64,000 nt of DNA. It comes from Fontimonas thermophila (GTDB taxonomy: Bacteria > Pseudomonadota > Gammaproteobacteria > Nevskiales > Nevskiaceae). The position numbers and the translations under genes are program-made. Position 1 is the stretch's first letter; every line of letters starts with the position of its first letter. The stretch covers positions 143,124 through 207,123 of the forward strand of contig NZ_FOOC01000004.1 of the NCBI RefSeq assembly GCF_900113085.1. The letters are read 5' to 3'. Below, piece after piece: positions 1 to 64,000 of the stretch. The notes under the pieces are model-generated. The model made no database searches. It saw only the letters and a program-made list of their open reading frames with translations, and was not told the origin of the DNA.

Positions 1-330
1 CAGGGCATCGAGCAGGTGAACCAGGCGATCACGTCGATGGACGAGGTCACGCAGCAGAACGCGGCGCTGGTCGAAGAAGCCTCGGCGGCGGCACGCGCCC
101 TCGAGGAGCAGGCTGCGGGGCTTGCAGCATCGGTGAGTATTTTCCGACTCGGCGGTGATGAACAGACGGCTGCCACAGCTGCCCCCACGGCCGTGGGATC
201 CAGGCCCCCGCGCGATACGAGCAAGCCCTTGACCGTTGCCCAGGCCGCGACTGGCAAGCCTCGGTCTTCGGCCATTGCCCGCGCCACCAAGCGCAGTGCC
301 GAGGCGGCGGAGCAGTGGACCGAGTTCTGA
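1..330 (+). CDS. methyl-accepting chemotaxis protein, C-terminal fragment
   Basis: This is the end of a chemoreceptor that begins before the window; the frame is open from base 1 and stops at 328-330. The first residues ([20 protein letters not shown], then [18 protein letters not shown]) are the C-terminal limb of the conserved four-helix signalling bundle, including an adaptation helix with Gln/Glu pairs of the kind CheR methylates and CheB/CheD deamidate. After about residue 50 comes a flexible Pro/Ala/Arg-rich tail without an obvious CheR-tethering pentapeptide. It lies directly upstream of cheR-cheD-cheB, so it is probably part of the same chemotaxis operon. The sensing domain cannot be judged from this fragment. 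Confidence 0.9.
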
Positions 331-347
331 GCGCGGAGAGATCGCCG

Positions 348-1208
348 ATGGGCGAGATGGTGATCGAACGCGAATTCGCCTATGACGAACGTGATTTCGA
401 ACGTGTCCGTGCGCTGATTCTGCAGCGTGCCGGGATCGCGCTCGCCGCGGGCAAGCGCGATCTCGTCTATAGCCGGCTGTCGCGGCGTTTGCGTGTGACT
501 GGCCACCGCGCGTTCCGCGATTATCTCGATGCGCTGGAACGCACGCCCCAGAGTCCCGAGTGGGAGGCGTTCACCAACGCGCTGACGACGAATCTGACCG
601 CGTTTTTTCGTGAAAGCCATCACTTCGATACCTTGCGTGAACATTTGCGCACGATGGCGCGCGGCCAACGCATCGCGCTGTGGTCGTGTGCAGCATCCAC
701 CGGCGAGGAGCCTTACACGATGGCGATGACCGCGATCGAGGCACTAGGGCCGGCGGCTTCGTCCGTCTCGATCCTGGCCACCGATATCGACACGCAGGTG
801 CTCATGACCGCCGAGCGTGGCGTCTATCCACTCGAGCGGATCGCCAATCTCGCGCCCGAACGGGTAAAGCGCTTTTTCCTGCGTGGCATCGGTGTGCATG
901 CCGGACAGTGTCGCGTACATGAATCACTTCGGCGCATGGTGACCTTTCGCCAGCTCAATCTGCTCGACCCGCGCTGGCCGCTGCGCGGACCGTTTGCAGC
1001 GATTTTCTGCCGCAATGTGATGATCTATTTCGACAAGCCGACACAGGTGCGGCTGATGCGGCGGCTGGTGCCCTTGCTCGCGCCGGGAGGCTTGCTGTTC
1101 ACTGGCCATTCCGAGAGCCTGCTCCATGTCGAGGATCTCCTCGTTCCGATCGGGCGCACGACTTACCGCCGGCCTACGCAGGCGGTCGAGGCGGAACAGC
1201 CGATATGA
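348..1208 (+). CDS. cheR: CheR chemoreceptor glutamate methyltransferase
   Basis: CheR transfers methyl groups from S-adenosylmethionine to glutamates on chemoreceptors, resetting sensitivity during adaptation. The 286-residue product has the N-terminal helical CheR domain (FERVRALILQRAGIAL), the SAM-binding motif WSCAASTGEEPYTMAM and the C-terminal signature FCRNVMIYFDKPTQ. I chose ATG 348 because GGAGAG lies 7 bases before it. An in-frame GTG at 315 would overlap the receptor gene and has no clear ribosome-binding site. The stop codon overlaps the cheD start (ATGA), which suggests translational coupling. Confidence 0.95.
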   Translation: MGEMVIEREFAYDERDFERVRALILQRAGIALAAGKRDLVYSRLSRRLRVTGHRAFRDYLDALERTPQSPEWEAFTNALTTNLTAFFRESHHFDTLREHLRTMARGQRIALWSCAASTGEEPYTMAMTAIEALGPAASSVSILATDIDTQVLMTAERGVYPLERIANLAPERVKRFFLRGIGVHAGQCRVHESLRRMVTFRQLNLLDPRWPLRGPFAAIFCRNVMIYFDKPTQVRLMRRLVPLLAPGGLLFTGHSESLLHVEDLLVPIGRTTYRRPTQAVEAEQPI

Positions 1209-1828
1209 CCGCGGCCTTGCGTCACGCCTGGGATGCACGGGTAAGGCAGGGCATCGCCCCGCGCTATTTCGACCGGCAGCTCGGTTGTGAGGTCATCAAG
1301 GTGCTGCCGGGCGAGTACGAGGTCAGCGCCGCTGATGTCACGCTGTTGACGCTGCTCGGTTCCTGTGTCGCGGCCTGTATCCGCGACCCGCTCGCCGGCG
1401 TCGGTGGCATGAACCACTTCATGCTGCCGGACGACGAACGCGGCACCGGCGGCACCAACGCACGTTACGGTGCCTACGCGATGGAGGTGCTCATCAACGA
1501 GTTGCTAAAGCGTGGTGGGCAGCGGCATCGCCTCGAAGCCAAGGTGTTCGGCGGCGGCAATGTCATCCGCAGCATGACCGGCATCACCGTCGGCAACCGC
1601 AACGCCGAGTTCGTGCTCGATTACCTCGCGCGCGAAGGCATCGTCGTTGCGGCACACGATCTGGGTGGCGAGGATGCGCGCAAGGTTGCCTATCACGTCA
1701 AAAGCGGGCGCGTGCGTGTGCGCCATCTGCCCGTCGCAGCGACGGTGGCAGATCTCACTGCAGAGCAGGCCTATGGCCGCGACCTGCGGCGTGCGTCGCT
1801 GGCGGGCGAGGTGGAGATCTTCGAATGA
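1205..1828 (+). CDS. cheD: CheD chemoreceptor glutamine deamidase
   Basis: CheD converts specific receptor glutamines to glutamates so that CheR can methylate them. The 207-residue product contains the family active site: the Cys in [13 protein letters not shown] and the His in GGMNHFMLP, followed by [18 protein letters not shown] and VFGGGNV. The start overlaps the cheR stop by 4 bases and its own stop overlaps the cheB start by 4 bases (ATGA), so cheR-cheD-cheB are translated as a tightly coupled block. The length is typical of the family. Confidence 0.95.
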
Positions 1829-2946
1829 ATGCCAGACGCATCAAGGTGCTGATCGTCGATGATTCCGCGCTCGTGCGCAGCGTGCTGACCGAGATCCTGT
1901 CGGCCGATCCGGCTCTGGAAGTCGTGGGCGCCGCAGCAGATCCGCTGATCGCACGCGACAAGATCAAACAATTGCATCCGGACGTATTGACGCTGGACGT
2001 CGAGATGCCACGCATGGATGGTTTGACCTTCCTCGAAAACCTGATGCGGTTGCATCCGATGCCAGTGCTGATGGTGTCCTCGTTGACCGCTCACGGCGCA
2101 GACGTGACGCTGCAGGCTCTCGAACTCGGTGCCGTCGATTTCATCACCAAGCCGGCACTGGACGTGCGCGCCGGTCTGCAGGCCTACGCGGAATTGCTGC
2201 GCGACAAAGTCAAAGCAGTGGCCAATGCGCGTCCGCGGGGTTCTCTCGGACTGGCGGCTCCGCGGCCGCGCTCAGATGCTGGCGCCGCTACGGTGCGCCA
2301 CTTCAACACGACCGAGAAAATCATCGCGATCGGCGCGTCCACCGGCGGCACCGAGGCGATCAAGGAGGTGCTGATGGCGATGCCGCCGGATGCACCGGCG
2401 ATCGTGATCACGCAGCACATTCCAGCGATGTTCAGCGGCCCTTTTGCCGCGCGTATGGATCGTGCGTCGGCGATGTCGGTCTGCGAGGCACAGGATGGCC
2501 AGCAGATCGTGCCCGGCCATGTCTACATTGCGCCAGGGGATCGGCATCTGCGGGTGACCCGCAGCGGCGCGCGTTACGTCTGCCGGCTGTCGGATGCGCC
2601 GCCAGAAAACCGGCATCGTCCGAGTGTGGATGTGATGTTTCAGTCGGTGGCCGAGAACGTCGGTACCAATGCCGTCGCCGCTTTGCTGACCGGTATGGGG
2701 GAGGACGGCGCCCGTGGTTTGCTTACCCTGCGCCAACTGGGTGCGCATACCTGTGCACAGGATGAGGCCAGTAGCGTGGTCTGGGGCATGCCGGGCGCCG
2801 CCGTGCGCATGGGCGCAGCCGAGGTCGTGCTGCCGCTGCACCGCATCGCCGACCAACTCCTGGCCTGGGCCGGTCAACCGGCATCGCGCGCCAGTCAGCA
2901 CGTCGGTGCTCAAGGGTCGGCGGCAATGGCCGATAAGCGGTTTTGA
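1825..2946 (+). CDS. cheB: CheB protein-glutamate methylesterase/deamidase response regulator
   Basis: CheB removes receptor methyl groups and is activated by phosphorylation from the CheA kinase, giving feedback on adaptation. The 373-residue protein has an N-terminal receiver domain (VDDS at 11-14, phospho-acceptor Asp58 in [10 protein letters not shown]) and a C-terminal methylesterase domain. The catalytic triad is visible as Ser in GASTGGTEA, His in [13 protein letters not shown] and Asp in GMGEDGARG. The stop codon lies only 30 bases before the next receptor-like gene. CheA, CheW and CheY are not in this window and presumably lie to the left. Confidence 0.96.
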
Positions 2947-2978
2947 CGAGGATCCGATCGAGGATCGTGGAGCAGATC

Positions 2979-4121
2979 ATGCAAGGCATGCACTTCAGAC
3001 CATGGGCCGTGCCCGTAGCGTTCACGGTACTGCATCTCGCCTCTCTGCCATTCGATGTCAGCCATGGCATGGTGTGGCTGAGCGGAGCCGCTGCCGTGGT
3101 GGCCTGGGCTGGACTGGCCGGCTGGCAGTTCCGGCTGCTGCGAACGATGGGCGATGCGCAGGCCCGCCTCGAGCAGGAGCAGGATCAGAACCAGCGCAAG
3201 CTCGGTGAGTGGCGCTGTGGCCTGGCCGCCGAGGTCGAAGGTGTCGAGCGCGAAATCCAGCGTGTGCGTAATCTCATCGCCGAGTCAGTGCGTCAGCTCG
3301 GTGCGGCCTTCGAAGAGATGACGCGTCAGTCCGAGGTCCAGCAGGCCGCGGTTTCCCGTATCCTCAGTCAGACCGGTAACGGCCACGGGATGGACGTGCG
3401 CCGGTTCACCGAAACGGCGGTCCAGTTGATGAACGGCCTCGTCGAATCGCTGGCACAGGTCAGCCGGCAGAGCGCGGAGAGCGTGCGCCAGATCGACGAC
3501 ATGGTCAAACAGCTCGATGCGATCTTCGAGCTGCTCGGCGACGTCAAGTCGATCGCCGATCAGACCAATCTGCTCGCGCTCAATGCCGCGATCGAGGCCG
3601 CGCGCGCAGGCGAGGCCGGACGCGGCTTTGCCGTCGTCGCCGAGGAAGTGCGCAACCTCTCCGAGCGCTCGACGAATTTCAACGAGCAGATTCGCAAGCT
3701 GGTTTCCAGTTCCAAGGAAGCCGTCGCCGCGGTGCGTGAAACGGTCGGTGAAATGGCCTCGCGCGATCTCAGCCTGAGTGTCGGCGCCCGCGACGAGGCG
3801 AACCGTCTGCTGGTTCAGGTCGAGACCATCAACAGCGGTCTTGCCACCGGCATCCGGGAAGTTTCTGCAGCGCGTGAGCGCATCGCCGATGCGGTGGGCC
3901 GTGCCGTGCGCTGCCTGCAGTTCGAGGACATCTCGACCCAGGCATTGGGTACGGCGCTGCGCCATGCCGAGCGCATCGAATCGATCAATGCCGAAGCTGC
4001 CGGCATTGCCGGATCAGCGCACGTCCCCGCACGGGACAAGCCACGGGAGAGCTGGCGCGCAGCCCCCCACAAACCGGTTGCGCAGGAGACGATGCAGCCG
4101 GGCGCCGTGGAGCTGTTCTGA
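2979..4121 (+). CDS. methyl-accepting chemotaxis-like protein without a periplasmic sensor domain
   Basis: The 380-residue product has two closely spaced hydrophobic stretches (about residues 6-24 and 31-48), so there is no room for an extracytoplasmic ligand-binding domain, and no HAMP domain is evident. The rest is a coiled-coil signalling region with the hairpin-tip signature [20 protein letters not shown] and [17 protein letters not shown] chose ATG 2979 because GGAG lies 6 bases upstream; a TTG at 2943 overlaps the cheB stop. It probably senses an internal or membrane-linked cue, or acts as an adaptor receptor for the che operon. Its last residues (GAVELF) do not match the classical NWETF tether. 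Confidence 0.88.
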
Positions 4122-4137
4122 TCGGCCCGCAGGCGTT

Positions 4138-4788
4138 TTAGCGCGCGGCGCCGCCGAGCAGGCGTGACCCCAGGCGGATCAGCTTGGGTTTTTCGGTGAG
4201 CGCGGGCAGGCCTTCGAGGAACAGGCGTGTCACGAAGCGCGCGGTCTGTTCAATGTCGCGCTGCGGCTGCTGCGCGATCAGGCGCGCGAGTTCATAACCT
4301 GCGCCGAAGGAGATCGCGGTCAGCGCATCGACGTCGAGGTCCGGTACCAGCCCGCGCGTGATCGCATCCTGCAAGTCGTGCTTGAGCGAAGCCATGATCA
4401 GGCCGAAGAAATTGTCGTTGTAGAAGGACCGCACGACCGGTTCGTTGCGGAACATCAGCTCGAAGAAATCCGGGTCGGCACGCACTTCCTGTAACGCGGC
4501 CAGGTATGACTGGTAAAAGAACGAATCGATGTCGGTGGCGCGCTCGCGGGCGGCGTGGATGCGGTCCTGCAGCTTGGACAGGCGCACCTCGACGAGCGCA
4601 CGAAACAGCGATGCCTTGTCGGGGAAGTAGTTATAGAACGTTCCGGCAGCAAGGCCGGAGAGGCGGATGACGTCGCGGATCGTCACCGCCTCGTAGCCGA
4701 GCTCGAGGAAGCAGCGCCGCGCGGCCTCGAGGATCGCCGTTCGGTTGGCGGCCTTGTTGCGTTCGCGTTTGCCGGTGGGGGTGGGCAT
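4138..4788 (-). CDS. TetR-family transcriptional regulator
   Basis: This 216-residue protein has an N-terminal TetR helix-turn-helix (EAVTIRDVIRLSGLAAGTFYNYFPDKASLFRAL, quoted here only for its order: VTIRDVIRLSGLA, then GTFYNYF) and a divergent helical ligand-binding domain. It is convergent with the chemoreceptor gene, with 16 bases between stop codons. It lies 71 bases downstream of the enoyl-CoA hydratase/isomerase gene on the same strand, so the two may be co-transcribed and the regulator may control lipid or acyl-CoA genes. The effector is unknown, and no operator was identified next to it. Confidence 0.88.
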   Translation of the reverse strand: MPTPTGKRERNKAANRTAILEAARRCFLELGYEAVTIRDVIRLSGLAAGTFYNYFPDKASLFRALVEVRLSKLQDRIHAARERATDIDSFFYQSYLAALQEVRADPDFFELMFRNEPVVRSFYNDNFFGLIMASLKHDLQDAITRGLVPDLDVDALTAISFGAGYELARLIAQQPQRDIEQTARFVTRLFLEGLPALTEKPKLIRLGSRLLGGAAR

Positions 4789-4859
4789 CGACGACGGGGT
4801 GGATCGGGTATGCCGCGATGCTGCGTGTGGCCCGGGGCGGCGTCAAGCCGCGGCCATGG

Positions 4860-5633
4860 CTAGGCGAATTTGGAAAAGTCCGGTTTGCGCTTTTGCATGA
4901 ATGCAGTCAGCGCTTCCCGCGCCTCCGGCCCGCCGAGCATCGGCATGAAGTGCTGGGCTTCGAACATGATCGCCTCGGCGACGCGCGGCGCATTCCAGCG
5001 TTTGAGCAGCATCTTGGTCGTGCGCAGCGCATTGGGGGGCTGCTGGGCGAGTTTCACTGCCTTGGCGCGCGCGTGTGCGTAAACCTGCGCATCCGGCAAC
5101 ACGGCGTTGATGAGCTTGCATTCGAGCGCGCGTGCAGCGCTGAACGGTTCGGCCAGCATCACCAGCTCGGCAGCATGGGCGTGGCCGATCATCTGTGGGA
5201 GCAGATAGCTGGACGCGAATTCCGGGCAGATGCCGATGTTCACGAACGGCATGTGGAAACGCGCGCTTTCGCCGGCATAGGCGAGATCGACATGAAACAG
5301 CAGCGTCGTGCCGACGCCGACTGCCGGACCATTGACCGCAGCCACGACCGGTTTGCGCGCCTCGGCGAGCGCGCGCATGAAGCGCAGCACCGGGGCATCC
5401 TCGCCGGCCGGCGGCATTTCGAGGAAATCCTGGATGTCGTTGCCGCTGCAGAAACAATCGTCGGTGCCGGTGAGCAGGATCGCGCGCACGGTGCTGTCCT
5501 GGTCGGCGTTGCGCAGGGCATCGGCCATCGCCGTGTACATGGCCTGGTTCAGCGCATTCTTTTTCTCGGGCCGGTTGAGGCGGATGGTCATCACGCCATC
5601 GGCGACGTCGCAGAGGATGTGTTGCGTGCTCAT
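4860..5633 (-). CDS. enoyl-CoA hydratase/isomerase (crotonase) family protein
   Basis: The 257-residue crotonase-fold protein carries the two oxyanion-hole regions, FCSGNDIQDF and AVNGPAVGVGTTLLFHVDLA, followed by FHMPFVNIGICPEFASSYLL, the segment that usually carries the acid/base residue. The NIGICPEFASSYLLP pattern resembles delta-isomerase and PaaG-type members more than the classical hydratase, so hydration versus double-bond isomerisation cannot be decided here. ATG 5633 (MSTQHIL) is preferred over a TTG 27 codons upstream, which adds a non-conserved basic segment. The TetR gene follows 71 bases downstream. Confidence 0.88.
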   Translation of the reverse strand: MSTQHILCDVADGVMTIRLNRPEKKNALNQAMYTAMADALRNADQDSTVRAILLTGTDDCFCSGNDIQDFLEMPPAGEDAPVLRFMRALAEARKPVVAAVNGPAVGVGTTLLFHVDLAYAGESARFHMPFVNIGICPEFASSYLLPQMIGHAHAAELVMLAEPFSAARALECKLINAVLPDAQVYAHARAKAVKLAQQPPNALRTTKMLLKRWNAPRVAEAIMFEAQHFMPMLGGPEAREALTAFMQKRKPDFSKFA

Positions 5634-5738
5634 GGAAGGGCTCGGTGACGATTGGGATCGGGCGATTCTAGCCGGATCGCGGCCGCTGGCTTGCGTCGTT
5701 CGGCGTAGGTTCAAGCCCGGATGGCATCGGTTTTGTGT

Positions 5739-7739
5739 TCATTCCGGCTCGTCTTTGCGCCGCTGCGCGTAGCGCTGCATCAGTTCTTGCTGCAGTCTGG
5801 GCGGCGCTTGTTCATAGTGGCTGAAGCTCATCGTGTAGCTGCCGGCGCCGGCGGTCTGGGATTTGATCCGGTGCAACAGGCCGGAGAGTTCAGCAAGGGG
5901 CGCCTGGGCCTCGATCCGCATGCGTTGTCCGGGAAGTGCCTGCTGCTGCACGATGCGGCCGCGCATCGCGGCGATTTCGCCGGTGATGCCACCGACGCTC
6001 GTAGCCGGACCTTCGATGGCGAGATTCATCACCGGTTCGAGGACGATGGCGCCGGCCCGGCCGATGGCGTCGAGGAAAGCCTTGCGCCCGGCGATCTGGA
6101 AGGCGATGTCCTTGCCATCCACCGGATGGGTCTTGCCGTCGTACACGGTCACGCGGACGTCCTGCAGCGGGAAGCCGGCGATCGCGCCGGTGTCGAGTAC
6201 CTGACGGACGCCTTTCTCCACCGACGGGATGAATTGCCCCGGAATCGCGCCACCGGTGACGGCATCGATGAATTCGAAGCCGGCGCCACGCGCCAGCGGC
6301 TCGATGCGCAGATACACCTCACCGAACTGACCGGCGCCACCGCTTTGTTTCTTGTGCCGGTGATGCCCCTCGGCGGCCCGTGTAATCGTCTCGCGGAACG
6401 GTACGCTGGGCGGATGCGTGCGAACACGCACGTTGAACGTCGCGGTGAGCCGCTCCAGTGCGATGCGCAGATGCAGCTCGCCGTGTCCGTAGAGCACGGT
6501 TTCGTTGAGGGTCGCTTGCTGCCTGATCTGCAGACTCGGATCTTCGGCGACGAGCTTGTGCAGGGCCTCGGCCAGTTTCTGCTCGTCACCAGGGCGCTCG
6601 GGTGCGAGCGCAAGCCCCAGCATCGGAGGAGGCAGCGGCGGTTCGCGCAGGTGGTGATGATCCTCGTCGTGGGAGTCGTGGATCACGGCGTCATAGTGCA
6701 GTTCGTCGACCTTGCTGATCGCGCACAGATCGCCAGGCAGCGCGGTATGTTTCTCACTCAAGGTCGTCCCCTGGACGTCATGCAGATGCGCGAGCTTGAA
6801 AGTCTTGCGTGCGTCGCCGACGTACAGATGCTGGCCGGTACGCAGCCGTCCTTGGTGCAGGCGCACCAGTGCCACGCGGCCGGCGTAGGGATCGATGCCG
6901 ATCTTGAAGACGTGGGCGAGCACGTGGCGCTGCGGATCGGGGATCACGCTGACCGGTTCGACGTCGTCGCCCTCACCTTTGACGAATGGGGGAGGGTTGC
7001 CTTCGCAGGGATTGGGTAGCAGGCGCACGATCAGATCCATCAGCTCGGGGATGCCGGCACCGGTGACCGCGCTGGTGAAACAGACCGGGATCAGGTGGCC
7101 TTCGCGCAAGGCGCGTTCGAATGCATCGTGCAACTGCTCGGGGGCGACCGGCTCGTCTGCCGCCAGATAGCGTTCGAGCAGGACTTCATCGACCTCGATG
7201 ACCTGCTCGATGATGGCGCGATGTGCCGTCTCGATGCTGCCAAAGTCGGTCGGCGGGCCGCTGCGGGCAAAGAAACAGTCCTGCACGCGCGTGCCGCCAT
7301 CGGCCGGCAGATTGATGGGCAGGCATTCGGCGCCAAAATTCTCGCGTAGCTGGTCGAGCAGGGCGGGCAGATCGCCGCCGCCGTCGAGATGACTGACGAC
7401 GACGACGCGGCACAGGCCGCGGTTTTGCGCCGCTTCCATCAACCGGCGTGTGGCCAGCTCGATACCGGAGCGCGCATGGACGAGCACCAGTGCGGACTCG
7501 ACCGCTGGCAGTACCGCCAGCGTGCGGCCGATGAGTTCCGGATCGCCCGGTGTATCGAGAAAATGCAGGCGATGGCCGGCCTGCTCGCAGTGCCAGAGCT
7601 GGGCATCCAGCGTATGACCGCCGTTGGGGTCAACCGCCGCACCGGCATGCGCGAGCAGGGCCTTGATCAGACGGGTCTTGCCACTGCCGGTGTGGCCGAG
7701 CAGCGCTAGGTTGCGGATCTGCTGAGTCGCGTAGGCCAT
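5739..7739 (-). CDS. elongation factor G-like protein with degenerate G domain
   Basis: The 666-residue protein has the EF-G domain order: a G domain, a beta-barrel domain 2 (about residues 270-360), domain III, an EF-G IV-like domain (GEVYLRIEPL, GQFIPSVEKGVRQ) and a C-terminal domain V (EPVMNLAIEGPATSVGGI). The P-loop GHTGSGKT (15-22) is intact. However, the switch I region is largely missing: only 40 residues separate the P-loop from the G3 motif. G3 reads DTPGD rather than DTPGH, and the G4 position reads SHLD rather than NKxD. It belongs with the EF-G2-type paralogues, whose role is poorly known. A hairpin covers its ribosome-binding site. Confidence 0.85.
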   Translation of the reverse strand: MAYATQQIRNLALLGHTGSGKTRLIKALLAHAGAAVDPNGGHTLDAQLWHCEQAGHRLHFLDTPGDPELIGRTLAVLPAVESALVLVHARSGIELATRRLMEAAQNRGLCRVVVVSHLDGGGDLPALLDQLRENFGAECLPINLPADGGTRVQDCFFARSGPPTDFGSIETAHRAIIEQVIEVDEVLLERYLAADEPVAPEQLHDAFERALREGHLIPVCFTSAVTGAGIPELMDLIVRLLPNPCEGNPPPFVKGEGDDVEPVSVIPDPQRHVLAHVFKIGIDPYAGRVALVRLHQGRLRTGQHLYVGDARKTFKLAHLHDVQGTTLSEKHTALPGDLCAISKVDELHYDAVIHDSHDEDHHHLREPPLPPPMLGLALAPERPGDEQKLAEALHKLVAEDPSLQIRQQATLNETVLYGHGELHLRIALERLTATFNVRVRTHPPSVPFRETITRAAEGHHRHKKQSGGAGQFGEVYLRIEPLARGAGFEFIDAVTGGAIPGQFIPSVEKGVRQVLDTGAIAGFPLQDVRVTVYDGKTHPVDGKDIAFQIAGRKAFLDAIGRAGAIVLEPVMNLAIEGPATSVGGITGEIAAMRGRIVQQQALPGQRMRIEAQAPLAELSGLLHRIKSQTAGAGSYTMSFSHYEQAPPRLQQELMQRYAQRRKDEPE

Positions 7740-7762
7740 GGACCGTCTCCGGGGAGAGGTCC
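7740..7762 (-). promoter_or_regulatory. hairpin over the ribosome-binding site of the EF-G-like gene
   Basis: Directly before the ATG the transcript can fold GGACC-TCTC against GAGA-(C)-GGTCC, nine pairs with one bulged C. The GGAGA Shine-Dalgarno sequence sits inside the stem. The fold could limit translation initiation or act as a weak barrier after ilvB. No T-run follows, so it is not a classical terminator. Confidence 0.45.
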
Positions 7763-7799
7763 ATGCACCTTATCAGTTATTGCGGGGTTGCTGCGGGAT

Positions 7800-9632
7800 T
7801 TAGAACATCTCCGTCGATTTGACGTCGATTTTTTGTGGTTGCACCGCGTTGCGCGAGGGAATCCACTCGCCGGTGATCATCTGGTCGTAAGACATCCCGG
7901 GGCCGACCATCGGATAGACCGAGGCCATCGGATCGATGATCACCTCGAGGAAGGCCGGGCCCTTGAATTCGATGAATTCCCGGATCACCCGCGCAAGATC
8001 CTCGCGCTTGTCGACCCGGCGCGCGAACTGATAGCCGTCGGCCTCGGCGGCCTTGACGAAGTCCTTACGGTGCAGGCTCTTGTCGGAGCCGGCATAGCGG
8101 CTGTCGAAGAACAGGCGCTGCCACTGTTTGACCATGCCGTCACCGAAGTTGTTGAGCACGACGATCTTCACCGGCAGGTTGTAGGTGGTCACCGTCTCCA
8201 GCTCGCCGAGGTTCATGCGGATCGAGGCGTCGCCATCGATGTCGATGACGATCTTATCCGGGTGCGCGAACTGGGCGCCGATCGCCGCCGGCAGACCGAA
8301 GCCCATCGTGCCCATCGATCCGGAAGTGAGCCACAGGCGCGGATGCTTGAAGTCGAAATATTGCGCGGCCCACATCTGGTGTTGGCCAACGCCCGTGGCA
8401 ACGATGGCCTCACCCTGGGTCCACTTGTTGATTTCCTCGATCACCGCGTGCGGCTGGATCAGCGTGCCGCCGCGTTCGTAGTTCATCGCGTACGTTTTCT
8501 TGAGCTGGGCGATGTGCGCATGCCATTCGGCGTAATCGGGCTTGAATCCCTGCGCCAGCGCGTATTCCTGCAGCGCGCAGAGCGCCGGCGCCAGTTCGCC
8601 GACGTGGTGCCAGTGCACGCGCTTGACCTTGTTGATCTCCGACGGGTCGATGTCCAGGTGCGCGATCCATTTGGCGCTGCGTGCAAACTTGGCCGGCACG
8701 CCGGCGACACGGTCGTCGAAGCGCGCGCCGACGGCGATCAGAAAATCGCAGTCGTCGGTGGCGTAGTTGGCGTAGGCCGTGCCGTGCATGCCGAGCATCT
8801 TCAGACACAAGGGATCGGTGGTGTCATAGCAGCCGATGCCCATCAATGTCGTCGTCACCGGAATCCCGAACGTCCGCGAAAACTCACGCAGTGCCGCCGA
8901 GGCATTGCCGTGGATGACGCCGCCGCCGGCATAGATCAGTGGCCGTCGGGCCTGGCGCAGCATGTCGTAGAAACGCGCTGCCGCATCGGTGCCGATGCGG
9001 TTGTTCTGCACGGCTTTCAGACGCGCACGGTAGCCGGGGATGGACAGCACGCCCTCACCGACGAACGGGCCGGTCCAGTTCTGCACATCCTTGGGGATGT
9101 CGATGACGACCGGGCCGGGGCGGCCGGTGCGGGCAATCTCGAAGGCCGTGCGCACGGTCGCCTCGAGTTTTCGCGGGTCGGTGACCAGGAACACGTGCTT
9201 GGCCGCGGCACCCATGATCGAGCTGATCGGCGCTTCCTGAAAGGCATCCGTGCCGACGGCGGAGGTCGGAACCTGGCCGCAGATCACCACCATCGGGATG
9301 GAATCAGCCATGCAATCGCGCACTGGTGTGACCGTGTTGGTCGCACCGGGGCCGCTCGTCACCAGACAGACACCGACCTTGCCGGAGGCCCGTGCATAGC
9401 CGGCGGCCATGAAGCCTGCGGCCTGCTCGTTGGCCGGCACGATCAGCGGCATTTTCTCGTGGTGTTCGGCGTTGAAACGAAAGATCGCGTCGTAGGTGGG
9501 CAGGATGGCGCCGCCGGAATACCCGAAGACGACATCGACACCCTCGTCGGCCAGAATCTGGACGACGATCTCCGCCCCGCTCATGGTTTTGCCGGCGAGG
9601 GGATGACGGGTGGCGGAAGCAGCGGCGTTCAT
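7800..9632 (-). CDS. ilvB: acetolactate synthase large (catalytic) subunit
   Basis: This is the thiamine-diphosphate- and FAD-dependent enzyme that condenses pyruvate (or pyruvate with 2-oxobutyrate), the first common step of valine, leucine and isoleucine synthesis. In the 610-residue product the N-terminal TPP domain has VFGYSGGAILPTYDAI and the catalytic Glu in ANEQAAGFMAAGYAR. The FAD-binding middle domain follows, and the C-terminal domain has the metal/TPP motif GDASIRMNLGELETV with NNFGDGMVKQWQ. It is read leftwards, opposite to ilvH, its regulatory partner, with only 102 bases between start codons. The usual arrangement is a co-directional ilvB-ilvH pair. Confidence 0.95.
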   Translation of the reverse strand: MNAAASATRHPLAGKTMSGAEIVVQILADEGVDVVFGYSGGAILPTYDAIFRFNAEHHEKMPLIVPANEQAAGFMAAGYARASGKVGVCLVTSGPGATNTVTPVRDCMADSIPMVVICGQVPTSAVGTDAFQEAPISSIMGAAAKHVFLVTDPRKLEATVRTAFEIARTGRPGPVVIDIPKDVQNWTGPFVGEGVLSIPGYRARLKAVQNNRIGTDAAARFYDMLRQARRPLIYAGGGVIHGNASAALREFSRTFGIPVTTTLMGIGCYDTTDPLCLKMLGMHGTAYANYATDDCDFLIAVGARFDDRVAGVPAKFARSAKWIAHLDIDPSEINKVKRVHWHHVGELAPALCALQEYALAQGFKPDYAEWHAHIAQLKKTYAMNYERGGTLIQPHAVIEEINKWTQGEAIVATGVGQHQMWAAQYFDFKHPRLWLTSGSMGTMGFGLPAAIGAQFAHPDKIVIDIDGDASIRMNLGELETVTTYNLPVKIVVLNNFGDGMVKQWQRLFFDSRYAGSDKSLHRKDFVKAAEADGYQFARRVDKREDLARVIREFIEFKGPAFLEVIIDPMASVYPMVGPGMSYDQMITGEWIPSRNAVQPQKIDVKSTEMF

Positions 9633-9671
9633 CGGGACGAGGACTCCGGACGTGCGATCGAAAAGACCGTG

Positions 9672-9699
9672 ATGTTAGCTTGATTTTGCAGTGCGGCAA
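9672..9699 (-). promoter_or_regulatory. candidate sigma-70 promoter for ilvB
   Basis: On the minus strand TTGCCG (9699-9694) and TAACAT (9677-9672) are 16 bases apart, each matching 4 of 6 consensus bases. The predicted transcript start is about 33 bases before the ilvB ATG. It overlaps the ilvH promoter on the other strand, so the two polymerases would compete or be co-regulated. Confidence 0.45.
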
Positions 9700-9708
9700 A
9701 GCTATGTT
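9680..9708 (+). promoter_or_regulatory. candidate sigma-70 promoter for ilvH-ilvC
   Basis: TTGATT (9680-9685) and TATGTT (9703-9708) are separated by the ideal 17 bases and each matches 4 of 6 consensus bases. The predicted start, near 9715, leaves about 20 bases of 5' leader before the ilvH ATG at 9735, too short for a leader-peptide attenuator. It overlaps the ilvB promoter on the other strand. Confidence 0.5.
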
Positions 9709-9734
9709 GCGCGCCCCTGTCGCCATTCCGCCGC

Positions 9735-11305
<1,571 letters not shown>

Positions 11306-11375
11306 TCGGTCCGATCGAGGTGAGCCCGCTTGCTTTTCGGGTGGCGGGCCGGGCCCGTCGCGGATCCGCCACTGC

Positions 11376-11404
11376 TTGCAACTTCACGCCTGCAACTTTA
11401 AAAC
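11376..11404 (+). promoter_or_regulatory. candidate promoter for pssA
   Basis: TTGCAA (11376-11381) and TAAAAC (11399-11404) are 17 bases apart and each matches 4 of 6 sigma-70 consensus bases. The predicted transcript start falls at or next to the pssA ATG (11412), which has no Shine-Dalgarno sequence, so a leaderless mRNA is possible. The short direct repeat TGCAACTT occurs twice here. Confidence 0.35.
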
Positions 11405-11411
11405 TGTCGGC

Positions 11412-12185
11412 ATGCAGGATCCGCCTGTCAGCTCCGTTGTAAAGCCCCGCCGCAAGGGTATCTATCTACTCCCCAATCTGTTTACGACGGGAACCTTGTT
11501 CGGTGGCTTTTACGCCATCGTCGCGGCGATGGGTGGGCATTTCGAGGCGGCGGCCGCCGGCATTCTCGCCGCGATGGTCGCCGACGGCCTCGATGGCCGC
11601 ATCGCCCGGCTGACCCATACGCAGAGCGATTTCGGCAAGGAATACGACTCGCTCTGCGACATGGTCGCTTTTGGCGTCGCCTCGGCAATCGTCGTCTATG
11701 CGTTCAGCCTGCATCATTTCTCCGAATACCGGTGGCTCGGCGGCAAACTCGGCTGGGCGATGGCCTTTCTGTTCGCCGCCTGTGCGGCGCTGCGCCTGGC
11801 CCGCTTCAACGTGCTGACGGCGATCGCCGGCAGCAACAAGGATTTCTTCGGTCTGCCGAGTCCATCGGCTGCCGCAACGGTGGCCTTCTTCGTCTGGGCC
11901 GCGTATAGCTGGGGGCTGGATGGCAAAGCCGTGCTGATCCCGGCATCGATTCTGACCGTCGGCTGTGCGCTGTTGATGGTCAGCAACATCCGCTACAACA
12001 GCTTCAAGCAGTTCAAGCTGTCGCGCCGCAGACCGTTCATTTACATGGTGCTGTTCATCAGCCTGTTCGCCCTGATCCTGATCAACCCACCCAACGTTCT
12101 GTTCTTCGGTTTTCTTGGCTATACGCTGTCAGGGCCGACGATCATGCTCTGGCGCCGGTACCGGCGGATACCGGAAGCGGCGTAG
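11412..12185 (+). CDS. pssA: CDP-diacylglycerol--serine O-phosphatidyltransferase
   Basis: This integral membrane enzyme makes phosphatidylserine, the precursor of phosphatidylethanolamine. The 257-residue product has the CDP-alcohol phosphotransferase signature DGLDGRIAR followed by FGKEYDSLCD, which carries the metal-binding aspartates, and several hydrophobic helices (for example LLPNLFTTGTLFGGFYAIVA, and the C-terminal FIYMVLFISLFALILI). It is the type II (Bacillus-like) PssA, not the soluble Escherichia coli form. ATG 11412 has no ribosome-binding site. The gene sits between ilvC and leuA although it has no link to amino acid synthesis. Confidence 0.92.
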   Translation: MQDPPVSSVVKPRRKGIYLLPNLFTTGTLFGGFYAIVAAMGGHFEAAAAGILAAMVADGLDGRIARLTHTQSDFGKEYDSLCDMVAFGVASAIVVYAFSLHHFSEYRWLGGKLGWAMAFLFAACAALRLARFNVLTAIAGSNKDFFGLPSPSAAATVAFFVWAAYSWGLDGKAVLIPASILTVGCALLMVSNIRYNSFKQFKLSRRRPFIYMVLFISLFALILINPPNVLFFGFLGYTLSGPTIMLWRRYRRIPEAA

Positions 12186-12191
12186 GCGGCA

Positions 12192-12221
12192 TTGGCAGTC
12201 GTCAGCACCATCGTCTATAGT
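12192..12221 (+). promoter_or_regulatory. strong sigma-70-type promoter of the leucine leader and leuA
   Basis: TTGGCA (12192-12197, 5 of 6 consensus) and TATAGT (12216-12221, 5 of 6) are separated by 18 bases. The predicted transcription start, 7-8 bases after the -10 box, coincides with the ATG of the leucine-rich leader peptide at 12229. Confidence 0.6.
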
Positions 12222-12228
12222 TGACGCC

Positions 12229-12324
12229 ATGCGCGTATCCATTGGCCAGCTTTTTGTCCCTGCGGCGGATGTCTTCCGCCCGCTGGCGCTCGCGCTTCTT
12301 TCTGGTCTGCTCCTTCTGCCGTAA
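12229..12324 (+). CDS. leucine-rich leader peptide of leuA (attenuation peptide)
   Basis: A 31-codon ORF upstream of leuA ends in LALALLSGLLLLP followed by TAA: 8 of its last 13 residues are leucine, read by CTG, CTC and CTT codons. This is the hallmark of a ribosome-mediated attenuator, in which stalling at leucine codons during leucine shortage changes downstream RNA folding. There is no Shine-Dalgarno sequence, and the predicted transcript start coincides with the ATG, so the peptide may be translated from a leaderless end. The stop codon lies in the loop of a 7-pair hairpin. I did not find a T-tract terminator, so the way expression is switched off is unresolved. Confidence 0.72.
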   Translation: MRVSIGQLFVPAADVFRPLALALLSGLLLLP

Positions 12325-12403
12325 GGCAGAATCCCACGAGCGCGCCGTGCACGGGGCCGAATACCGTGCAAGCCCCCAACCCCGATCTCTCCTGACCCAG
12401 GAG
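12314..12403 (+). promoter_or_regulatory. leuA leader RNA with three hairpins
   Basis: Three perfect dyads follow the leucine codons: TTCTGCC/GGCAGAA (12314-12331) with a GTAA (GNRA-type) loop, TGCACGG/CCGTGCA (12348-12370) with a 9-base loop, and CTCCTG/CAGGAG (12389-12403) with a 3-base loop. The leucine-codon segment GCGCTC (12286-12291) can instead pair with GAGCGC (12338-12343), giving a possible alternative fold. No run of T follows any hairpin, so Rho or translational control is as likely as intrinsic termination. Confidence 0.5.
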
Positions 12404-12452
12404 CCTCACCTGCCGATCCCGAGCGGGTGATGCTCCCGATCCGAGCAACGCC

Positions 12453-14006
12453 ATGAAAGACACTTTGATCATTTTCGACACCACCTTGCGCGACGGCGAG
12501 CAGAGCCCCGGCGCGTCGATGACGCAGGACGAGAAAGTGCGTATCGCCAAGGCGCTGGAGCGCATGAAGGTCGATGTCATCGAGGCCGGCTTTGCGGCGG
12601 CGAGCAACGGTGACTTTGCCGCGGTGCGCGCCGTGGCACAGTGCATCACCGAGAGCGTCGTCTGCTCGCTGGCGCGCGCCAACGCTGCGGACATCACCAA
12701 GGCGGCGGAGGCCATCGCGCCGGCACCGCGCAAGCGCATCCACACCTTCATCGCGACCAGCCCCATCCACATGGAGAAGAAGCTGCGCATGCACCCCGAT
12801 CAGGTCGTGCAGGCAGCCGTGGGTGCGGTCAAGCTCGCCCGCACGTTCACCGATGACGTCGAGTTTTCCTGCGAGGACGCCGGACGTTCGGAGCCGGACT
12901 TCCTGTGCCGCATCATCGAAGCGGCGATCGACGCCGGTGCACGCACGATCAATATCCCCGACACCGTCGGGTACACCTTGCCGCACATGTTCGGTGAGCT
13001 GATCCGTTCGCTGATCGAGCGCATTCCCAACGCGCACAAGGCTGTGTTTTCGGTGCACTGCCACAACGACCTGGGGCTGGCGGTCGCCAATTCGCTGGCG
13101 GCCGCGCTCAACGGTGCGCGCCAGATCGAGTGCACAATCAACGGTCTGGGCGAGCGCGCCGGCAATGCCGCACTCGAAGAAATCGTCATGGCGATCCGCA
13201 CGCGCGCAGACGTCTTCCCTTTTGATACGCGCATCGACACGACACAAATCGTGCCGACCTCGCGACTGGTATCCGGCATCACCGGTTTTCCGGTGCAGCC
13301 GAACAAGGCCATCGTCGGCGCCAATGCGTTTGCCCATGAATCGGGCATCCATCAGGACGGCGTGCTCAAGCACCGCCAGACCTACGAGATCATGCGCGCC
13401 GAAGACGTCGGCTGGAGCGCGAACCGGCTGGTGCTGGGCAAACACTCCGGGCGGGCTGCATTCCGCGCGCGCCTGGAGGAACTGGGCTATACGTTCAAGT
13501 CCGACGCCGAACTGGCCGAGGCGTTTGCACGCTTCAAGGATCTGGCGGACAAAAAGCACGAGATCTTCGACGAGGATCTGCAGGCGCTGGTCAGTGAAAC
13601 CCAGCACGCCCAGGCACACGAGCGGGTGCAGCTACTGGAACTGGAGGCGATGAGCAAGACCGGCGTGCGGCCGGTCGCGCGCGTGGCGCTGTTGGTCGAC
13701 GGCCAGCGGTGTGAGGCGCAGGCTCAGGGTGACGGTCCGGTCGATGCCGTGTTCGCTGCAATCGAAAATATCGTGAAGACTGGTGCCAAGCTCCTGCTGT
13801 TCTCGGTAAACAACATCACCACCGGGACCGATGCGCAAGGTGAGGTGACCGTGCGCCTGGCCAGGGAAGGGCGTACCGTCAACGGACAAGGTGCCGATAC
13901 CGACATCGTCATCGCCTCGGCCAAGGCCTATGTCAACGCCGTGAACCGGCTCAGCGCCGCATCGGTGTTGCGCGCGCATCCGCAGTTCGAGAGCGCCGGA
14001 CCTTAA
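12453..14006 (+). CDS. leuA: 2-isopropylmalate synthase
   Basis: LeuA condenses acetyl-CoA with 2-oxoisovalerate, the committed step to leucine. The 517-residue product has the DRE-TIM barrel metal-binding motif [16 protein letters not shown] at the N-terminus, [16 protein letters not shown], and the C-terminal LeuA dimer domain that binds leucine for feedback inhibition (about residues 395-510). The length matches the long bacterial form. The start is preceded only by a weak GAG. Expression probably depends on the leucine leader peptide 129 bases upstream. It lies next to pssA and two genes from ilvC. Confidence 0.96.
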
Positions 14007-14064
14007 AAAGCATGCAGCGGGCTGCATCTGCCGACGGGGTGGCAGTCGGCCCTACAATGGGCGT

Positions 14065-14808
14065 ATGGAACCGGTCCGGCGCAAGCGGTATCTCAAGGCC
14101 CTGGGGCTCGACACCTGGCGTCTGCGTGCAGAGTCCCCGTCGCCGGCCGTGGCGGAGCGGGGCGAAGCCGCGGCCGTCACTGCGGCGGCGCATGTACGGG
14201 CAGTGATGGCGTCCGCCGCGCCGGCGCCGGTCGTACGCGAGGTGCCGGCCGATTGGGCCGGCCTGCGCGCCATGGTCAGGGACTGTCAGGCCTGCAAGCT
14301 GTGCGCGACGCGCACGCAGACGGTATTCGGCGTCGGTCCCGAGAATGCGCCGCTGATGATTGTCGGTGAGGGTCCCGGCGCGGACGAGGATGCACAGGGG
14401 GAGCCTTTCGTCGGCCGCGCCGGCAAGTTGCTCGACGAGATGCTCAGGAGCATCGGGCGTTCACGTCACGAGAACGTGTTCATCGCCAATGTCGTCAAAT
14501 GCCGGCCGCCCGGCAACCGCGATCCGGAAGCCGATGAAGTCGAGGCCTGCCGCCCCTATCTCGACCGCCAGATCGAGCTGGTCAAGCCCCGATTGATCGT
14601 CGCGCTCGGGCGTGTCGCCGCACAACGTCTGCTCGGCACCGATTTACCGCTGTCCCGTTTGCGCGGGCCGATGTATCGCTACGGTCCGCAGCAGACACCG
14701 GTGTTCGTGACCTACCATCCGGCCTATCTGCTGCGCAGTCCGCGGGAGAAGGCCAAGAGCTGGGAGGATCTCAAGCAGATCCACCGCTATATGGCGACCG
14801 TGTCATGA
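14065..14808 (+). CDS. family 4 uracil-DNA glycosylase (iron-sulfur type)
   Basis: This enzyme removes uracil from DNA and belongs to the thermophile-type family 4 UDGs with a 4Fe-4S cluster. In the 247-residue product the cluster cysteines are CQACKLC and the pair in KCRPPGNRDP and EVEAC. The active-site region is VGEGPGADEDAQGEPFVGRA and the C-terminal motif is TYHPAYLLR. The first 65 residues are a variable Arg/Ala-rich extension like that found in many proteobacterial homologues. Its stop overlaps the rimI start (ATGA), giving a three-gene unit with rimI and an MFS carrier. Confidence 0.93.
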   Translation: MEPVRRKRYLKALGLDTWRLRAESPSPAVAERGEAAAVTAAAHVRAVMASAAPAPVVREVPADWAGLRAMVRDCQACKLCATRTQTVFGVGPENAPLMIVGEGPGADEDAQGEPFVGRAGKLLDEMLRSIGRSRHENVFIANVVKCRPPGNRDPEADEVEACRPYLDRQIELVKPRLIVALGRVAAQRLLGTDLPLSRLRGPMYRYGPQQTPVFVTYHPAYLLRSPREKAKSWEDLKQIHRYMATVS

Positions 14809-15269
14809 GCGCACAGCCCCACGCGTTGTGGCGCCTGCAGCCGATGCAGCCCGCGCATCTTGGCGAAGTGTTGCGCATCGAGCGGGAATCCTATGCGTTT
14901 CCGTGGACGGAAGGCATATTCCGCGACTGCCTGCACGTCGGATACAGCGCCTGGGTCGTCGTCGATCCCACCGGTGCCGTGCTCGCGTATGCGCTGATGA
15001 GCATGGCCGCCGGCGAGGCACACATTCTCAATATCTGCGTTGCGCCGCAACAGCGGCGGCGTGGGCTCGCGCAGTTCCTGCTGCGCCATCTGATCATGGT
15101 CGCGCGGGCATCGGGTGTCACGCTGCTGTTGCTCGAAGTCCGCAAATCCAATGCCGCGGCGCAAAAGCTCTACGCGCGTTTCGGATTTAACCAGCTCGGT
15201 GAGCGGCGGGCTTACTATCCGGCGCACGATGGGCGCGAGGATGCCCTGGTGCTGGGGCTGGATCTGTGA
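14805..15269 (+). CDS. rimI: ribosomal-protein-alanine N-acetyltransferase
   Basis: RimI acetylates the N-terminal alanine of ribosomal protein S18 and can modify other N-termini. The 154-residue GNAT protein has the acetyl-CoA-binding motif VAPQQRRRGLAQFLL and the C-terminal LLEVRKSNAAAQKLYARFGF segment typical of RimI. It overlaps the upstream glycosylase gene and the downstream transporter gene by 4 bases each. The low specificity of GNAT assignments is offset by the RimI-like tail motif (FNQLGERRAYY). Confidence 0.9.
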   Translation: MSAQPHALWRLQPMQPAHLGEVLRIERESYAFPWTEGIFRDCLHVGYSAWVVVDPTGAVLAYALMSMAAGEAHILNICVAPQQRRRGLAQFLLRHLIMVARASGVTLLLLEVRKSNAAAQKLYARFGFNQLGERRAYYPAHDGREDALVLGLDL

Positions 15270-16489
15270 CCCGCGCGCAACTGTCCTGGGCGCTGTACGA
15301 CTGGGGCAACTCGGCCTTCGCCACGACCGTGCTCGCGGGTTTTTTCCCGATCTTCTTCAACCAGTACTGGGCAGCCGGCGTACCGCCGCAGACCCAGACC
15401 TTGTACCAGGGATTGACGGCAACGACCGCGAGTCTCGTCGTCATGCTGCTTTCGCCGTGGCTGGGGGCGATCGCGGACCGGCACGGAGCCAAGAAACGCT
15501 TTCTGGCGGTGCTCACGCTGATGGGGGTGGTTTCGACCGCGGCCCTGTATCTGGTCGGCAAAGGTCAGTGGGGGTGGGCGATCGCGCTGTCGATCGCCGC
15601 GCGGATCGGCTTCTTCGGCGGTATTTCCTTGTACGACGCACTGCTCGTCAGCGTCGCGCATCCGCGCGAAATGGATCGGGTGTCCGCGCTCGGTTATGGT
15701 CTCGGCTATCTCGGTGGCGGCTTGTTGTTCGCCATCAATGTCGCGATGGCGCTCAAGCCGCAGTGGTTTGGTCTGGCCGATGCAGCACTGGCCACGCGTG
15801 TAGCCTTCGTCAGCGTGGCGATCTGGTGGCTCGTCTTTGCCCTGCCGTTGTTCCGTTACGTTCCCGAAACGCCCCCGCGCGGCGGTGCCAGCGGCTGGCT
15901 CGAGCTGTTCGCGACCCTGCGCGCGCTGCGTGGTCTGCGCCCGGTCTGGATGTTCCTGCTTGCGTACTGGCTCTACATCGACGGCGTCGACACGATCATC
16001 GTGATGGCCGTCGATTTCGGCATGAAACTCGGGTTTGCGTCCGATCATCTCATCGGCGCATTGCTGCTCGTGCAGTTCATCGGGTTCCCGGCGGCGCTGG
16101 TGTTCGGCCGACTCGGCGAGCGTTGGGGTACACGGCGCGCCATCTTCGTCGCGCTTGCCGTCTATACGGCCGTCACCATCGGTGCCTACCATCTGCAGAC
16201 CCTGACGCAGTTCTATCTGATGGCGGCAGCGATCGGCTGCGTGCAGGGCGGTGTGCAGTCGTTGTCGCGTTCTTATTACGCACGGCTGATTCCATCCGAG
16301 AGGGCAGGAGAATTCTTTGGGTTCTACAACATGATCGGTAAATTCGCCGCCGTGCTCGGCCCCACCGTCGTCGGCATCACCGCCCAGCTCAGTGGCAGTG
16401 CGCGTGATGCGATTCTGTCGCTGCTCGTGTTTTTCATCGCCGGTGCAGTCCTGCTGGCGCGCGTGCGCGATCCACTGCGGGGTGTGTGA
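15266..16489 (+). CDS. MFS transporter of the UMF1/Atg22-like family
   Basis: A 407-residue integral membrane carrier with about twelve hydrophobic helices. The N-terminal ALYDWGNSAFATTVLAGFFP is the recognisable start of UMF1-type major facilitator proteins, which in fungi (Atg22) export amino acids from the vacuole. The substrate of the bacterial members is not known. The start is GTG, overlapping the rimI stop (GTGA). It ends 12 bases from the convergent acyltransferase gene. Confidence 0.85.
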   Translation: MTRAQLSWALYDWGNSAFATTVLAGFFPIFFNQYWAAGVPPQTQTLYQGLTATTASLVVMLLSPWLGAIADRHGAKKRFLAVLTLMGVVSTAALYLVGKGQWGWAIALSIAARIGFFGGISLYDALLVSVAHPREMDRVSALGYGLGYLGGGLLFAINVAMALKPQWFGLADAALATRVAFVSVAIWWLVFALPLFRYVPETPPRGGASGWLELFATLRALRGLRPVWMFLLAYWLYIDGVDTIIVMAVDFGMKLGFASDHLIGALLLVQFIGFPAALVFGRLGERWGTRRAIFVALAVYTAVTIGAYHLQTLTQFYLMAAAIGCVQGGVQSLSRSYYARLIPSERAGEFFGFYNMIGKFAAVLGPTVVGITAQLSGSARDAILSLLVFFIAGAVLLARVRDPLRGV

Positions 16490-16501
16490 GCGGCGTTCGC
16501 G

Positions 16502-17104
16502 CTACAGGTTTTCGACCGCGAACAGCTGTGGGTGCTTCGCCCGTATGCTGCGGTAGAACTCGAACACGGGCTTCATGTCCTGCGCCCAGTTGCCGCTGGG
16601 CATGAACACCGGTCCGGTGCCGATCAGCTTACGGCCGTAGTCGATGTAAGCGACGACGATCGGCACCTGCGCCATCGTGGCCATGTGGTAGAACCCGCGT
16701 TTCCACTCCTTCCGGCGTGCACGTGTGCCCTCGGGAGCCAGGGCGATGATCAGTTGCGTGCGTTCGGCGAAGGCGGATGCCGTCTGGCGCACGATGCCGC
16801 CGGGCGCGCTGCGGTCCACAGGTAGCCCCCCGAGCCAGCGAAACAACGGTCCGAGAGCGGTCTTGAACAGGGTGTGCTTGGCATACCAGTGCAGCGCGAT
16901 CTGCAGCTTGAGGACGGCCGCCATGCCGAACACGAAATCCCAGTTTGATGTGTGTGGCGCGGCGATCAGGACCATTTTCGGGACGTCGGGCAGGCGCACG
17001 TCGAGGCGCCAGCCCGTGACGGCGAGCACGATACGGCCGATCCAGTGGAATACGAGGTGCCGGCGGCGCGGCACGGCAGCGCCGATTGCGATCTGGTCCC
17101 GCAT
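16502..17104 (-). CDS. 1-acyl-sn-glycerol-3-phosphate acyltransferase-like (PlsC-type) protein
   Basis: The 200-residue product has the acyltransferase block I motif HTSNWD (HX4D), block III-like LALAPEGTRAR and GLPVDRSAPGG. It probably transfers fatty acyl groups to a lysophospholipid or related glycerolipid at the membrane. Members with this HTSNWDF form are short and often act on substrates other than lysophosphatidate, so the acceptor is open. Its start codon is only 32 bases from that of the divergent tryptophan dioxygenase gene. Confidence 0.85.
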   Translation of the reverse strand: MRDQIAIGAAVPRRRHLVFHWIGRIVLAVTGWRLDVRLPDVPKMVLIAAPHTSNWDFVFGMAAVLKLQIALHWYAKHTLFKTALGPLFRWLGGLPVDRSAPGGIVRQTASAFAERTQLIIALAPEGTRARRKEWKRGFYHMATMAQVPIVVAYIDYGRKLIGTGPVFMPSGNWAQDMKPVFEFYRSIRAKHPQLFAVENL

Positions 17105-17136
17105 AATCCAAATGTTCCCCTAACGTCTGGGCCGCC

Positions 17137-17928
17137 ATGTCGAACAAGCCGCTCACCTACAGTTCTTATCTGCGGATCGATGAACTGCTGGGCTTGCAAT
17201 CCCCACGCTCCGACGGCCCGGAGCACGACGAGATGTTGTTCATCATTATCCACCAGATCTACGAGCTGTGGTTCAAGCAGATACTGCACGAACTTGGCGC
17301 GTTGACGCGCTCATTCGATGCTGACGACACCGGTGCGGCTCTGGCGACGTTCAAACGCCTGCTCACGATTCTCAAAACGCTGGTCGCACAAGTCGATGTG
17401 CTGGAAACGATGACACCGCTGTCTTTCAATGCCTTTCGCGCGCGACTTGAGGCTGCGAGCGGTTTTCAGTCGGCGCAATTCCGCGCCTTGGAATTCCGGC
17501 TCGGTCATAAACGGCGTGCCGTGCTCGACGGTTATCCGCAGGCTTCCGCCGGGCGTGCGTTGCTCGAGCAGGCCTGGTCCGCGCCGACGCTTTACGATCA
17601 CTTCCTGCACTACCTGGCTAGACATGGATGGCCGATTCCGCGCGCCATCCTCATGCGTGACGTGACCGAGGCGTATGCCGGTTCGCCGGAGGTGCAGACC
17701 TTGCTCGTCGAACTCTACCGCCGTGACGGTCTCGAGATGCAAATTTGCGAGCGGTTCGTGGATCTCGACGAGGGTTTGCAGGAATGGCGTTACCGGCACG
17801 TAAAGATGGTCGAGCGCACGATCGGTGCCAAACCGGGCACTGGAGGATCCAGCGGTGTCGACTATCTGCGCGGGACGCTGTTTCGATCGTTGTTCCCCGA
17901 CCTGTGGATGATCCGCGCGCAGCTATGA
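17137..17928 (+). CDS. kynA: tryptophan 2,3-dioxygenase
   Basis: This haem enzyme opens the indole ring of tryptophan to N-formylkynurenine, the first step of the kynurenine route. The 263-residue product contains the family landmarks: YSSYLRIDELLGLQ near the N-terminus, HDEMLFIIIHQIYELWFKQI with the active-site and haem-contact histidines, QFRALEFRLGH, and the C-terminal GTGGSSGVDYLRGTL loop. No other kynurenine-pathway gene is in the window. It ends in a 6-base tail-to-tail overlap with the transglutaminase gene. Confidence 0.95.
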   Translation: MSNKPLTYSSYLRIDELLGLQSPRSDGPEHDEMLFIIIHQIYELWFKQILHELGALTRSFDADDTGAALATFKRLLTILKTLVAQVDVLETMTPLSFNAFRARLEAASGFQSAQFRALEFRLGHKRRAVLDGYPQASAGRALLEQAWSAPTLYDHFLHYLARHGWPIPRAILMRDVTEAYAGSPEVQTLLVELYRRDGLEMQICERFVDLDEGLQEWRYRHVKMVERTIGAKPGTGGSSGVDYLRGTLFRSLFPDLWMIRAQL

Positions 17929-19914
17929 ACGTATCCACGAACGCCGCCGGGCCGAGCGCGGTTTGAACGCCCGCACCGCGTCGACCAGGGCGTTTTGTCC
18001 GGCGGGGTCGGGATCGTCTAGGTAGCGCATGCGCACGTAGAGCTGCGTAATGTGGTGAATGGCCTGCGCCCATTCCGGATGGACGGCGGCTACGCGTGCG
18101 GCATAGTCGCGGGGGCCTTCTCCGGGGCGTTGCGGCAGACCGGCGCGGGCGAGCCGGCGTGTCAGCCGCTGCCATTCGCGCAAGGCGGCATCGCGCACCG
18201 GTTCTGGTGCGAACTGGCGCAGTGTCAGCACGCCCATGAAGGCGAGGATCGAGGTGCCGAGTACGGTGAGCGCGAGGATCGTATCGCGCAGGTCATCGAG
18301 TCCCAGACGTTCGAGAAAACGCTGCTGCAGTTCCGGTCCGTAAGAGAGCACGAGCGCGTTCCAGCGTCCGTTGAGCCATTCCCAGCGGGCTTCCAGATAA
18401 AAGCGCAGGCGCGTGCGGGCGGCGAGGTGACCGGGCAGACCTTCCGCTGCATCGAGCGCAGCTTCGATGCTCTGCTCGATGCGCTGTGGCGATACCGCGG
18501 CCGTCGGATCGACGCGCACCCAGCCGCGGTTCTCGATCCACACTTCCGCCCACGCGTGGGCGTCGGACTGACGCACGACGTAGTAATCGCCGAAGACATT
18601 GTGCTGGCCGCCCTGATAGCCGGTGACGACCCGCGCCGGAATGCCGGCGGCGCGCATCAGGAAACTGAAAGCCCCGGCGTAGTGCTCGCAAAATCCACGG
18701 CGGGTATCGAACAGGAATTCATCGACGCTGTGCCGTCCCAGTGGCGGCGGCCGCAAGGTATAGACGAAGGGTTGTTCGTGAAACATGCGCAGTACAGCGG
18801 TGACCAGCGCCTCATCGTCGGTGTAATGCGTGCGCAGCGTGGCGGCGAGTGTGCGCGTGCGGGGATTGAAGTCGGGCGGCAGGCGCAGGTAGCGCTTGCG
18901 GGCATGCTCGTCCAGCTCCGGCGCCAGGCGGTATTGCATGTACGAGGTCAGCTCGTAGCGGCGGCGCTCGGTCACGGGTTTGCGTGCGAGTAGCTGGCCC
19001 TCGCGGCCGATGAACGCATCGTCGGGCAGGGATCGCGCCGCCGGCATGTCCAACGCGAACAGCCAGCGGCCGCGCTGCGACTCCAGCATGATCGCATAGG
19101 ACACCGGTTCACCGAGCAGTTCGAGCCGCGATGAGAGACCTGATGCGAAGGTCGGAACGCTGTCCCGCCAGGCGCGGCCGTCGAAGTGATCGAAAACCGG
19201 TCCGCGCCAGTAGCGCGCCGACGGCGGCGGAACCGGGCCGTGGAATTCGACGCGGAAGGCGACCTCATCGGATTCGATCAGGCGCGAGATGTCGCCGGGC
19301 GCCATCTGGTCGGGCAGGCCACTACGCGCCGCGGCGCTGTCCTCGGGCAATCCCCACAGAGGTCCGGGAATGCGCGGGAACAGGACGAACAGCAGCACCA
19401 TCAGCGGCAGTGCCTGCAGCACCATGATTCCGCCTTTGCGCAGGGTGATGCGCGGTGACAGCGCGCCGCGATGCTGGCATTCGATGAGGACGGCGGTGAC
19501 CGCAAGGACGCACACGAACAGATAGGCCACCGTCCACATTTCCTGCGAGAACAGGAAGTGGGTGAGCAGCATGAAGTACATCAGGAAGATCAGCACCATC
19601 ACGTCGCGGCGGCCTTTGAACTCCAGCAGCTTGAGGGCCGTCATCACACACAGCAGCGTCGTTCCGGCGTTCTGGCCGCCGAGACGGCCATCGAAGTGGA
19701 CGAGGACGCCGACGAACGCGAGCAGCGCGAGGGCGATCTTGACCATCGTGCCCGGCATGCGCCACTGCCGGTATGCGGTGAGACCACGCCAGACGATCAA
19801 TCCCGCGATCAGTGCCGACACCCACGGCGGCAGGTGTCCGACATGCGGCGCCAGCGTCAGTGTCAGCACGGCGAGCAAGCGTAGCAGGGTGGCCAGCGGC
19901 AGGTACTCGTTCAC
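17923..19914 (-). CDS. TgpA-type membrane transglutaminase-like protein (DUF3488)
   Basis: A 663-residue inner-membrane protein. Several N-terminal helices form the DUF3488 region. They are followed by a periplasmic transglutaminase-like domain whose triad is visible as Cys in TRRGFCEHYAGAF, His in SDAHAWAEVWIE and Asp in VRVDPTAAVSP, and then a C-terminal helix with a cytoplasmic tail. The GTG at 19914 is chosen because it overlaps the DUF58 stop (GTGA); the longer reading has a basic, unlikely N-terminus. It is the last gene of the moxR-DUF58-tgpA operon, whose TgpA member in Pseudomonas is known to be essential. The substrate is unknown. Confidence 0.88.
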   Translation of the reverse strand: MNEYLPLATLLRLLAVLTLTLAPHVGHLPPWVSALIAGLIVWRGLTAYRQWRMPGTMVKIALALLAFVGVLVHFDGRLGGQNAGTTLLCVMTALKLLEFKGRRDVMVLIFLMYFMLLTHFLFSQEMWTVAYLFVCVLAVTAVLIECQHRGALSPRITLRKGGIMVLQALPLMVLLFVLFPRIPGPLWGLPEDSAAARSGLPDQMAPGDISRLIESDEVAFRVEFHGPVPPPSARYWRGPVFDHFDGRAWRDSVPTFASGLSSRLELLGEPVSYAIMLESQRGRWLFALDMPAARSLPDDAFIGREGQLLARKPVTERRRYELTSYMQYRLAPELDEHARKRYLRLPPDFNPRTRTLAATLRTHYTDDEALVTAVLRMFHEQPFVYTLRPPPLGRHSVDEFLFDTRRGFCEHYAGAFSFLMRAAGIPARVVTGYQGGQHNVFGDYYVVRQSDAHAWAEVWIENRGWVRVDPTAAVSPQRIEQSIEAALDAAEGLPGHLAARTRLRFYLEARWEWLNGRWNALVLSYGPELQQRFLERLGLDDLRDTILALTVLGTSILAFMGVLTLRQFAPEPVRDAALREWQRLTRRLARAGLPQRPGEGPRDYAARVAAVHPEWAQAIHHITQLYVRMRYLDDPDPAGQNALVDAVRAFKPRSARRRSWIRS

Positions 19915-20912
19915 GGCTGTGCGTCTTCGTAGAGCGCCAGTGCGCGCAGACACTCGATGCGGTGCGCATCGCCGCGGCCGGGAGCGATCACCCGGCCGGG
20001 GAGGCGCAGGCCGTAACTGCGCTGTGCGGCCTCGGCGTCGAGAACCCAGCGCGTCAGTTGTGACAGACGTGCCTCCGTGTCGAGCCAGGGCAATGCCACC
20101 CAGTCCAGCCACAGCTCCTGCTCCAGGGTTTCGGCGAACTGTTTGACCACCGGATGCGTCAGTTTGGGGAAGCTTTTCCAGTGGATGGAACGTGGTGCAT
20201 CACCGCGGCGGTAGCTGCGCAGGCCGGCGAATTCGTCCTGCCCGCTGCGTTCGCCGCTGGCCAGCCCATTCGTGCCCACGGTCGCGGGAGGCACGATCCC
20301 GCCGGGTGCTGGGCGCGGAAACACCAGGCAGCGCATGTCCAGTTCCGCCCAGGTCCAGGCGTGGAACAACCCCAGCGGATATTCGGTGGAGACGCTGAAC
20401 ACGCCTGCCGGCAGCCAGCCGCGATGCTGTGTCGGCAGCGACAGGACCAGCGTGATCGAGCCCCGTGCCGGCACATCGGCGGTAATCGCTTGCTTCTCGG
20501 CCTTGGGCCAGCTCAGGGCCAGCGCATAGCGCGGGTGTGCGGACGGGTTGTCGATGCGCACTTCGAAATGCGCGATGTCGCCGGCGAAGACCGGCGCACA
20601 AGAGCCGGCACGCAACTGGATGTTGACGAGATTCGCATGCGTGTGATGCATACACACCAACCCCAGGCCCGCGAGCAGGAAGGTCAGCAGAAAAGCCATG
20701 CTGTTCGAGTAGTTCATCGCGCCCAGCAGCATGGCCAGCAGCATCAGCGCGAAGGCATAGCCGAAGCGGGTTGGCAGAATGTAGACGCGTCCACGCGCCA
20801 CGGTGATCGGTCCTGACTGACGGCGGACACGGGCCATCACCCAGGCATCGATGCGGTTCTGGACGAAGTGCAGCGGCTTGAGCAGAACCGTGGTGATCAG
20901 CCATACGCGCAT
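19911..20912 (-). CDS. DUF58 domain-containing membrane protein
   Basis: The 333-residue product has two N-terminal membrane helices (after ILPTRFGYAFALMLLAMLLG) and the DUF58 signature RSGQDEFAGLRSYRRGDAPR with IHWKSFPK, a von Willebrand-A-like region. Such proteins are usually encoded with MoxR ATPases and are thought to work with them. ATG 20912 has no good ribosome-binding site. A TTG at 20966 has GAGGA six bases upstream but would add 18 residues and overlap moxR by 23 bases, so the start is uncertain. Confidence 0.85.
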   Translation of the reverse strand: MRVWLITTVLLKPLHFVQNRIDAWVMARVRRQSGPITVARGRVYILPTRFGYAFALMLLAMLLGAMNYSNSMAFLLTFLLAGLGLVCMHHTHANLVNIQLRAGSCAPVFAGDIAHFEVRIDNPSAHPRYALALSWPKAEKQAITADVPARGSITLVLSLPTQHRGWLPAGVFSVSTEYPLGLFHAWTWAELDMRCLVFPRPAPGGIVPPATVGTNGLASGERSGQDEFAGLRSYRRGDAPRSIHWKSFPKLTHPVVKQFAETLEQELWLDWVALPWLDTEARLSQLTRWVLDAEAAQRSYGLRLPGRVIAPGRGDAHRIECLRALALYEDAQP

Positions 20913-20943
20913 CGTCGGGGCCGTCCGTTCGAAAGCGGCGCGG

Positions 20944-21855
20944 TCACGGAACCGCGACCTGCGCAAGGATTTCCTCGGCGGTCGGGGTGCTGCCGGCGCG
21001 CTCGGGGGCGGCGACGAGACGGTGACCGACCACGGCGGCGAAGACGGCCTGCACGTCTTCCGGAATCACGCCGCTGCGCCCGTCGATCAGCGCCCAGGCC
21101 TGCGCGGCGCGGCGCAACGCAAGCCCGGCACGCGGCGATAGCCCCTGACGCAGTCCGGGCAGTTCGCGGGTGTGCTGGATTAGCGCGAGCAGGTAATCGA
21201 TCAACGCCGGCGAAGTGCGTACTTGTTTCACGCTTTGCTGCAGGGTGATCAGCTCGGCGGCAGTCATCGCTGGTGCGATTTCCTGCAGCAGATCCCGGCG
21301 CTCGCGTTCCTGCAGCAGCGCGCGTTCGGCCTGCGGGTCGGGGTATCCCAGGGCGATGCGCATCAAAAAGCGGTCGAGTTGCGATTCCGGTAGCGGGAAT
21401 GTGCCGATCTGCTGCGCCGGGTTCTGGGTCGCGATCACGAAGAACGGCTCCGGCAGTTTGCGTGTGGCGCCCTCGACCGTGACCTGACGTTCCTCCATGG
21501 CCTCGAGCAGAGCCGATTGTGTCTTCGGACTCGCGCGATTGACCTCATCGGCGAGGATGAGCTGCGCAAAAATCGGCCCCGGATGGAAGCGAAAGCCGCC
21601 CTCGCGCGATTCGTAGACGGATACCCCGAGGATATCGGCCGGCAGCAGATCGGAGGTGAACTGGATGCGCTGGAACTCGAGGCCGAGCACGCGACCGAGC
21701 GCCAGCGCCATCGTCGTCTTGCCGACGCCGGGAATGTCCTCGATCAACAAATGCCCGCGCGCGAGCAGACAGGCCATCGCCAGACGCAACTGGGTGTGTT
21801 TGCCGAGGATGATCGTGTCCAGTTTGTGCAGCGCCTGCTGTAGCGGCGAGCCCAT
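20944..21855 (-). CDS. MoxR-family AAA+ ATPase
   Basis: The 303-residue ATPase has Walker A EDIPGVGKTTMALAL, Walker B QLILADEVNRASPKTQ and the sensor-region motif VIATQNPAQQIGTFPLPESQ, all typical of MoxR. MoxR proteins act as chaperone-like ATPases for partner proteins, usually with a DUF58/VWA protein as here. ATG 21855 is supported by GGAG six bases upstream; longer in-frame readings run into the promoter region. It is the first gene of a three-gene operon with DUF58 and TgpA, and it is divergent from the patatin gene. Confidence 0.92.
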   Translation of the reverse strand: MGSPLQQALHKLDTIILGKHTQLRLAMACLLARGHLLIEDIPGVGKTTMALALGRVLGLEFQRIQFTSDLLPADILGVSVYESREGGFRFHPGPIFAQLILADEVNRASPKTQSALLEAMEERQVTVEGATRKLPEPFFVIATQNPAQQIGTFPLPESQLDRFLMRIALGYPDPQAERALLQERERRDLLQEIAPAMTAAELITLQQSVKQVRTSPALIDYLLALIQHTRELPGLRQGLSPRAGLALRRAAQAWALIDGRSGVIPEDVQAVFAAVVGHRLVAAPERAGSTPTAEEILAQVAVP

Positions 21856-22018
21856 GTCATGCTCCGACGTCGGTAAACCCGGGCAGTGTATTGAATGAGC
21901 AGACGAACGGCAGCGAATGCCGCGATCGGTGCAATGGGAAAATATTACTGCCGGGTTGCCAGCCCACCCCTGGCGTTCCACCATACGCCGTGTCCCAACA
22001 ACGATCGATGAGGCTGTG

Positions 22019-23518
22019 GTGGACCGTAAAAAGCGGAATCTGCTCAACGCGATGCGTTTCGCCACGGATTATGCGTCCTGGCGCGAGGCGGCCGAGGCCT
22101 TGGACCGGATCGAAGGTCGCGACGACTGGCGTGCGGACGATACGTCCGACGACTACGACTGGCGACTGATCCGCGCGCGCTTGCGCCAGGTGCGGCAATA
22201 CCGCGAGGAGGGGCAGATCGCCAAGCTGGTGCATCACCTGCGGCAAGGCTTGCACTGGAATCTCGGCAACATCGGCAATCCGCGGCTGTACGAATACGCA
22301 CGCGTCGGCACCAAGCATCTGATCCACGACTACGTCAACGAGATCGCATCGGCACTGGAGTTTCTCGTCGACCTGCAATCCCCCGAGTTTCCGGAGGCGG
22401 ACAAGCCAAAGTTCTTTCGGGAGCTGGCGCAAAGCTATGGCCGCTCGGCGCTGATGTTGTCGGGCGGCGCGACGCTGGGTTTGTTCCACGTCGGTGTCGT
22501 CAAGGCGCTTTATCGTGAAGGACTGGTGCCGCCGATCATGTCCGGATCGAGCGCCGGTTCGGTGGTTTGTGCGACGGTCGGCACGCGCGCGCCCGACGAA
22601 GTCGAAGAACTGCTCGATCCCGAGGCGGCGTATTACCACTTCTGGCGCATCCTGCCGTGGCGCGAGATGCTGCGCAACCGCTCGGTGATGGATCAGAACC
22701 AGCTGCGCAAGGCCATCGCCGCGAACGTGCGCGATCTGACTTTCGAGCAGGCGTATCAACGTTCCGGGCGGGTCATCAACATCACCGTCTCACCGGCAGG
22801 CGTGAACCAGCCGCCGCGTCTGTTGAACTACCTGACTTTCCCTTATCTGTATCTGCACGAGGCAGTGCTCGCATCCTGTGCGGTGCCGATTCTGTTCCCG
22901 CCGGTGATGCTGATGACCCAGGACGAGCGTGGCCAGCGTGTGCCCTACATGCCGCTGCTGCGCTGGAACGATGGTTCGCTGAAGTCGGATCTACCGATCC
23001 TGCGCATGCGCCGGCTCCACAACGTCAACCATTTCATCGTCAGTCAGACCAACCCGCACGTATTACCGTTCATTTCGCGGCGCGAGCCAGGCAAAGGGGG
23101 CGTGCTCGACTCCACCCGTCACTATGCGCTGTCGAGCGTGCTTCATCAGTCCAAGGGCATCGTCGACTGGGTGCGGCACAATCTCCCGGACGGTGGACTG
23201 CGCCGCACCCTCGATGCGGCGTCGTCGATTCTCGATCAGGAATACCGCGGCAACATCAACATCCTTCCGGAAGTGAGCCTGTGGCGTTACGCCAACGTCA
23301 CCGCCAATCCGTCGATGGAATCGGTCAAGCGCTTCATGCTCGAAGGCGAGCGCGCGACCTGGCCGCGCATCGAGATGATCCGCAACCAGACCCTGATCAG
23401 CCAGACGCTCAACGACTGCGTCGAGCGCATCGAGCGGGGAGCGGCCGCACGTCCGGTCGCGCCCCGCGGGAGTCAGGCCAAGCCCGACCTGCGTATCGTG
23501 CGTGCGCGCACGCCGTAA
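22019..23518 (+). CDS. patatin-like phospholipase with N-terminal DUF3336
   Basis: The 499-residue serine lipase begins with a DUF3336 region (MRFATDYASWREAAEALDRI) and continues with a patatin domain: oxyanion loop SGGATLGLFHVGVVKAL, nucleophile Ser in GSSAGS and catalytic Asp in RWNDGSL. This layout is shared with eukaryotic SDP1/TGL-type triacylglycerol lipases, so an intracellular triacylglycerol or phospholipid substrate is likely. GTG 22019 is chosen because GAGG lies five bases upstream. An ATG at 21917 is in frame but lacks a ribosome-binding site and adds a segment unlike the family. Confidence 0.88.
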   Translation: MDRKKRNLLNAMRFATDYASWREAAEALDRIEGRDDWRADDTSDDYDWRLIRARLRQVRQYREEGQIAKLVHHLRQGLHWNLGNIGNPRLYEYARVGTKHLIHDYVNEIASALEFLVDLQSPEFPEADKPKFFRELAQSYGRSALMLSGGATLGLFHVGVVKALYREGLVPPIMSGSSAGSVVCATVGTRAPDEVEELLDPEAAYYHFWRILPWREMLRNRSVMDQNQLRKAIAANVRDLTFEQAYQRSGRVINITVSPAGVNQPPRLLNYLTFPYLYLHEAVLASCAVPILFPPVMLMTQDERGQRVPYMPLLRWNDGSLKSDLPILRMRRLHNVNHFIVSQTNPHVLPFISRREPGKGGVLDSTRHYALSSVLHQSKGIVDWVRHNLPDGGLRRTLDAASSILDQEYRGNINILPEVSLWRYANVTANPSMESVKRFMLEGERATWPRIEMIRNQTLISQTLNDCVERIERGAAARPVAPRGSQAKPDLRIVRARTP

Positions 23519-23548
23519 GCCCGGCCGATCAGCGCCGATCGCGGCGAT

Positions 23549-26356
23549 TTACAGCGCCGCGATGCGCGCGTGCTGGGCGCGCAGCGCGTCGAGATCCTGA
23601 CGCTGCTTGGCGGCCAGTTCACGGGTTTGCTGCTGCACGTGTTCCGGCGCCTTGGCGAAGTTGGGATTCTCCACGCGCGCCGTGGTCTTGGCGAGCTCGC
23701 TTTCAAGCTTGGCGATCTGCTTGGACAGGCGTGCCAGTTCCGCTTGCTTGTCGATCAGGCCCGCCATCGGCACGAGCAGGCGCATGGTGCCGACCAGCGC
23801 GGTAGCCGATTGTGGTGCGGCCTCACCCGCGGCGAGCACACGCGGGGCCTCGACGCGCGCCAGAAACTGGATGCTCGGCAACAGCCGCGCCACGCGTTCG
23901 CGATCGCTGGCGTCGGCGTCCTGCAGCAGCAATGGCAGCGTTTTGCCGGGGGCGATATCCATCTCGCCGCGGATCTGGCGCACGGCGAGGATGAAGCGCT
24001 TGAGCCAGTCGATATCGGCTTCGGCGGCCTCGTCGATCCGGTCCGGCTCGGGTTGCGGATACGGCTGCAGCATGATGCTGGGCCCGGCCTTGCCGGCGAG
24101 CGGTGCGACCCGCTGCCAGATTTCCTCGGTGATGAACGGCATCAGCGGATGCAGCAGGCGCAGCGTCGTTTCGAGCACGCGCACCAGGGTGCGGCGTGTG
24201 CCGCGCTGCGCTGCTGCGCTGCCGTGCTGCAGCGCCGGTTTGCTCAGTTCCAGATACCAATCGCAGAACTCGTTCCAGACGAACTGGTACAGGGTTTGCG
24301 CGAGCAGGTCGAAGCGGTAGGTCTTGAAGTGTTCGGCCACTTCGGCTTCGACCTTCTGCAGACGCGAGACGATCCAGCGATCGGCCACCGACAGCTCGCA
24401 GGGCAGCGCGGCGTCCCGACCGCAATCCTGGCCTTCGGTGTTCATCAGTACGAAGCGCGCCGCATTCCAGATCTTGTTGCAGAAATTGCGGTAGCCGGCG
24501 GCACGCGATGCATCGAAGCGGATGTCGCGGCCGGTGGACGCGAGCGCGAGGAAGGTAAAGCGCAGCGCATCCACGCCTACCGGCTCGATGCCGTTCGGGA
24601 ACTGCCGGCGCGTGGCCTGTTCGATTTTGGCCGCCATTTGCGGCTGCATCAGGCCGGTGGTGCGCTTGGCGACGAGATCTTCGAGGCCGATGCCGTCGAC
24701 CAAATCCAGCGGGTCGAGGATGTTGCCCTTGGACTTGGACATCTTGTTGCCCTCGGCGTCGCGCACCAGGCCGGTGATATAGACCTCGCGGAACGGCACC
24801 TCGCCCATGAAGTGCAGACCCATCATCGCCATGCGGGCGACCCAGAAGAAGATGATGTCGAAGCCGGTGACCAGCACGCTGGTGGGGTACCAGCGTTTCA
24901 GGTCTTCGGTCTGCTCGGGCCAACCCAGGGTCGAGAATGGCCAGAGCGCCGATGAGAACCAGGTATCGAAGGTGTCCTCGTCCTGGCGCAGCGGCGTATC
25001 GGGTCTGAGCTGACCTGCGTATTTGGGATTGGTGCGGACCTCGGCCTCGCTGCGACCGACGTACACGTTCCCGGCTTCGTCGTACCACGCCGGGATGCGG
25101 TGGCCCCACCACAGGTTGCGCGAGATGCACCAGTCCTGGATGTTGTCCAGCCACTGGCGATAGGTGTTGATCCAGTTCTCCGGCACGAAGCGCATGCGGC
25201 CGCTGTGCGCGGCATCGAGCGCCTGCTTGGCCAGGCCTTTCATGTTCACGAACCACTGATCGGTCAGATAGGGTTCGATGACGACGCCGGTGCGGTCGCC
25301 GCGTGGAACCTTGAGCGTGTGCTCCTCGATTTTCTCGACCAGCCCGAGCCGGGTCATATCCTCGACTACGCGCGTGCGGGCATCGAAGCGGTCGAGGCCG
25401 CGATAGGCCGGCGGGGCGGCATCGTTGATGTGTGCCGTCGGCGTGAACACGTTGATCAGCGGCAGGCCGTGGCGCGCTGCGACCGCATAGTCGTTGAAAT
25501 CGTGTGCGGGCGTGATCTTGACCACGCCGGTGCCAAACTCGCGATCGACGTAGTCATCGCCGATGATCGGGATCTCGCGATCACACAGCGGCAGCCGCAC
25601 GGCCTTGCCGATCAGGTGACGGTAACGCGCATCTTCCGGATGGACGGCGACGGCCGTGTCGCCGAGCATCGTTTCCGGACGGGTGGTCGCTACCGTCAGG
25701 TGTCCGGATCCGTCTGCGAGCGGATACCGGAAATACCAGAGCTTGCCTTTTTCCTCGCGGCTTTCGACTTCCAGATCCGAGATCGCGGTCAGCAGCACCG
25801 GATCCCAGTTGACCAGGCGTTTGCCGCGATAGATCAGGCCTTGTTCATACAGCCGCACGAACTCCTCGGTGACGGCGCGGCTGAGCTGCTCGTCCATCGT
25901 GAAACGCTCGCGCGTCCAGTCGACGGAATTGCCCATGCGCCGCATCTGCATGGTGATCGTATTGCCGGAGTATTCCTTCCATTCCCAGACTTTTTCCAGG
26001 AATTTTTCGCGGCCGAGGTCGGTGCGCTTGATCCCCTGCGCGGCGAGCTGGCGCTCGACGACCATCTGGGTGGCGATGCCGGCGTGGTCGGTGCCGGGCA
26101 GCCACAGCGTATCGAATCCCCGCATGCGGTGATAGCGCGTCAGCGCGTCCATCACGGCGTGCTGGAAGGCATGCCCCATGTGCAGCGTGCCCGTGACGTT
26201 GGGGGGCGGAATCATGATGCAGTAGGGCGTCAGGCTGGCGCGATCGACGCCGCGCAGCTTGGCGACCGTCTCTGGCGTGTAGTAGCCGTTTTTTTCCCAG
26301 ACTTCGCACCAGTGAGCTTCGATACGCTTGGGGTCGAACGTCTTGTCCATCGTCAT
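23549..26356 (-). CDS. valS: valine--tRNA ligase
   Basis: ValRS charges tRNA-Val and edits mis-charged threonine. The 935-residue class I synthetase has the HIGH-type motif [12 protein letters not shown], a large editing domain, the KMSKS motif in [13 protein letters not shown], the anticodon-binding domain and the C-terminal coiled-coil arm ([20 protein letters not shown]) unique to ValRS. ATG 26356 ([16 protein letters not shown]) is the family start; the frame stays open upstream but that part is not conserved. It lies downstream of holC on the same strand. Confidence 0.97.
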
Positions 26357-26493
26357 CGTGGGGTCGGGGCCGGCAGACGGCCCATGCAAAAGCGCCGGGG
26401 TGTCGGCCGATGAATCGAGGCGGAATTGTAACGGAGCGGCCGGACGCGCTCGTACGGCGGCACCGATTCGATGCGTGTGCATTGGGCTGGCGA

Positions 26494-26961
26494 TCAGCGT
26501 GCGCGCTGTACCCAGGCCCCGGCGGCGTTCTGCTCGTAGCTGTTCAAAGGATAGCCGCGGTCGCGGTAGAACCTGTAGCGCTCGCGCGCGGCGGCCCGCT
26601 GGGCGGCATCCCCGGCGACGATTTCGAGCACACGTTCGAAACGGCTGAAGTAATCCGGAACCTCGCGGCCGAGGTTGACGAGGATGTCGTGGTGGCTGTC
26701 CGGCGGTTCGACGACACCGATCAGCACCGCAGGCAGCGGTTCTGCGAGTGCCTGCCCATGATAAAGCTCGTGGGCGATGAAGCTGCCCTGCCGGAAGCTC
26801 CACAATGCGCCATCGATGTCTTCCGCCGTCGCCGCATCGGCATGGACATAGACCTGCTTGCCGGCGGCGGTTGCCTTGTCGCACAGCCGGCATGCGGTCA
26901 GCACCGCGCTGTCTGCTGGGCCGGCCATCTCCGGCAGGATGTAGAAATCGATGCGGGTCAT
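26494..26961 (-). CDS. holC: DNA polymerase III chi subunit
   Basis: HolC is the clamp-loader accessory subunit that links the replisome to single-strand binding protein. The 155-residue product starts [14 protein letters not shown], the family N-terminus, and has [14 protein letters not shown] and the [24 protein letters not shown] core. The order holC then valS, downstream of pepA, is the standard gammaproteobacterial arrangement, but here another gene separates pepA and holC. The C-terminal tail ([19 protein letters not shown]) is a common extension. Confidence 0.92.
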
Positions 26962-26977
26962 GTCGGCAAGACCGTCA

Positions 26978-28603
26978 TTAATGACGGTTACGCGAGGATG
27001 GGGCGTATGGCTTGCCGCCGATCAGCCGGGTCTGCGGGACGAAGTGGGCACTGACCAGGCTCAAGTGCGGCTGATCGAAAGCGGTGCGAATATGGGCGAG
27101 CTCGAGCAGCGTCCAGTCGAGCACATCGGTTTGAAACGGGCGGTGTTCGAGTGCCGAGGATACTGCCGCGGGGAGCGGCGGCGACAGCCAGATCAGCAGG
27201 GGGACGGTGAAGCCGGCTTCGCTGAGCGAGTGTCCGGCGAAATCGCGCGTATGGCCGACCTCCTGCGCGTGGTCGGCAGTGAACAAAAACGCGCCGGATC
27301 CTGCGCCGATTTGCGCCTTGAAGTCCTGCAGCAGACGGGCGATGACATGATCCTGGTAGCGCATGGCGTTGTCGTAGAGGTTGCGCTGCAGGCGGACCCA
27401 GGGGGAGCGGTTTTGCTGCCGCATCAGGGTCATGACGGGATCGTTGCCGTCTGAGAAATAGCGGAATGTGTCCGGATAGCGCAGTTCGTAATGCGGGTGG
27501 GCGCCGAGCAGATGGACGAAGATCATCTTGCGCGGTGTCGGGTCGCGCAGCGCCGCAGCGTAATACGGCAGCAGACCCTCGTCGAGCTTGCGGTCGCCGC
27601 GGCGCCCGCCGACATTGACGAGGTGGACGACATCCGCTTCCTCGGCGTATCGCGGGTTGATGAAACGGTCGTGCTGGTTGGAGATCCAGAACGTCTTGTA
27701 ACCCGCTGCCTTGGCGAGCAAGACGACGCTGGGCTCGGCTTCGTCGTCGAGCGGCTTGTCGATTTCCGCCGGAGTCAGCATCAGGCGGAAGGACGCCACC
27801 GTGCCTGATGTCGCGGAAATGACATCGCGGAACACCAGCGCATCGCGGGCTGCGTGCATGAGCTGCGGCGTCGTCGGTCGCGGATAGCCATACAGTTGCC
27901 AGTTCCAGCGATTGGTGCTCTTGCCGACGACGACGACGACGGTGTGCTCATCGGGACCGACATAGGTCGGCGCCCACAGCGACAGTTTCTGCTCGGCGAT
28001 GAGGCGCTTGTCAGCCAAAGACTCCACTTGCTCTGCAAATTCCCAGTACTGCGGGATCTGCGCGGGCCAGAACACGGCCGGATTGGCGCGCGAGAAGGTC
28101 GGGTTGGCGTGCAGGCCCAGGAACAGCACCAGTATGGCAACCGCCCAGCGGGGTTTGCGTGCGCAGGACGGGGGGGTGTCCGGCGCGAGTAGCAGCAGCA
28201 GGCCCAGCACCAGCGCAGCGGCGAGCGCATATTGCAGCAGCATCGGCCCATACTGCCGGATGAATTCGACGGTCTCGGCGCGGGTGGTGTTACCGATCGC
28301 CTCGATGATCAAGACCGCATCGGGTTTGGTTTCGTAAAACTCGATGAGGAAGGATTTGATGCCAATGTCGAGTGCAAACAGGCTTGCCCAGACGCCATAG
28401 GCGATGCGCTGGCTGCGTCCCTGCAGCAAGTGGCGCAGGGGAAAGACGCCCAGCATGAACACGAGCGCGGCTTTGAGCGCATCGCGCCAGCCGGCGTCGA
28501 GGATGACGTAGGCTGCGAGCACTACGCCGGTTCCGAGGACGATGTCAAAGCGGCGGATGGGCGCCTGCCTGCGCTGCCAGGCGGCAAGCATCGGTACGTC
28601 CAT
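26978..28603 (-). CDS. phosphoethanolamine transferase-like (sulfatase-fold) membrane protein
   Basis: The 541-residue product has about five N-terminal membrane helices (residues 20-170) and a periplasmic alkaline-phosphatase/sulfatase-fold domain like EptA/EptC enzymes that decorate lipid A or LPS core. Family features are NRWNWQLYGYPRPTTP, a Ser/Thr-rich SATSGTVASFRL segment that would carry the nucleophile, and TADHAQEVGH for metal binding. Residue 228 is Lys in VVVVGKSTN, where the family has the metal-ligand Glu of a GES/GET motif; one base (GAG to AAG) would explain it. It starts ATG and is inserted between pepA and holC, 16 bases from holC. Confidence 0.85.
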   Translation of the reverse strand: MDVPMLAAWQRRQAPIRRFDIVLGTGVVLAAYVILDAGWRDALKAALVFMLGVFPLRHLLQGRSQRIAYGVWASLFALDIGIKSFLIEFYETKPDAVLIIEAIGNTTRAETVEFIRQYGPMLLQYALAAALVLGLLLLLAPDTPPSCARKPRWAVAILVLFLGLHANPTFSRANPAVFWPAQIPQYWEFAEQVESLADKRLIAEQKLSLWAPTYVGPDEHTVVVVVGKSTNRWNWQLYGYPRPTTPQLMHAARDALVFRDVISATSGTVASFRLMLTPAEIDKPLDDEAEPSVVLLAKAAGYKTFWISNQHDRFINPRYAEEADVVHLVNVGGRRGDRKLDEGLLPYYAAALRDPTPRKMIFVHLLGAHPHYELRYPDTFRYFSDGNDPVMTLMRQQNRSPWVRLQRNLYDNAMRYQDHVIARLLQDFKAQIGAGSGAFLFTADHAQEVGHTRDFAGHSLSEAGFTVPLLIWLSPPLPAAVSSALEHRPFQTDVLDWTLLELAHIRTAFDQPHLSLVSAHFVPQTRLIGGKPYAPSSRNRH

Positions 28604-28706
28604 TCGTGTCCCCCCGTTCGAACGCGGCCCGGCGGACCCCGGTCCGCCGTTGCAAGCCAGTATTTTTTTGCAGTCGGCGGGATTGTGCGGGCATCGCCGG
28701 CAATTC

Positions 28707-30221
28707 TCAATCCTGCTCGTTCTGGGCGACGACGTTCAGCAGGTACTGCACCAGCATCGGCACCGGCCGGCCCGATGCCTTCTTGCCGGTCCACGCCGTG
28801 CCTGCGATGTCGAGGTGGGCCCACTTCATCTTGCGGGTGAAGCGGTGCAGGAAGGCGGCACCGATGATTGCGCCGGCGTCACGGCTGTTCTGGGTGGCGA
28901 TGTTGGCGATGTCGGCGAATTCGCTTTTGATGTTCTCCTCATATTCCGGCCACAGCGGCAGTTCCCAGGCGCGGTCGCCGATCTCCTCGCCGGCGGCGAG
29001 CAGCGCCCGCCCCAGGGACGGGGTGTTGGTCATCAGGCCGCTGGCGACGCCGCCGAGGGCGACGACGCAGGCGCCGGTCAAGGTGGCCATATCGATGCAC
29101 ACCTCGGGCGCGTAGGTTTTTTCGGCGTAGGTGAGGGCGTCGCAGAGGATCAATCGCCCTTCCGCATCCGTGTTGAGGACTTCGATCGTGATACCCGCCA
29201 TGCTGGTGACGATGTCACCCGGCTTGTTGGCCTGACCATCCGGCAGATTTTCCGCGGCCGGAACGATGCCGACGAGGTTGATCGGCAGCTTGAGCTCGGC
29301 AGCCGCGGTCATCGTGCCGAGCACGGCACCGCCGCCGCACATGTCGAATTTCATCTCGTCCATTCCGGCCGCGGGCTTGATCGAGATGCCGCCGGCGTCG
29401 AAGGTCAGCCCCTTGCCGACCAGTGCAATGGGTTTTTGATCTTTCCGCCCGTGCAGATACTCCATGACGATCAGCTTGGGCGGCTGGCGGGAACCCTTGG
29501 CGACCGAGAGCAGGGCGCCCATGCCGAGTTTTTCCATGTCGGCCTGCTCGAGAATCCGGGTCTTGATCGGGTAGCGGGTGGCGAGCGCCTTGGCCTGTTC
29601 GGCGAGATAAGTCGGGGTACAGATGTTGCCCGGCAGATTGCCGAGATTCTTCGTCAAGGCAACACCCTTGGCGATCGCCAGAGCCTCGGTCAGCCCACGC
29701 TCGCCGGCCGGAAGATCGGCGCGGCGCGGTACGTCGAATACGTAGCGTTCGAGTTTGTAGACCGGCAACTCCTCGCGCGCCTTGGCGCCGCGGCATTCAT
29801 CGAAACGGTAAAAGACGTTTTCCGCGGCGAGCACCGCCTGGGTCACGTTCCAGCGGAAATCGCGGCCTTTGACCGGCAGGTGGGTGAGGTAAGAAACCGC
29901 GTCGATCGCGCCGGTGGCACGCAAGGCCTGCGAGGACGCCGCGACGGTTTTGCGGAACGCACTCTCGTCGAAGCTGCGCTCGCGGCCCAGGCCGACCAGC
30001 ATCACCCGATCGGCGAGCACACCGGGAATATTGTGCAGCACCAGCGTCGTTGCGAGCTTGCCGTCCATGTCGCCGCGGCGCAGCACGGCGGAAATGGCAC
30101 CGCCGCTCGCGGTATCGAGCACCGCGGCCGCCGGCGACGGGCTGCGTCGGTCATAGATGCCGACGATGACGCAGCCGACCCGCTGTTTTTCGGGGCTGCC
30201 GCTTTTGACGGAATAGTCCAT
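28707..30221 (-). CDS. pepA: leucyl aminopeptidase (cytosol aminopeptidase, M17)
   Basis: PepA is a hexameric two-metal aminopeptidase; in enteric bacteria it also binds DNA in carAB regulation and plasmid resolution. The 504-residue product has the metal and active-site segments VGKGLTFDAGGISIKP, KFDMCGGGAVLGTM and the M17 signature NTDAEGRLILCDAL. It is divergent from lptF across 216 bases, the usual pepA/lptF arrangement in gammaproteobacteria. Confidence 0.97.
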   Translation of the reverse strand: MDYSVKSGSPEKQRVGCVIVGIYDRRSPSPAAAVLDTASGGAISAVLRRGDMDGKLATTLVLHNIPGVLADRVMLVGLGRERSFDESAFRKTVAASSQALRATGAIDAVSYLTHLPVKGRDFRWNVTQAVLAAENVFYRFDECRGAKAREELPVYKLERYVFDVPRRADLPAGERGLTEALAIAKGVALTKNLGNLPGNICTPTYLAEQAKALATRYPIKTRILEQADMEKLGMGALLSVAKGSRQPPKLIVMEYLHGRKDQKPIALVGKGLTFDAGGISIKPAAGMDEMKFDMCGGGAVLGTMTAAAELKLPINLVGIVPAAENLPDGQANKPGDIVTSMAGITIEVLNTDAEGRLILCDALTYAEKTYAPEVCIDMATLTGACVVALGGVASGLMTNTPSLGRALLAAGEEIGDRAWELPLWPEYEENIKSEFADIANIATQNSRDAGAIIGAAFLHRFTRKMKWAHLDIAGTAWTGKKASGRPVPMLVQYLLNVVAQNEQD

Positions 30222-30437
30222 GTTTCAGCGTCTCTGGAAGCGTCCGGAAAGTCGGAATCACGGCCCGGCATGGGCTGCATCGACATCCGGATGGGGTCTT
30301 GGAGCATCCAATAACCGGGACCGATGCGCCGTCCCGCCGCATTGGCGATGGCCTATTGTATCGGGCAGACCTGCGGGCCGCGCAGAGGGCTCCGCGACAA
30401 GCAGGCATAATCAGTACATGAACGCCACGCCCGCGCC

Positions 30438-31523
30438 ATGAGACTGTCGATTCTGGACCGCTATCTGCTGCGCGAGGCCGGCACTTCCTGGCTCGCGGTC
30501 ACTGTCGTGCTGCTGGCGATCATGCTGTCGACACGCTTTGCCCGGTTCCTGGCCCAGGCGGCCGCCGGCGAGCTGCCGCGCGAGCTGTTGTTCAAGGTCG
30601 TGGCGCTGTCGAGTCTGCAGTATCTGGTGATCCTGATTCCGGTATCGCTGATGCTGGCGATCATGCTGTCGCTCGGCCGGCTTTACCGCGACAACGAAGT
30701 GGCGGCCATGATGGGGTGCGGCGTCGGCTTGGGTGCACTGTACCGCCCGTTCTTTCTGCTCGGGGTTGCGCTCGCGCTGCTCACAGCCGCTTTGTCGTTC
30801 CAGATCGGCCCGTGGGCCGGGCGCACGGCGGACTATCTCGTGAAAAACGCCGCCCGCCTGATCCAGTTCAACCCTTTCGAGGAGGGGCGCTTCAAATCGG
30901 TGATGAACGGCCGCGCGGTGTTTTATACCGAACGCATGAGCGCCGACGGCAGCGAGCTCGGCGCTGTGATTGCACAGGTGGTCGAAAAAGAAGGGGTCGG
31001 TTTTTTGACCGCACGCTCCGGAACGCAATCGACCGATCCGGTCAGCGGCGAACGCACGGTGGTTTTGCGCAAGGGATACCGCTATCACGGCGAGCCCGGT
31101 GCGGCGGATTTCGATGTCATGCAGTTCGATGCATTCACGACGCGCGTGTCACCGCCGGAGTTTTTGTATGTCAGCGCAAAGCGGCGCTTGCTGCCGACGG
31201 CGCAGCTGCTCGCATCCGAAGATCTTCGTGACCATGCCGAATTCGCCTGGCGGCTGTCGGCGCCGATTTCCGTTCTGATTCTGACGCTGCTCGCAGTTCC
31301 GCTCGCGCATGTGGCGCCACGCGAGGGCCGCTATGGCAAGGTCGCGATCGGGGTTCTGGCTTACCTGCTGTATTCGCAGCTACTGGGCTTGGGACAGGCC
31401 TGGATCGCCAAGGGCATGGTGCCGTCGGCGCTGGGCCTGTGGTGGGTGCATGCGGCAATCCTGGCCTGGGCGCTGTGGCTCGTCGCCCGCCGCCTCAACC
31501 TCTGGCCAAGGCTGCGCCCATGA
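30438..31523 (+). CDS. lptF: LPS export ABC transporter permease LptF
   Basis: LptF and LptG form the membrane part of the LptB2FG complex that pulls lipopolysaccharide out of the inner membrane and feeds it to LptC. The 361-residue product has the N-terminal MRLSILDRYLLREAGTSWLA, three helices, a periplasmic beta-jellyroll domain (about 130-250) and three C-terminal helices. Its stop overlaps the lptG start (ATGA). In the 216-base gap shared with pepA no strong promoter was evident, only a CATAAT at 30405-30410. Confidence 0.95.
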   Translation: MRLSILDRYLLREAGTSWLAVTVVLLAIMLSTRFARFLAQAAAGELPRELLFKVVALSSLQYLVILIPVSLMLAIMLSLGRLYRDNEVAAMMGCGVGLGALYRPFFLLGVALALLTAALSFQIGPWAGRTADYLVKNAARLIQFNPFEEGRFKSVMNGRAVFYTERMSADGSELGAVIAQVVEKEGVGFLTARSGTQSTDPVSGERTVVLRKGYRYHGEPGAADFDVMQFDAFTTRVSPPEFLYVSAKRRLLPTAQLLASEDLRDHAEFAWRLSAPISVLILTLLAVPLAHVAPREGRYGKVAIGVLAYLLYSQLLGLGQAWIAKGMVPSALGLWWVHAAILAWALWLVARRLNLWPRLRP

Positions 31524-32584
31524 GCCTGCTCAGCCGTTACCTGGTGCGCACGATTCTCGGGTTTACCGCGCTCACCGGATTTGCCCTGGTGGCGATCTAC
31601 ACCTTCATCAGTTTCGTCGCCGAGATCGATGAAGTCGGGCAGGGGGGCTTTGGCATGCTGCAGCTGCTGTGGTACACGCTGATGATGGTCCCCTCCGGTC
31701 TGTATGCGCTGATGCCGATCATTGCGCTGTTGGGGACGCTGATGGGGCTCGGTGCGCTCGCCGCGCAGAACGAGATCAACGCCATGCGCGCTTCCGGCGT
31801 CACGCTGTTGCATCTGGGGCGGGCGACGCTCGCGGCCGGTGCGCTGCTCGGCATCCTCGCGCTGGTGCTCGGCGACTGGCTGGCGCCGGCCGCAACGCTC
31901 GCGGCGCGCGCGTACAAGACCGAGGCGCGCTATGCGGTGGGCGGCAGCGTCACTGCCAGACCGGTCTGGTTGCGCGATGGGCCGCACATCGTGCACATCC
32001 GCGCGCTGCGGTCCGAGAACGAGATCGCTGACGTCGACATTTACACCTTGAGTCCGGAGCTCGCGCTCACCCAGGTGATGAACGTGGAATCGGCGACCTA
32101 TGGCGATGGCCGCTGGCAGCTGCACGGGGTCCGCGTGACCCGTTTCGGCGACACCCACATCCAGGCCGAGCGCATCGATACGATGGAATGGGCTGGTTCG
32201 CTGTCACCCGAGGTGCTCCGTCTGTTCGTGCTCAATGCCAACAGTCTCACCACGCCGGGCTTGCTGCGCCTGATCGCATACATGCGCGACAACGGTCTTG
32301 ATGCGCGCAATTACCGCCTGTCGTTGTGGCGCAAACTGGTGGCGCCGCTGACCGTGATGGCGATGATGCTGTTCGCAGTGCCCTTCGTGCTCGGTTCACA
32401 GCGCGGCGGCGGCGCTGGTCAGCGCCTGCTGATCGGCATTCTCATCGGCCTGGTGTTCTATGTGGTCAATGAGGTGACCGCGAGCCTGGGGCAGCTCTAT
32501 GGCTGGTCACCGGCGCTGGCCGCGGGTTTGCCGACCCTGCTGATGGCCGCTCTGGCGGTGGTGCGGCTGCGGCATACCCGCTGA
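31520..32584 (+). CDS. lptG: LPS export ABC transporter permease LptG
   Basis: LptG is the partner of LptF in the LptB2FG lipopolysaccharide extractor. The 354-residue product has the family layout: MSLLSRYLVRTILGFTALTG, three helices with MMVPSGLYALMPIIALLGTLMGLG in the first half (the coupling region to LptB follows with QNEINAMRASGVT), a periplasmic domain and three C-terminal helices. ATG 31520 overlaps the lptF stop by 4 bases. It is convergent with the RDD gene, with 13 bases between stops. Confidence 0.95.
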   Translation: MSLLSRYLVRTILGFTALTGFALVAIYTFISFVAEIDEVGQGGFGMLQLLWYTLMMVPSGLYALMPIIALLGTLMGLGALAAQNEINAMRASGVTLLHLGRATLAAGALLGILALVLGDWLAPAATLAARAYKTEARYAVGGSVTARPVWLRDGPHIVHIRALRSENEIADVDIYTLSPELALTQVMNVESATYGDGRWQLHGVRVTRFGDTHIQAERIDTMEWAGSLSPEVLRLFVLNANSLTTPGLLRLIAYMRDNGLDARNYRLSLWRKLVAPLTVMAMMLFAVPFVLGSQRGGGAGQRLLIGILIGLVFYVVNEVTASLGQLYGWSPALAAGLPTLLMAALAVVRLRHTR

Positions 32585-32597
32585 CGGTGCGCCTGGT

Positions 32598-33098
32598 TCA
32601 GCTCGCCGGGAGCACCACGACCTCCGTGCCGCTGAGGCGGTCTTGCGGCCCGCGGCGGCGCGCATCCAGGCGCATCCAGAGCAGGCTCAGGGCGCTGATG
32701 CTCAGAGCAACGAACGTGATGGCCTGGGCATGGGGAAGACGTGCCAGCACGGGCAGGCGCAGGAGTGCCGGCGTCAGCACCACGCTCCAGCAGACCAGCA
32801 TCAGCGCATATCGCAGCGCGGCGTCGAGCCAGCGCGGCGGCGAGCCATCCGCACGCCGCAGCTGCAACCGCCACGCGCGCATGCCCAGCGTCTGGCCACC
32901 GTGGGTCCAGAACCAGCCGAAGAACGCAAGTCCGATCAGGAACAAATACGCACGCAAGGCCGGCCAGCTGCGTTCGACGTCGAGCAGGTCACGCACGATG
33001 GTGTCGAACATCAGCGCGGCCATCCAGATGCCCAGCAGGAGCAGGCCGTCATATACCGCTGCGGCGAGGCGGCGCCAAATCGGAGCAGGTACCGGCAT
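32598..33098 (-). CDS. RDD family membrane protein
   Basis: The 166-residue product has the RDD pattern: an N-terminal helix with APIWRRLAAAVYDGLLLLG (Arg and Asp conserved), a second helix, then GGQTLGMRAWRLQLRRADG and further helices. The RDD family includes putative ion transporters but most members have no known role. ATG 33098 is chosen; another ATG at 33137 would add 13 residues reaching towards the terminator of the acyl-CoA dehydrogenase gene. Neither start has a clear ribosome-binding site. Confidence 0.85.
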   Translation of the reverse strand: MPVPAPIWRRLAAAVYDGLLLLGIWMAALMFDTIVRDLLDVERSWPALRAYLFLIGLAFFGWFWTHGGQTLGMRAWRLQLRRADGSPPRWLDAALRYALMLVCWSVVLTPALLRLPVLARLPHAQAITFVALSISALSLLWMRLDARRRGPQDRLSGTEVVVLPAS

Positions 33099-33146
33099 TG
33101 TCGGGATCGGATCGGGATCGTCCAAGCATAACCGCATCTGTAATGA

Positions 33147-33175
33147 CAAAGGGCCGGAATCGTCCGGCCCTTCGG
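33147..33175 (-). terminator. intrinsic terminator after the acyl-CoA dehydrogenase gene
   Basis: A perfect 10-pair stem, AAGGGCCGGA (33149-33158) and TCCGGCCCTT (33163-33172), with a 4-base loop. Read on the minus strand it ends in CCCTTTGTCATT, a modest T-rich tail. It begins 19 bases past the dehydrogenase stop and lies just upstream of the RDD gene, separating the two minus-strand genes. Confidence 0.75.
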
Positions 33176-33193
33176 TCGCGGGTTCGCGTGGGC

Positions 33194-34975
33194 TCAGAAC
33201 AGCGCGGCGTCGAGCGCCATCAACGGTGCGCTGCCCGCGCGGGCCTGGCGGATCAGCATGGCCGTTTCCGGCAGCAGCTTGGCGAAGTAGAACCGTGCCG
33301 TCGCGAGCTTGGCCTGATAGAAGCCATCGCTGGGCTTGTCGAGTGCGATGCGCGCCATCCGCGCCCACAGCCACGCATACACCAGATGGCCGACGACGCG
33401 CAGGTAGGGAACCGCGGCAGCGCCGATTTCCTCCGGATTCTTCATCGCCTTGGCACCGATTTCGCCGGTGAGCTGGGTGACCTTGTTGCCCAGGTCCATC
33501 AGCGGTTCGATGAATTCCTTCATGTCCTCGCGGCCGTTGTTCTCGGCGATGAAAGCCTGGACCAGCTTGCCGAACTTCATCAGCCTGGCGCCGCCGTCTG
33601 AGAGCACTTTGCGGCCGATCAGGTCCAGTGACTGGATCGTGTTGGTGCCCTCGTAAATCATGTTGATGCGGGCATCGCGCACGTACTGCTCCATGCCCCA
33701 TTCCTTGATGAAACCGTGGCCGCCGAACACTTGCAGGCCGAGATTGGTGCTCTCGAAGGTGTTGTCGGTGATGAACGCCTTGACCACCGGCGTCAGCAGC
33801 GCAACCAGATCGGCGCAGTCTTTGCGGACGTTTTCGTCGGGGTGGTGGTGCTCCTGATCGATCATCAGCGCCACCCAGTAGCAGAATGCGCGCGCAGCCT
33901 CGGTATAGGCCTTCTGGGTCAACAGCATGCGTCGCACATCGGGGTGCACGATGATCGGATCGGCGGGTTTGTCCTTGGCCTTGGGTCCCGACAGTGAGCG
34001 CATCTGATGGCGCTCTTTGGCATAGGCCAAGGAATTCTGGTACGCGACCTCGGCCAGTCCCAGCGACTGCATGCCCACGCCCAGGCGCGCACCGTTCATC
34101 ATCACGAACATCGCGTTCAGGCCCTTGTTCGGCTCGCCGACCATCCAGCCGCGCGCGCGGTCGAAATTCATCACGCAGGTGGCATTGCCGTGGATGCCCA
34201 TCTTGTGTTCGATCGCGCCGCATACCACGCCGTTGCGCTCGCCCAGCGTGCCATCCGCACGCGGCAGGAACTTGGGCACGATGAACAGCGAAATGCCCTT
34301 GGTGCCGGCCGGCGCGTCGGGCAGTCGGGCAAGCACCAGGTGCACGATGTTCTCGGCCAGATCATGCTCGCCCGAGGAGATGAAGATCTTGGTGCCGGTG
34401 ATGGCATAAGAGCCGTCGGCGAGCGGCTCGGCCTTGGTGCGCAGGATGCCCAGATCCGTCCCGCAGTGGGGTTCGGTCAGGCACATCGTGCCGGTCCATT
34501 CGCCGGAGATCAGCTTGGGTAGATAGGTCTGCTTCTGCTCGGGCGTGCCGTGCGCTACCAGTGCCGCGTAGGCGCCGTGGGTCAGGCCCGGATACATGGT
34601 CCAGGACTGGTTGGCCGAATTGAGCATCTCGTACTGCACGCTGCGGACCAGCTCGGGCAGACCCTGGCCGCCGTAATCCGGCTCACAGGCCAGCGCAGGC
34701 CAGCCCGCCTCGCAGAACTGGCGGTAGGCCTCCTTGAAACCCTTGGGGGTGCTGACGCTGCCGTCGGCATGCCGGGTACAGCCCTCTGCATCGCCCGACT
34801 GATTCAGTGGAAATATCACTTCTTTCGCGAACTTGCCGGCTTCTTCGAGAATCTGGTTGAGGGTTTCGGCATCGAAGTCGGCATACCGCGGCAGCTGCTT
34901 GAGGGCAGTGGTCGCATCCAGCAGCTCATGCAGGACGAAATGCATGTCGCGCAGCGGCGGGGTGTACTGGGGCAT
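33194..34975 (-). CDS. acyl-CoA dehydrogenase, FadE-like long form
   Basis: This FAD enzyme performs the first oxidation of fatty-acid beta-oxidation. The 593-residue product has the N-terminal extension MPQYTPPLRDMHFVLHEL, CLTEPHCGTDLGILRTKAEP and GTKIFISSGEHD in the FAD/substrate domains, the active-site Glu in MIYEGTNTIQSLDL, and an extra C-terminal helical domain, as in the approximately 600-residue proteobacterial enzymes. ATG 34975 is backed by GGAG about six bases upstream. A 24-bp palindrome lies 54 bases before the start, so a repressor responding to acyl-CoA or fatty acid is likely. Confidence 0.94.
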   Translation of the reverse strand: MPQYTPPLRDMHFVLHELLDATTALKQLPRYADFDAETLNQILEEAGKFAKEVIFPLNQSGDAEGCTRHADGSVSTPKGFKEAYRQFCEAGWPALACEPDYGGQGLPELVRSVQYEMLNSANQSWTMYPGLTHGAYAALVAHGTPEQKQTYLPKLISGEWTGTMCLTEPHCGTDLGILRTKAEPLADGSYAITGTKIFISSGEHDLAENIVHLVLARLPDAPAGTKGISLFIVPKFLPRADGTLGERNGVVCGAIEHKMGIHGNATCVMNFDRARGWMVGEPNKGLNAMFVMMNGARLGVGMQSLGLAEVAYQNSLAYAKERHQMRSLSGPKAKDKPADPIIVHPDVRRMLLTQKAYTEAARAFCYWVALMIDQEHHHPDENVRKDCADLVALLTPVVKAFITDNTFESTNLGLQVFGGHGFIKEWGMEQYVRDARINMIYEGTNTIQSLDLIGRKVLSDGGARLMKFGKLVQAFIAENNGREDMKEFIEPLMDLGNKVTQLTGEIGAKAMKNPEEIGAAAVPYLRVVGHLVYAWLWARMARIALDKPSDGFYQAKLATARFYFAKLLPETAMLIRQARAGSAPLMALDAALF

Positions 34976-35028
34976 GGGAATCTCCAGATGGATGCAGGAA
35001 AAGGGTTCAAAGCGGGGCCATACTGTAG

Positions 35029-35052
35029 CGTATGTTGCGATGCAAACATACG
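35029..35052. promoter_or_regulatory. palindromic operator upstream of the acyl-CoA dehydrogenase gene
   Basis: CGTATGTT (35029-35036) and AACATACG (35045-35052) form a perfect 8-bp inverted repeat around an 8-bp centre. On the minus strand a TTGCAT (-35) falls inside it and TATGGC lies 17 bases on, so a bound regulator would cover the promoter. The size and symmetry fit a TetR- or GntR-type repressor. Confidence 0.6.
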
Positions 35053-35112
35053 GGTGCGTATTGGCTTTGGCGCCAACAGCCGTGGCGCTGCTGCCAACGG
35101 TCTGGATCGATG

Positions 35113-36411
35113 CTATCCGCCGGCCAGGCTTGTCTCTTCTTCCTCCAGCAGCGCCAGCAGTCGTTCGGTCGGCAGCGCCGGGTAGAACAGCCAGCCTTGG
35201 GCATAGTCGATGCCCAGACACTGCAGCATCGCCAGCTTGCGTGGCTCGTCGACGAACTCGGCGATGGTGCGCTTGCCGGTGGCGCGTGCGACCTGGTGGA
35301 TCGCGCGCACGATCTCCTGGGATACCGGGTTGTGCGCGATGTCGCGGATGAAACGCCCATCGATCTTGACCGTATCGACGGCGAGCGAATGCAGGTAACC
35401 AAAGGAACACAATCCGGAGCCGAAATCGTCGAGGCTGAACGGGCAGCCGATGGCGCGGAAGTCCTCGATGATGTCGGCGGCGAGTTCGAGGTGCTCGATG
35501 GCGGCCGTCTCCGTGATTTCAAAGCCCAGCTTGCCGGGCGGCAGGTGCAGACCGCGCACCTCGTGGTAGAGCCGGTTCATGAAGCGGCCATCCACCAGGG
35601 ACTGGGCCGACAGATTGAGCGTGACGCCATCGAGCCTGGCGAGCGCCTCTGGATGATCCGCGATCCAGCCGATCACCGTCTCGGCGGAGAAGGTGTCCAG
35701 CTCGGACGACAAGCCGAAATGCTCGAGGGTCTCGATCGTCCCGGATGGCAGCGGAACGTGTCGGCCATCCTGATCCATGCGCAGCAGGAATTCGGCCTTG
35801 GCCAGCCGGGGGCGTGTGCCGCGAATGTCCATGATCGGCTGCGGATCGAGCAATAGTCGGCCTGCGCCCATCAAATGGCGAAAATTGAGCACGTGGCTGG
35901 CGTTGATCAGCGTGGCCGTGTTGGTGCCGCAGTGGGGGTTGAATGTGACGATCTGGTTGAGCCCGCGCTGCTTGGCCGTCTCGCAGGCCTCGGCGGCATT
36001 GGCGATCTGATTATCCCAGCGCAAGCCCGGCTGGACGGCGACGAGCCCCATCGATACGGCGATGTGATTGTCGCCCAGCATCGACGCATAGCGGATCCCG
36101 GCGAGGCGGTCGCGCAGTCTTGCGGCTTCCTCGACCGCGGTCTGGCCGTGATCGACCACCTTGGCCGCGACGAATTCGTTGCTCCAGACGCGCTCGGCCA
36201 GACCGCCATCCCCGGCCCATTCTTGCATCACATGCAGGACCTGCCGGATGACCTCGTCGCCTTCGCCCAAGGTGGCGAGGCGATTGATGCTGCGCATGTG
36301 GCGCACGTCCACGTAGAGCAGCATCGCCAGCGGATAAGGCTGCCATGCGCCGAGCCAGTCGAGGATGCGGCCAAGGTTGGACACTGGCATGGGCGGGGCG
36401 CAGAAGGACAC
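35113..36411 (-). CDS. degenerate GGDEF/EAL-domain protein
   Basis: The 432-residue cytoplasmic protein combines an N-terminal GGDEF-like domain, whose signature position reads VWSNEF and so should not make cyclic di-GMP, with a C-terminal EAL domain. The EAL domain keeps NLSAQSL, FEITETAAI, DDFGSG and VKIDG but has AEFLLRM in place of the EAL motif and AEFVDEP in place of EGVE. Phosphodiesterase activity is possible but uncertain; it may be a c-di-GMP-binding or protein-interaction module. The GTG at 36411 is the longest start; an ATG at 36390 is equally plausible. It lies upstream of the acyl-CoA dehydrogenase gene. Confidence 0.85.
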   Translation of the reverse strand: MSFCAPPMPVSNLGRILDWLGAWQPYPLAMLLYVDVRHMRSINRLATLGEGDEVIRQVLHVMQEWAGDGGLAERVWSNEFVAAKVVDHGQTAVEEAARLRDRLAGIRYASMLGDNHIAVSMGLVAVQPGLRWDNQIANAAEACETAKQRGLNQIVTFNPHCGTNTATLINASHVLNFRHLMGAGRLLLDPQPIMDIRGTRPRLAKAEFLLRMDQDGRHVPLPSGTIETLEHFGLSSELDTFSAETVIGWIADHPEALARLDGVTLNLSAQSLVDGRFMNRLYHEVRGLHLPPGKLGFEITETAAIEHLELAADIIEDFRAIGCPFSLDDFGSGLCSFGYLHSLAVDTVKIDGRFIRDIAHNPVSQEIVRAIHQVARATGKRTIAEFVDEPRKLAMLQCLGIDYAQGWLFYPALPTERLLALLEEEETSLAGG

Positions 36412-36584
36412 GTGCCTGTATCGGCCGGGCTGTATCCGCGCTTGAACCGTTCACGGCCTTTATGCCGAACGTTCGTCTGCCGCCGTTGGCGATGTAGAGC
36501 GCTTGCGCCGCCTTGCGGCGGCTGATCCAGCTCCTTGTCGCCGGCCTTGCAGCAGGGATGACCGGGCCAACTGGCCCGGCAGAT

Positions 36585-36613
36585 TTGCCTGCCTTGCGGC
36601 ATTTTCCTAGAAT
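36585..36613 (+). promoter_or_regulatory. promoter of the tRNA-Met gene
   Basis: TTGCCT (36585-36590) and TAGAAT (36608-36613, 5 of 6 consensus) are 17 bases apart, followed by a GC-rich discriminator (GCGCGGCCCC) typical of stringently controlled stable-RNA promoters. A GCCCCG/CGGGGC hairpin lies between the start and the mature tRNA. Upstream, CCGGGCC/GGCCCGG (36562-36579) is a further perfect dyad. Confidence 0.6.
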
Positions 36614-36640
36614 GCGCGGCCCCGCAACGGGGCATCCGAT

Positions 36641-36717
36641 GGTGATGTAGCTCAGACGGTTAGAGCGCGGCACTCATAATGCTGAGGTCGGTGGTTCGAT
36701 TCCACCCATCACCACCA
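36641..36717 (+). tRNA. tRNA-Met (anticodon CAT)
   Basis: A 77-base cloverleaf with encoded CCA. The acceptor GGTGATG pairs fully with CATCACC, the D-arm is TAGCTCAG...GGTTAGAGC, the anticodon loop is CTCATAA with anticodon CAT, and the T-arm is GGTGG-TTCGATT-CCACC. The fully paired first base pair argues against initiator tRNA. Elongator Met is most likely, but a CAT anticodon modified to read isoleucine AUA codons cannot be excluded by eye. Confidence 0.93.
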
Positions 36718-36849
36718 GCCACCCGGCCCCTTGTCCGCTAATGCCGGGGATCGATTCATAAACAAGAACTTACGGCAAACTGTTGTCCACCGTTGTTCTT
36801 TTGTCGCGGGGGCATCCGCGCAATTCGACAGCAGCCGCCGGATGTCGGT

Positions 36850-37014
36850 CTAAGGCGCACGTTTCGACAGATACAGCAGCTCGGCGCCGACGACGCGGTC
36901 CTGATCGTCGTAGTCCACGAGGATGCCGGGCGAAACTTCCTCCGAACGGTTCGCAGGCGCTTCGTTCAGGGTCAGATACAACGCATCGGATTGCTGGCCC
37001 ACTTTCAGCTTCAT
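36850..37014 (-). CDS. DUF2283 domain-containing small protein
   Basis: The 54-residue product (QQSDALYLTLNEAPANRSEE, then VSPGILVDYDDQDRVVGAEL) matches the DUF2283 pattern of short beta-rich proteins that start by describing a putative ligand-binding fold. Such genes are very often paired with DUF4258 genes; a remnant of one overlaps its ATG (ATGA). GGAAG lies about eight bases before ATG 37014. The pair has been suspected of being a toxin-antitoxin-like module, but no function is established. It lies in a small non-core patch between tRNA-Met and cysA. Bases 36718-36849 upstream of it hold nothing I recognise. Confidence 0.75.
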   Translation of the reverse strand: MKLKVGQQSDALYLTLNEAPANRSEEVSPGILVDYDDQDRVVGAELLYLSKRAP

Positions 37015-37200
37015 GGGAGGGTCTTCCTTCGATCGAGGAATACCGTGACGACGTGCGACGGCGTCTTGTCGTGGTTGGCGATCACCCGCAGCACGTCCGC
37101 CGAACTCCCCGGTGCGTACGAGGCGACCGCGGGATACTCCGTGGAGAGGGTGGGCTGTCCTATGTCCTACAGCTCGGCCTCGAACCAGCCACTCCCTCAT
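37011..37200 (-). pseudogene. DUF4258 gene remnant, frameshifted
   Basis: On the minus strand 37011-37166 reads ADVLRVIANHDKTPSHVVTV followed by FLDRRKTLP and a stop that overlaps the DUF2283 start. The VLRV(I/V)xN...VVTVxFDRR pattern is the C-terminal half of DUF4258. Upstream, this frame meets an in-frame TAG (37167-37169), while a different frame gives MREWLVRG (to 37200), resembling the family N-terminal REWL motif. No start codon fits an intact protein, so a frameshift plus a stop have probably inactivated it. Bases 37201-37382 hold no gene I can support. Confidence 0.5.
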
Positions 37201-37382
37201 ACTCGCCATCAGTCGCGCCAAAACCGTCCACTCGTGCCGCTGTTTCAGCACTGGCGCGACTGGAGCCAGTGACCAGTAAGTCACGGTATCCGACCCGAAC
37301 GCTTCATCGCCAAGCTGCTTTCTTGGCCATGTACTGCAAGCGGTATGTCTTCGCCGGAGGCGGCGGCAGCGCGTTGGCGTGT

Positions 37383-38510
37383 TCAGTACGGATGTACGCG
37401 CGTGCGTTCGCGTCCGATCAGGATCGGAGTCGGGAGCGTGCGCTCGGGGATGTGCAGGCTGCGAGGGTAGACACTGAACTGCATGAGCCGCAGGCGCAGC
37501 CGCGCACCGACGGTAAAGCAGGGGACATCGTGATGCAGATGGGGCAGTTCGATGCTCAAAGGCTGCCCGGTGGCTTCGGTCCGCGCGGTGATGCGGACGA
37601 TCGGGCCTGCGCGGTGGACGGTCTGGATTTCTACCTGAATGCCCGGCGCCGTGTCATCGGCCAGCCGTAAATCGCCGGGGCGCACGTAAACATCGACCGG
37701 TCCGGATGGATGAATGCTGTCGTGCAAAACGGCGATGTCACGGTCTCCGATCCAGAGTCTGCGTCCGCGCAGCTCTGCAGCGATCACATTGGTTCCGCCG
37801 AGGAAGTCGAAGACGAAGGGTGTGCGCGGGTGCTCGTAGACCTGATCGACAGGGCCGACTTGCTCGATCGCGCCGCCATTCATGATGACGATGCGGTCGG
37901 CGAGCTCCAGGGCTTCCTCTTGGTCGTGGGTGACAAAGATTGTCGTGACGCCGGTTTTGTGGTGTAGATCGCGCAGCCATTGGCGCAAGTCCTTGCGCAC
38001 CTTGGCGTCGAGGGCGCCGAAAGGCTCGTCGAGCAGCAGGACGCGCGGGTCGATCGCCAGGGCACGGGCCAGCGCGACGCGCTGACGCTGGCCGCCGGAC
38101 AGTTGCGAGGGGAAACGCTGTTCGAGTCCGGACAACTGCACCAGATCCAGCAACTCCAGTACCCGTGCGCGGATCGCCGATGTCGACGGGCGTTGATTGC
38201 GCGGCCGGATCCGCAGCCCGAAGGCGATGTTCTCGAACACGGTCATGTGCTTGAACAGCGCATAGTGCTGGAATACGAAACCGATGCGCCGTTCCCGCAC
38301 CGGATGCCTGGCCATGTCCACGCCACCGAACAAAATCTGGCCGTGATCGGGAAACTCCAGTCCGGCGATTACGCGCAGCAACGTGGTCTTGCCGGACCCG
38401 GAGGGACCGAGCAGGGCGATCAGCTCGCCAGAGGCGATGTCCAGATCGATGCCTCCGAGTGCGATGAACGGCCCAAAATGTTTGTGGACGTTGCGAATAC
38501 GGATATCCAT
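37383..38510 (-). CDS. cysA: sulfate/thiosulfate ABC transporter ATP-binding protein
   Basis: CysA drives sulfate uptake with the CysT/CysW permeases. The 375-residue ATPase has Walker [17 protein letters not shown], the ABC signature [16 protein letters not shown], Walker [13 protein letters not shown], the switch His in [16 protein letters not shown], and a C-terminal TOBE-like regulatory domain (about 240-360). ATG 38510 has AGGA seven bases upstream. It is the last gene of a leftward operon: porin, sulfate-binding protein, cysT, cysW, cysA. Confidence 0.95.
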
Positions 38511-38563
38511 GAATTTGTCCTGACGATGATGGGTCGGCGTCGTGAAAACGGGCTTATGGCGGT

Positions 38564-39487
38564 TCAGTGACGGCGGGTAGCGGCGAGCTGATCGGCATGC
38601 CGCCATTCGAGCCAGGCTTTGACACCCAGCGTCAGCAGTGCGAGCAGTGCCAGCAACGAGGCCACGGCGAAGGCGGCCGAGAACTGGTACTCGTTGTAGA
38701 GGATCTCGACGTGCAGCGGCATGGTGTTGGTCTGGCCGCGGATGTGGCCGGAGATCACGCTGACTGCGCCGAATTCGCCCATCGCGCGCGCATTGCATAA
38801 CAGCACGCCGTAGAGCAGGCCCCAGCGGATGTTGGGCAGGGTCACGTGCCAGAAGGTCTGCCAGCCCGAAGCGCCGAGCGACAGGGCCGCCTGTTCATAC
38901 TCGGTACCTTGTTCCTGCATCAGCGGGATCAGCTCGCGCGCAATGAACGGGAAGGTGACGAAGATCGTCGCCAGCACGATGCCCGGCACCGCGAATGCGA
39001 CCTTGATGCCGTGATCCATCAGCCATGGGCCGGCCCACCCGTGCGCGCCGAAGATCAGGATGTAGATCAGGCCGGCAACCACTGGCGATACCGAGAACGG
39101 CAAATCGATCAGCGTGATCAATAACGACTTGCCGCGGAACTCGAATTTGGCGATGGCCCATGCGGCGGCAAGGCCGAAGATCAGGTTCGCCGTCACGGCG
39201 ATCGCGGCTGTCAGCAGCGTCAGCCGGATCGCGGCCAGGGCGTCTGGTTCGGTCAGTGCCGCGAGGTAGGCCGACCAGCCGTTGCGCAGGGCCTCGACGA
39301 ACACCGTGACGAGCGGCAGCAGCAAAAAACCGAGCAGGAACAGCAGGGCGACGAGGATGAGGCTCCAGCGCACCCAGGCGGGTTCGGTGATGGCACTGTT
39401 GCGCTCGATCAGCGGTGCTGGGTGGTGCTGGATTCCTGGCGGTGAGGGCGGCGGGCTTTGCGGTAGCCCATCGGACACGGTGTTCAT
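38564..39487 (-). CDS. cysW: sulfate ABC transporter permease CysW
   Basis: The 307-residue inner-membrane permease has about six helices and the EAA-like coupling motif [20 protein letters not shown], which contacts CysA. The CysW assignment rests on the cytoplasmic loop wording ([20 protein letters not shown]) and on its order after CysT. The N-terminal 35 residues are a Pro-rich extension. Its start overlaps the cysT stop (ATGA). The cysA gene follows 53 bases later. Confidence 0.93.
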
Positions 39488-40362
39488 GGTTTACCCCCAT
39501 GGCGCCGGCGTGCCCAGGCCTGCAAGGCATTGATCACCAGCAGCAGGAAAAACGACAGGATCAGCATGGCCGTCGCGACCGCGGTGGCACCGGCGTAGTC
39601 GAATTCCTCGAGCTTGATGATGATCAAAAGCGGCGCGATTTCCGAAACCATCGGCAGATTGCCGGCGATGAAGATCACCGAGCCGTATTCACCGACCGCA
39701 CGGGCGAAGGCCAGGGCATAACCGGTCAGCACCGCGGGCAGCACCGTCGGCAGGATCACGCGGGTGATCGTTTGCCAGCGGTTGGCGCCGAGCGAGGCGG
39801 CTGCTTCTTCCAGTTCCTGTTCGGCGTCCTGCAGTACGGGCTGTACGGTGCGCACGACGAAGGGCAGGCCGATGAACGTGCAGGCGACGATCACGCCCAG
39901 CGGTGTGTAGGCGACCTTAATCCCCAGAGGTTCGAGGTACTGACCGATCCAGCCGTTACCGGCGTACAACGCGGTGAGGGCGATACCGGCCACGGCTGTC
40001 GGTAGTGCAAACGGCAGGTCGATGATCGCATCGAAGAAGCGCTTGCCCGGGAACGTGTAGCGCACGAACACCCAGGCGATGAGGGTGCCGAACACGGCGT
40101 TGATCGTGGCCCCGATCAATGCCGCACCGAAGGACAGTTTCAGTGCCGCGAGTACGCGCGGCGTGCTGATGATCGCCCATATACCCTCAAGACCAAGACC
40201 CGCCGATTTGTAAAACACGCCGGCGAGCGGGATCAGCACGATCAGGCTCAGATACAGCAAGGTGTAGCCGAGCGTCAGGCCGAAGCCGGGGATCACCGAC
40301 CTGCGGGCCGACGTGCGGGCGATGCGGGGGGTGTGCCCCTGTGCAAAGACGGTTGGGCTCAT
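39484..40362 (-). CDS. cysT: sulfate ABC transporter permease CysT
   Basis: The 292-residue permease (also called CysU) has about six membrane helices and the coupling motif [20 protein letters not shown]. The [20 protein letters not shown] and [19 protein letters not shown] segments are typical of CysT. Its stop overlaps the cysW start by 4 bases and its start lies 10 bases after the sulfate-binding protein gene, so the genes form one transcript. Confidence 0.94.
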
Positions 40363-40372
40363 CGGGGTGCCT

Positions 40373-41374
40373 TCAACGCTGGCTGTAGATCTGATCGAAC
40401 ACGCCGCCGTCCGAGAAATGCGTCTGCTGCGCCTTGGCCCAGCCGCCGAAGTCGGCGATCGTCACCAGCGGAATCTTGGGGAAGTCGCCGGCGTGCTTTG
40501 CGGCCACTACCGGATCGACCGGACGGTAGTGGTTCTGGGCGATGATCTCCTGCGCCTCTGGCGTGTACAGATACTTGAGGTACGCCTCGGCCAGCTTGCG
40601 CGTGCCTTTCTTGTCGACGTTCTTGTCGACGATGGCGACCGGCGGTTCGGCGAGGATCGAGATCGACGGCGCGACGATCTCGAACTTGTCGGCGCCGAAC
40701 TCCTCGAGCGCGAGAAATGCCTCATTCTCCCAGGCAAGCAACACATCGCCGATACCGCGCTGCACGAAGGTCGTGGTCGCGCCGCGGGCACCGGTGTCGA
40801 GCACGGGCACATTCTTGAACAGCGCCTCGATGTACTCGCGCGCCTTGGTATCGTCGCCGCCGTTCTTCTTCAGCGCGTACGCATAGGCCGCGAGGTAGTT
40901 CCAGCGCGCGCCGCCCGAGGTCTTCGGGTTTGGCGTGACCACACGGACGCCGGGTTTGACCAGGTCATCCCAATCCTTGATTTGCTTGGGATTGCCCTTG
41001 CGCACCAGGAAGACGATCGTCGAGGTGTAGGGCGACGAGTTGTTCGGCAGGCGCGACTGCCAGTTGGCCGGCAGGAGTTTGGCATTCGCGGCGATGGCGT
41101 CGATGTCGGCGGCCAGCGCCAGCGTCACCACATCGGCGTCGAGGCCGTCGATGACGGCGCGGGCCTGCTTGCCCGAGCCGCCGTGCGACTGCTGGATCGT
41201 CACCGTGTCGCCGGTTTTTGCCTTGTAGTCGGCGGCGAAACTCGTGTTGATGGCCTTGTACAGCTCGCGCGTCGGATCGTACGAGACGTTGAGCAGGCTG
41301 TACGAAGCGGCGTGCGCGGACAGCGGCAGCGCAATCGCCGCGGTCAGCGTCAGGAGCAAGGTTTTCTTGAGCAT
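40373..41374 (-). CDS. sbp: periplasmic sulfate-binding protein
   Basis: The 333-residue protein has a cleavable signal peptide ([20 protein letters not shown], cut near HA-AS), then the family pattern [35 protein letters not shown] and [20 protein letters not shown]-like text (here [19 protein letters not shown]), the anion-binding loops of Sbp/CysP. It delivers sulfate or thiosulfate to CysTWA encoded immediately downstream. The gap to the upstream porin gene is only 27 bases. Confidence 0.95.
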
Positions 41375-41401
41375 GATGAGTTCCTCGATGATGCGTTCGC
41401 G

Positions 41402-42733
41402 TCAGAATGCGATCTGGAAGCGGGAGAACAGCAGCTTCTCGTCCTCGCGGTCGGCGCCGCTCGCGGCGCCGCCATCGAAGCCGGTCTGCGAATACGTCAG
41501 GGCAATCTTCAGGTTGCCAAGCGGATACCAGTTGACGCCGGTGGCCCAGGTTCTTGCCTTGCTGGCCGATTGGGTCGGGTCCGCGTAGAGCGGGAACGCG
41601 TCGTTGTCGACGTCGAGCTCGCCGTAGCGTGCGACCAGTTCCCAGGCGCCGGCGCCGCCCTGGGTGATCGGACGCTTTGGCTTGGTGAGGCCGGCATAGC
41701 TGGCGTCCTCGCTGGTCAGCAAGTAGTTGCCGACCACTTGCCATGCCGTGTTGTCGAGTTTCTCGTGATTGCTGCCGACCGCGACCTTTTGCTTGGCCAC
41801 GATGTACTCGGTGAGCAGGCCGAGGCCGTTGCGGTCGTAATAGGCCTGCGGGCTGACGCGCGTCTCGTCGCCGTCATAGCCGACCGTTGTCAGATAGCTG
41901 AAGAACGTGTTCTGGCCCGGCGTGCGGTACTTCACTGCATTGGCCGCCGCGCTGCCTTGCTTTTCGCCATGCGAGGCGCCGACGCCGAAGCCGAGCCCCT
42001 GGAAGAAGCCCGGGCTATTCTTGAAGGGCTCGGCGAACAGACGTGCCGCGACTTCCTTGCGGTTGTCGGTTTCCGGCTGCTGCGTGGCATCGCGGCCGTC
42101 CGGCGCGCCGTTGAAGACGCCGATGGCGTAGCTGAGCGTATTCGACAGCACCGCGCCGCCGAACTGCACGCCGTAGTCGCGATTCGGGCCGAGCTCGTTG
42201 GGCAGGCCGCGCTCGTTGAAGACCGTGGCGGCGCTGGCCTGCAGATTTTCGAGCACGACCGGCGCCTTGAACTTGCCGGCGCGGACGTAGAAAACCGGCG
42301 ACAGGCGCAGCTCGCCGTAGACGTCGGAGACCGTCGCGTTGTCCGGCGCGAAGTTTGGCTGGATGCGGAAGAACAGGGCCTTGCCCAGCGTCAGTTCAAA
42401 AGTCGGCTCGACGCGGCGCAGCAAAAAGCCATCGTGGGTGCGCGGCGCCCTGTCGTCGATGAACCAGCGGCCGTCGGCCTGCAACAGGCCGCGGAACTTG
42501 AATTCGTAGTCGCCCTGGGCCGACTGGATGCCGACGCCTTTCTCGTTGATTTTGATCGCGGGGGCCTCCCGGGCGTTGTTTGCGGCTTGTTCTTCGGCGA
42601 GTTCCAGTTTGCGCTCGAGAATGCGCAGGCGCTCTTCGAGGCTATCCGGGGTATCCGCAGCTGCTTGGGCTTGCGCAAGCATCGCAACCCCCAGCACTGC
42701 GAGGCCGGGGATGCTGGCGAATGGCACTTTCAT
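41402..42733 (-). CDS. OprO/OprP-type outer-membrane porin, probably for sulfate
   Basis: The 443-residue protein has a signal peptide (MKVPFASIPGLAVLGVAMLA, cut near AQA), a short coiled-coil segment (SLEERLRILERKLELAEEQA) and a beta-barrel region ending in the aromatic C-terminal Phe (LLFSRFQIAF) expected for outer-membrane insertion. It resembles phosphate-selective porins O and P (GLLQADGRWFIDD, FRIQPNFA, KFKAPVVLENLQ). Being the first gene of the sulfate operon, it most likely admits sulfate or sulfonates; this is an inference from context. A near-consensus sigma-54 promoter lies about 67 bases upstream. Confidence 0.88.
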   Translation of the reverse strand: MKVPFASIPGLAVLGVAMLAQAQAAADTPDSLEERLRILERKLELAEEQAANNAREAPAIKINEKGVGIQSAQGDYEFKFRGLLQADGRWFIDDRAPRTHDGFLLRRVEPTFELTLGKALFFRIQPNFAPDNATVSDVYGELRLSPVFYVRAGKFKAPVVLENLQASAATVFNERGLPNELGPNRDYGVQFGGAVLSNTLSYAIGVFNGAPDGRDATQQPETDNRKEVAARLFAEPFKNSPGFFQGLGFGVGASHGEKQGSAAANAVKYRTPGQNTFFSYLTTVGYDGDETRVSPQAYYDRNGLGLLTEYIVAKQKVAVGSNHEKLDNTAWQVVGNYLLTSEDASYAGLTKPKRPITQGGAGAWELVARYGELDVDNDAFPLYADPTQSASKARTWATGVNWYPLGNLKIALTYSQTGFDGGAASGADREDEKLLFSRFQIAF

Positions 42734-42799
42734 TTTGTTCTTCCTTGTTTCTGGAGGATTCGGGATCAGGCGACCGCGAGGCGGTCTGCCCCAGGAAGA

Positions 42800-42815
42800 A
42801 TCAGAATTCGTGCCA
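42800..42815 (-). promoter_or_regulatory. candidate sigma-54 (-24/-12) promoter of the porin-sbp-cysTWA operon
   Basis: On the minus strand the sequence TGGCACGAATTCTGAT has a perfect -24 element (TGGCACG) and, at the correct spacing, CTGAT at the -12 position, where the consensus is TTGCA. The expected start is about 55 bases before the porin ATG. The -12 GC reads GA, so the match is imperfect, but a sigma-54 activator gene lies directly opposite. Confidence 0.5.
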
Positions 42816-42831
42816 GTCGAGAAATATTCTA

Positions 42832-42844
42832 TAAAATATTGATT
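42832..42844 (-). promoter_or_regulatory. candidate IHF-binding site
   Basis: The minus strand reads AATCAATATTTTA, a full match to the IHF consensus WATCAANNNNTTR. It lies 17 bp upstream of the -24 box within an AT-rich block, the usual place for the IHF bend that brings an upstream activator to sigma-54 polymerase. Confidence 0.5.
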
Positions 42845-42867
42845 TTAAAATTAATATCTTAATCGCA

Positions 42868-42935
42868 CATCGATATGCGCATGAAAATTCGCCAAATATG
42901 ACGAATAATTCATCGATATTTGATGGGCGTCATAT
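42868..42935. promoter_or_regulatory. repeated elements, candidate activator-binding sites
   Basis: CATCGATAT occurs twice as a direct repeat (42868-42876 and 42911-42919), 43 bp apart, about four helical turns. ATATGACG (42896-42903) and CGTCATAT (42928-42935) form an inverted repeat ending at the ATG of the sigma-54 activator. Their distance of about 55-120 bp from the -24 box suits upstream activating sequences, and their position at the activator start would allow autoregulation. Confidence 0.45.
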
Positions 42936-44033
42936 ATGACGGATTTCGCGGATGAAACGCAGATGCTGCTGGCGCGTCTGCACGAGGTCGAGCGCCAGCG
43001 CGACGCGGCCGAGGCCGATCGCCAGATGCTGCTGGCGCGTCTGGGGCGCAGCAGTCTGTCCGAGCCGGTCATCGGCGCCGAACGGGGATTACGCCACGTC
43101 ATGGCGCGTGTCGAACAGGTCGCGCGCAGTGACGCGACGGTGTTGATTCTGGGCGAGACCGGCTCGGGAAAGGAGGTCATCGCCCGCACGATCCACGAAC
43201 GTTCGCGGCGGCATCAGGCTTCCTTCATCCGGGTCAACTGCGGTGCCGTGCCGCCGGAGCTGATCGACTCCGAATTGTTCGGTCACGAGAAAGGCAGCTT
43301 CACCGGAGCCGCGGGCTTGCGCCGTGGCTGGTTCGAGCGCGCCGACGGCGGCACCCTGTTTCTCGATGAAATCGGCGAGCTGGCGCCCGCCGTGCAGGTT
43401 CGCCTGCTGCGTGTGCTGCAAGACCATGTGGTGCAGCGTGTCGGTGGGGAGCGGGACATCCCGGTGGACGTGCGCGTGATCGCCGCGACGCATCGCGACT
43501 TGCCGGCGATGGTGCAGCAGGGTCGCTTCCGCGAGGATCTGTGGTATCGCCTGGCGGTATTTCCGGTGATTCTGCCGCCCTTGCGCGAGCGTTTGGAGGA
43601 TATTCCGGATCTCGCCCGTCATTTCGTACAGCGCGCCGCCCGGCGGCTCGGCGTGCCGGTGCCGCCCCTGCATGAGCAGGATATCGAGCGCCTGCGGGCC
43701 TACCGCTGGCCGGGCAATGTGCGCGAACTCGGTGCGGTGCTGGAGCGAGCAGTGATTCTCGGCGAGGGACGGCGGCTCGAGCTCGAGGCTGCGCTGGGGG
43801 GCGGCCATGCCGGTCACGATGCCGGCGCGCCAGCTTCTGCCGTTGCCCCGGCTGAAGACCGCATCGCTGCGCTCGACGAGGTCATCGCCGCACACCTGCG
43901 GCGCGCATTGCACGCAACCCGCGGACGCATCGATGGTCCACGCGGTGCCGCGCATCTGCTCGGACTGCATGCGAGTACGCTGCGCGCCAAGCTGCGCAAG
44001 TACGGAATCGAGCCGCGCGCGTTTCGCCGCTAG
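42936..44033 (+). CDS. sigma-54-dependent transcriptional activator (enhancer-binding protein)
   Basis: The 365-residue protein has only a short N-terminal coiled coil (about 40 residues, containing MLLARL twice), then the AAA+ domain: Walker A GETGSGKE (73-80), the sigma-54 contact loop as GSFTGA (120-125), Walker B GGTLFLDEIGEL and the arginine-finger region WYRLAVFPVILPPLRER. A Fis-type helix-turn-helix follows (AAHLLGLHASTLRAKLRKYG). With no receiver or GAF domain it resembles PspF- and SfnR-like activators that are controlled by level or by a partner. It is divergent from the sulfate operon and probably activates it. Confidence 0.92.
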   Translation: MTDFADETQMLLARLHEVERQRDAAEADRQMLLARLGRSSLSEPVIGAERGLRHVMARVEQVARSDATVLILGETGSGKEVIARTIHERSRRHQASFIRVNCGAVPPELIDSELFGHEKGSFTGAAGLRRGWFERADGGTLFLDEIGELAPAVQVRLLRVLQDHVVQRVGGERDIPVDVRVIAATHRDLPAMVQQGRFREDLWYRLAVFPVILPPLRERLEDIPDLARHFVQRAARRLGVPVPPLHEQDIERLRAYRWPGNVRELGAVLERAVILGEGRRLELEAALGGGHAGHDAGAPASAVAPAEDRIAALDEVIAAHLRRALHATRGRIDGPRGAAHLLGLHASTLRAKLRKYGIEPRAFRR

Positions 44034-44097
44034 ACGGATTTGTATTGAGCCAGAACCGATCGCGAAAGGCGCACGCTTGGTGCTGCCGTAGGCGGAC

Positions 44098-44526
44098 TTA
44101 CTGGGGCGTGATGATCACACCCGAATCGCGCTCGCTCGCCTCGCGTTCGCTCTCGGCGGCTTCTTTGCGTTCTTCACGGATCACGGTCTTGACGTCGGGA
44201 TTTTCGATGCCCGCCGAGGCACTGGTGTCTTCGACGCCTTCCATCCGCGCCAGCTTGTCTTGCTCGAAGTAAAGGGTGACGATGCGCTTGGACACCTTGC
44301 CGCGTGGCGACTTGTAGTAACCGACGTAATCCCAGCGGTCGGTGCGAAAAGGGCTTGCCGCGAGCGGAGTGCCGAGCAGATAAGTCACCTGCTCGCGCGT
44401 CATGCCGAGCTTGAGTTGATCGAGCTGTTTTTGCTCGATGACGTTGCCCTGGCGGGTCGGCAGTTTGTATACGAGCTGGCAGGCGGTGAGCAGGCCCGCG
44501 CACGCGAGGACGAGGAGAAGACGCAT
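44098..44526 (-). CDS. bamE: outer-membrane assembly lipoprotein BamE (OmlA)
   Basis: BamE is the small lipoprotein of the BAM complex that inserts beta-barrels in the outer membrane. The 142-residue precursor has a lipobox (LLTAC, Cys16) and the SmpA/OmlA core: QLDQLKLGMTREQVTYLLGT, RWDYVGYY and VTLYFEQDKLARMEG. After residue 110 it carries a charged tail (REERKEAAESEREASERDSG) longer than in the Escherichia coli protein. It is divergent from fur, a conserved gammaproteobacterial pair; the 60-base gap holds overlapping -10 elements. Confidence 0.93.
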   Translation of the reverse strand: MRLLLVLACAGLLTACQLVYKLPTRQGNVIEQKQLDQLKLGMTREQVTYLLGTPLAASPFRTDRWDYVGYYKSPRGKVSKRIVTLYFEQDKLARMEGVEDTSASAGIENPDVKTVIREERKEAAESEREASERDSGVIITPQ

Positions 44527-44530
44527 GGGT

Positions 44531-44559
44531 TTGCCCGATCGGAAAGAGCGAGGATAATA
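44531..44559. promoter_or_regulatory. divergent fur/bamE promoters with overlapping -10 elements
   Basis: For fur, TTGCCC (44531-44536) and GATAAT (44553-44558) are 16 bases apart, giving a leader of about 20 bases. For bamE the minus strand reads TATTAT (44559-44554) as a -10 box, overlapping the fur -10; its -35 is weak. A partial Fur-box half (GATAAT) is present but no full site. Confidence 0.4.
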
Positions 44560-44586
44560 GCCGAAACCATTTTGCTGGACGTCGCC

Positions 44587-45003
44587 GTGGAAACCTCCGA
44601 TCTTCGCAATGCCGGTCTGAAAGTCACGCTGCCGAGACTCAAGATCCTCGAGCTGCTGGAAACCAGCGAGCGCCGGCACATGTCGGCAGAAGAGATTTAT
44701 CGCCGGTTGATCGAGCTCAACGAGGATGTGGGGCTTGCCACCGTTTATCGTGTGCTGACCCAGTTCGAGGCCGCCGGTCTGGTGCGCCGCCATCATTTCG
44801 AAGGCGGCTCAGCGGTGTTCGAGCTCGAGCGTGGCCACCATCACGACCATATGGTCGATGTCGAGAGCGGCAAGGTCATCGAGTTCGTCAGCGAGGAAAT
44901 CGAGCAGCTGCAGCGGCAGATCGCCGACAAACACGGCTATGTCGTCACCGACCATAGCCTGGTCCTATACGTCAAGCCCAAGCGCAATAACCATAATCCT
45001 TGA
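44587..45003 (+). CDS. fur: ferric uptake regulator Fur
   Basis: Fur represses iron-acquisition genes when loaded with iron. The 138-residue product has the winged helix (GLKVTLPRLKILELLE, EEIYRRLIELNEDVGLATVY, RVLTQFEAAGLVRRHHFEGG) and the metal site GHHHDHMVDVESGKVIEF, but lacks the C-terminal CXXC structural zinc pair of the Escherichia coli protein. The start is GTG at 44587, giving VETSDLRNAGLKVT, which aligns with the usual METxDLR start. It is convergent with recN. Confidence 0.94.
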   Translation: METSDLRNAGLKVTLPRLKILELLETSERRHMSAEEIYRRLIELNEDVGLATVYRVLTQFEAAGLVRRHHFEGGSAVFELERGHHHDHMVDVESGKVIEFVSEEIEQLQRQIADKHGYVVTDHSLVLYVKPKRNNHNP

Positions 45004-45010
45004 GCGAGAG

Positions 45011-45069
45011 CCCCACCGCGCCCTTTCCTCCGGGTCCGAGGTGATCCGGAGTCACCGGCGCGGCTGGGG
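45011..45069. terminator. nested dyads between convergent fur and recN
   Basis: CCCCACCGCGCC (45011-45022) pairs with GGCGCGGCTGGGG (45057-45069) with one bulge, and inside it CTCCGG (45028-45033) pairs with CCGGAG (45046-45051). This fills the gap between the two stop codons and could end both transcripts. No T-run follows, so it is not a textbook intrinsic terminator. Confidence 0.4.
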
Positions 45070-46752
45070 TCAAACGGTGCCGGCGCGCTGTAACAGATCG
45101 CGGGCATGTTCGAGCGCGGCGTCCGAGAGCTCGGCGCCGCCTTGCATGCGTGCGAGTTCTTCGATGCGCTGCGGCTCGGTGAGGGGTTCGACCTGCGTGA
45201 AGGTCTGCCCATTGCGGACGCGCTTGCGGATGCCGTAGTGACGGTGCCCCTGCGCCGCGACCTGGGCCAGGTGGGTCACGCACAACACCTGGCGCTCGGC
45301 GCCGAGGGCACGCAGGCGCTGACCGACGATCTCGGCAACGGCGCCGCTGATGCCGGCATCGATTTCGTCGAAGATCATCGTCGGTGCGCCGCGCCGCCGT
45401 AAGCCAACGACGGCGATCGCCAGCGAGATGCGCGACAGCTCGCCACCGGAAGCCACCTTGGCCAGCGACCGTGCCGGCTGTCCCGGATTCGCGGTGAAGT
45501 CGAAGCGGACCTCGTCATTGCCGTGCGCGCGTGCCGGGCCCTGGGGGTCGGTATCGATCGCGACGCTGAGCAGCGCATGGGGCATGCCGAGCGTGCGTAC
45601 GACCGCCGTGACCTCCTCGCCGAAACGCTGCGCTGCCTGGCGCCGCGCCGTGCTGAGCATCTCGGTCGCCTGCCGGTATTGCCGCAGTGCCGCGGCATGC
45701 GCGCGTTGAAGTTCGGACAAGCGTTCAGAGGCATGTTCGAGGGTATCGAGCTGCGCACGCAGTGCGGCGTGGTGCGCCGGCAGGGCGTCCGCGCGGATGC
45801 GGTGTTTGCGGGCCAGATCGTGGATCGCCTGCAGGCGCGCCTCCACCTCGGCGAGACGCTGCGGATCGAGGTCGAGGCGGTCGAGGATCTGGCGGATCGT
45901 GTCGGCCGCATCCTGGATCTGGGCCTGGGCGCTGGCCAGCGTCTCGATCACCGGGCCGAAGGCTGGATGCAGGGTTTGCAGGTTTTCGAGGAGTCCCTGG
46001 ATGGCGCTGAGCTGGTCGTACAGGCTGTTGTCGCCGCCATACAGGCGTTCCTGGGCCTGACCGCCGTCGGCGAGCAGGCGTCCGGCGCTGGACAGGCGGC
46101 GGTGATCGGCCTCGATTTGCTCAAGCTCGCCCTCGCCGAGCTTGAGTGCATCGAGTTCGTGTAGCTGGAAGCGCAGAAATTCGAGCTGCGCCGGATCACG
46201 CCCGGCCGCATGGCGTAGGTCGTCGATGTCGCGCGCCGTCTGTGCGACGGTGGCCGCTGCCTGCGCGACGGCATCGAGCGCCGCAGTATGTCCGCCGTAA
46301 GCATCGAGCAGCTCGCGCTGGATATCGGCGCGCAGCAAGGTCTGGCTCTCGGCCTGCCCGAAGATTTCGATCAGGTGTTCCCCCAGTTCCCGTAGCTGTG
46401 TGGTGGCCACCGGCGTGCCGTTGATGAATGCGCGACCGCGCCCGCCATGGGCGATGATGCGGCGGATGAGCAGGGTGGTCGGCTGATCCGTATCGGTGAG
46501 CGCGTTGTCGCGCAGCCAGGCCGCCGCCGGCGAGCCGGGGTCGATTTCGAATTCGGCGCTCACTTCGGCGCGTTCGGCACCATTGCGGATCAGGCCCGTG
46601 TCGGCGCGTGTGCCAATCGCCAGGCCGATGGCATCGATCAGGATCGATTTGCCAGCCCCGGTTTCCCCGGTGAGCACGGAAAAACCGGGCCCCCACTCCA
46701 GGTCCAGCGTATCGATCACGGCGAGATTGTGGATCGTCAGTGCCTTGAGCAT
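45070..46752 (-). CDS. recN: DNA repair protein RecN
   Basis: RecN is an SMC-like ATPase that acts early in double-strand-break repair and is usually SOS-induced. The 560-residue product has Walker A GETGAGKSILIDAIGLAIG, long coiled-coil arms and a C-terminal ABC half with VASGGELSRISLAIAVVG and IFDEIDAGISG. The first ATG is MLKALTIHNLAVID, the family start. It lies 18 bases after nadK on the same strand. I did not find a clear LexA box upstream of it; transcription may come from nadK. Confidence 0.95.
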   Translation of the reverse strand: MLKALTIHNLAVIDTLDLEWGPGFSVLTGETGAGKSILIDAIGLAIGTRADTGLIRNGAERAEVSAEFEIDPGSPAAAWLRDNALTDTDQPTTLLIRRIIAHGGRGRAFINGTPVATTQLRELGEHLIEIFGQAESQTLLRADIQRELLDAYGGHTAALDAVAQAAATVAQTARDIDDLRHAAGRDPAQLEFLRFQLHELDALKLGEGELEQIEADHRRLSSAGRLLADGGQAQERLYGGDNSLYDQLSAIQGLLENLQTLHPAFGPVIETLASAQAQIQDAADTIRQILDRLDLDPQRLAEVEARLQAIHDLARKHRIRADALPAHHAALRAQLDTLEHASERLSELQRAHAAALRQYRQATEMLSTARRQAAQRFGEEVTAVVRTLGMPHALLSVAIDTDPQGPARAHGNDEVRFDFTANPGQPARSLAKVASGGELSRISLAIAVVGLRRRGAPTMIFDEIDAGISGAVAEIVGQRLRALGAERQVLCVTHLAQVAAQGHRHYGIRKRVRNGQTFTQVEPLTEPQRIEELARMQGGAELSDAALEHARDLLQRAGTV

Positions 46753-46770
46753 CGCGCGGGGCTGGTTCTT

Positions 46771-47670
46771 TCAGTCGGCGTCGGTTTTCAGCTGAGGTCC
46801 TCGGCCCCAGTGAAGTTTGTTTCTCAAGATATTGAAATAACTATAGTTAATAGGGTGGATCAAATGCAGGCGCACGGCCGAGCGGCGGATTTCCAGGGTT
46901 TCGCCGGCGGCGAGCGACTCGCTGTGCTGACCGTCGCAGGTGCACATCGCCAGCGTCGTGGGGTTGCCGTGCAGCACGACGCGCACGGTCTGGTGCGCGC
47001 CGACGACGATGGGACGGTCGGATAAGGTATGCGGGCAGATCGGAACCAGGGCGATGGCTTCCAGCGCCGGATGCAGGACCGGGCCGCCACCGGACAGGGC
47101 ATAGGCGGTCGAACCGGTCGGCGAGGAGACGATGAAGCCATCGGCACGGTGTTGCGAGATGAACTCGCCGTCCAGCCAGGTTTCGAATTCGAGCATGCGG
47201 ATCGCCGCCTGGTTGCGGATGACGACGTCATTGACCGCGAGAAAGGGGCCGGCGATGCCGCCGGCGCGGTGCACGCACGCCTCGAGCAGCAGGCGTTGCT
47301 CGCGGACATACCGGCCAGCGAAGACGGCGGCAAGGGTTTCGCGCATTTCCACTGGCGCGACATCGACCATGAAGCCCAGACGTCCCTGGTTGACACCGAG
47401 AACCGGAACGCCTGCCGGGGCTACGGCGCGCGCCGCCGATAGCAGCGTGCCGTCGCCGCCGACGACGATGACCAGGTCGCAGCGGCGGGCCATCTCGTCG
47501 CGGCTGGCGCGCTCGACGGCGGAGGGGCAATCGGTCAGCCCGGTGGCATCGATTTCGACCAGCACGGTCCGGCCCAGGTCGAGCAGGTCCTGGCAGAGCT
47601 GCAGCAGTGTCGGCGCGATGCGCACGTCGCCGTGGCGGCCGATCAGGCCGATGGTTCGGAACTCAGACAT
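46771..47670 (-). CDS. nadK: NAD kinase
   Basis: NAD kinase phosphorylates NAD to NADP using ATP. The 299-residue product has the GGDGTLLSAARAV motif, the NQGRLGFMVDV segment and GSTAYALSGGGPVLHP, which form the diacylglycerol-kinase-like active site. ATG 47670 (MSEFRTIGLIGRHGD) is preferred over a TTG five codons upstream. It lies upstream of recN and is divergent from hrcA. Confidence 0.94.
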   Translation of the reverse strand: MSEFRTIGLIGRHGDVRIAPTLLQLCQDLLDLGRTVLVEIDATGLTDCPSAVERASRDEMARRCDLVIVVGGDGTLLSAARAVAPAGVPVLGVNQGRLGFMVDVAPVEMRETLAAVFAGRYVREQRLLLEACVHRAGGIAGPFLAVNDVVIRNQAAIRMLEFETWLDGEFISQHRADGFIVSSPTGSTAYALSGGGPVLHPALEAIALVPICPHTLSDRPIVVGAHQTVRVVLHGNPTTLAMCTCDGQHSESLAAGETLEIRRSAVRLHLIHPINYSYFNILRNKLHWGRGPQLKTDAD

Positions 47671-47794
47671 GGGCAAATCGGCCAAGGCAGGTGCCAGATC
47701 CCGGGAGGAAGCCGGCGAAAGGTAGCATGGAAAGGCCGCCGGTGCGGGTCCCGCGGCTATTGAAAACCGCGTTCAAGTGCTTCATTTTCTCCAT

Positions 47795-48832
47795 ATGTCC
47801 CAGGTCCTCGATGCACGCGCCGCAGAACTGCTCAAGCTACTCGTCGAGCGCTATATCCGCGACGGCCAGCCGGTCGGCTCGCGCACGCTGTCGCGCATGG
47901 CCCACCTCGGGCTGTCGCCGGCGACGATCCGCAACGTCATGGCCGATCTCGACGAGATGGGTTTCGTGGCCTCGCCGCATACCTCGGCAGGCCGCGTGCC
48001 GACCACGCGCGGGTACCGCTATTTCGTCGACAGCCTGCTTTCGCCGGAGCCGCTCACGCCGCAGGAACAGGAGCAGATCGCCGAAAGCCTGCTGCCCGGG
48101 GACCGCAACACGACCGATCTGGTCCAGGCCGCCTCGGATCTGTTGTCGCGGCTGACGCATATGGCGGGCGTCGTCACCGTGCCGCGCCGCAATTTTGCGA
48201 TCCTGCGCCGCATCGAATTCCTGCCGCTGTCGGAAAACCGGGTGCTCGCGATCCTGGTCGTCAACCAGCACGAGGTGCAGAACCGGATTCTGCACACCGA
48301 CCGGCCCTATGGTGTCGACGAGCTGGAACGCTATGCCAGCGTGCTCAACGAACATTTCGCCGGGCAAGACCTGATCAGTCTGCGCCAGGCGCTGGCGCAG
48401 GATGCGGGGGAGACACAGATGCGGCTCAACGCCGTCCTGCGTGAGGCGGCGCTGATGGCCGAGCAGGCGCTGCGCGGCGCCGAGAAGGCGGACTATGTCG
48501 TCGCCGGCAGTCCCAACCTCCTGAATTTTCAGGAACTGGCCGATCTCAACCGGCTGCGCAGCCTGTTCGATGCGCTCGACCGCAAACGCGATCTGCTCGA
48601 TCTGTTCGATCAGTGCCTGCAGGCCGACGGCTTGCAGATCTTCATCGGCGATGAGTCCGGTTACCGCGTGCTCGACGAGTGCAGCGTGATCACCGCGCCG
48701 TACTATGTCGGCGGGCGCGTCGCCGGTGTCCTCGGCGTGATTGGGCCGACGCGGATGGCGTACTCCCGCATCATCCCCTTGGTCCAGGAGACCGCGCGCG
48801 CTCTGTCCGCCGGCTTGAAAGTGGACGGTTGA
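47795..48832 (+). CDS. hrcA: heat-inducible transcription repressor HrcA
   Basis: HrcA represses chaperone operons by binding CIRCE elements and depends on GroEL for folding. The 345-residue product has the winged-helix start LLKLLVERYIRDGQPVGSRT, LSPATIRNVMADLDEMGFV and SPHTSAGRVPTTRGYRYFVD, followed by a GAF-like domain. ATG 47795 (MSQVLDARAAEL) is preferred; GTG 47777 is also in frame. It heads grpE-dnaK-dnaJ. No CIRCE element is visible in the window, so its targets are probably elsewhere (groESL). HrcA is uncommon among gammaproteobacteria outside the Xanthomonadales side. Confidence 0.94.
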   Translation: MSQVLDARAAELLKLLVERYIRDGQPVGSRTLSRMAHLGLSPATIRNVMADLDEMGFVASPHTSAGRVPTTRGYRYFVDSLLSPEPLTPQEQEQIAESLLPGDRNTTDLVQAASDLLSRLTHMAGVVTVPRRNFAILRRIEFLPLSENRVLAILVVNQHEVQNRILHTDRPYGVDELERYASVLNEHFAGQDLISLRQALAQDAGETQMRLNAVLREAALMAEQALRGAEKADYVVAGSPNLLNFQELADLNRLRSLFDALDRKRDLLDLFDQCLQADGLQIFIGDESGYRVLDECSVITAPYYVGGRVAGVLGVIGPTRMAYSRIIPLVQETARALSAGLKVDG

Positions 48833-48942
48833 ATCCCCACACACAGTGCGCGATACGCGCCGGCGCCCGCGCGCTTATCATGGCGCCCCTTCGCAAGGCC
48901 GGTAATTCCGGCGACCATCCACCGACTCGAACGACCGACATC

Positions 48943-49497
48943 ATGAGTGAACATCCGGAGCAGGCTCCGACGCCGGCCGCCGACGCGGCTGCCGTCGTCA
49001 CTCCCGACCGTGAGATCGAAATCTTGAAAGACCGTCTGGCGCAGGCCGAGGCACAGGCGCAGGCCGCAAAAGAAGCGCAGTTGCGCGCGCTCGCCGAACT
49101 GGAGAACACGCGCCGTCGTCTCGAGCGAGACACGCAGACCAGCCTGAAGTTCGCCAACGAAAAACTGATCGGCGAGCTGCTCGGCGTCTGCGACAGCCTG
49201 GAACTCGGGATCAAGGCGGCCACGAACGCCGAGGGTGCCGCCCAGGCGCTGCTCGAGGGCATGCAGCTCACATACCGGCAGTTGATGAGCGTGCTCGAGA
49301 AACACGGGGTCAAGCAGCTCGATCCCACCGGTCAGCCCTTCAATCCGGAATTCCATCAGGCGATGACGATGGTCGAATCCGCCGACGTCGCCGCCAACCA
49401 CGTCCTCAGCGTGATGCAGAAGGGCTACACACTGCATGAACGGCTGTTGCGGCCGGCCATGGTCGTGGTCGCACGCGCGCCGGCATCCACCTCTTGA
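48943..49497 (+). CDS. grpE: nucleotide exchange factor GrpE
   Basis: GrpE releases ADP from DnaK. The 184-residue product has an acidic N-terminus, the long dimer helix (LKDRLAQAEAQAQAAKEAQL, then RALAELENTRRRLERD) and the C-terminal beta domain (GVKQLDPTGQPFNPEFHQAM, HVLSVMQKGYTLHERLLRPA). ATG 48943 begins MSEHPEQ. It is 110 bases after hrcA and 57 bases before dnaK on the same strand. Confidence 0.95.
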   Translation: MSEHPEQAPTPAADAAAVVTPDREIEILKDRLAQAEAQAQAAKEAQLRALAELENTRRRLERDTQTSLKFANEKLIGELLGVCDSLELGIKAATNAEGAAQALLEGMQLTYRQLMSVLEKHGVKQLDPTGQPFNPEFHQAMTMVESADVAANHVLSVMQKGYTLHERLLRPAMVVVARAPASTS

Positions 49498-49554
49498 AAA
49501 GACCGGCCCTGCCGCCAGTAAACCCCGAGTACTGAACAATTCCTGGAGCATCCC

Positions 49555-51483
49555 ATGTCCAAGATCATCGGCATCGACCTCGGCACGACGAACAGCTGCG
49601 TCGCCATCATGGAAGGCAGCACCGTCAAGGTCATCGAAAACGCAGAAGGCGAGCGCACGACACCTTCAGTTGTCGCCTATACCGACGAACCGCAGCCGAT
49701 CGTCGGCCGCGCCGCCAAACGCCAGGCGGTCACCAATCCGCACAACACGCTGTTTGCCGTCAAGCGTCTGATCGGCCGTCGCTTCGAAGATCCGGAGGTC
49801 CAGAAGGCGATCAAGCATTCACCCTTCAAGATCGTCCGCGCCGACAACGGCGACGCGTGGGTCGAAGTCAAGGGTAAAAAGCTCGCTCCGCAGCAGATTT
49901 CCGCCGAAGTGCTGCGCAAGATGAAGAAGACCGCCGAGGACTATCTCGGCCATCCGGTCACCGAGGCCGTGATCACGGTGCCCGCGTATTTCAACGACAG
50001 CCAGCGCCAGGCCACCAAGGATGCCGGGCGCATCGCCGGGCTCGAGGTCAAGCGCATCATCAACGAGCCGACTGCGGCTGCGCTCGCTTTTGGTCTCGAC
50101 AAGGGTGGCAAGAAGGACCGCAAAGTCGCGGTCTATGACCTCGGCGGTGGCACCTTCGATATTTCCATTATCGAAATCGCCGACGTCGACGGCGAGAAGC
50201 AGTTCGAAGTGCTCGCGACCAACGGCGATACCTTCTTGGGGGGCGAGGACTTCGATCAGCGCATCATTGAATACATCGCCGCGGAATTCCAGAAAGAGCA
50301 GGGCATCGATCTGCACAAGGATCCGCTTGCTCTCCAGCGCCTGAAGGAAGCGGCCGAGAAAGCCAAGATCGAGCTGTCGAGCACGACGCAGACCGATATC
50401 AACCTGCCGTACATCACTGCCGATGCGTCCGGGCCCAAGCATCTGAACATGAAGCTGACCCGGGCCAAGCTCGAATCCTTGGTCGAGGATCTCATCGAGA
50501 AATCGATGGAGCCTTGCCGCATCGCGCTCAAGGATGCTGGCCTCAAGCCTTCCGACATCGACGAGGTGATTCTCGTCGGCGGTCAGACGCGCATGCCCAA
50601 GGTACAGGAGGCGGTCAAGAAGTTCTTTGGCAAGGAACCGCGCAAAGACGTCAACCCGGACGAAGCGGTCGCCGTCGGTGCCGCGATCCAGGGTGCCGTG
50701 CTCTCCGGTGAGCGCAAGGACGTGCTGCTGCTCGACGTGACGCCGCTGTCACTGGGGATCGAGACGCTCGGCGGCAAGATGACCAAGCTGATCGAGAAGA
50801 ACACCACGATCCCGACCAAGAAATCCGAGATTTTCACGACCGCCGAGGACAACCAGACGGCAGTGACGATCCAGGTCTATCAGGGCGAACGCGAGATTGC
50901 TTCAGCCAACAAGCTGCTCGGCCGCTTCGATCTGACCGGCATCGCGCCGGCACCGCGCGGCGTGCCGCAGATCGAGGTCACGTTCGATATCGACGCCAAC
51001 GGCATCCTGCACGTGACTGCCAAGGACAAGGCCACCGGCAAGGAGCAATCGATCCGCATCACCGCCAACTCGGGTCTCTCGGAAGAGGAGATCCAGAGAA
51101 TGATCAAGGACGCGGAGATGCACGCCGAGGAAGACCGCAGGTTCAACGAGCTGGTTGCCGCACGCAATCAGGCCGACCAGATGATCCACGCGGTCGAAAA
51201 GTCGCTCAAGGATCTCGGCGACGAGGTTCAGGCGGACGAAAGAAAGAGCATCGAAGATGCGCTCGCTGCGGCGCGCGAGGTGCTCAAGGGTAACGACAAG
51301 GCGACCATCGAGGCCAAGACCGAGGCGCTGGCGCAGCTTTCCGCCAAGCTGATGGAGCGGGTCTATGCCAAGAAAGGTGCCGAGGGAGCGGCCCAGCCCG
51401 GCGGCAATGCCGGTGGCACCGGTGCGGCCAAGGGCGACGATGTCGTCGATGCCGAATTCACGGAAGTCAAAGACAAAAAATAA
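49555..51483 (+). CDS. dnaK: molecular chaperone DnaK (Hsp70)
   Basis: The 642-residue Hsp70 has the ATPase signatures [31 protein letters not shown] and [14 protein letters not shown], a substrate-binding domain ([20 protein letters not shown]) and the C-terminal lid with a Gly/Ala-rich end and the conserved [11 protein letters not shown] tail. It has CTGGAG upstream of the ATG at 49555. A strong intrinsic terminator 15 bases past the stop separates it from dnaJ. Confidence 0.98.
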
Positions 51484-51497
51484 GGCCGTACGCGATC

Positions 51498-51545
51498 AGG
51501 GTGAGGCGCAGGGCCTGAGGCCGCGCCTCACCCTTTGGTTTTTCT
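51498..51545 (+). terminator. intrinsic terminator between dnaK and dnaJ
   Basis: A perfect 12-pair stem, AGGGTGAGGCGC (51498-51509) and GCGCCTCACCCT (51523-51534), with an inner GGCC/GGCC pair closing a TGA loop, is followed by TTGGTTTTT. It should end most dnaK transcripts and so lower dnaJ expression relative to dnaK, or dnaJ has its own promoter. Confidence 0.85.
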
Positions 51546-51580
51546 CGAATCATCAAGACGAGCGGAATCAGGGAGCGGTC

Positions 51581-51631
51581 ATGATTCTGGTCGGTGCCCC
51601 ACGGTTTGCCATGCGCACCTCACACCCATGA
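51581..51631 (+). CDS. short upstream ORF coupled to dnaJ
   Basis: A 16-codon ORF ([16 protein letters not shown]) starts at ATG 51581 with GGGAG five bases upstream and ends in TGA at 51629-51631, overlapping the dnaJ ATG (51628) as ATGA. dnaJ itself has no Shine-Dalgarno sequence (GCGCACCTCACACCC precedes it). The arrangement predicts that ribosomes ending the short ORF re-start on dnaJ. Whether the peptide itself matters is unknown. Confidence 0.55.
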
Positions 51632-52749
51632 AGCGCGATTACTACGAAGTTCTCGGTGTCTCCAGAGACGCGGGAGAAGAAGAGCTGAAAAAGGCTTACC
51701 GCCGCCTGGCGATGAAATTCCACCCGGACCGCAATCCGGGTGACAAAGCGGCGGAAGAGAAATTCAAGGAGGCCAACGAGGCCTACGAGGTGCTCACCGA
51801 TCCGCAGCGCCGTGCGATCTACGACAAATACGGTCACGAGGGCCTGCAGCGTGGCGCAGGTGGGGCCGATTTCGGCGGACCAGGTGGTTTTGCCGACATT
51901 TTCGGCGACGTGTTCGCGGACATTTTTGGCGGTGGCCGCCGCGGCGGGCCGCGGCGCGGAGCCGATCTTCGTTACCTGATGGAGCTGACCCTGGAACAGG
52001 CGGTGTTCGGCACCACGGAGTTGATCCGCATCCCGAGCTGGGAGACATGCGCCGACTGTCACGGTCACGGCACCGCCGACGGCAAAAAGCCGCCCGTCTG
52101 CCCGACCTGCCGTGGTACCGGCCAGGTGCGCATGCAGCAGGGATTCTTCGTGCTGCAACAGACCTGTCCGCATTGCCGGGGGCGCGGTAGTGCCGTCACC
52201 GATGCATGCAGAACCTGCCGCGGCGCCGGCAAGGTGCGCCGTGAAAAGACCCTGGAAGTGAAAATCCCGCCCGGCGTCGATACCGGGGATCGCATCCGCT
52301 TGACCGGCGAGGGCGAGCCCGGCGAGCTGGGTGGGCCCAACGGCGATCTTTATGTGCAGATCAACGTCAAACCGCACGAGGTGTTCGACCGGGATGGCAA
52401 CGACCTGTATTGCACCGTGCCGATTTCCATCGTCACGGCGGCGCTCGGCGGCACGCTGAAGGTGCCGACCCTCGAAGGCCCTGTCGAGATCGACATTCCA
52501 GAGGGGACGCAGAGCGGGCGGCAATTCCGGTTGCGCGGTCGCGGTGTGCGCTCGCTGCGCACGGCCCACGCCGGTGATTTGTATTGCACCGTGATGGTGG
52601 AGACCCCGGTGAAACTCACCAAGACCCAGAAAGAGCTGTTGCGTCAGTTTGGATCGACCCTCGATGAAGAGGGCAGCAGCCATCATCCCGAGACGAGTTC
52701 CTGGCTGCGCAGGGCAAAACGCTTTTTCGACGACATCACCGGTGCTTGA
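51628..52749 (+). CDS. dnaJ: co-chaperone DnaJ (Hsp40)
   Basis: DnaJ brings substrates to DnaK and stimulates its ATPase. The 373-residue product has the J domain ([28 protein letters not shown]), the Gly/Phe-rich linker, four CxxCxGxG zinc motifs ([32 protein letters not shown]) and the C-terminal substrate domains. The start is the ATG in [10 protein letters not shown]. It lies beyond a terminator and is probably translated by coupling to the 16-codon ORF just upstream. Confidence 0.96.
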
Positions 52750-52908
52750 GCGCGCGTTGGGGTAGGGCGCAGCATCGGTGGGTGGCAGCCACCGGCGGCC
52801 CTCGCCGAGTCGATCGGAACCCGTGATTTTCGACGGCGCTGCTGCGCGCAGACAGATACCACCTTGGTCCACAATCGTACCCCAAGCAAACGCAATGGGA
52901 GCCGTGTC

Positions 52909-54141
52909 ATGAACGAACCGCACTACCACCTTGTCGTTTTCGGAGCGACGAGTTTCGTCGGGCAAATCCTCGTTCGCTACTTACTCGAACGGCATGGTGC
53001 GGGTGGGACATTGCGCTGGGCACTCGCCGGCCGTTCGCGCGACAAACTCGAATCCGTGCGCCGCACACTCGGCAGTGGTGCCGAAACCCTGCCTCTGATC
53101 GTTGCCGACGCCGCCGATGAAACAGCCCTGCGGGTGTTGTGTGCCCAGACCCGCGCCGTGGTTTCGACGGTCGGGCCGTATGCCTTGTACGGCTCACCGC
53201 TGGTGAAGGTCTGCGCCGAGACCGGCACCGATTACTGTGATCTGACCGGCGAGGTGCAATGGATCGCGCGCATGATCGCAGCCCACCAGGATGAGGCCCG
53301 GCGCAGCGGTGCCCGCATCGTGCACTGCTGCGGATTCGATTCCGTGCCATCCGATCTCGGTGTGCATGTTCTCCAGCGCGAGGCGCGGCGTCGTTACGGC
53401 GCACCGTGCGCACGGGTGAAGCTGCGCATCAAGGCGGCGCGCGGGGGATTCTCCGGCGGGACGGTGGCGAGTCTCATGAACGCCGTGCGCGAGGCAGCCG
53501 CTGATCCGGCGGTGCGCAAGCTGATGGGTAATCCCTACGCGCTGTGCCCGGATCTCGGCGCCGGACGGCCGCGCCAGCCGGACGTGAAGTTTGCCGAGTA
53601 CGACGCCGACGCCGGGAGCTGGATCGGGCCATTCATCATGGCCGCGATCAATACCCGGATCGTGCATCGCACCAACGCGCTCTCCGGTGATGCCTATGGC
53701 CGCGATTTCGTCTATGACGAGGCGATGATGACCGGACCTGGCCCGCTTGGTGCTGCCGCGGCTGCCGGCATTGGCCTTGCGCTGGGGGGATTCATCACCG
53801 CAGTGGCCCTGCCACCGACGCGTTGGTTGCTGTCGCGATTCGTCGTGCCCAAGCCAGGCGAGGGGCCGAGTCCGGAGGAACAGGCACGCGGGTTTTATGA
53901 CATCCGCCTGTTCGGCACGACTGCGGACGGCCGCAAGCTGCGACTCAAGCTCACCGGCGACCGCGATCCAGGGTATGGATCCACTGCGAAGATGCTCGGT
54001 GAGGCAGCCGTCTGCCTGGCGCTGGATGTGCCCAAATCCGCGCTGGCCGGCGGCTTCTGGACACCGGCGACCGCGATGGGTGATCGCCTGGTCGAGCGCC
54101 TGACCGCGCACGCTGGCTTGCGCTTCGACATCCTCGACTGA
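52909..54141 (+). CDS. saccharopine dehydrogenase-like / trans-acting enoyl reductase family protein
   Basis: The 410-residue protein begins with a Rossmann nucleotide-binding motif (VVFGATSFVGQILVRYLLER) and contains STVGPYALYGSPLVKVCAET and CDLTGEVQWIARMI, then IVHCCGFDSVPSDLGV. This pattern is shared by saccharopine dehydrogenase-like oxidoreductases and the mycobacterial trans-acting enoyl reductases. Lysine metabolism is unlikely without partner genes; a lipid-related NAD(P)-dependent reduction is more plausible. ATG 52909 has GGGAG eight bases upstream. It stands alone, 160 bases after dnaJ. Confidence 0.85.
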   Translation: MNEPHYHLVVFGATSFVGQILVRYLLERHGAGGTLRWALAGRSRDKLESVRRTLGSGAETLPLIVADAADETALRVLCAQTRAVVSTVGPYALYGSPLVKVCAETGTDYCDLTGEVQWIARMIAAHQDEARRSGARIVHCCGFDSVPSDLGVHVLQREARRRYGAPCARVKLRIKAARGGFSGGTVASLMNAVREAAADPAVRKLMGNPYALCPDLGAGRPRQPDVKFAEYDADAGSWIGPFIMAAINTRIVHRTNALSGDAYGRDFVYDEAMMTGPGPLGAAAAAGIGLALGGFITAVALPPTRWLLSRFVVPKPGEGPSPEEQARGFYDIRLFGTTADGRKLRLKLTGDRDPGYGSTAKMLGEAAVCLALDVPKSALAGGFWTPATAMGDRLVERLTAHAGLRFDILD

Positions 54142-54263
54142 TCAAGGCGCGTGCCTTCGACGGCATGACCTTGCCGGCGCGGTTCACGCAGCGGTCACGG
54201 TCCGTACATAATCTTTTCCGCAGATGCAGCAGCCGCTGCGGCCGGTGATTTCGAGGAACGACC

Positions 54264-55598
54264 ATGCAGCTCTTGTTGCCACGCGGACGTAGCAATTCTT
54301 CCCGCCGCGAGTTTTTGCGCATGCTGTTCTGGAGCGCGGGCGCCATTGGTGCATCCGGGCCTTTGCTCAGCGCCTGCGGGGATAGCCGTCGTCCGCGGAT
54401 CGCTGTGCCCCGCGGACGGTTTGCCGACATCGGCCCGCTGGGCGAGCCGGATGCCCTCGGCATTCGCGTGCCGCCGGGATTTTCGACGCGTATCGTCGCC
54501 ATCGCCAATCAGCCCCCGGTCCCTGGCGGCAGCTATCTCTGGCATATCTTTCCGGATGGTGGCGGTGTGATGCCCAAGGCCGATGGCGGCTGGTATTACA
54601 TCTCCAACAGCGAGATTCCAGGCTTTGGCAATCTCGGCACCCTGTATCCGCAACTCGCACCCTTTGGCGATGTACTCGATCGTTTCGCGCCGGGGCTCGG
54701 TGGCGCGAGTGTGCTCGAGTTCGCGGCCGACGGGACGGTGATCGATGCCTACCGGATTCTCTCCGGCACGACTTTCAATTGCGCGGGCTGCGTGACGCCG
54801 TGGAACACCTGGCTGTCTTGTGAGGAAGTGCCCGAGGGGCAGGTGTGGGAATGCGATCCGACCGGGCGCACGCCGGCCGTTGCGCGCCCGACGCTGGGCT
54901 TTTTCTCGCACGAGGCCACGGCGATCGATGTCGAGCGCCGCACCATTTACATGACCGAAGACTGGCCCGATGGCCGTTTCTTCCGCTGGGTGGCTTCCGA
55001 GTCCGACTGGCCGCGGGGTGCCGCACGGCCGGCGCTGCAAGACGGCAGGCTGCAGGTGCTCAAGATACTCGGGGATGGTGTCGAGGGCGCACTGCACGAA
55101 CCGCAGCCGGTGGCCTGGATCGATGCGCTCGCCCCGGACCAACCGCAGGATCGTAACCGTGATCCAGAGAGCACACCGTTCGACGGTGGCGAGGGACTCT
55201 GGAACTTCAACGGGTACGTGTATTTCTCGACCAAGGGCGATAACCGCATCTGGGTTTACGACACGCATCGGGAGACGATCGAGGTCGTCTACGACTTTGC
55301 AACCAGCGACAATCCGATCCTCTCGGGTGTCGACAACATCACGGTGACTCCGCAGGGGGACGTGCTCGTCGCCGAGGATGGAGGCGACATGCAGGTGGTC
55401 GTGATTCTGCCGGACGGCACGCTCAAGCCGCTGCTGCAGATCACCGGACAGGATCAGTCGGAGGTCGCCGGCATTGCGTTCTCGCCCGATGGCCGGCGCA
55501 TGTATTTCACCAGCGATCGCGGTGGTCCGTTACCCGGCGGTGGTTACGGTCCTGGGCTCGGCATCACGTACGAGCTGCTGCTGCCCGAAGGGCTCTAA
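54264..55598 (+). CDS. PhoX-family (DUF839) Tat-exported lipoprotein, short form
   Basis: The 444-residue product has a twin-arginine signal (SSRREFLRMLFW, Arg14-15) combined with a lipobox (LLSAC, Cys38), so it should be exported folded and anchored as a lipoprotein. The mature part resembles PhoX/DUF839 beta-propeller phosphatases (CVTPWNTWLSCEE, HEATAIDVERRTIYMTEDW, GLWNFNGYVYFSTKGDNRIW). PhoX enzymes use iron and calcium to hydrolyse phosphate esters; activity of this short form is an inference. A CATAAT and imperfect 11-bp-spaced TCAC repeats lie upstream (54181-54212). Confidence 0.85.
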   Translation: MQLLLPRGRSNSSRREFLRMLFWSAGAIGASGPLLSACGDSRRPRIAVPRGRFADIGPLGEPDALGIRVPPGFSTRIVAIANQPPVPGGSYLWHIFPDGGGVMPKADGGWYYISNSEIPGFGNLGTLYPQLAPFGDVLDRFAPGLGGASVLEFAADGTVIDAYRILSGTTFNCAGCVTPWNTWLSCEEVPEGQVWECDPTGRTPAVARPTLGFFSHEATAIDVERRTIYMTEDWPDGRFFRWVASESDWPRGAARPALQDGRLQVLKILGDGVEGALHEPQPVAWIDALAPDQPQDRNRDPESTPFDGGEGLWNFNGYVYFSTKGDNRIWVYDTHRETIEVVYDFATSDNPILSGVDNITVTPQGDVLVAEDGGDMQVVVILPDGTLKPLLQITGQDQSEVAGIAFSPDGRRMYFTSDRGGPLPGGGYGPGLGITYELLLPEGL

Positions 55599-55634
55599 TG
55601 TTTCGCGCGTTGGCCGCCGTTGACGGTCACCGTG

Positions 55635-55775
55635 CCCGCTGCTTTAATCGCGCGACTCTCACGGGGAGTAGCCGAAGCGGCTTTCACGCTTCCGCCATGC
55701 CGTCAGCACGGGCTGCTGCTAGCCCCGGCATCGCGGACCGCGCCCAACACGCGGGTGGCAAGACCGGGCGGGTTT
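55635..55775 (+). ncRNA. yybP-ykoY (manganese) riboswitch upstream of terC
   Basis: The 5' leader of terC contains the family landmarks in order: GGGGAGTAGC (from 55663), the GCCGTCAGCAC segment (near 55700) and GGCAAGACC (55757-55765), enclosed by CCCGC (55635-55639) and GCGGG (55768-55772). These match the yybP-ykoY element, which binds manganese and often controls TerC/Alx-type and MntP-type membrane proteins. Limits are approximate. The region is not coding despite an open frame through it. Confidence 0.82.
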
Positions 55776-55809
55776 TGACTGCGTTCGTTCTTCATCCGAG
55801 GTTTTGTCC

Positions 55810-56835
55810 ATGATCTCCATCGGTACGCCGCTGTTGTGGTCGCTGTTCGCGGTTTTCGTCGTCGTCGCGCTGGCGGTCGATTTTTTCGTGCTCAACCGTC
55901 AGGGTGCGCATCGCGTGTCAATGCGCGAGGCGGGGATCTGGACGGTGATCTGGATTCTCGTGAGCTTTGTCTTCGTCGCGTTTCTGTGGTGGGAGCTGGG
56001 GGGACTCGGCGACGATCCGGATGCCCGCCGGCTTGCCCACGACAAGGCGCTGGAGTTCATCACCGGCTATCTCGTCGAAAAAGCGCTCGCGGTCGACAAC
56101 ATTTTCGTCTTTCTGATGGTGTTCACCTATTTCGCGACGCCACCGGAATACCAAAAGCGTGCGCTCATGATCGGTATTCTCGGCGCCCTGGTGCTGCGCG
56201 CCGTGTTGATTCTTCTCGGCGCCTGGCTGATTGCGACCTTCCACTGGATTTTGTATCTGTTCGGGGCTTTTCTTGTCTTCACCGGCGTGAAGATGTGGTG
56301 GGCGGCGGGCCAGGAGCCGGACCTCGAATCCAATCCTGCGCTGAAGTGGATACGTCGTCATTTCCGTATCGCACCCCACTATGACGGTGAGCGCCTGTTC
56401 ACGGTCATCGATGGCGTGCGCGTGGCGACGCCGCTGCTGGTGGTGCTGCTGCTGATCGGCATCGTCGATGTGGTGTTCGCCGTGGATTCGATTCCGGCCA
56501 TTTTTGCGATCACGACCGATCCATTCATCGTGCTGACGTCCAACGTGTTTGCGATCCTGGGCTTGCGTGCGATGTATTTCCTGCTCGCCGGTATGCACGA
56601 GCGCTTCCATCTGCTGCCGTATGGCCTGGCCGTCGTGCTGGTGTTCATCGGTGCGAAGATGCTCTTGATCGATGTTTACAAGATTCCGGTGCAGTGGTCG
56701 CTGTCGGTGACGGCGGCGATTCTGGGCGTGACGATGCTGTTGTCACTGGTGATTCCTGGACAGCCCGATGCAAAGCCGCGCGGCGCCTATCCGTTTACGC
56801 GCCGCCGCGAGCAGCCGCCGCACGATGAACCCTGA
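55810..56835 (+). CDS. TerC/Alx-family integral membrane protein
   Basis: The 341-residue protein has about nine hydrophobic helices and the TerC hallmark EKALAVDNIFVFLMVFTYF together with VDVVFAVDSIPAIFAITTDPF, acidic motifs placed to bind divalent metal. Homologues such as Alx export manganese. ATG 55810 is preferred because GAGG lies eight bases upstream. The gene follows a yybP-ykoY riboswitch, which strongly supports a manganese-homeostasis role. Confidence 0.92.
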   Translation: MISIGTPLLWSLFAVFVVVALAVDFFVLNRQGAHRVSMREAGIWTVIWILVSFVFVAFLWWELGGLGDDPDARRLAHDKALEFITGYLVEKALAVDNIFVFLMVFTYFATPPEYQKRALMIGILGALVLRAVLILLGAWLIATFHWILYLFGAFLVFTGVKMWWAAGQEPDLESNPALKWIRRHFRIAPHYDGERLFTVIDGVRVATPLLVVLLLIGIVDVVFAVDSIPAIFAITTDPFIVLTSNVFAILGLRAMYFLLAGMHERFHLLPYGLAVVLVFIGAKMLLIDVYKIPVQWSLSVTAAILGVTMLLSLVIPGQPDAKPRGAYPFTRRREQPPHDEP

Positions 56836-57019
56836 GGCTTTCTCTGGAAGCTTTCTCTGTGAGTCTGCGCGACCCGCAAGCGGCACTGATGACTCTCTGC
56901 CGTGACGTGACTGCGTTACGATGCGTTGGCTGTATCGGCCGTATCCGCTAGTGGCTGATGGCTGCGCGTAGTTGCGCGTTGCCGCACCGACATCCACATC
57001 ACAGAGACAAGGAGTGACG

Positions 57020-58072
57020 ATGCGCGTTGCCGCCTATGGTGCCTACGCCGCCGACCGGCCGCTTCAACCGATGCACATCGAGCGCCGCGTGCCGGGTGTG
57101 CGGGATGTCCAGATCGAGATCGCGTATTGCGGCGTCTGTCATTCCGACCTGCATACCGTGCGTTCGGAGTGGCCGGGTACGCGTTATCCCTGCGTGCCCG
57201 GCCACGAGATCGTGGGACAGGTGAGCGCCGTCGGTTCCGAGGTCGAACGCTTCAAGATCGGCGATGTCGTCGGTGTCGGCTGCATGGTCGATAGCTGCAG
57301 GGTCTGCGCATCCTGTGCGCAGGGGCTCGAACAGTACTGCGAGCGCGGATTCGTCGCCACGTATAACAGTCCCTGCAAAGATGCGCCCGGACACACCCTC
57401 GGCGGTTATTCCCAGCGCATCGTCGTCGATCAGGACTTCGTGCTGAGCATCCGTCACCCGCGCGCACAGCTTGCCGCGGTCGCTCCCTTGCTCTGTGCCG
57501 GGATCACGACGTATTCACCGCTGCGGCATTGGCGGGTCGGACCGGGGATGAAAGTCGGTGTCGTCGGAATCGGCGGTCTCGGGCACATGGGGATCAAGCT
57601 CGCGCATGCGATGGGGGCGCAAGTCGTTGCGTTCACCTCATCGGAGCACAAGCGGGATGCGGCGCTGACGCTGGGCGCGGATGCGGTCGTCGTCACGAAA
57701 AACGCAAAGGAGATGAAACCGCATGCCCGCAGCTTTGATTTCATCCTCGACACGGTGGCGGCCAGTCACGATCTCGATGCCTTCGCCCGTTTGCTCAAGC
57801 GTGACGGGACGCTGTGCCTGGTCGGAGTTCCGGAACACCCCCATCCGGAACCGAACATCGGCACGCTCATCTTTGGCCGCAGGGCGCTGGCGGGTTCGTT
57901 GATCGGAGGCATCGCCGAAACCCAGGAAATGCTCGACTTCTGCGCCGAGAACGGCATCGTCGCAGACATCGAGTTGATTCCGGCGCAGCGCATCGACGAG
58001 GCTTATGACCGGATGCAGAAAGGCGATGTGAAGTACCGTTTCGTCATCGATGCCGCGAGTCTGGAACGTTGA
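57020..58072 (+). CDS. zinc-dependent NAD(P) alcohol dehydrogenase (YahK/CAD-like)
   Basis: The 350-residue enzyme has the catalytic zinc site CGVCHSDLHTVRSEW and GHEIVGQV, the structural zinc cysteines (CRVCASCAQGLEQYC), and the nucleotide-binding VGIGGLGHMGIKLAHAMG. The pattern fits the cinnamyl-alcohol-dehydrogenase/YahK group, broad aldehyde reductases that prefer NADPH. ATG 57020 has AAGGAG five bases upstream. The 184-base gap before it contains GCTTTCTCTG repeated 13 bases apart (56837-56859) and no gene. The SRPBCC gene follows 45 bases later. Confidence 0.92.
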   Translation: MRVAAYGAYAADRPLQPMHIERRVPGVRDVQIEIAYCGVCHSDLHTVRSEWPGTRYPCVPGHEIVGQVSAVGSEVERFKIGDVVGVGCMVDSCRVCASCAQGLEQYCERGFVATYNSPCKDAPGHTLGGYSQRIVVDQDFVLSIRHPRAQLAAVAPLLCAGITTYSPLRHWRVGPGMKVGVVGIGGLGHMGIKLAHAMGAQVVAFTSSEHKRDAALTLGADAVVVTKNAKEMKPHARSFDFILDTVAASHDLDAFARLLKRDGTLCLVGVPEHPHPEPNIGTLIFGRRALAGSLIGGIAETQEMLDFCAENGIVADIELIPAQRIDEAYDRMQKGDVKYRFVIDAASLER

Positions 58073-58117
58073 GACGATGCGTCCACGCCGGCGGTCCGAA
58101 GTCACCGGGGGAACGTC

Positions 58118-59143
58118 ATGAAACTGCTCAAGGGGCTGTTGATCGCGGTCACCGTGCTGGTCGCCGGCGTGCTGGGCGTTGGCCTGCTGCTGCCGGATAC
58201 TGCGCATGTCGAGCGTGCGATCGTCATCCAGGCCAGGCCGGCGACGGTCTATACCGCGCTCAATGGTTTCCGCCAGTTCAACAAGTGGTCACCGTGGGCG
58301 TCTCTCGACCCGGGGACGCATTATGCGTTCGAAGGACCAGCCACGGGTGTCGGGGCTAAGTTTCGCTGGCGCAGCGACGACCCGGGGGTCGGTTCCGGCA
58401 GCCAGGAAATCCTCGAGGCGGTGCCCTACGAGCGCATCGCGGTCAAGCTCGTTTTCGAAGGATCCGACAGCGACAATCTGGCCACCTACACGCTGGCCGC
58501 GGAAGGCGAGGGGACGCGCCTGGTCTGGTCGTATGACACGGTGTTTCACGGCAACATCCTCGGCCGCTATTTCGGGCTGATGCTCGATGGCATGATCGGC
58601 CCCGACTACGAGCGTGGGTTGGCCAGGCTCAAGACCCTGGTCGAGGGGCTGCCGCAGACCGACATTGCCACGCTCGACGTCGAAACGCTGATGGTCGAGC
58701 CCCGGCCGATGCTCTATGTCGCGGCCGTGGCCGGACCCGATGACGCAGAAGCAGTGCTCGACGGCGCTTATGCCAGACTGCGCGCATACCTTGCCGCGTA
58801 CGGCCGTCAGGCAGTGGCGGCTCCGATTGCGATCACCCGCGGCTACGACGTGGAAACGAAGCACTGGCGCTTCGATGCCGCAGTGATTCTCGATCCCCCC
58901 GACGATATTCCACCTGCGCCCGAGCAGGGCATCCAGGCCGGCACGACGTATGCCGGGCTCGTCCTGCGCGCAGTGCATACCGGTCCGGCTGCGACGATCG
59001 AATCGACGTACGACCAGCTCGCCGCCTGGCGCACGGTCGCCGGATTCGAAGACAACGGCGATGTCTGGGAGCAATATGTGTCCGATCCGGCGACGACGCC
59101 GGCGGCGCAGCGGATCACCCATATCTATTGGCCTGTGCGGTAG
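58118..59143 (+). CDS. SRPBCC (START-like) protein with GyrI-like C-terminal domain
   Basis: The 341-residue product has an N-terminal membrane anchor or signal (KLLKGLLIAVTVLVAGVLGV), a polyketide-cyclase/SRPBCC domain (about 30-180; FRQFNKWSPWASLDP is characteristic) and a C-terminal GyrI/AraC-effector-binding-like domain (about 195-340). Such proteins bind small hydrophobic ligands; no substrate can be named. It lies 45 bases after the alcohol dehydrogenase gene and is convergent with phoX. Confidence 0.82.
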   Translation: MKLLKGLLIAVTVLVAGVLGVGLLLPDTAHVERAIVIQARPATVYTALNGFRQFNKWSPWASLDPGTHYAFEGPATGVGAKFRWRSDDPGVGSGSQEILEAVPYERIAVKLVFEGSDSDNLATYTLAAEGEGTRLVWSYDTVFHGNILGRYFGLMLDGMIGPDYERGLARLKTLVEGLPQTDIATLDVETLMVEPRPMLYVAAVAGPDDAEAVLDGAYARLRAYLAAYGRQAVAAPIAITRGYDVETKHWRFDAAVILDPPDDIPPAPEQGIQAGTTYAGLVLRAVHTGPAATIESTYDQLAAWRTVAGFEDNGDVWEQYVSDPATTPAAQRITHIYWPVR

Positions 59144-59181
59144 TACGACCGACGCTCCGCAATGGAGCAGGCAAAGACCAA

Positions 59182-59237
59182 TAAAAAATAAAAAAGACCC
59201 GCTGGTGCGGGCCCAAGTCCCACGGGGGAAACGTGGG
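59182..59237 (-). terminator. terminator of the long phoX gene, with a second hairpin upstream
   Basis: On the minus strand CCCGC-ACCA-GCGGG (59211-59198) is followed by TCTTTTTTATTTTTTA, a strong intrinsic terminator. Just before it a second stem CCCACG/CGTGGG (59237-59219) closes a 7-base loop. It ends the leftward phoX transcript. In the rightward sense no T-run follows. Confidence 0.85.
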
Positions 59238-59249
59238 CGGCCAAGCCGT

Positions 59250-61364
59250 TCAGAGGCCGATTTCCCCGCCGTCGTCGCGGGTGATGACGATGGTCGCCGT
59301 GCGCGGCCGCTGTCCGGAAAGTGCGGGCTGGGTTGCGTCCCCACTCGGATGCGGCCAGTTGCTCTGGAAGTTTTCGAGATTGCCGTCTTCTCCTGGATGC
59401 TGGATGTTGACGAACATCGTCTTGGCATCGGGCGTGAGCTCGACACCGGTGATTTCGCAGCCGGGTACACCGACGAGGAAGCGGCGCAGCCGGTCGCCGG
59501 GGACGGCGCCGGCATAAGTCGTCACCGACCGGCCGTCGGCACCACCGATCACCACAGGCCCCCCGTCGCCGACCGTACCCGGCAGTGCGGCGAGCATCAT
59601 GCAGTTGGTCGTGTCGGTGTAGGCGCCATCGTCGGTCTGGATCCACAGCAGGCCGCGGCGGTCGAACCACAGACCGTCGGGCGAGGAGAAATCGTTGCTG
59701 TCGTCGAGTGCCGAGACGTTGACCTGGGGATTGGTGTAGGACGCCCGGGCGCCGAAGAGATAGATATCCCAGACGAAGCGGTTCGCGCCGGTTTCTCGCC
59801 AGCGGATGATGTGCCCGTTGAGGTTGCCGCGCGCCTGGCTGAGCGAGCCATCCGGCGCGTAGCTGCGCGGATTGGCGGCGTTGCGCGGCTGTGAGCCGCT
59901 GCCGCCCTGGCCACGGCCATTGCTCGACGAGCTGCTGTTCGTGAGTGTGAAGTAGACCTCGCCGTTGGCGGGGTTGACCGCGCCCCATTCCGGGCGATCC
60001 ATGCGCGTGGCGCCGGCGCGGTCGGCGGCAATGCGTGTAAAGACCGCGATCTCGGCCGCAGTCATGCCGGCGAGCGCCGGATTGTCCGGCGTCAGGGGCA
60101 GCCATTCGCCGGTGCCGTCCTCGTTGAACTTGGCGGCATAGAGCGTGCCGGCATCCAGATATTTGTCGCCGACGTCGAGGCCACCCCGGGTGGCGTCCGC
60201 CGGGTCCCAGTTCGCGGCGGAGACGAACTTGTAGATGTACTCGTTGCGGGCGTCGTCGCCGCTATAGCAGACCAGCGGCTGTCCGGCCACTGCAGGGGCA
60301 AACCACGCGCCTTCGTGTGAAAAGCGGCCCAAGGCCGAGCGCTTTCGCGGCGTGGCGTTGGGGTTGTACGGATCGATTTCGACGACGTAGCCGAAGTGAT
60401 GAGGCTCGTTGCGGAAGTCCTCGGCGGCGCTTGCGCCGCGGCGCGAGGCATTGAAACGTCGTTGCAGAGGCCCCGTGTTCTGGGCGCGGTCCCAGTCCTT
60501 GTAGTTGAACAGGCGCGTGCCCGAGCGGATGCCGTAGCGGGCGAGTTCAGGCGTGTCGCTGGCGGCATCATCCAGCGTGAAATAGGCAAAGAAATTTTCC
60601 TCGTTGGTCAGATAAGTCCCCCAGGGGGTCACGCCATGGCCGCAGTTGTTGATCGTGCCGTAGGTGGTTTCGCCGGTGGGAGAGAGCGGGGTGATCAACA
60701 GCGCAGAGCCGCGCGCCGGGCCGCGGATCTCCATCGGGCTGTTGACGTGCCAGCGCTTGTTGAAGGGGGAGTTGCGCACAACCTGCCACTGCCCGCCCGA
60801 TCGGGCCACTTCGATCACCGATACCCCGATCGCATACTGCTCCTTTACGACCTCGGCGAGTGGGCGCGAACCGTCGGCAAAGACCGTGGGGCCGTTGGCG
60901 TGCAAATAAGCCTCGGTGATCTCCTCGTGGTTGATTGCGAGCAGCCCGCGGTCCGAGCGCGTGCTGCCCCTCGGCAAAGGGTAGTAGGCCATCGCATCGT
61001 GGTGGTCGCCGGCGCGGCGGTCCCAGTGGCCGTCGTCGGAGCCATCATTAGCGTAGTCGGACAAATCCGGTGCAATCGGATCGCCCAAGGCGTACAACAC
61101 GCGCGCCGAATAGCCCTGCGGCACGATGACGCGATCCTCCAGACTTTTGGGTACAGCGTCAAAGCCCAGGGTCTGGGGCCGCGTGGGCACGGAGGGGCTG
61201 CCGTCGTCGCCGCAGCCGGTGAGCATGAACGGGCCGAGCAGTCCGGCACTGGCGGCAGCCACGCTTCCTTTCAGGAGCTGGCGCCGGTCGAGCCGGCGGA
61301 GCAGGATGGATGCAAAGCTCGGGTTCGTGGAGGGATTGCTGTCTTCGACGGGATGATGGCTCAT
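59250..61364 (-). CDS. phoX: PhoX-family alkaline phosphatase, long form, Tat-exported lipoprotein
   Basis: The 704-residue product has a twin-arginine motif (LDRRQLLKG, Arg27-28) and a lipobox (LTGC, Cys51), then the full PhoX/DUF839 sequence: INHEEITEAYLH, NNCGHGVTPWGTYLTNEENF, GRFSHEGAW and the C-terminal NIQHPGEDG. PhoX phosphatases use iron and calcium and release phosphate from monoesters outside the cytoplasm. ATG 61364 has AAGGAG six bases upstream. PHO-box-like repeats occur in its promoter region. It has a strong terminator and is monocistronic. Confidence 0.9.
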   Translation of the reverse strand: MSHHPVEDSNPSTNPSFASILLRRLDRRQLLKGSVAAASAGLLGPFMLTGCGDDGSPSVPTRPQTLGFDAVPKSLEDRVIVPQGYSARVLYALGDPIAPDLSDYANDGSDDGHWDRRAGDHHDAMAYYPLPRGSTRSDRGLLAINHEEITEAYLHANGPTVFADGSRPLAEVVKEQYAIGVSVIEVARSGGQWQVVRNSPFNKRWHVNSPMEIRGPARGSALLITPLSPTGETTYGTINNCGHGVTPWGTYLTNEENFFAYFTLDDAASDTPELARYGIRSGTRLFNYKDWDRAQNTGPLQRRFNASRRGASAAEDFRNEPHHFGYVVEIDPYNPNATPRKRSALGRFSHEGAWFAPAVAGQPLVCYSGDDARNEYIYKFVSAANWDPADATRGGLDVGDKYLDAGTLYAAKFNEDGTGEWLPLTPDNPALAGMTAAEIAVFTRIAADRAGATRMDRPEWGAVNPANGEVYFTLTNSSSSSNGRGQGGSGSQPRNAANPRSYAPDGSLSQARGNLNGHIIRWRETGANRFVWDIYLFGARASYTNPQVNVSALDDSNDFSSPDGLWFDRRGLLWIQTDDGAYTDTTNCMMLAALPGTVGDGGPVVIGGADGRSVTTYAGAVPGDRLRRFLVGVPGCEITGVELTPDAKTMFVNIQHPGEDGNLENFQSNWPHPSGDATQPALSGQRPRTATIVITRDDGGEIGL

Positions 61365-61424
61365 ACGAGACTCCTTGCTTGCGTGGTGGAGCTGGCACAG
61401 TCGCCCGGAGCCTAAGCGGGCTCG

Positions 61425-61453
61425 ATGACGGTTCCGCGATGTTTCGATGACAG
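61425..61453 (-). promoter_or_regulatory. PHO-box-like repeats upstream of phoX
   Basis: On the minus strand CTGTCAT (61453-61447) and CCGTCAT (61431-61425) are 22 bp apart, two helical repeats of 11 bp as in PhoB boxes; the unit between them (ACATCGC) is poor. This suggests PhoB control of phoX, in keeping with the known phosphate-starvation role of the family. Confidence 0.4.
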
Positions 61454-61529
61454 ACCCGATCCGCCGTTGGCGGTGTGATCCGGCATGGCGCAATCGTTGT
61501 TAAGATCAGCGTGCTACAGGAGATTCACG

Positions 61530-62192
61530 ATGATTCGCATCATGTTGGTCGACGACCACCGACTGGTCCGCGCCGGCCTCAAGCGCGTGTTGACCGAGGT
61601 GGCGGACATGGAAGTCGTCGCCGAAGCCAGCAGTGGCGAAGAGGCGCTGGAGTTGGTCCGCACCGTCGTGCCCGACGTCGTGCTGATGGACATCAACATG
61701 CCGGGCATCGGCGGCCTGGAGGCGACGCGGCGTCTGCTCCAGCGCTGCCCAACGACCAAGGTCATCGTCGTGTCGATGCATCTCGAAGAGCCCTATCCCA
61801 GCCGCATGCTCGCCGCCGGTGCGGCGGGTTACATCAGCAAGGATTCGGCCGCCGACGAGGTCGTGACCGCGATCCGCCGGGTACACGGCGGCGGACATTA
61901 CGTGGCCGCGGACGTCGCCGGCAATCTGGCGGCGAGCCTCGTCAAGGGCCCGAGCGGCGCTTCTCCCTTCGACCAACTGTCGCAGCGTGAGACCCAGGTG
62001 ATGCTGATGGTCACCAAGGGTTATTCGACGCAGGAGATCTCCGACCGCCTGCACCTGTCGCCGAAGACGGTGAGCACCTATCGCTATCGCCTGTTCGAGA
62101 AACTGGGCGTGAGCAACGACGTCGAACTCACGCGCATGGCGATGCGCTACGGTTTGCTCGACGAACGCGCCGAGAACCGGTCCGAGATTTGA
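61530..62192 (+). CDS. gacA: GacA/UvrY-type response regulator
   Basis: The 220-residue protein has a receiver domain (MLVDDHRLVRAGL, phospho-acceptor Asp in VVLMDINMPGIGGLEA, KDSAADE) and a LuxR/FixJ-type helix-turn-helix (LSQRETQVMLMVTKGYSTQE, LHLSPKTVSTYRYRLFEKLG). In gammaproteobacteria this regulator, paired with the GacS/BarA kinase, controls csr small RNAs. Its position directly before uvrC, with stop and start overlapping by one base (TGATG), is the classic context. ATG 61530 has CAGGAG seven bases upstream. Confidence 0.93.
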   Translation: MIRIMLVDDHRLVRAGLKRVLTEVADMEVVAEASSGEEALELVRTVVPDVVLMDINMPGIGGLEATRRLLQRCPTTKVIVVSMHLEEPYPSRMLAAGAAGYISKDSAADEVVTAIRRVHGGGHYVAADVAGNLAASLVKGPSGASPFDQLSQRETQVMLMVTKGYSTQEISDRLHLSPKTVSTYRYRLFEKLGVSNDVELTRMAMRYGLLDERAENRSEI

Positions 62193-64000
62193 TGGCGCAA
62201 GCGGATACGCCTTTCGATCATCGGGCGTTCCTGTCGCAACTGAGTACGCGCCCCGGCGTCTACCGCATGTATGGGGCCGGCGGCGAGCTGCTGTACGTCG
62301 GCAAGGCGCGCAATCTGCGCAAGCGGGTCTCCAGCTACTTTCTGCGCGACAGCGGCAATCCCCGCATCGAGCGCATGGTTGCGCAAATCCACCGCATCGA
62401 GGTGACGCTGACGCACACCGAGGACGAAGCCTTGCTGCTGGAGGCGGCGCTGATCAAGGAGTTCAAGCCGCGTTACAACGTCTATTACCGCGACGACAAG
62501 AGCTACCCTTACGTGCGCCTGACCGCGCACCGCTACCCGCGTATCGCCTACCACCGCGGCGCCCGCGTCCCGGGCGAGCAGTATTTCGGCCCGTTCCCCA
62601 GTGCATCGGCGGTGCGCGAAACGCTCGCGACCCTGCAGAAGCTGTTTCGCCTGCGGCCATGCCGCGACAGTTTTTTTGCCCACCGCGACCGCCCCTGCCT
62701 GCAGTATCAGATCAAACGCTGCTCCGCGCCGTGCGTCGGACGGATTTCCGAAGAGGAATACGCACAGGACGTACGCAAGGCCGTGCGTTTGCTCGAGGGC
62801 AGGGCCGATGAGCTCGCGCGCGAACTCACCGACGAGATGGAGCGTGCCGCCGAGCGTCTCGACTTCGAGCTGGCGGCGCGGCTGCGCGATCAGATCGCTG
62901 CGCTCAAACGCGTGCGCCAGAACGAGGCAATGACCGGCGGCGCCGAGGATCTGGACGTGATCGCCGTCGCGCCGCATGCAGCGATGAGCTGCGTAGTGGT
63001 CCTGAGCGTGCGCGGTGGGGTGAATCTGGGGCACAGCAGTCACTTCCCCAGCCATCCGCTGGATACGTCGCCGGAGGAGTTGCTCGAGAGCTTCATCAGC
63101 CAGCACTACCTCGCGCAGACGCCGCCACCGGAGATTCTGCTCAGCCATGCGCTCGGTGACGCCGGTTTACTGGAAGAGGCACTGAGCCAGCGCGCCAAGC
63201 GGCGGATCAGGCTGCGCAGGCCCCTGCGCGGACTCAAGCTGCGGTTGCTGGATATGGCCCAGCAGACGGCACACCAGGCCTTGTCCACACGGCTGCTGGA
63301 GACGGCCAGCATGGACGAGCGCCTGCTCGAGCTGCAGCGCGTGCTCGATCTGGACCGTCCGCCCCAGCGTCTGGAGTGCTTCGACATTTCCCACACCCAG
63401 GGCGAGCGTGCGGTTGCCTCCTGCGTCGTGTTCGATGCCAATGGACCGCTGAAAGCGGCATATCGCAAATTCAACATCGAGGGCATCACCCCCGGTGACG
63501 ACTATGCGGCGATCCACCAGGCGGTGAGCCGGCGTTTCGCCAAGGCCAAGGCCGGGCAGGGGCCTTTGCCCGACGTGCTGTTGATCGACGGCGGGCAGGG
63601 ACAGCTCGAGGCGGCGCTGGCGGCTGTGGACGAGCACGGAATCATGGACCTGCGGGTCGTCGCCATCGCCAAGGGACCGACGCGCAAGCCGGGTCTCGAG
63701 GCGCTGATCGTCCCGGAACAGGAACAGCCGCTGCGTCTGCCTGCGGATTCGCCCGCGCTACACCTGATCCAGCACATCCGCGACGAGGCGCATCGCTTTG
63801 CGGTTGCCGGGCATCGTGCGCGCCGCGACAAGGCGCGGCTCGGTTCGGCGCTCGACGAGATCGAGGGGCTCGGACCTGCGCGCCGGCGCGCCTTGCTGCG
63901 TGCCTTTGGCGGGTTGGCGCAAATCCGCCGCGCTAGCATCGACGAGCTGGCGCAGGTACAAGGAGTGTCGCGCACGCTCGCCGAGCGTATCTACGCGCAT
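62192..64000 (+). CDS. uvrC: excinuclease ABC subunit C, 3'-truncated by the window
   Basis: UvrC makes the two incisions of nucleotide-excision repair. The 603 codons visible carry the GIY-YIG domain (RPGVYRMYGAGGELLYVGKA), the UvrBC region (AERLDFELAARLRDQIAALK), the RNase H-like endonuclease domain (ECFDISHTQGERAVASCVVF, LLIDGGQGQLEAAL, HRFAVAGHR) and the first helix-hairpin-helix (LDEIEGLGPARRRALLRAFG). The frame is open to base 64000, so only the last few residues are missing. It starts one base into the gacA stop codon, so it is translationally coupled. Confidence 0.96.
   Translation, partial: MAQADTPFDHRAFLSQLSTRPGVYRMYGAGGELLYVGKARNLRKRVSSYFLRDSGNPRIERMVAQIHRIEVTLTHTEDEALLLEAALIKEFKPRYNVYYRDDKSYPYVRLTAHRYPRIAYHRGARVPGEQYFGPFPSASAVRETLATLQKLFRLRPCRDSFFAHRDRPCLQYQIKRCSAPCVGRISEEEYAQDVRKAVRLLEGRADELARELTDEMERAAERLDFELAARLRDQIAALKRVRQNEAMTGGAEDLDVIAVAPHAAMSCVVVLSVRGGVNLGHSSHFPSHPLDTSPEELLESFISQHYLAQTPPPEILLSHALGDAGLLEEALSQRAKRRIRLRRPLRGLKLRLLDMAQQTAHQALSTRLLETASMDERLLELQRVLDLDRPPQRLECFDISHTQGERAVASCVVFDANGPLKAAYRKFNIEGITPGDDYAAIHQAVSRRFAKAKAGQGPLPDVLLIDGGQGQLEAALAAVDEHGIMDLRVVAIAKGPTRKPGLEALIVPEQEQPLRLPADSPALHLIQHIRDEAHRFAVAGHRARRDKARLGSALDEIEGLGPARRRALLRAFGGLAQIRRASIDELAQVQGVSRTLAERIYAH

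Follow-up and report, generated by a model that had tools for sequence, protein, structure and literature searches.

The usual textbook picture of leucine control in Gammaproteobacteria is termination attenuation of the leuL type, and the leuL leader peptide of Escherichia coli is preceded by a Shine-Dalgarno (SD) sequence. Another plan is that of the LEU element of actinobacterial leuA genes, which the passages of PMC1262725 devoted to it describe as a peptide with Leu codons, a pseudoknot, no terminator, and a base stem formed by the Leu codons and the leuA SD sequence. The LeuL1 leader of Streptomyces lividans was reported to be leaderless (PMC8079986), and mutations of the Leu codons in a comparable leuA leader of Streptomyces coelicolor contradicted the attenuation prediction, as cited in PMC1262725.

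The window analysed here is a 64,000 nt stretch of the Fontimonas thermophila genome, in which ilvH, ilvC, pssA and leuA all lie on the + strand as annotated by gene matches, and the element described below fills the gap between the end of pssA (12185) and the ATG of leuA (12453). The gene for the acetolactate synthase large subunit (7800-9632, - strand) is divergent from ilvH and ilvC (9735-11305, + strand), with a gap of about 100 nt. The features of the element and its downstream gene are as follows.

12192..12221, + strand: sigma70-like promoter TTGGCA-N18-TATAGT, from which transcription would begin on the leader ATG or beside it, with the same geometry in relatives
12229..12324, + strand: leader peptide ORF of 31 codons, with 8 Leu within the last 14-16 codons and without SD sequence
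12297..12312, + strand: run of Leu codons, 5′ half of a proposed base stem with its partner at 12443-12460 (MFE fold, own-versus-cross tests)
12314..12331, + strand: hairpin P1 of 7 bp, TTCTGCC-GTAA-GGCAGAA, with the stop codon inside the GUAA loop (sequence, fold)
12344..12370, + strand: H-type pseudoknot, S1 GCC 12344-12346/GGC 12355-12357 and S2 TGCACGG 12348-12354/CCGTGCA 12364-12370
12389..12403, + strand: third hairpin, CTCCTG-ACC-CAGGAG (sequence, window only)
12443..12460, + strand: start region of leuA, proposed 3′ strand of the base stem, covering a weak GAG together with most of the start codon (ATG, 12453) (MFE fold)
12453..14006, + strand: leuA, 2-isopropylmalate synthase, 517 aa (NF002087.0, 892.6 bits over a cut-off of 729)

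The Leu-rich ORF of 31 codons claimed in the first-pass annotation was indeed present in the sequence; the C-terminus of its peptide reads MRVSIGQLFVPAADVFRPLALALLSGLLLLP-stop, and GLLLLP-stop closes the ORF. The peptide had no match in Pfam and the leader region none in Rfam at gathering scores, one tRNA being the sole match in the whole window, and the leader is in this sense an element that Rfam does not flag there. Two candidates from a permissive Rfam scan (MH_s10 and L31-Firmicutes) were rejected, as they were on the other strand and far below threshold.

The upstream regions of leuA relatives displayed the same plan as the window. A leader caller, which required an ATG-started ORF of 14-62 codons with 5 or more Leu among its final 16 codons and a stem at the ORF end, found a leader before leuA1 in 80/109 loci (61/83 families), and its controls gave 2, 1, 0, 0 and 1 of 109 (five dinucleotide shuffles) and 0 (reverse complements). 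The caller undercounts, as four of its 29 misses (L030, L031, L160 and L226) show a leader by eye, and no leader was seen by eye in three others (L148, L151 and L152). Since the leader is conserved across relatives, the possibility of a chance ORF was rejected. Dozens of families share the Leu-rich peptide, the hairpin around the stop codon, a promoter spacing of the leaderless kind and a structure after it; whether Leu codons and stems are conserved in relatives had been set beforehand as a test of the leu attenuator reading, and this comparative evidence from leader, stems and promoter spacing speaks for that reading, and suggests a widespread leucine switch across many families of the same class.

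A pattern scan of the genome collection with the ORF-end pattern CGNCTNCTGCCNTARGGCAG gave 92 stretches, 80 of which were listed as loci, and 42 among these 80 had a same-strand leuA within 400 nt. Among the remaining loci listed, leuA was further off in one (L051), one was located at a contig edge (L076), and the others were without leuA in the locus; as a rough estimate the pattern loci without leuA, mostly from other groups, were taken as chance matches. The LLP or RLLP end of many leaders could point to nascent-peptide arrest, in which the C-terminus (often RLLP-stop) would itself stall the ribosome in a TnaC-like manner in response to free leucine. However, the Arg is missing in the window and in two other leaders (L004 and L017), other ends such as LPR, LPSGN and LRR exist, the hairpin arm CTGCC is enough to account for the Pro, and the 42 pattern loci end in RLLP because the scan required it, and we regard peptide arrest as very improbable indeed.

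The -35 box TTGGCA (12192-12197) and the -10 box TATAGT (12216-12221) form the only sigma70-like promoter in 12150-12480 (mean of 0.0 in shuffles), with the -10 box ending 7 nt before the leader ATG. Both this promoter and the lack of an SD sequence before the ATG, as initially proposed, are real in the window, and the element thus combines a promoter geometry starting at the ATG with the absence of an SD sequence, as in leaderless mRNAs. In a survey using one leader per family and the first in-frame ATG (61 families), an SD-like motif was present ahead of the leader ATG in 3/61 and ahead of leuA in 56/61. A strong -10 box whose end lies 5-10 nt ahead of the first ATG was detected in 27/61 families, versus 2.45 per six-nt window elsewhere, and the distance between strong -10 boxes and the ATG was mostly 6 or 7 nt, so the promoter spacing suited to a leaderless start that had been noted in the window does recur in relatives. 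When any in-frame ATG was allowed the count was 28/61, with 0 to 9 at seven control spacings (the 9 being at 26-31 nt), and a -35 box matching at least 5/6 positions was found in 19/29 families with such a -10 box, with 1 at a control offset. In the 34/61 families without a strong -10 box at this distance from the first ATG, transcription may depend on a weaker box or begin elsewhere. Judged by this geometry, the leuA leader transcript apparently starts at the leader ATG and is read without an SD sequence.

The RNA of 12228-12470 folded with -95.5 kcal/mol, compared to a shuffle mean of -79.4 (z -3.22, 2/200 shuffles as good). The first-pass annotation had placed three hairpins after the ORF, and all three are present, the first having a loop that contains the stop codon, while the relatives indicate that the second is stem 2 of a pseudoknot. 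P1 recurs in relatives, where it contains the stop codon or adjoins it; a stem at the ORF end is part of the leader caller. The leaders of Nevskiaceae and those preceding the distant leuA type discussed below (leuA2) contain an H-type pseudoknot with S1 GCC/GGC and S2 CACGG/CCGTG, the latter varying, for example to GCGCGG/CCGCGC. A strict pseudoknot scan (S2 of at least 4 bp, score of at least 20) recovered 26/26 leuA2 leaders versus 7.7% of shuffles, and only 10/61 leuA1 families versus 7.0% of shuffles. Many other families hold CCTGGCGAGG at the pseudoknot position, exactly in 22/61 and with at most one mismatch in 24 (mononucleotide shuffles 0.4); the exact motif is shortly followed by ACGC in 17/22 and by ACGT in 4/22, and one leader (L144) has the matched double change CCTGACGAGG...ACGTCA. 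Outside Nevskiales the pseudoknot is hardly testable because S2 is only about 3 bp, and the case for it there is CCTGGCGAGG with ACGC or ACGT.

Covariation was assessed in two alignments. In the first (A3), consisting of 24 families chosen by the CCTGGCGAGG motif out of 61, the covariation of S1 was 0.259 versus 0.099 shuffled (0/500 as high, slid versions at most 0.056), and neither the number of pairs changed on both sides (2 versus 2.0) nor that of further pair types (8 versus 7.0) was above the shuffles. The second (A4) included 38 of 45 candidates with a pseudoknot score of at least 22, after omission of 7 near-duplicates or odd ones, and gave a whole-pseudoknot covariation of 0.370 versus 0.147 shuffled (slid versions at most 0.098) in a set chosen for good pseudoknots; its pair counts lean towards structure because members were picked by pseudoknot score. 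A model (R1) built from A3, with the window excluded, identified the window element (12296-12390) as the best match of its own genome (E 3.1e-4). At E of at most 1e-7 there were 43 matches in 185 genomes, many of them training loci, with 42 located ahead of leuA and the other being an orphan leader in one genome (G168). The orphan (C96, L265:350-600) is a second well-kept leader copy with promoter-like sequence and no adjoining leuA, and the true leuA leader of G168 is elsewhere (L266). At a loose threshold of 0.05 a match was found in 179/185 genomes and weak matches are therefore meaningless; in 17 R1-matched places that were checked, leuA1 was adjoining in 9 and absent in 8.

The conservation of CCTGGCGAGG including its loop letters, with ACGC or ACGT behind nearly every exact copy, could also indicate that the pseudoknot binds leucine, a protein or another factor, with a minor part for the peptide, and PMC1262725 put forward a regulatory protein in its section on the actinobacterial element. 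Nevskiaceae, among them the window, have other loop letters, and the Leu-rich ORF end is common to leaders with and without CCTGGCGAGG, which makes this explanation very unlikely in our opinion.

The MFE fold of the window joins the Leu codons (12297-12312) and the leuA start (12443-12460) by 15 pairs. The Leu run (-45 to -3 relative to the stop codon) was matched with leuA -20 to +3 by their best helix without gaps, and own pairs were compared with pairs from different loci. For 65 leaders the own pairs gave z 3.36 (p 0.0004), with controls at z 2.18, 1.15, 0.93, -1.14 and -0.58, the highest of which was the control using the upstream ORF. When 35 window pairs were scanned in 60 families, the predicted cell was the highest (z 3.41, next z 2.91). 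The result was replicated with 44 families outside the 65-leader test that do not resemble its loci (z 3.51, p 0.0003, 11 controls at most 1.75); an earlier version with 46 families (z 3.62) held one locus identical and one similar to the 65-leader set, and both were dropped. In a stricter set of 35 families, none resembling the 104 earlier leaders, the target reached z 3.02 (p 0.0034) with controls up to 2.73 and 2.06, and as the control at z 2.73 was again the upstream ORF, our confidence in the mechanism was lowered. A partition-function version gave 12.5 expected pairs for own combinations versus 9.7-11.4 in 12 swaps, with at least 4 expected pairs in 54/57 versus 46.2 for swaps. Own pairs thus exceed cross pairs, though modestly, and the cross-pair values are high because Leu codons and SD sequences are complementary by composition. 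In the window alone 5/12 swapped start regions pair equally well, and the base stem is not exceptional there.

Three further analyses of pairing were set aside. An RNAduplex own-versus-cross test was not specific (target p 0.031, controls p 0.016-0.044) and is not counted as support. An accessibility model had the leuA start more open when stalled in 48/65 leaders, but was likewise not specific, as shuffled leaders equalled the mean of the released state. Finally, a downstream partner for the right arm of P1 (CTGCC) was found in 12/65 versus 7.1 in shuffles (shuffle maximum 12) with a helix test z of -0.58, and was dropped.

No terminator-like site was detected in the window scan of 12150-12480, in agreement with the earlier remark that a T-tract terminator is lacking before leuA, and U-tracts before leuA were present in 10/65 leaders versus 7.1 in shuffles (shuffle maximum 10), which is near shuffle level and no clear excess. 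Three leaders (L155, L078 and L036) have T7-T8 tracts after the structured domain with no adjoining hairpin. A Leu-rich leader peptide preceding leuA is also what a classical leuL attenuator, which ends transcription at an intrinsic terminator, would show, as known in Shewanella from the relevant part of PMC2659441, but the absence of a terminator-like site in the window and the U-tract counts had already disfavoured this explanation, which we consider extremely improbable.

The chief rival to translational attenuation is Rho-dependent termination, in which the ribosome would leave at the stop codon and Rho would load on the C-rich stretch past the pseudoknot and terminate transcription before leuA, with a ribosome stalled near the stop codon blocking or refolding the Rho site. 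It would fit with the missing intrinsic terminator in the window, with an excess of C over G at +45 to +75 from the stop codon in 45/61 leaders (C 0.33, G 0.20), and with the tnaC precedent mentioned in PMC1262725. However, the C bias is not special to this stretch, as C also exceeds G within the ORF (58/65 at -90 to -40), and the complementarity of the Leu run and the leuA start is left unexplained; we consider the Rho-dependent route rather unlikely. The first-pass annotation had suggested Rho-dependent or translational control instead of the classical mechanism, and the non-classical part of this suggestion is upheld by the U-tract counts, while the translational branch is favoured because the Leu run complements the leuA start region.

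We therefore propose, on the basis of the sequence comparisons, a leaderless ribosome-read leucine switch that would act mainly on leuA translation, a form of translational attenuation that we hold to be likelier than each of its rivals but on which we are evenly divided. Transcription would start at the ATG of the Leu-rich ORF, which is then read by a ribosome without an SD sequence. With ample Leu-tRNA, the ribosome would finish the peptide and depart at the stop codon in P1, after which P1 and the pseudoknot may form and the freed Leu run pair with the leuA start, closing it. With scarce Leu-tRNA, the ribosome would stall on the Leu codons and block the base stem, leaving the leuA start open for translation. 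P1 and the pseudoknot could function as a compact domain by which both strands of the base stem are drawn close to each other. Confidence in this mechanism is tempered by the S. coelicolor mutants and by the families that lack a strong -10 box near the first ATG, both of which we counted against it.

The leader precedes two types of leuA. Among 10 genus mates a close LeuA1 (88%) was found in only one (G004), and the best matches in the other nine were 28-37% identical. We searched 20 loci of the distant type (leuA2) for the leader, which was identified by script in 19/20, with a Leu-poor version seen by eye in the other (L139), and pssA-like sequence was located upstream in 19/20 (none in L140). 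The gene order in G004 (contig C22) is leader, leuA2 and leuA1, with leuA1 lacking its own leader (L132, L003), compared with leader and leuA1 only in the window, which looks like a loss of leuA2 from under the leader. It seems that the leader remained at the pssA-linked locus while the gene behind it was exchanged, and finding one leader at this locus in front of two distant types of leuA suggests that the switch lasts longer than the gene under its control.

If the proposed switch is correct, many other gammaproteobacterial families use a leaderless peptide with the leuA start hidden by Leu codons, a plan also described in Actinobacteria, and this would be a widespread case of leaderless translation kept for a regulatory purpose. 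In a wider version, leaderless leucine switches would be class-wide in Gammaproteobacteria and follow the actinobacterial LEU plan without common descent, the leaderlessness would be mechanistic, as the ribosome loads on the emerging RNA and the pioneer round of translation decides between Leu codons and leuA start, and the pseudoknot with its near-invariant loop would provide a second input by a ligand or protein; we consider this combination unlikely.

No earlier account of leaderless leuA leaders in Gammaproteobacteria was found in the open-licence PMC literature. Leaderless attenuator peptides as such are already known, as the sections of PMC7298713 and PMC10117765 on Sinorhizobium meliloti trpL describe an attenuator peptide on an RNA starting at the ATG, with Ribo-seq; trpL differs from the window element in responding to tryptophan, in preceding trpE, in its transcription attenuation and in belonging to the Alphaproteobacteria. 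The LeuL peptides of Campylobacter jejuni and relatives are similar in length (20-35 aa), in their C-terminal Leu codons and in their position before leuABCD, but have a ribosome binding site, an RNA reported to end shortly past the stop codon and a termination model, in the portion of PMC3847290 dealing with them. The leuL leaders of Enterobacteria and Shewanella likewise encode a Leu-rich peptide before leuA, but with a terminator and antiterminator in Shewanella (PMC2659441, as described there for leuL), whereas the window has no terminator.

Four actinobacterial leaders (L171-L174) were compared directly, and display an LLLSCRGE peptide end and, by eye, a long CCGCGGCGAGG/CCTCGCCGCGG hairpin, without the stop-codon hairpin CTGCC-N-GGCAG. 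Homology was not apparent with R1, whose best score on these four leaders was 4.7 bits (E 0.53). Right after their Leu run they have a stretch similar to GGCGAGG or GACGAGG, and its likeness to the gammaproteobacterial CCTGGCGAGG could stem from chance, convergence or descent. The actinobacterial LEU element is nevertheless the closest known system, and by analogy the window element would work like it: both are located upstream of leuA with a run of Leu codons, an apparently leaderless start and no terminator (PMC1262725 and PMC8079986, in their accounts of these leaders), and the pseudoknot and base stem published for the actinobacterial element (PMC1262725) may have their counterparts in the covarying pseudoknot and the proposed base stem described here.
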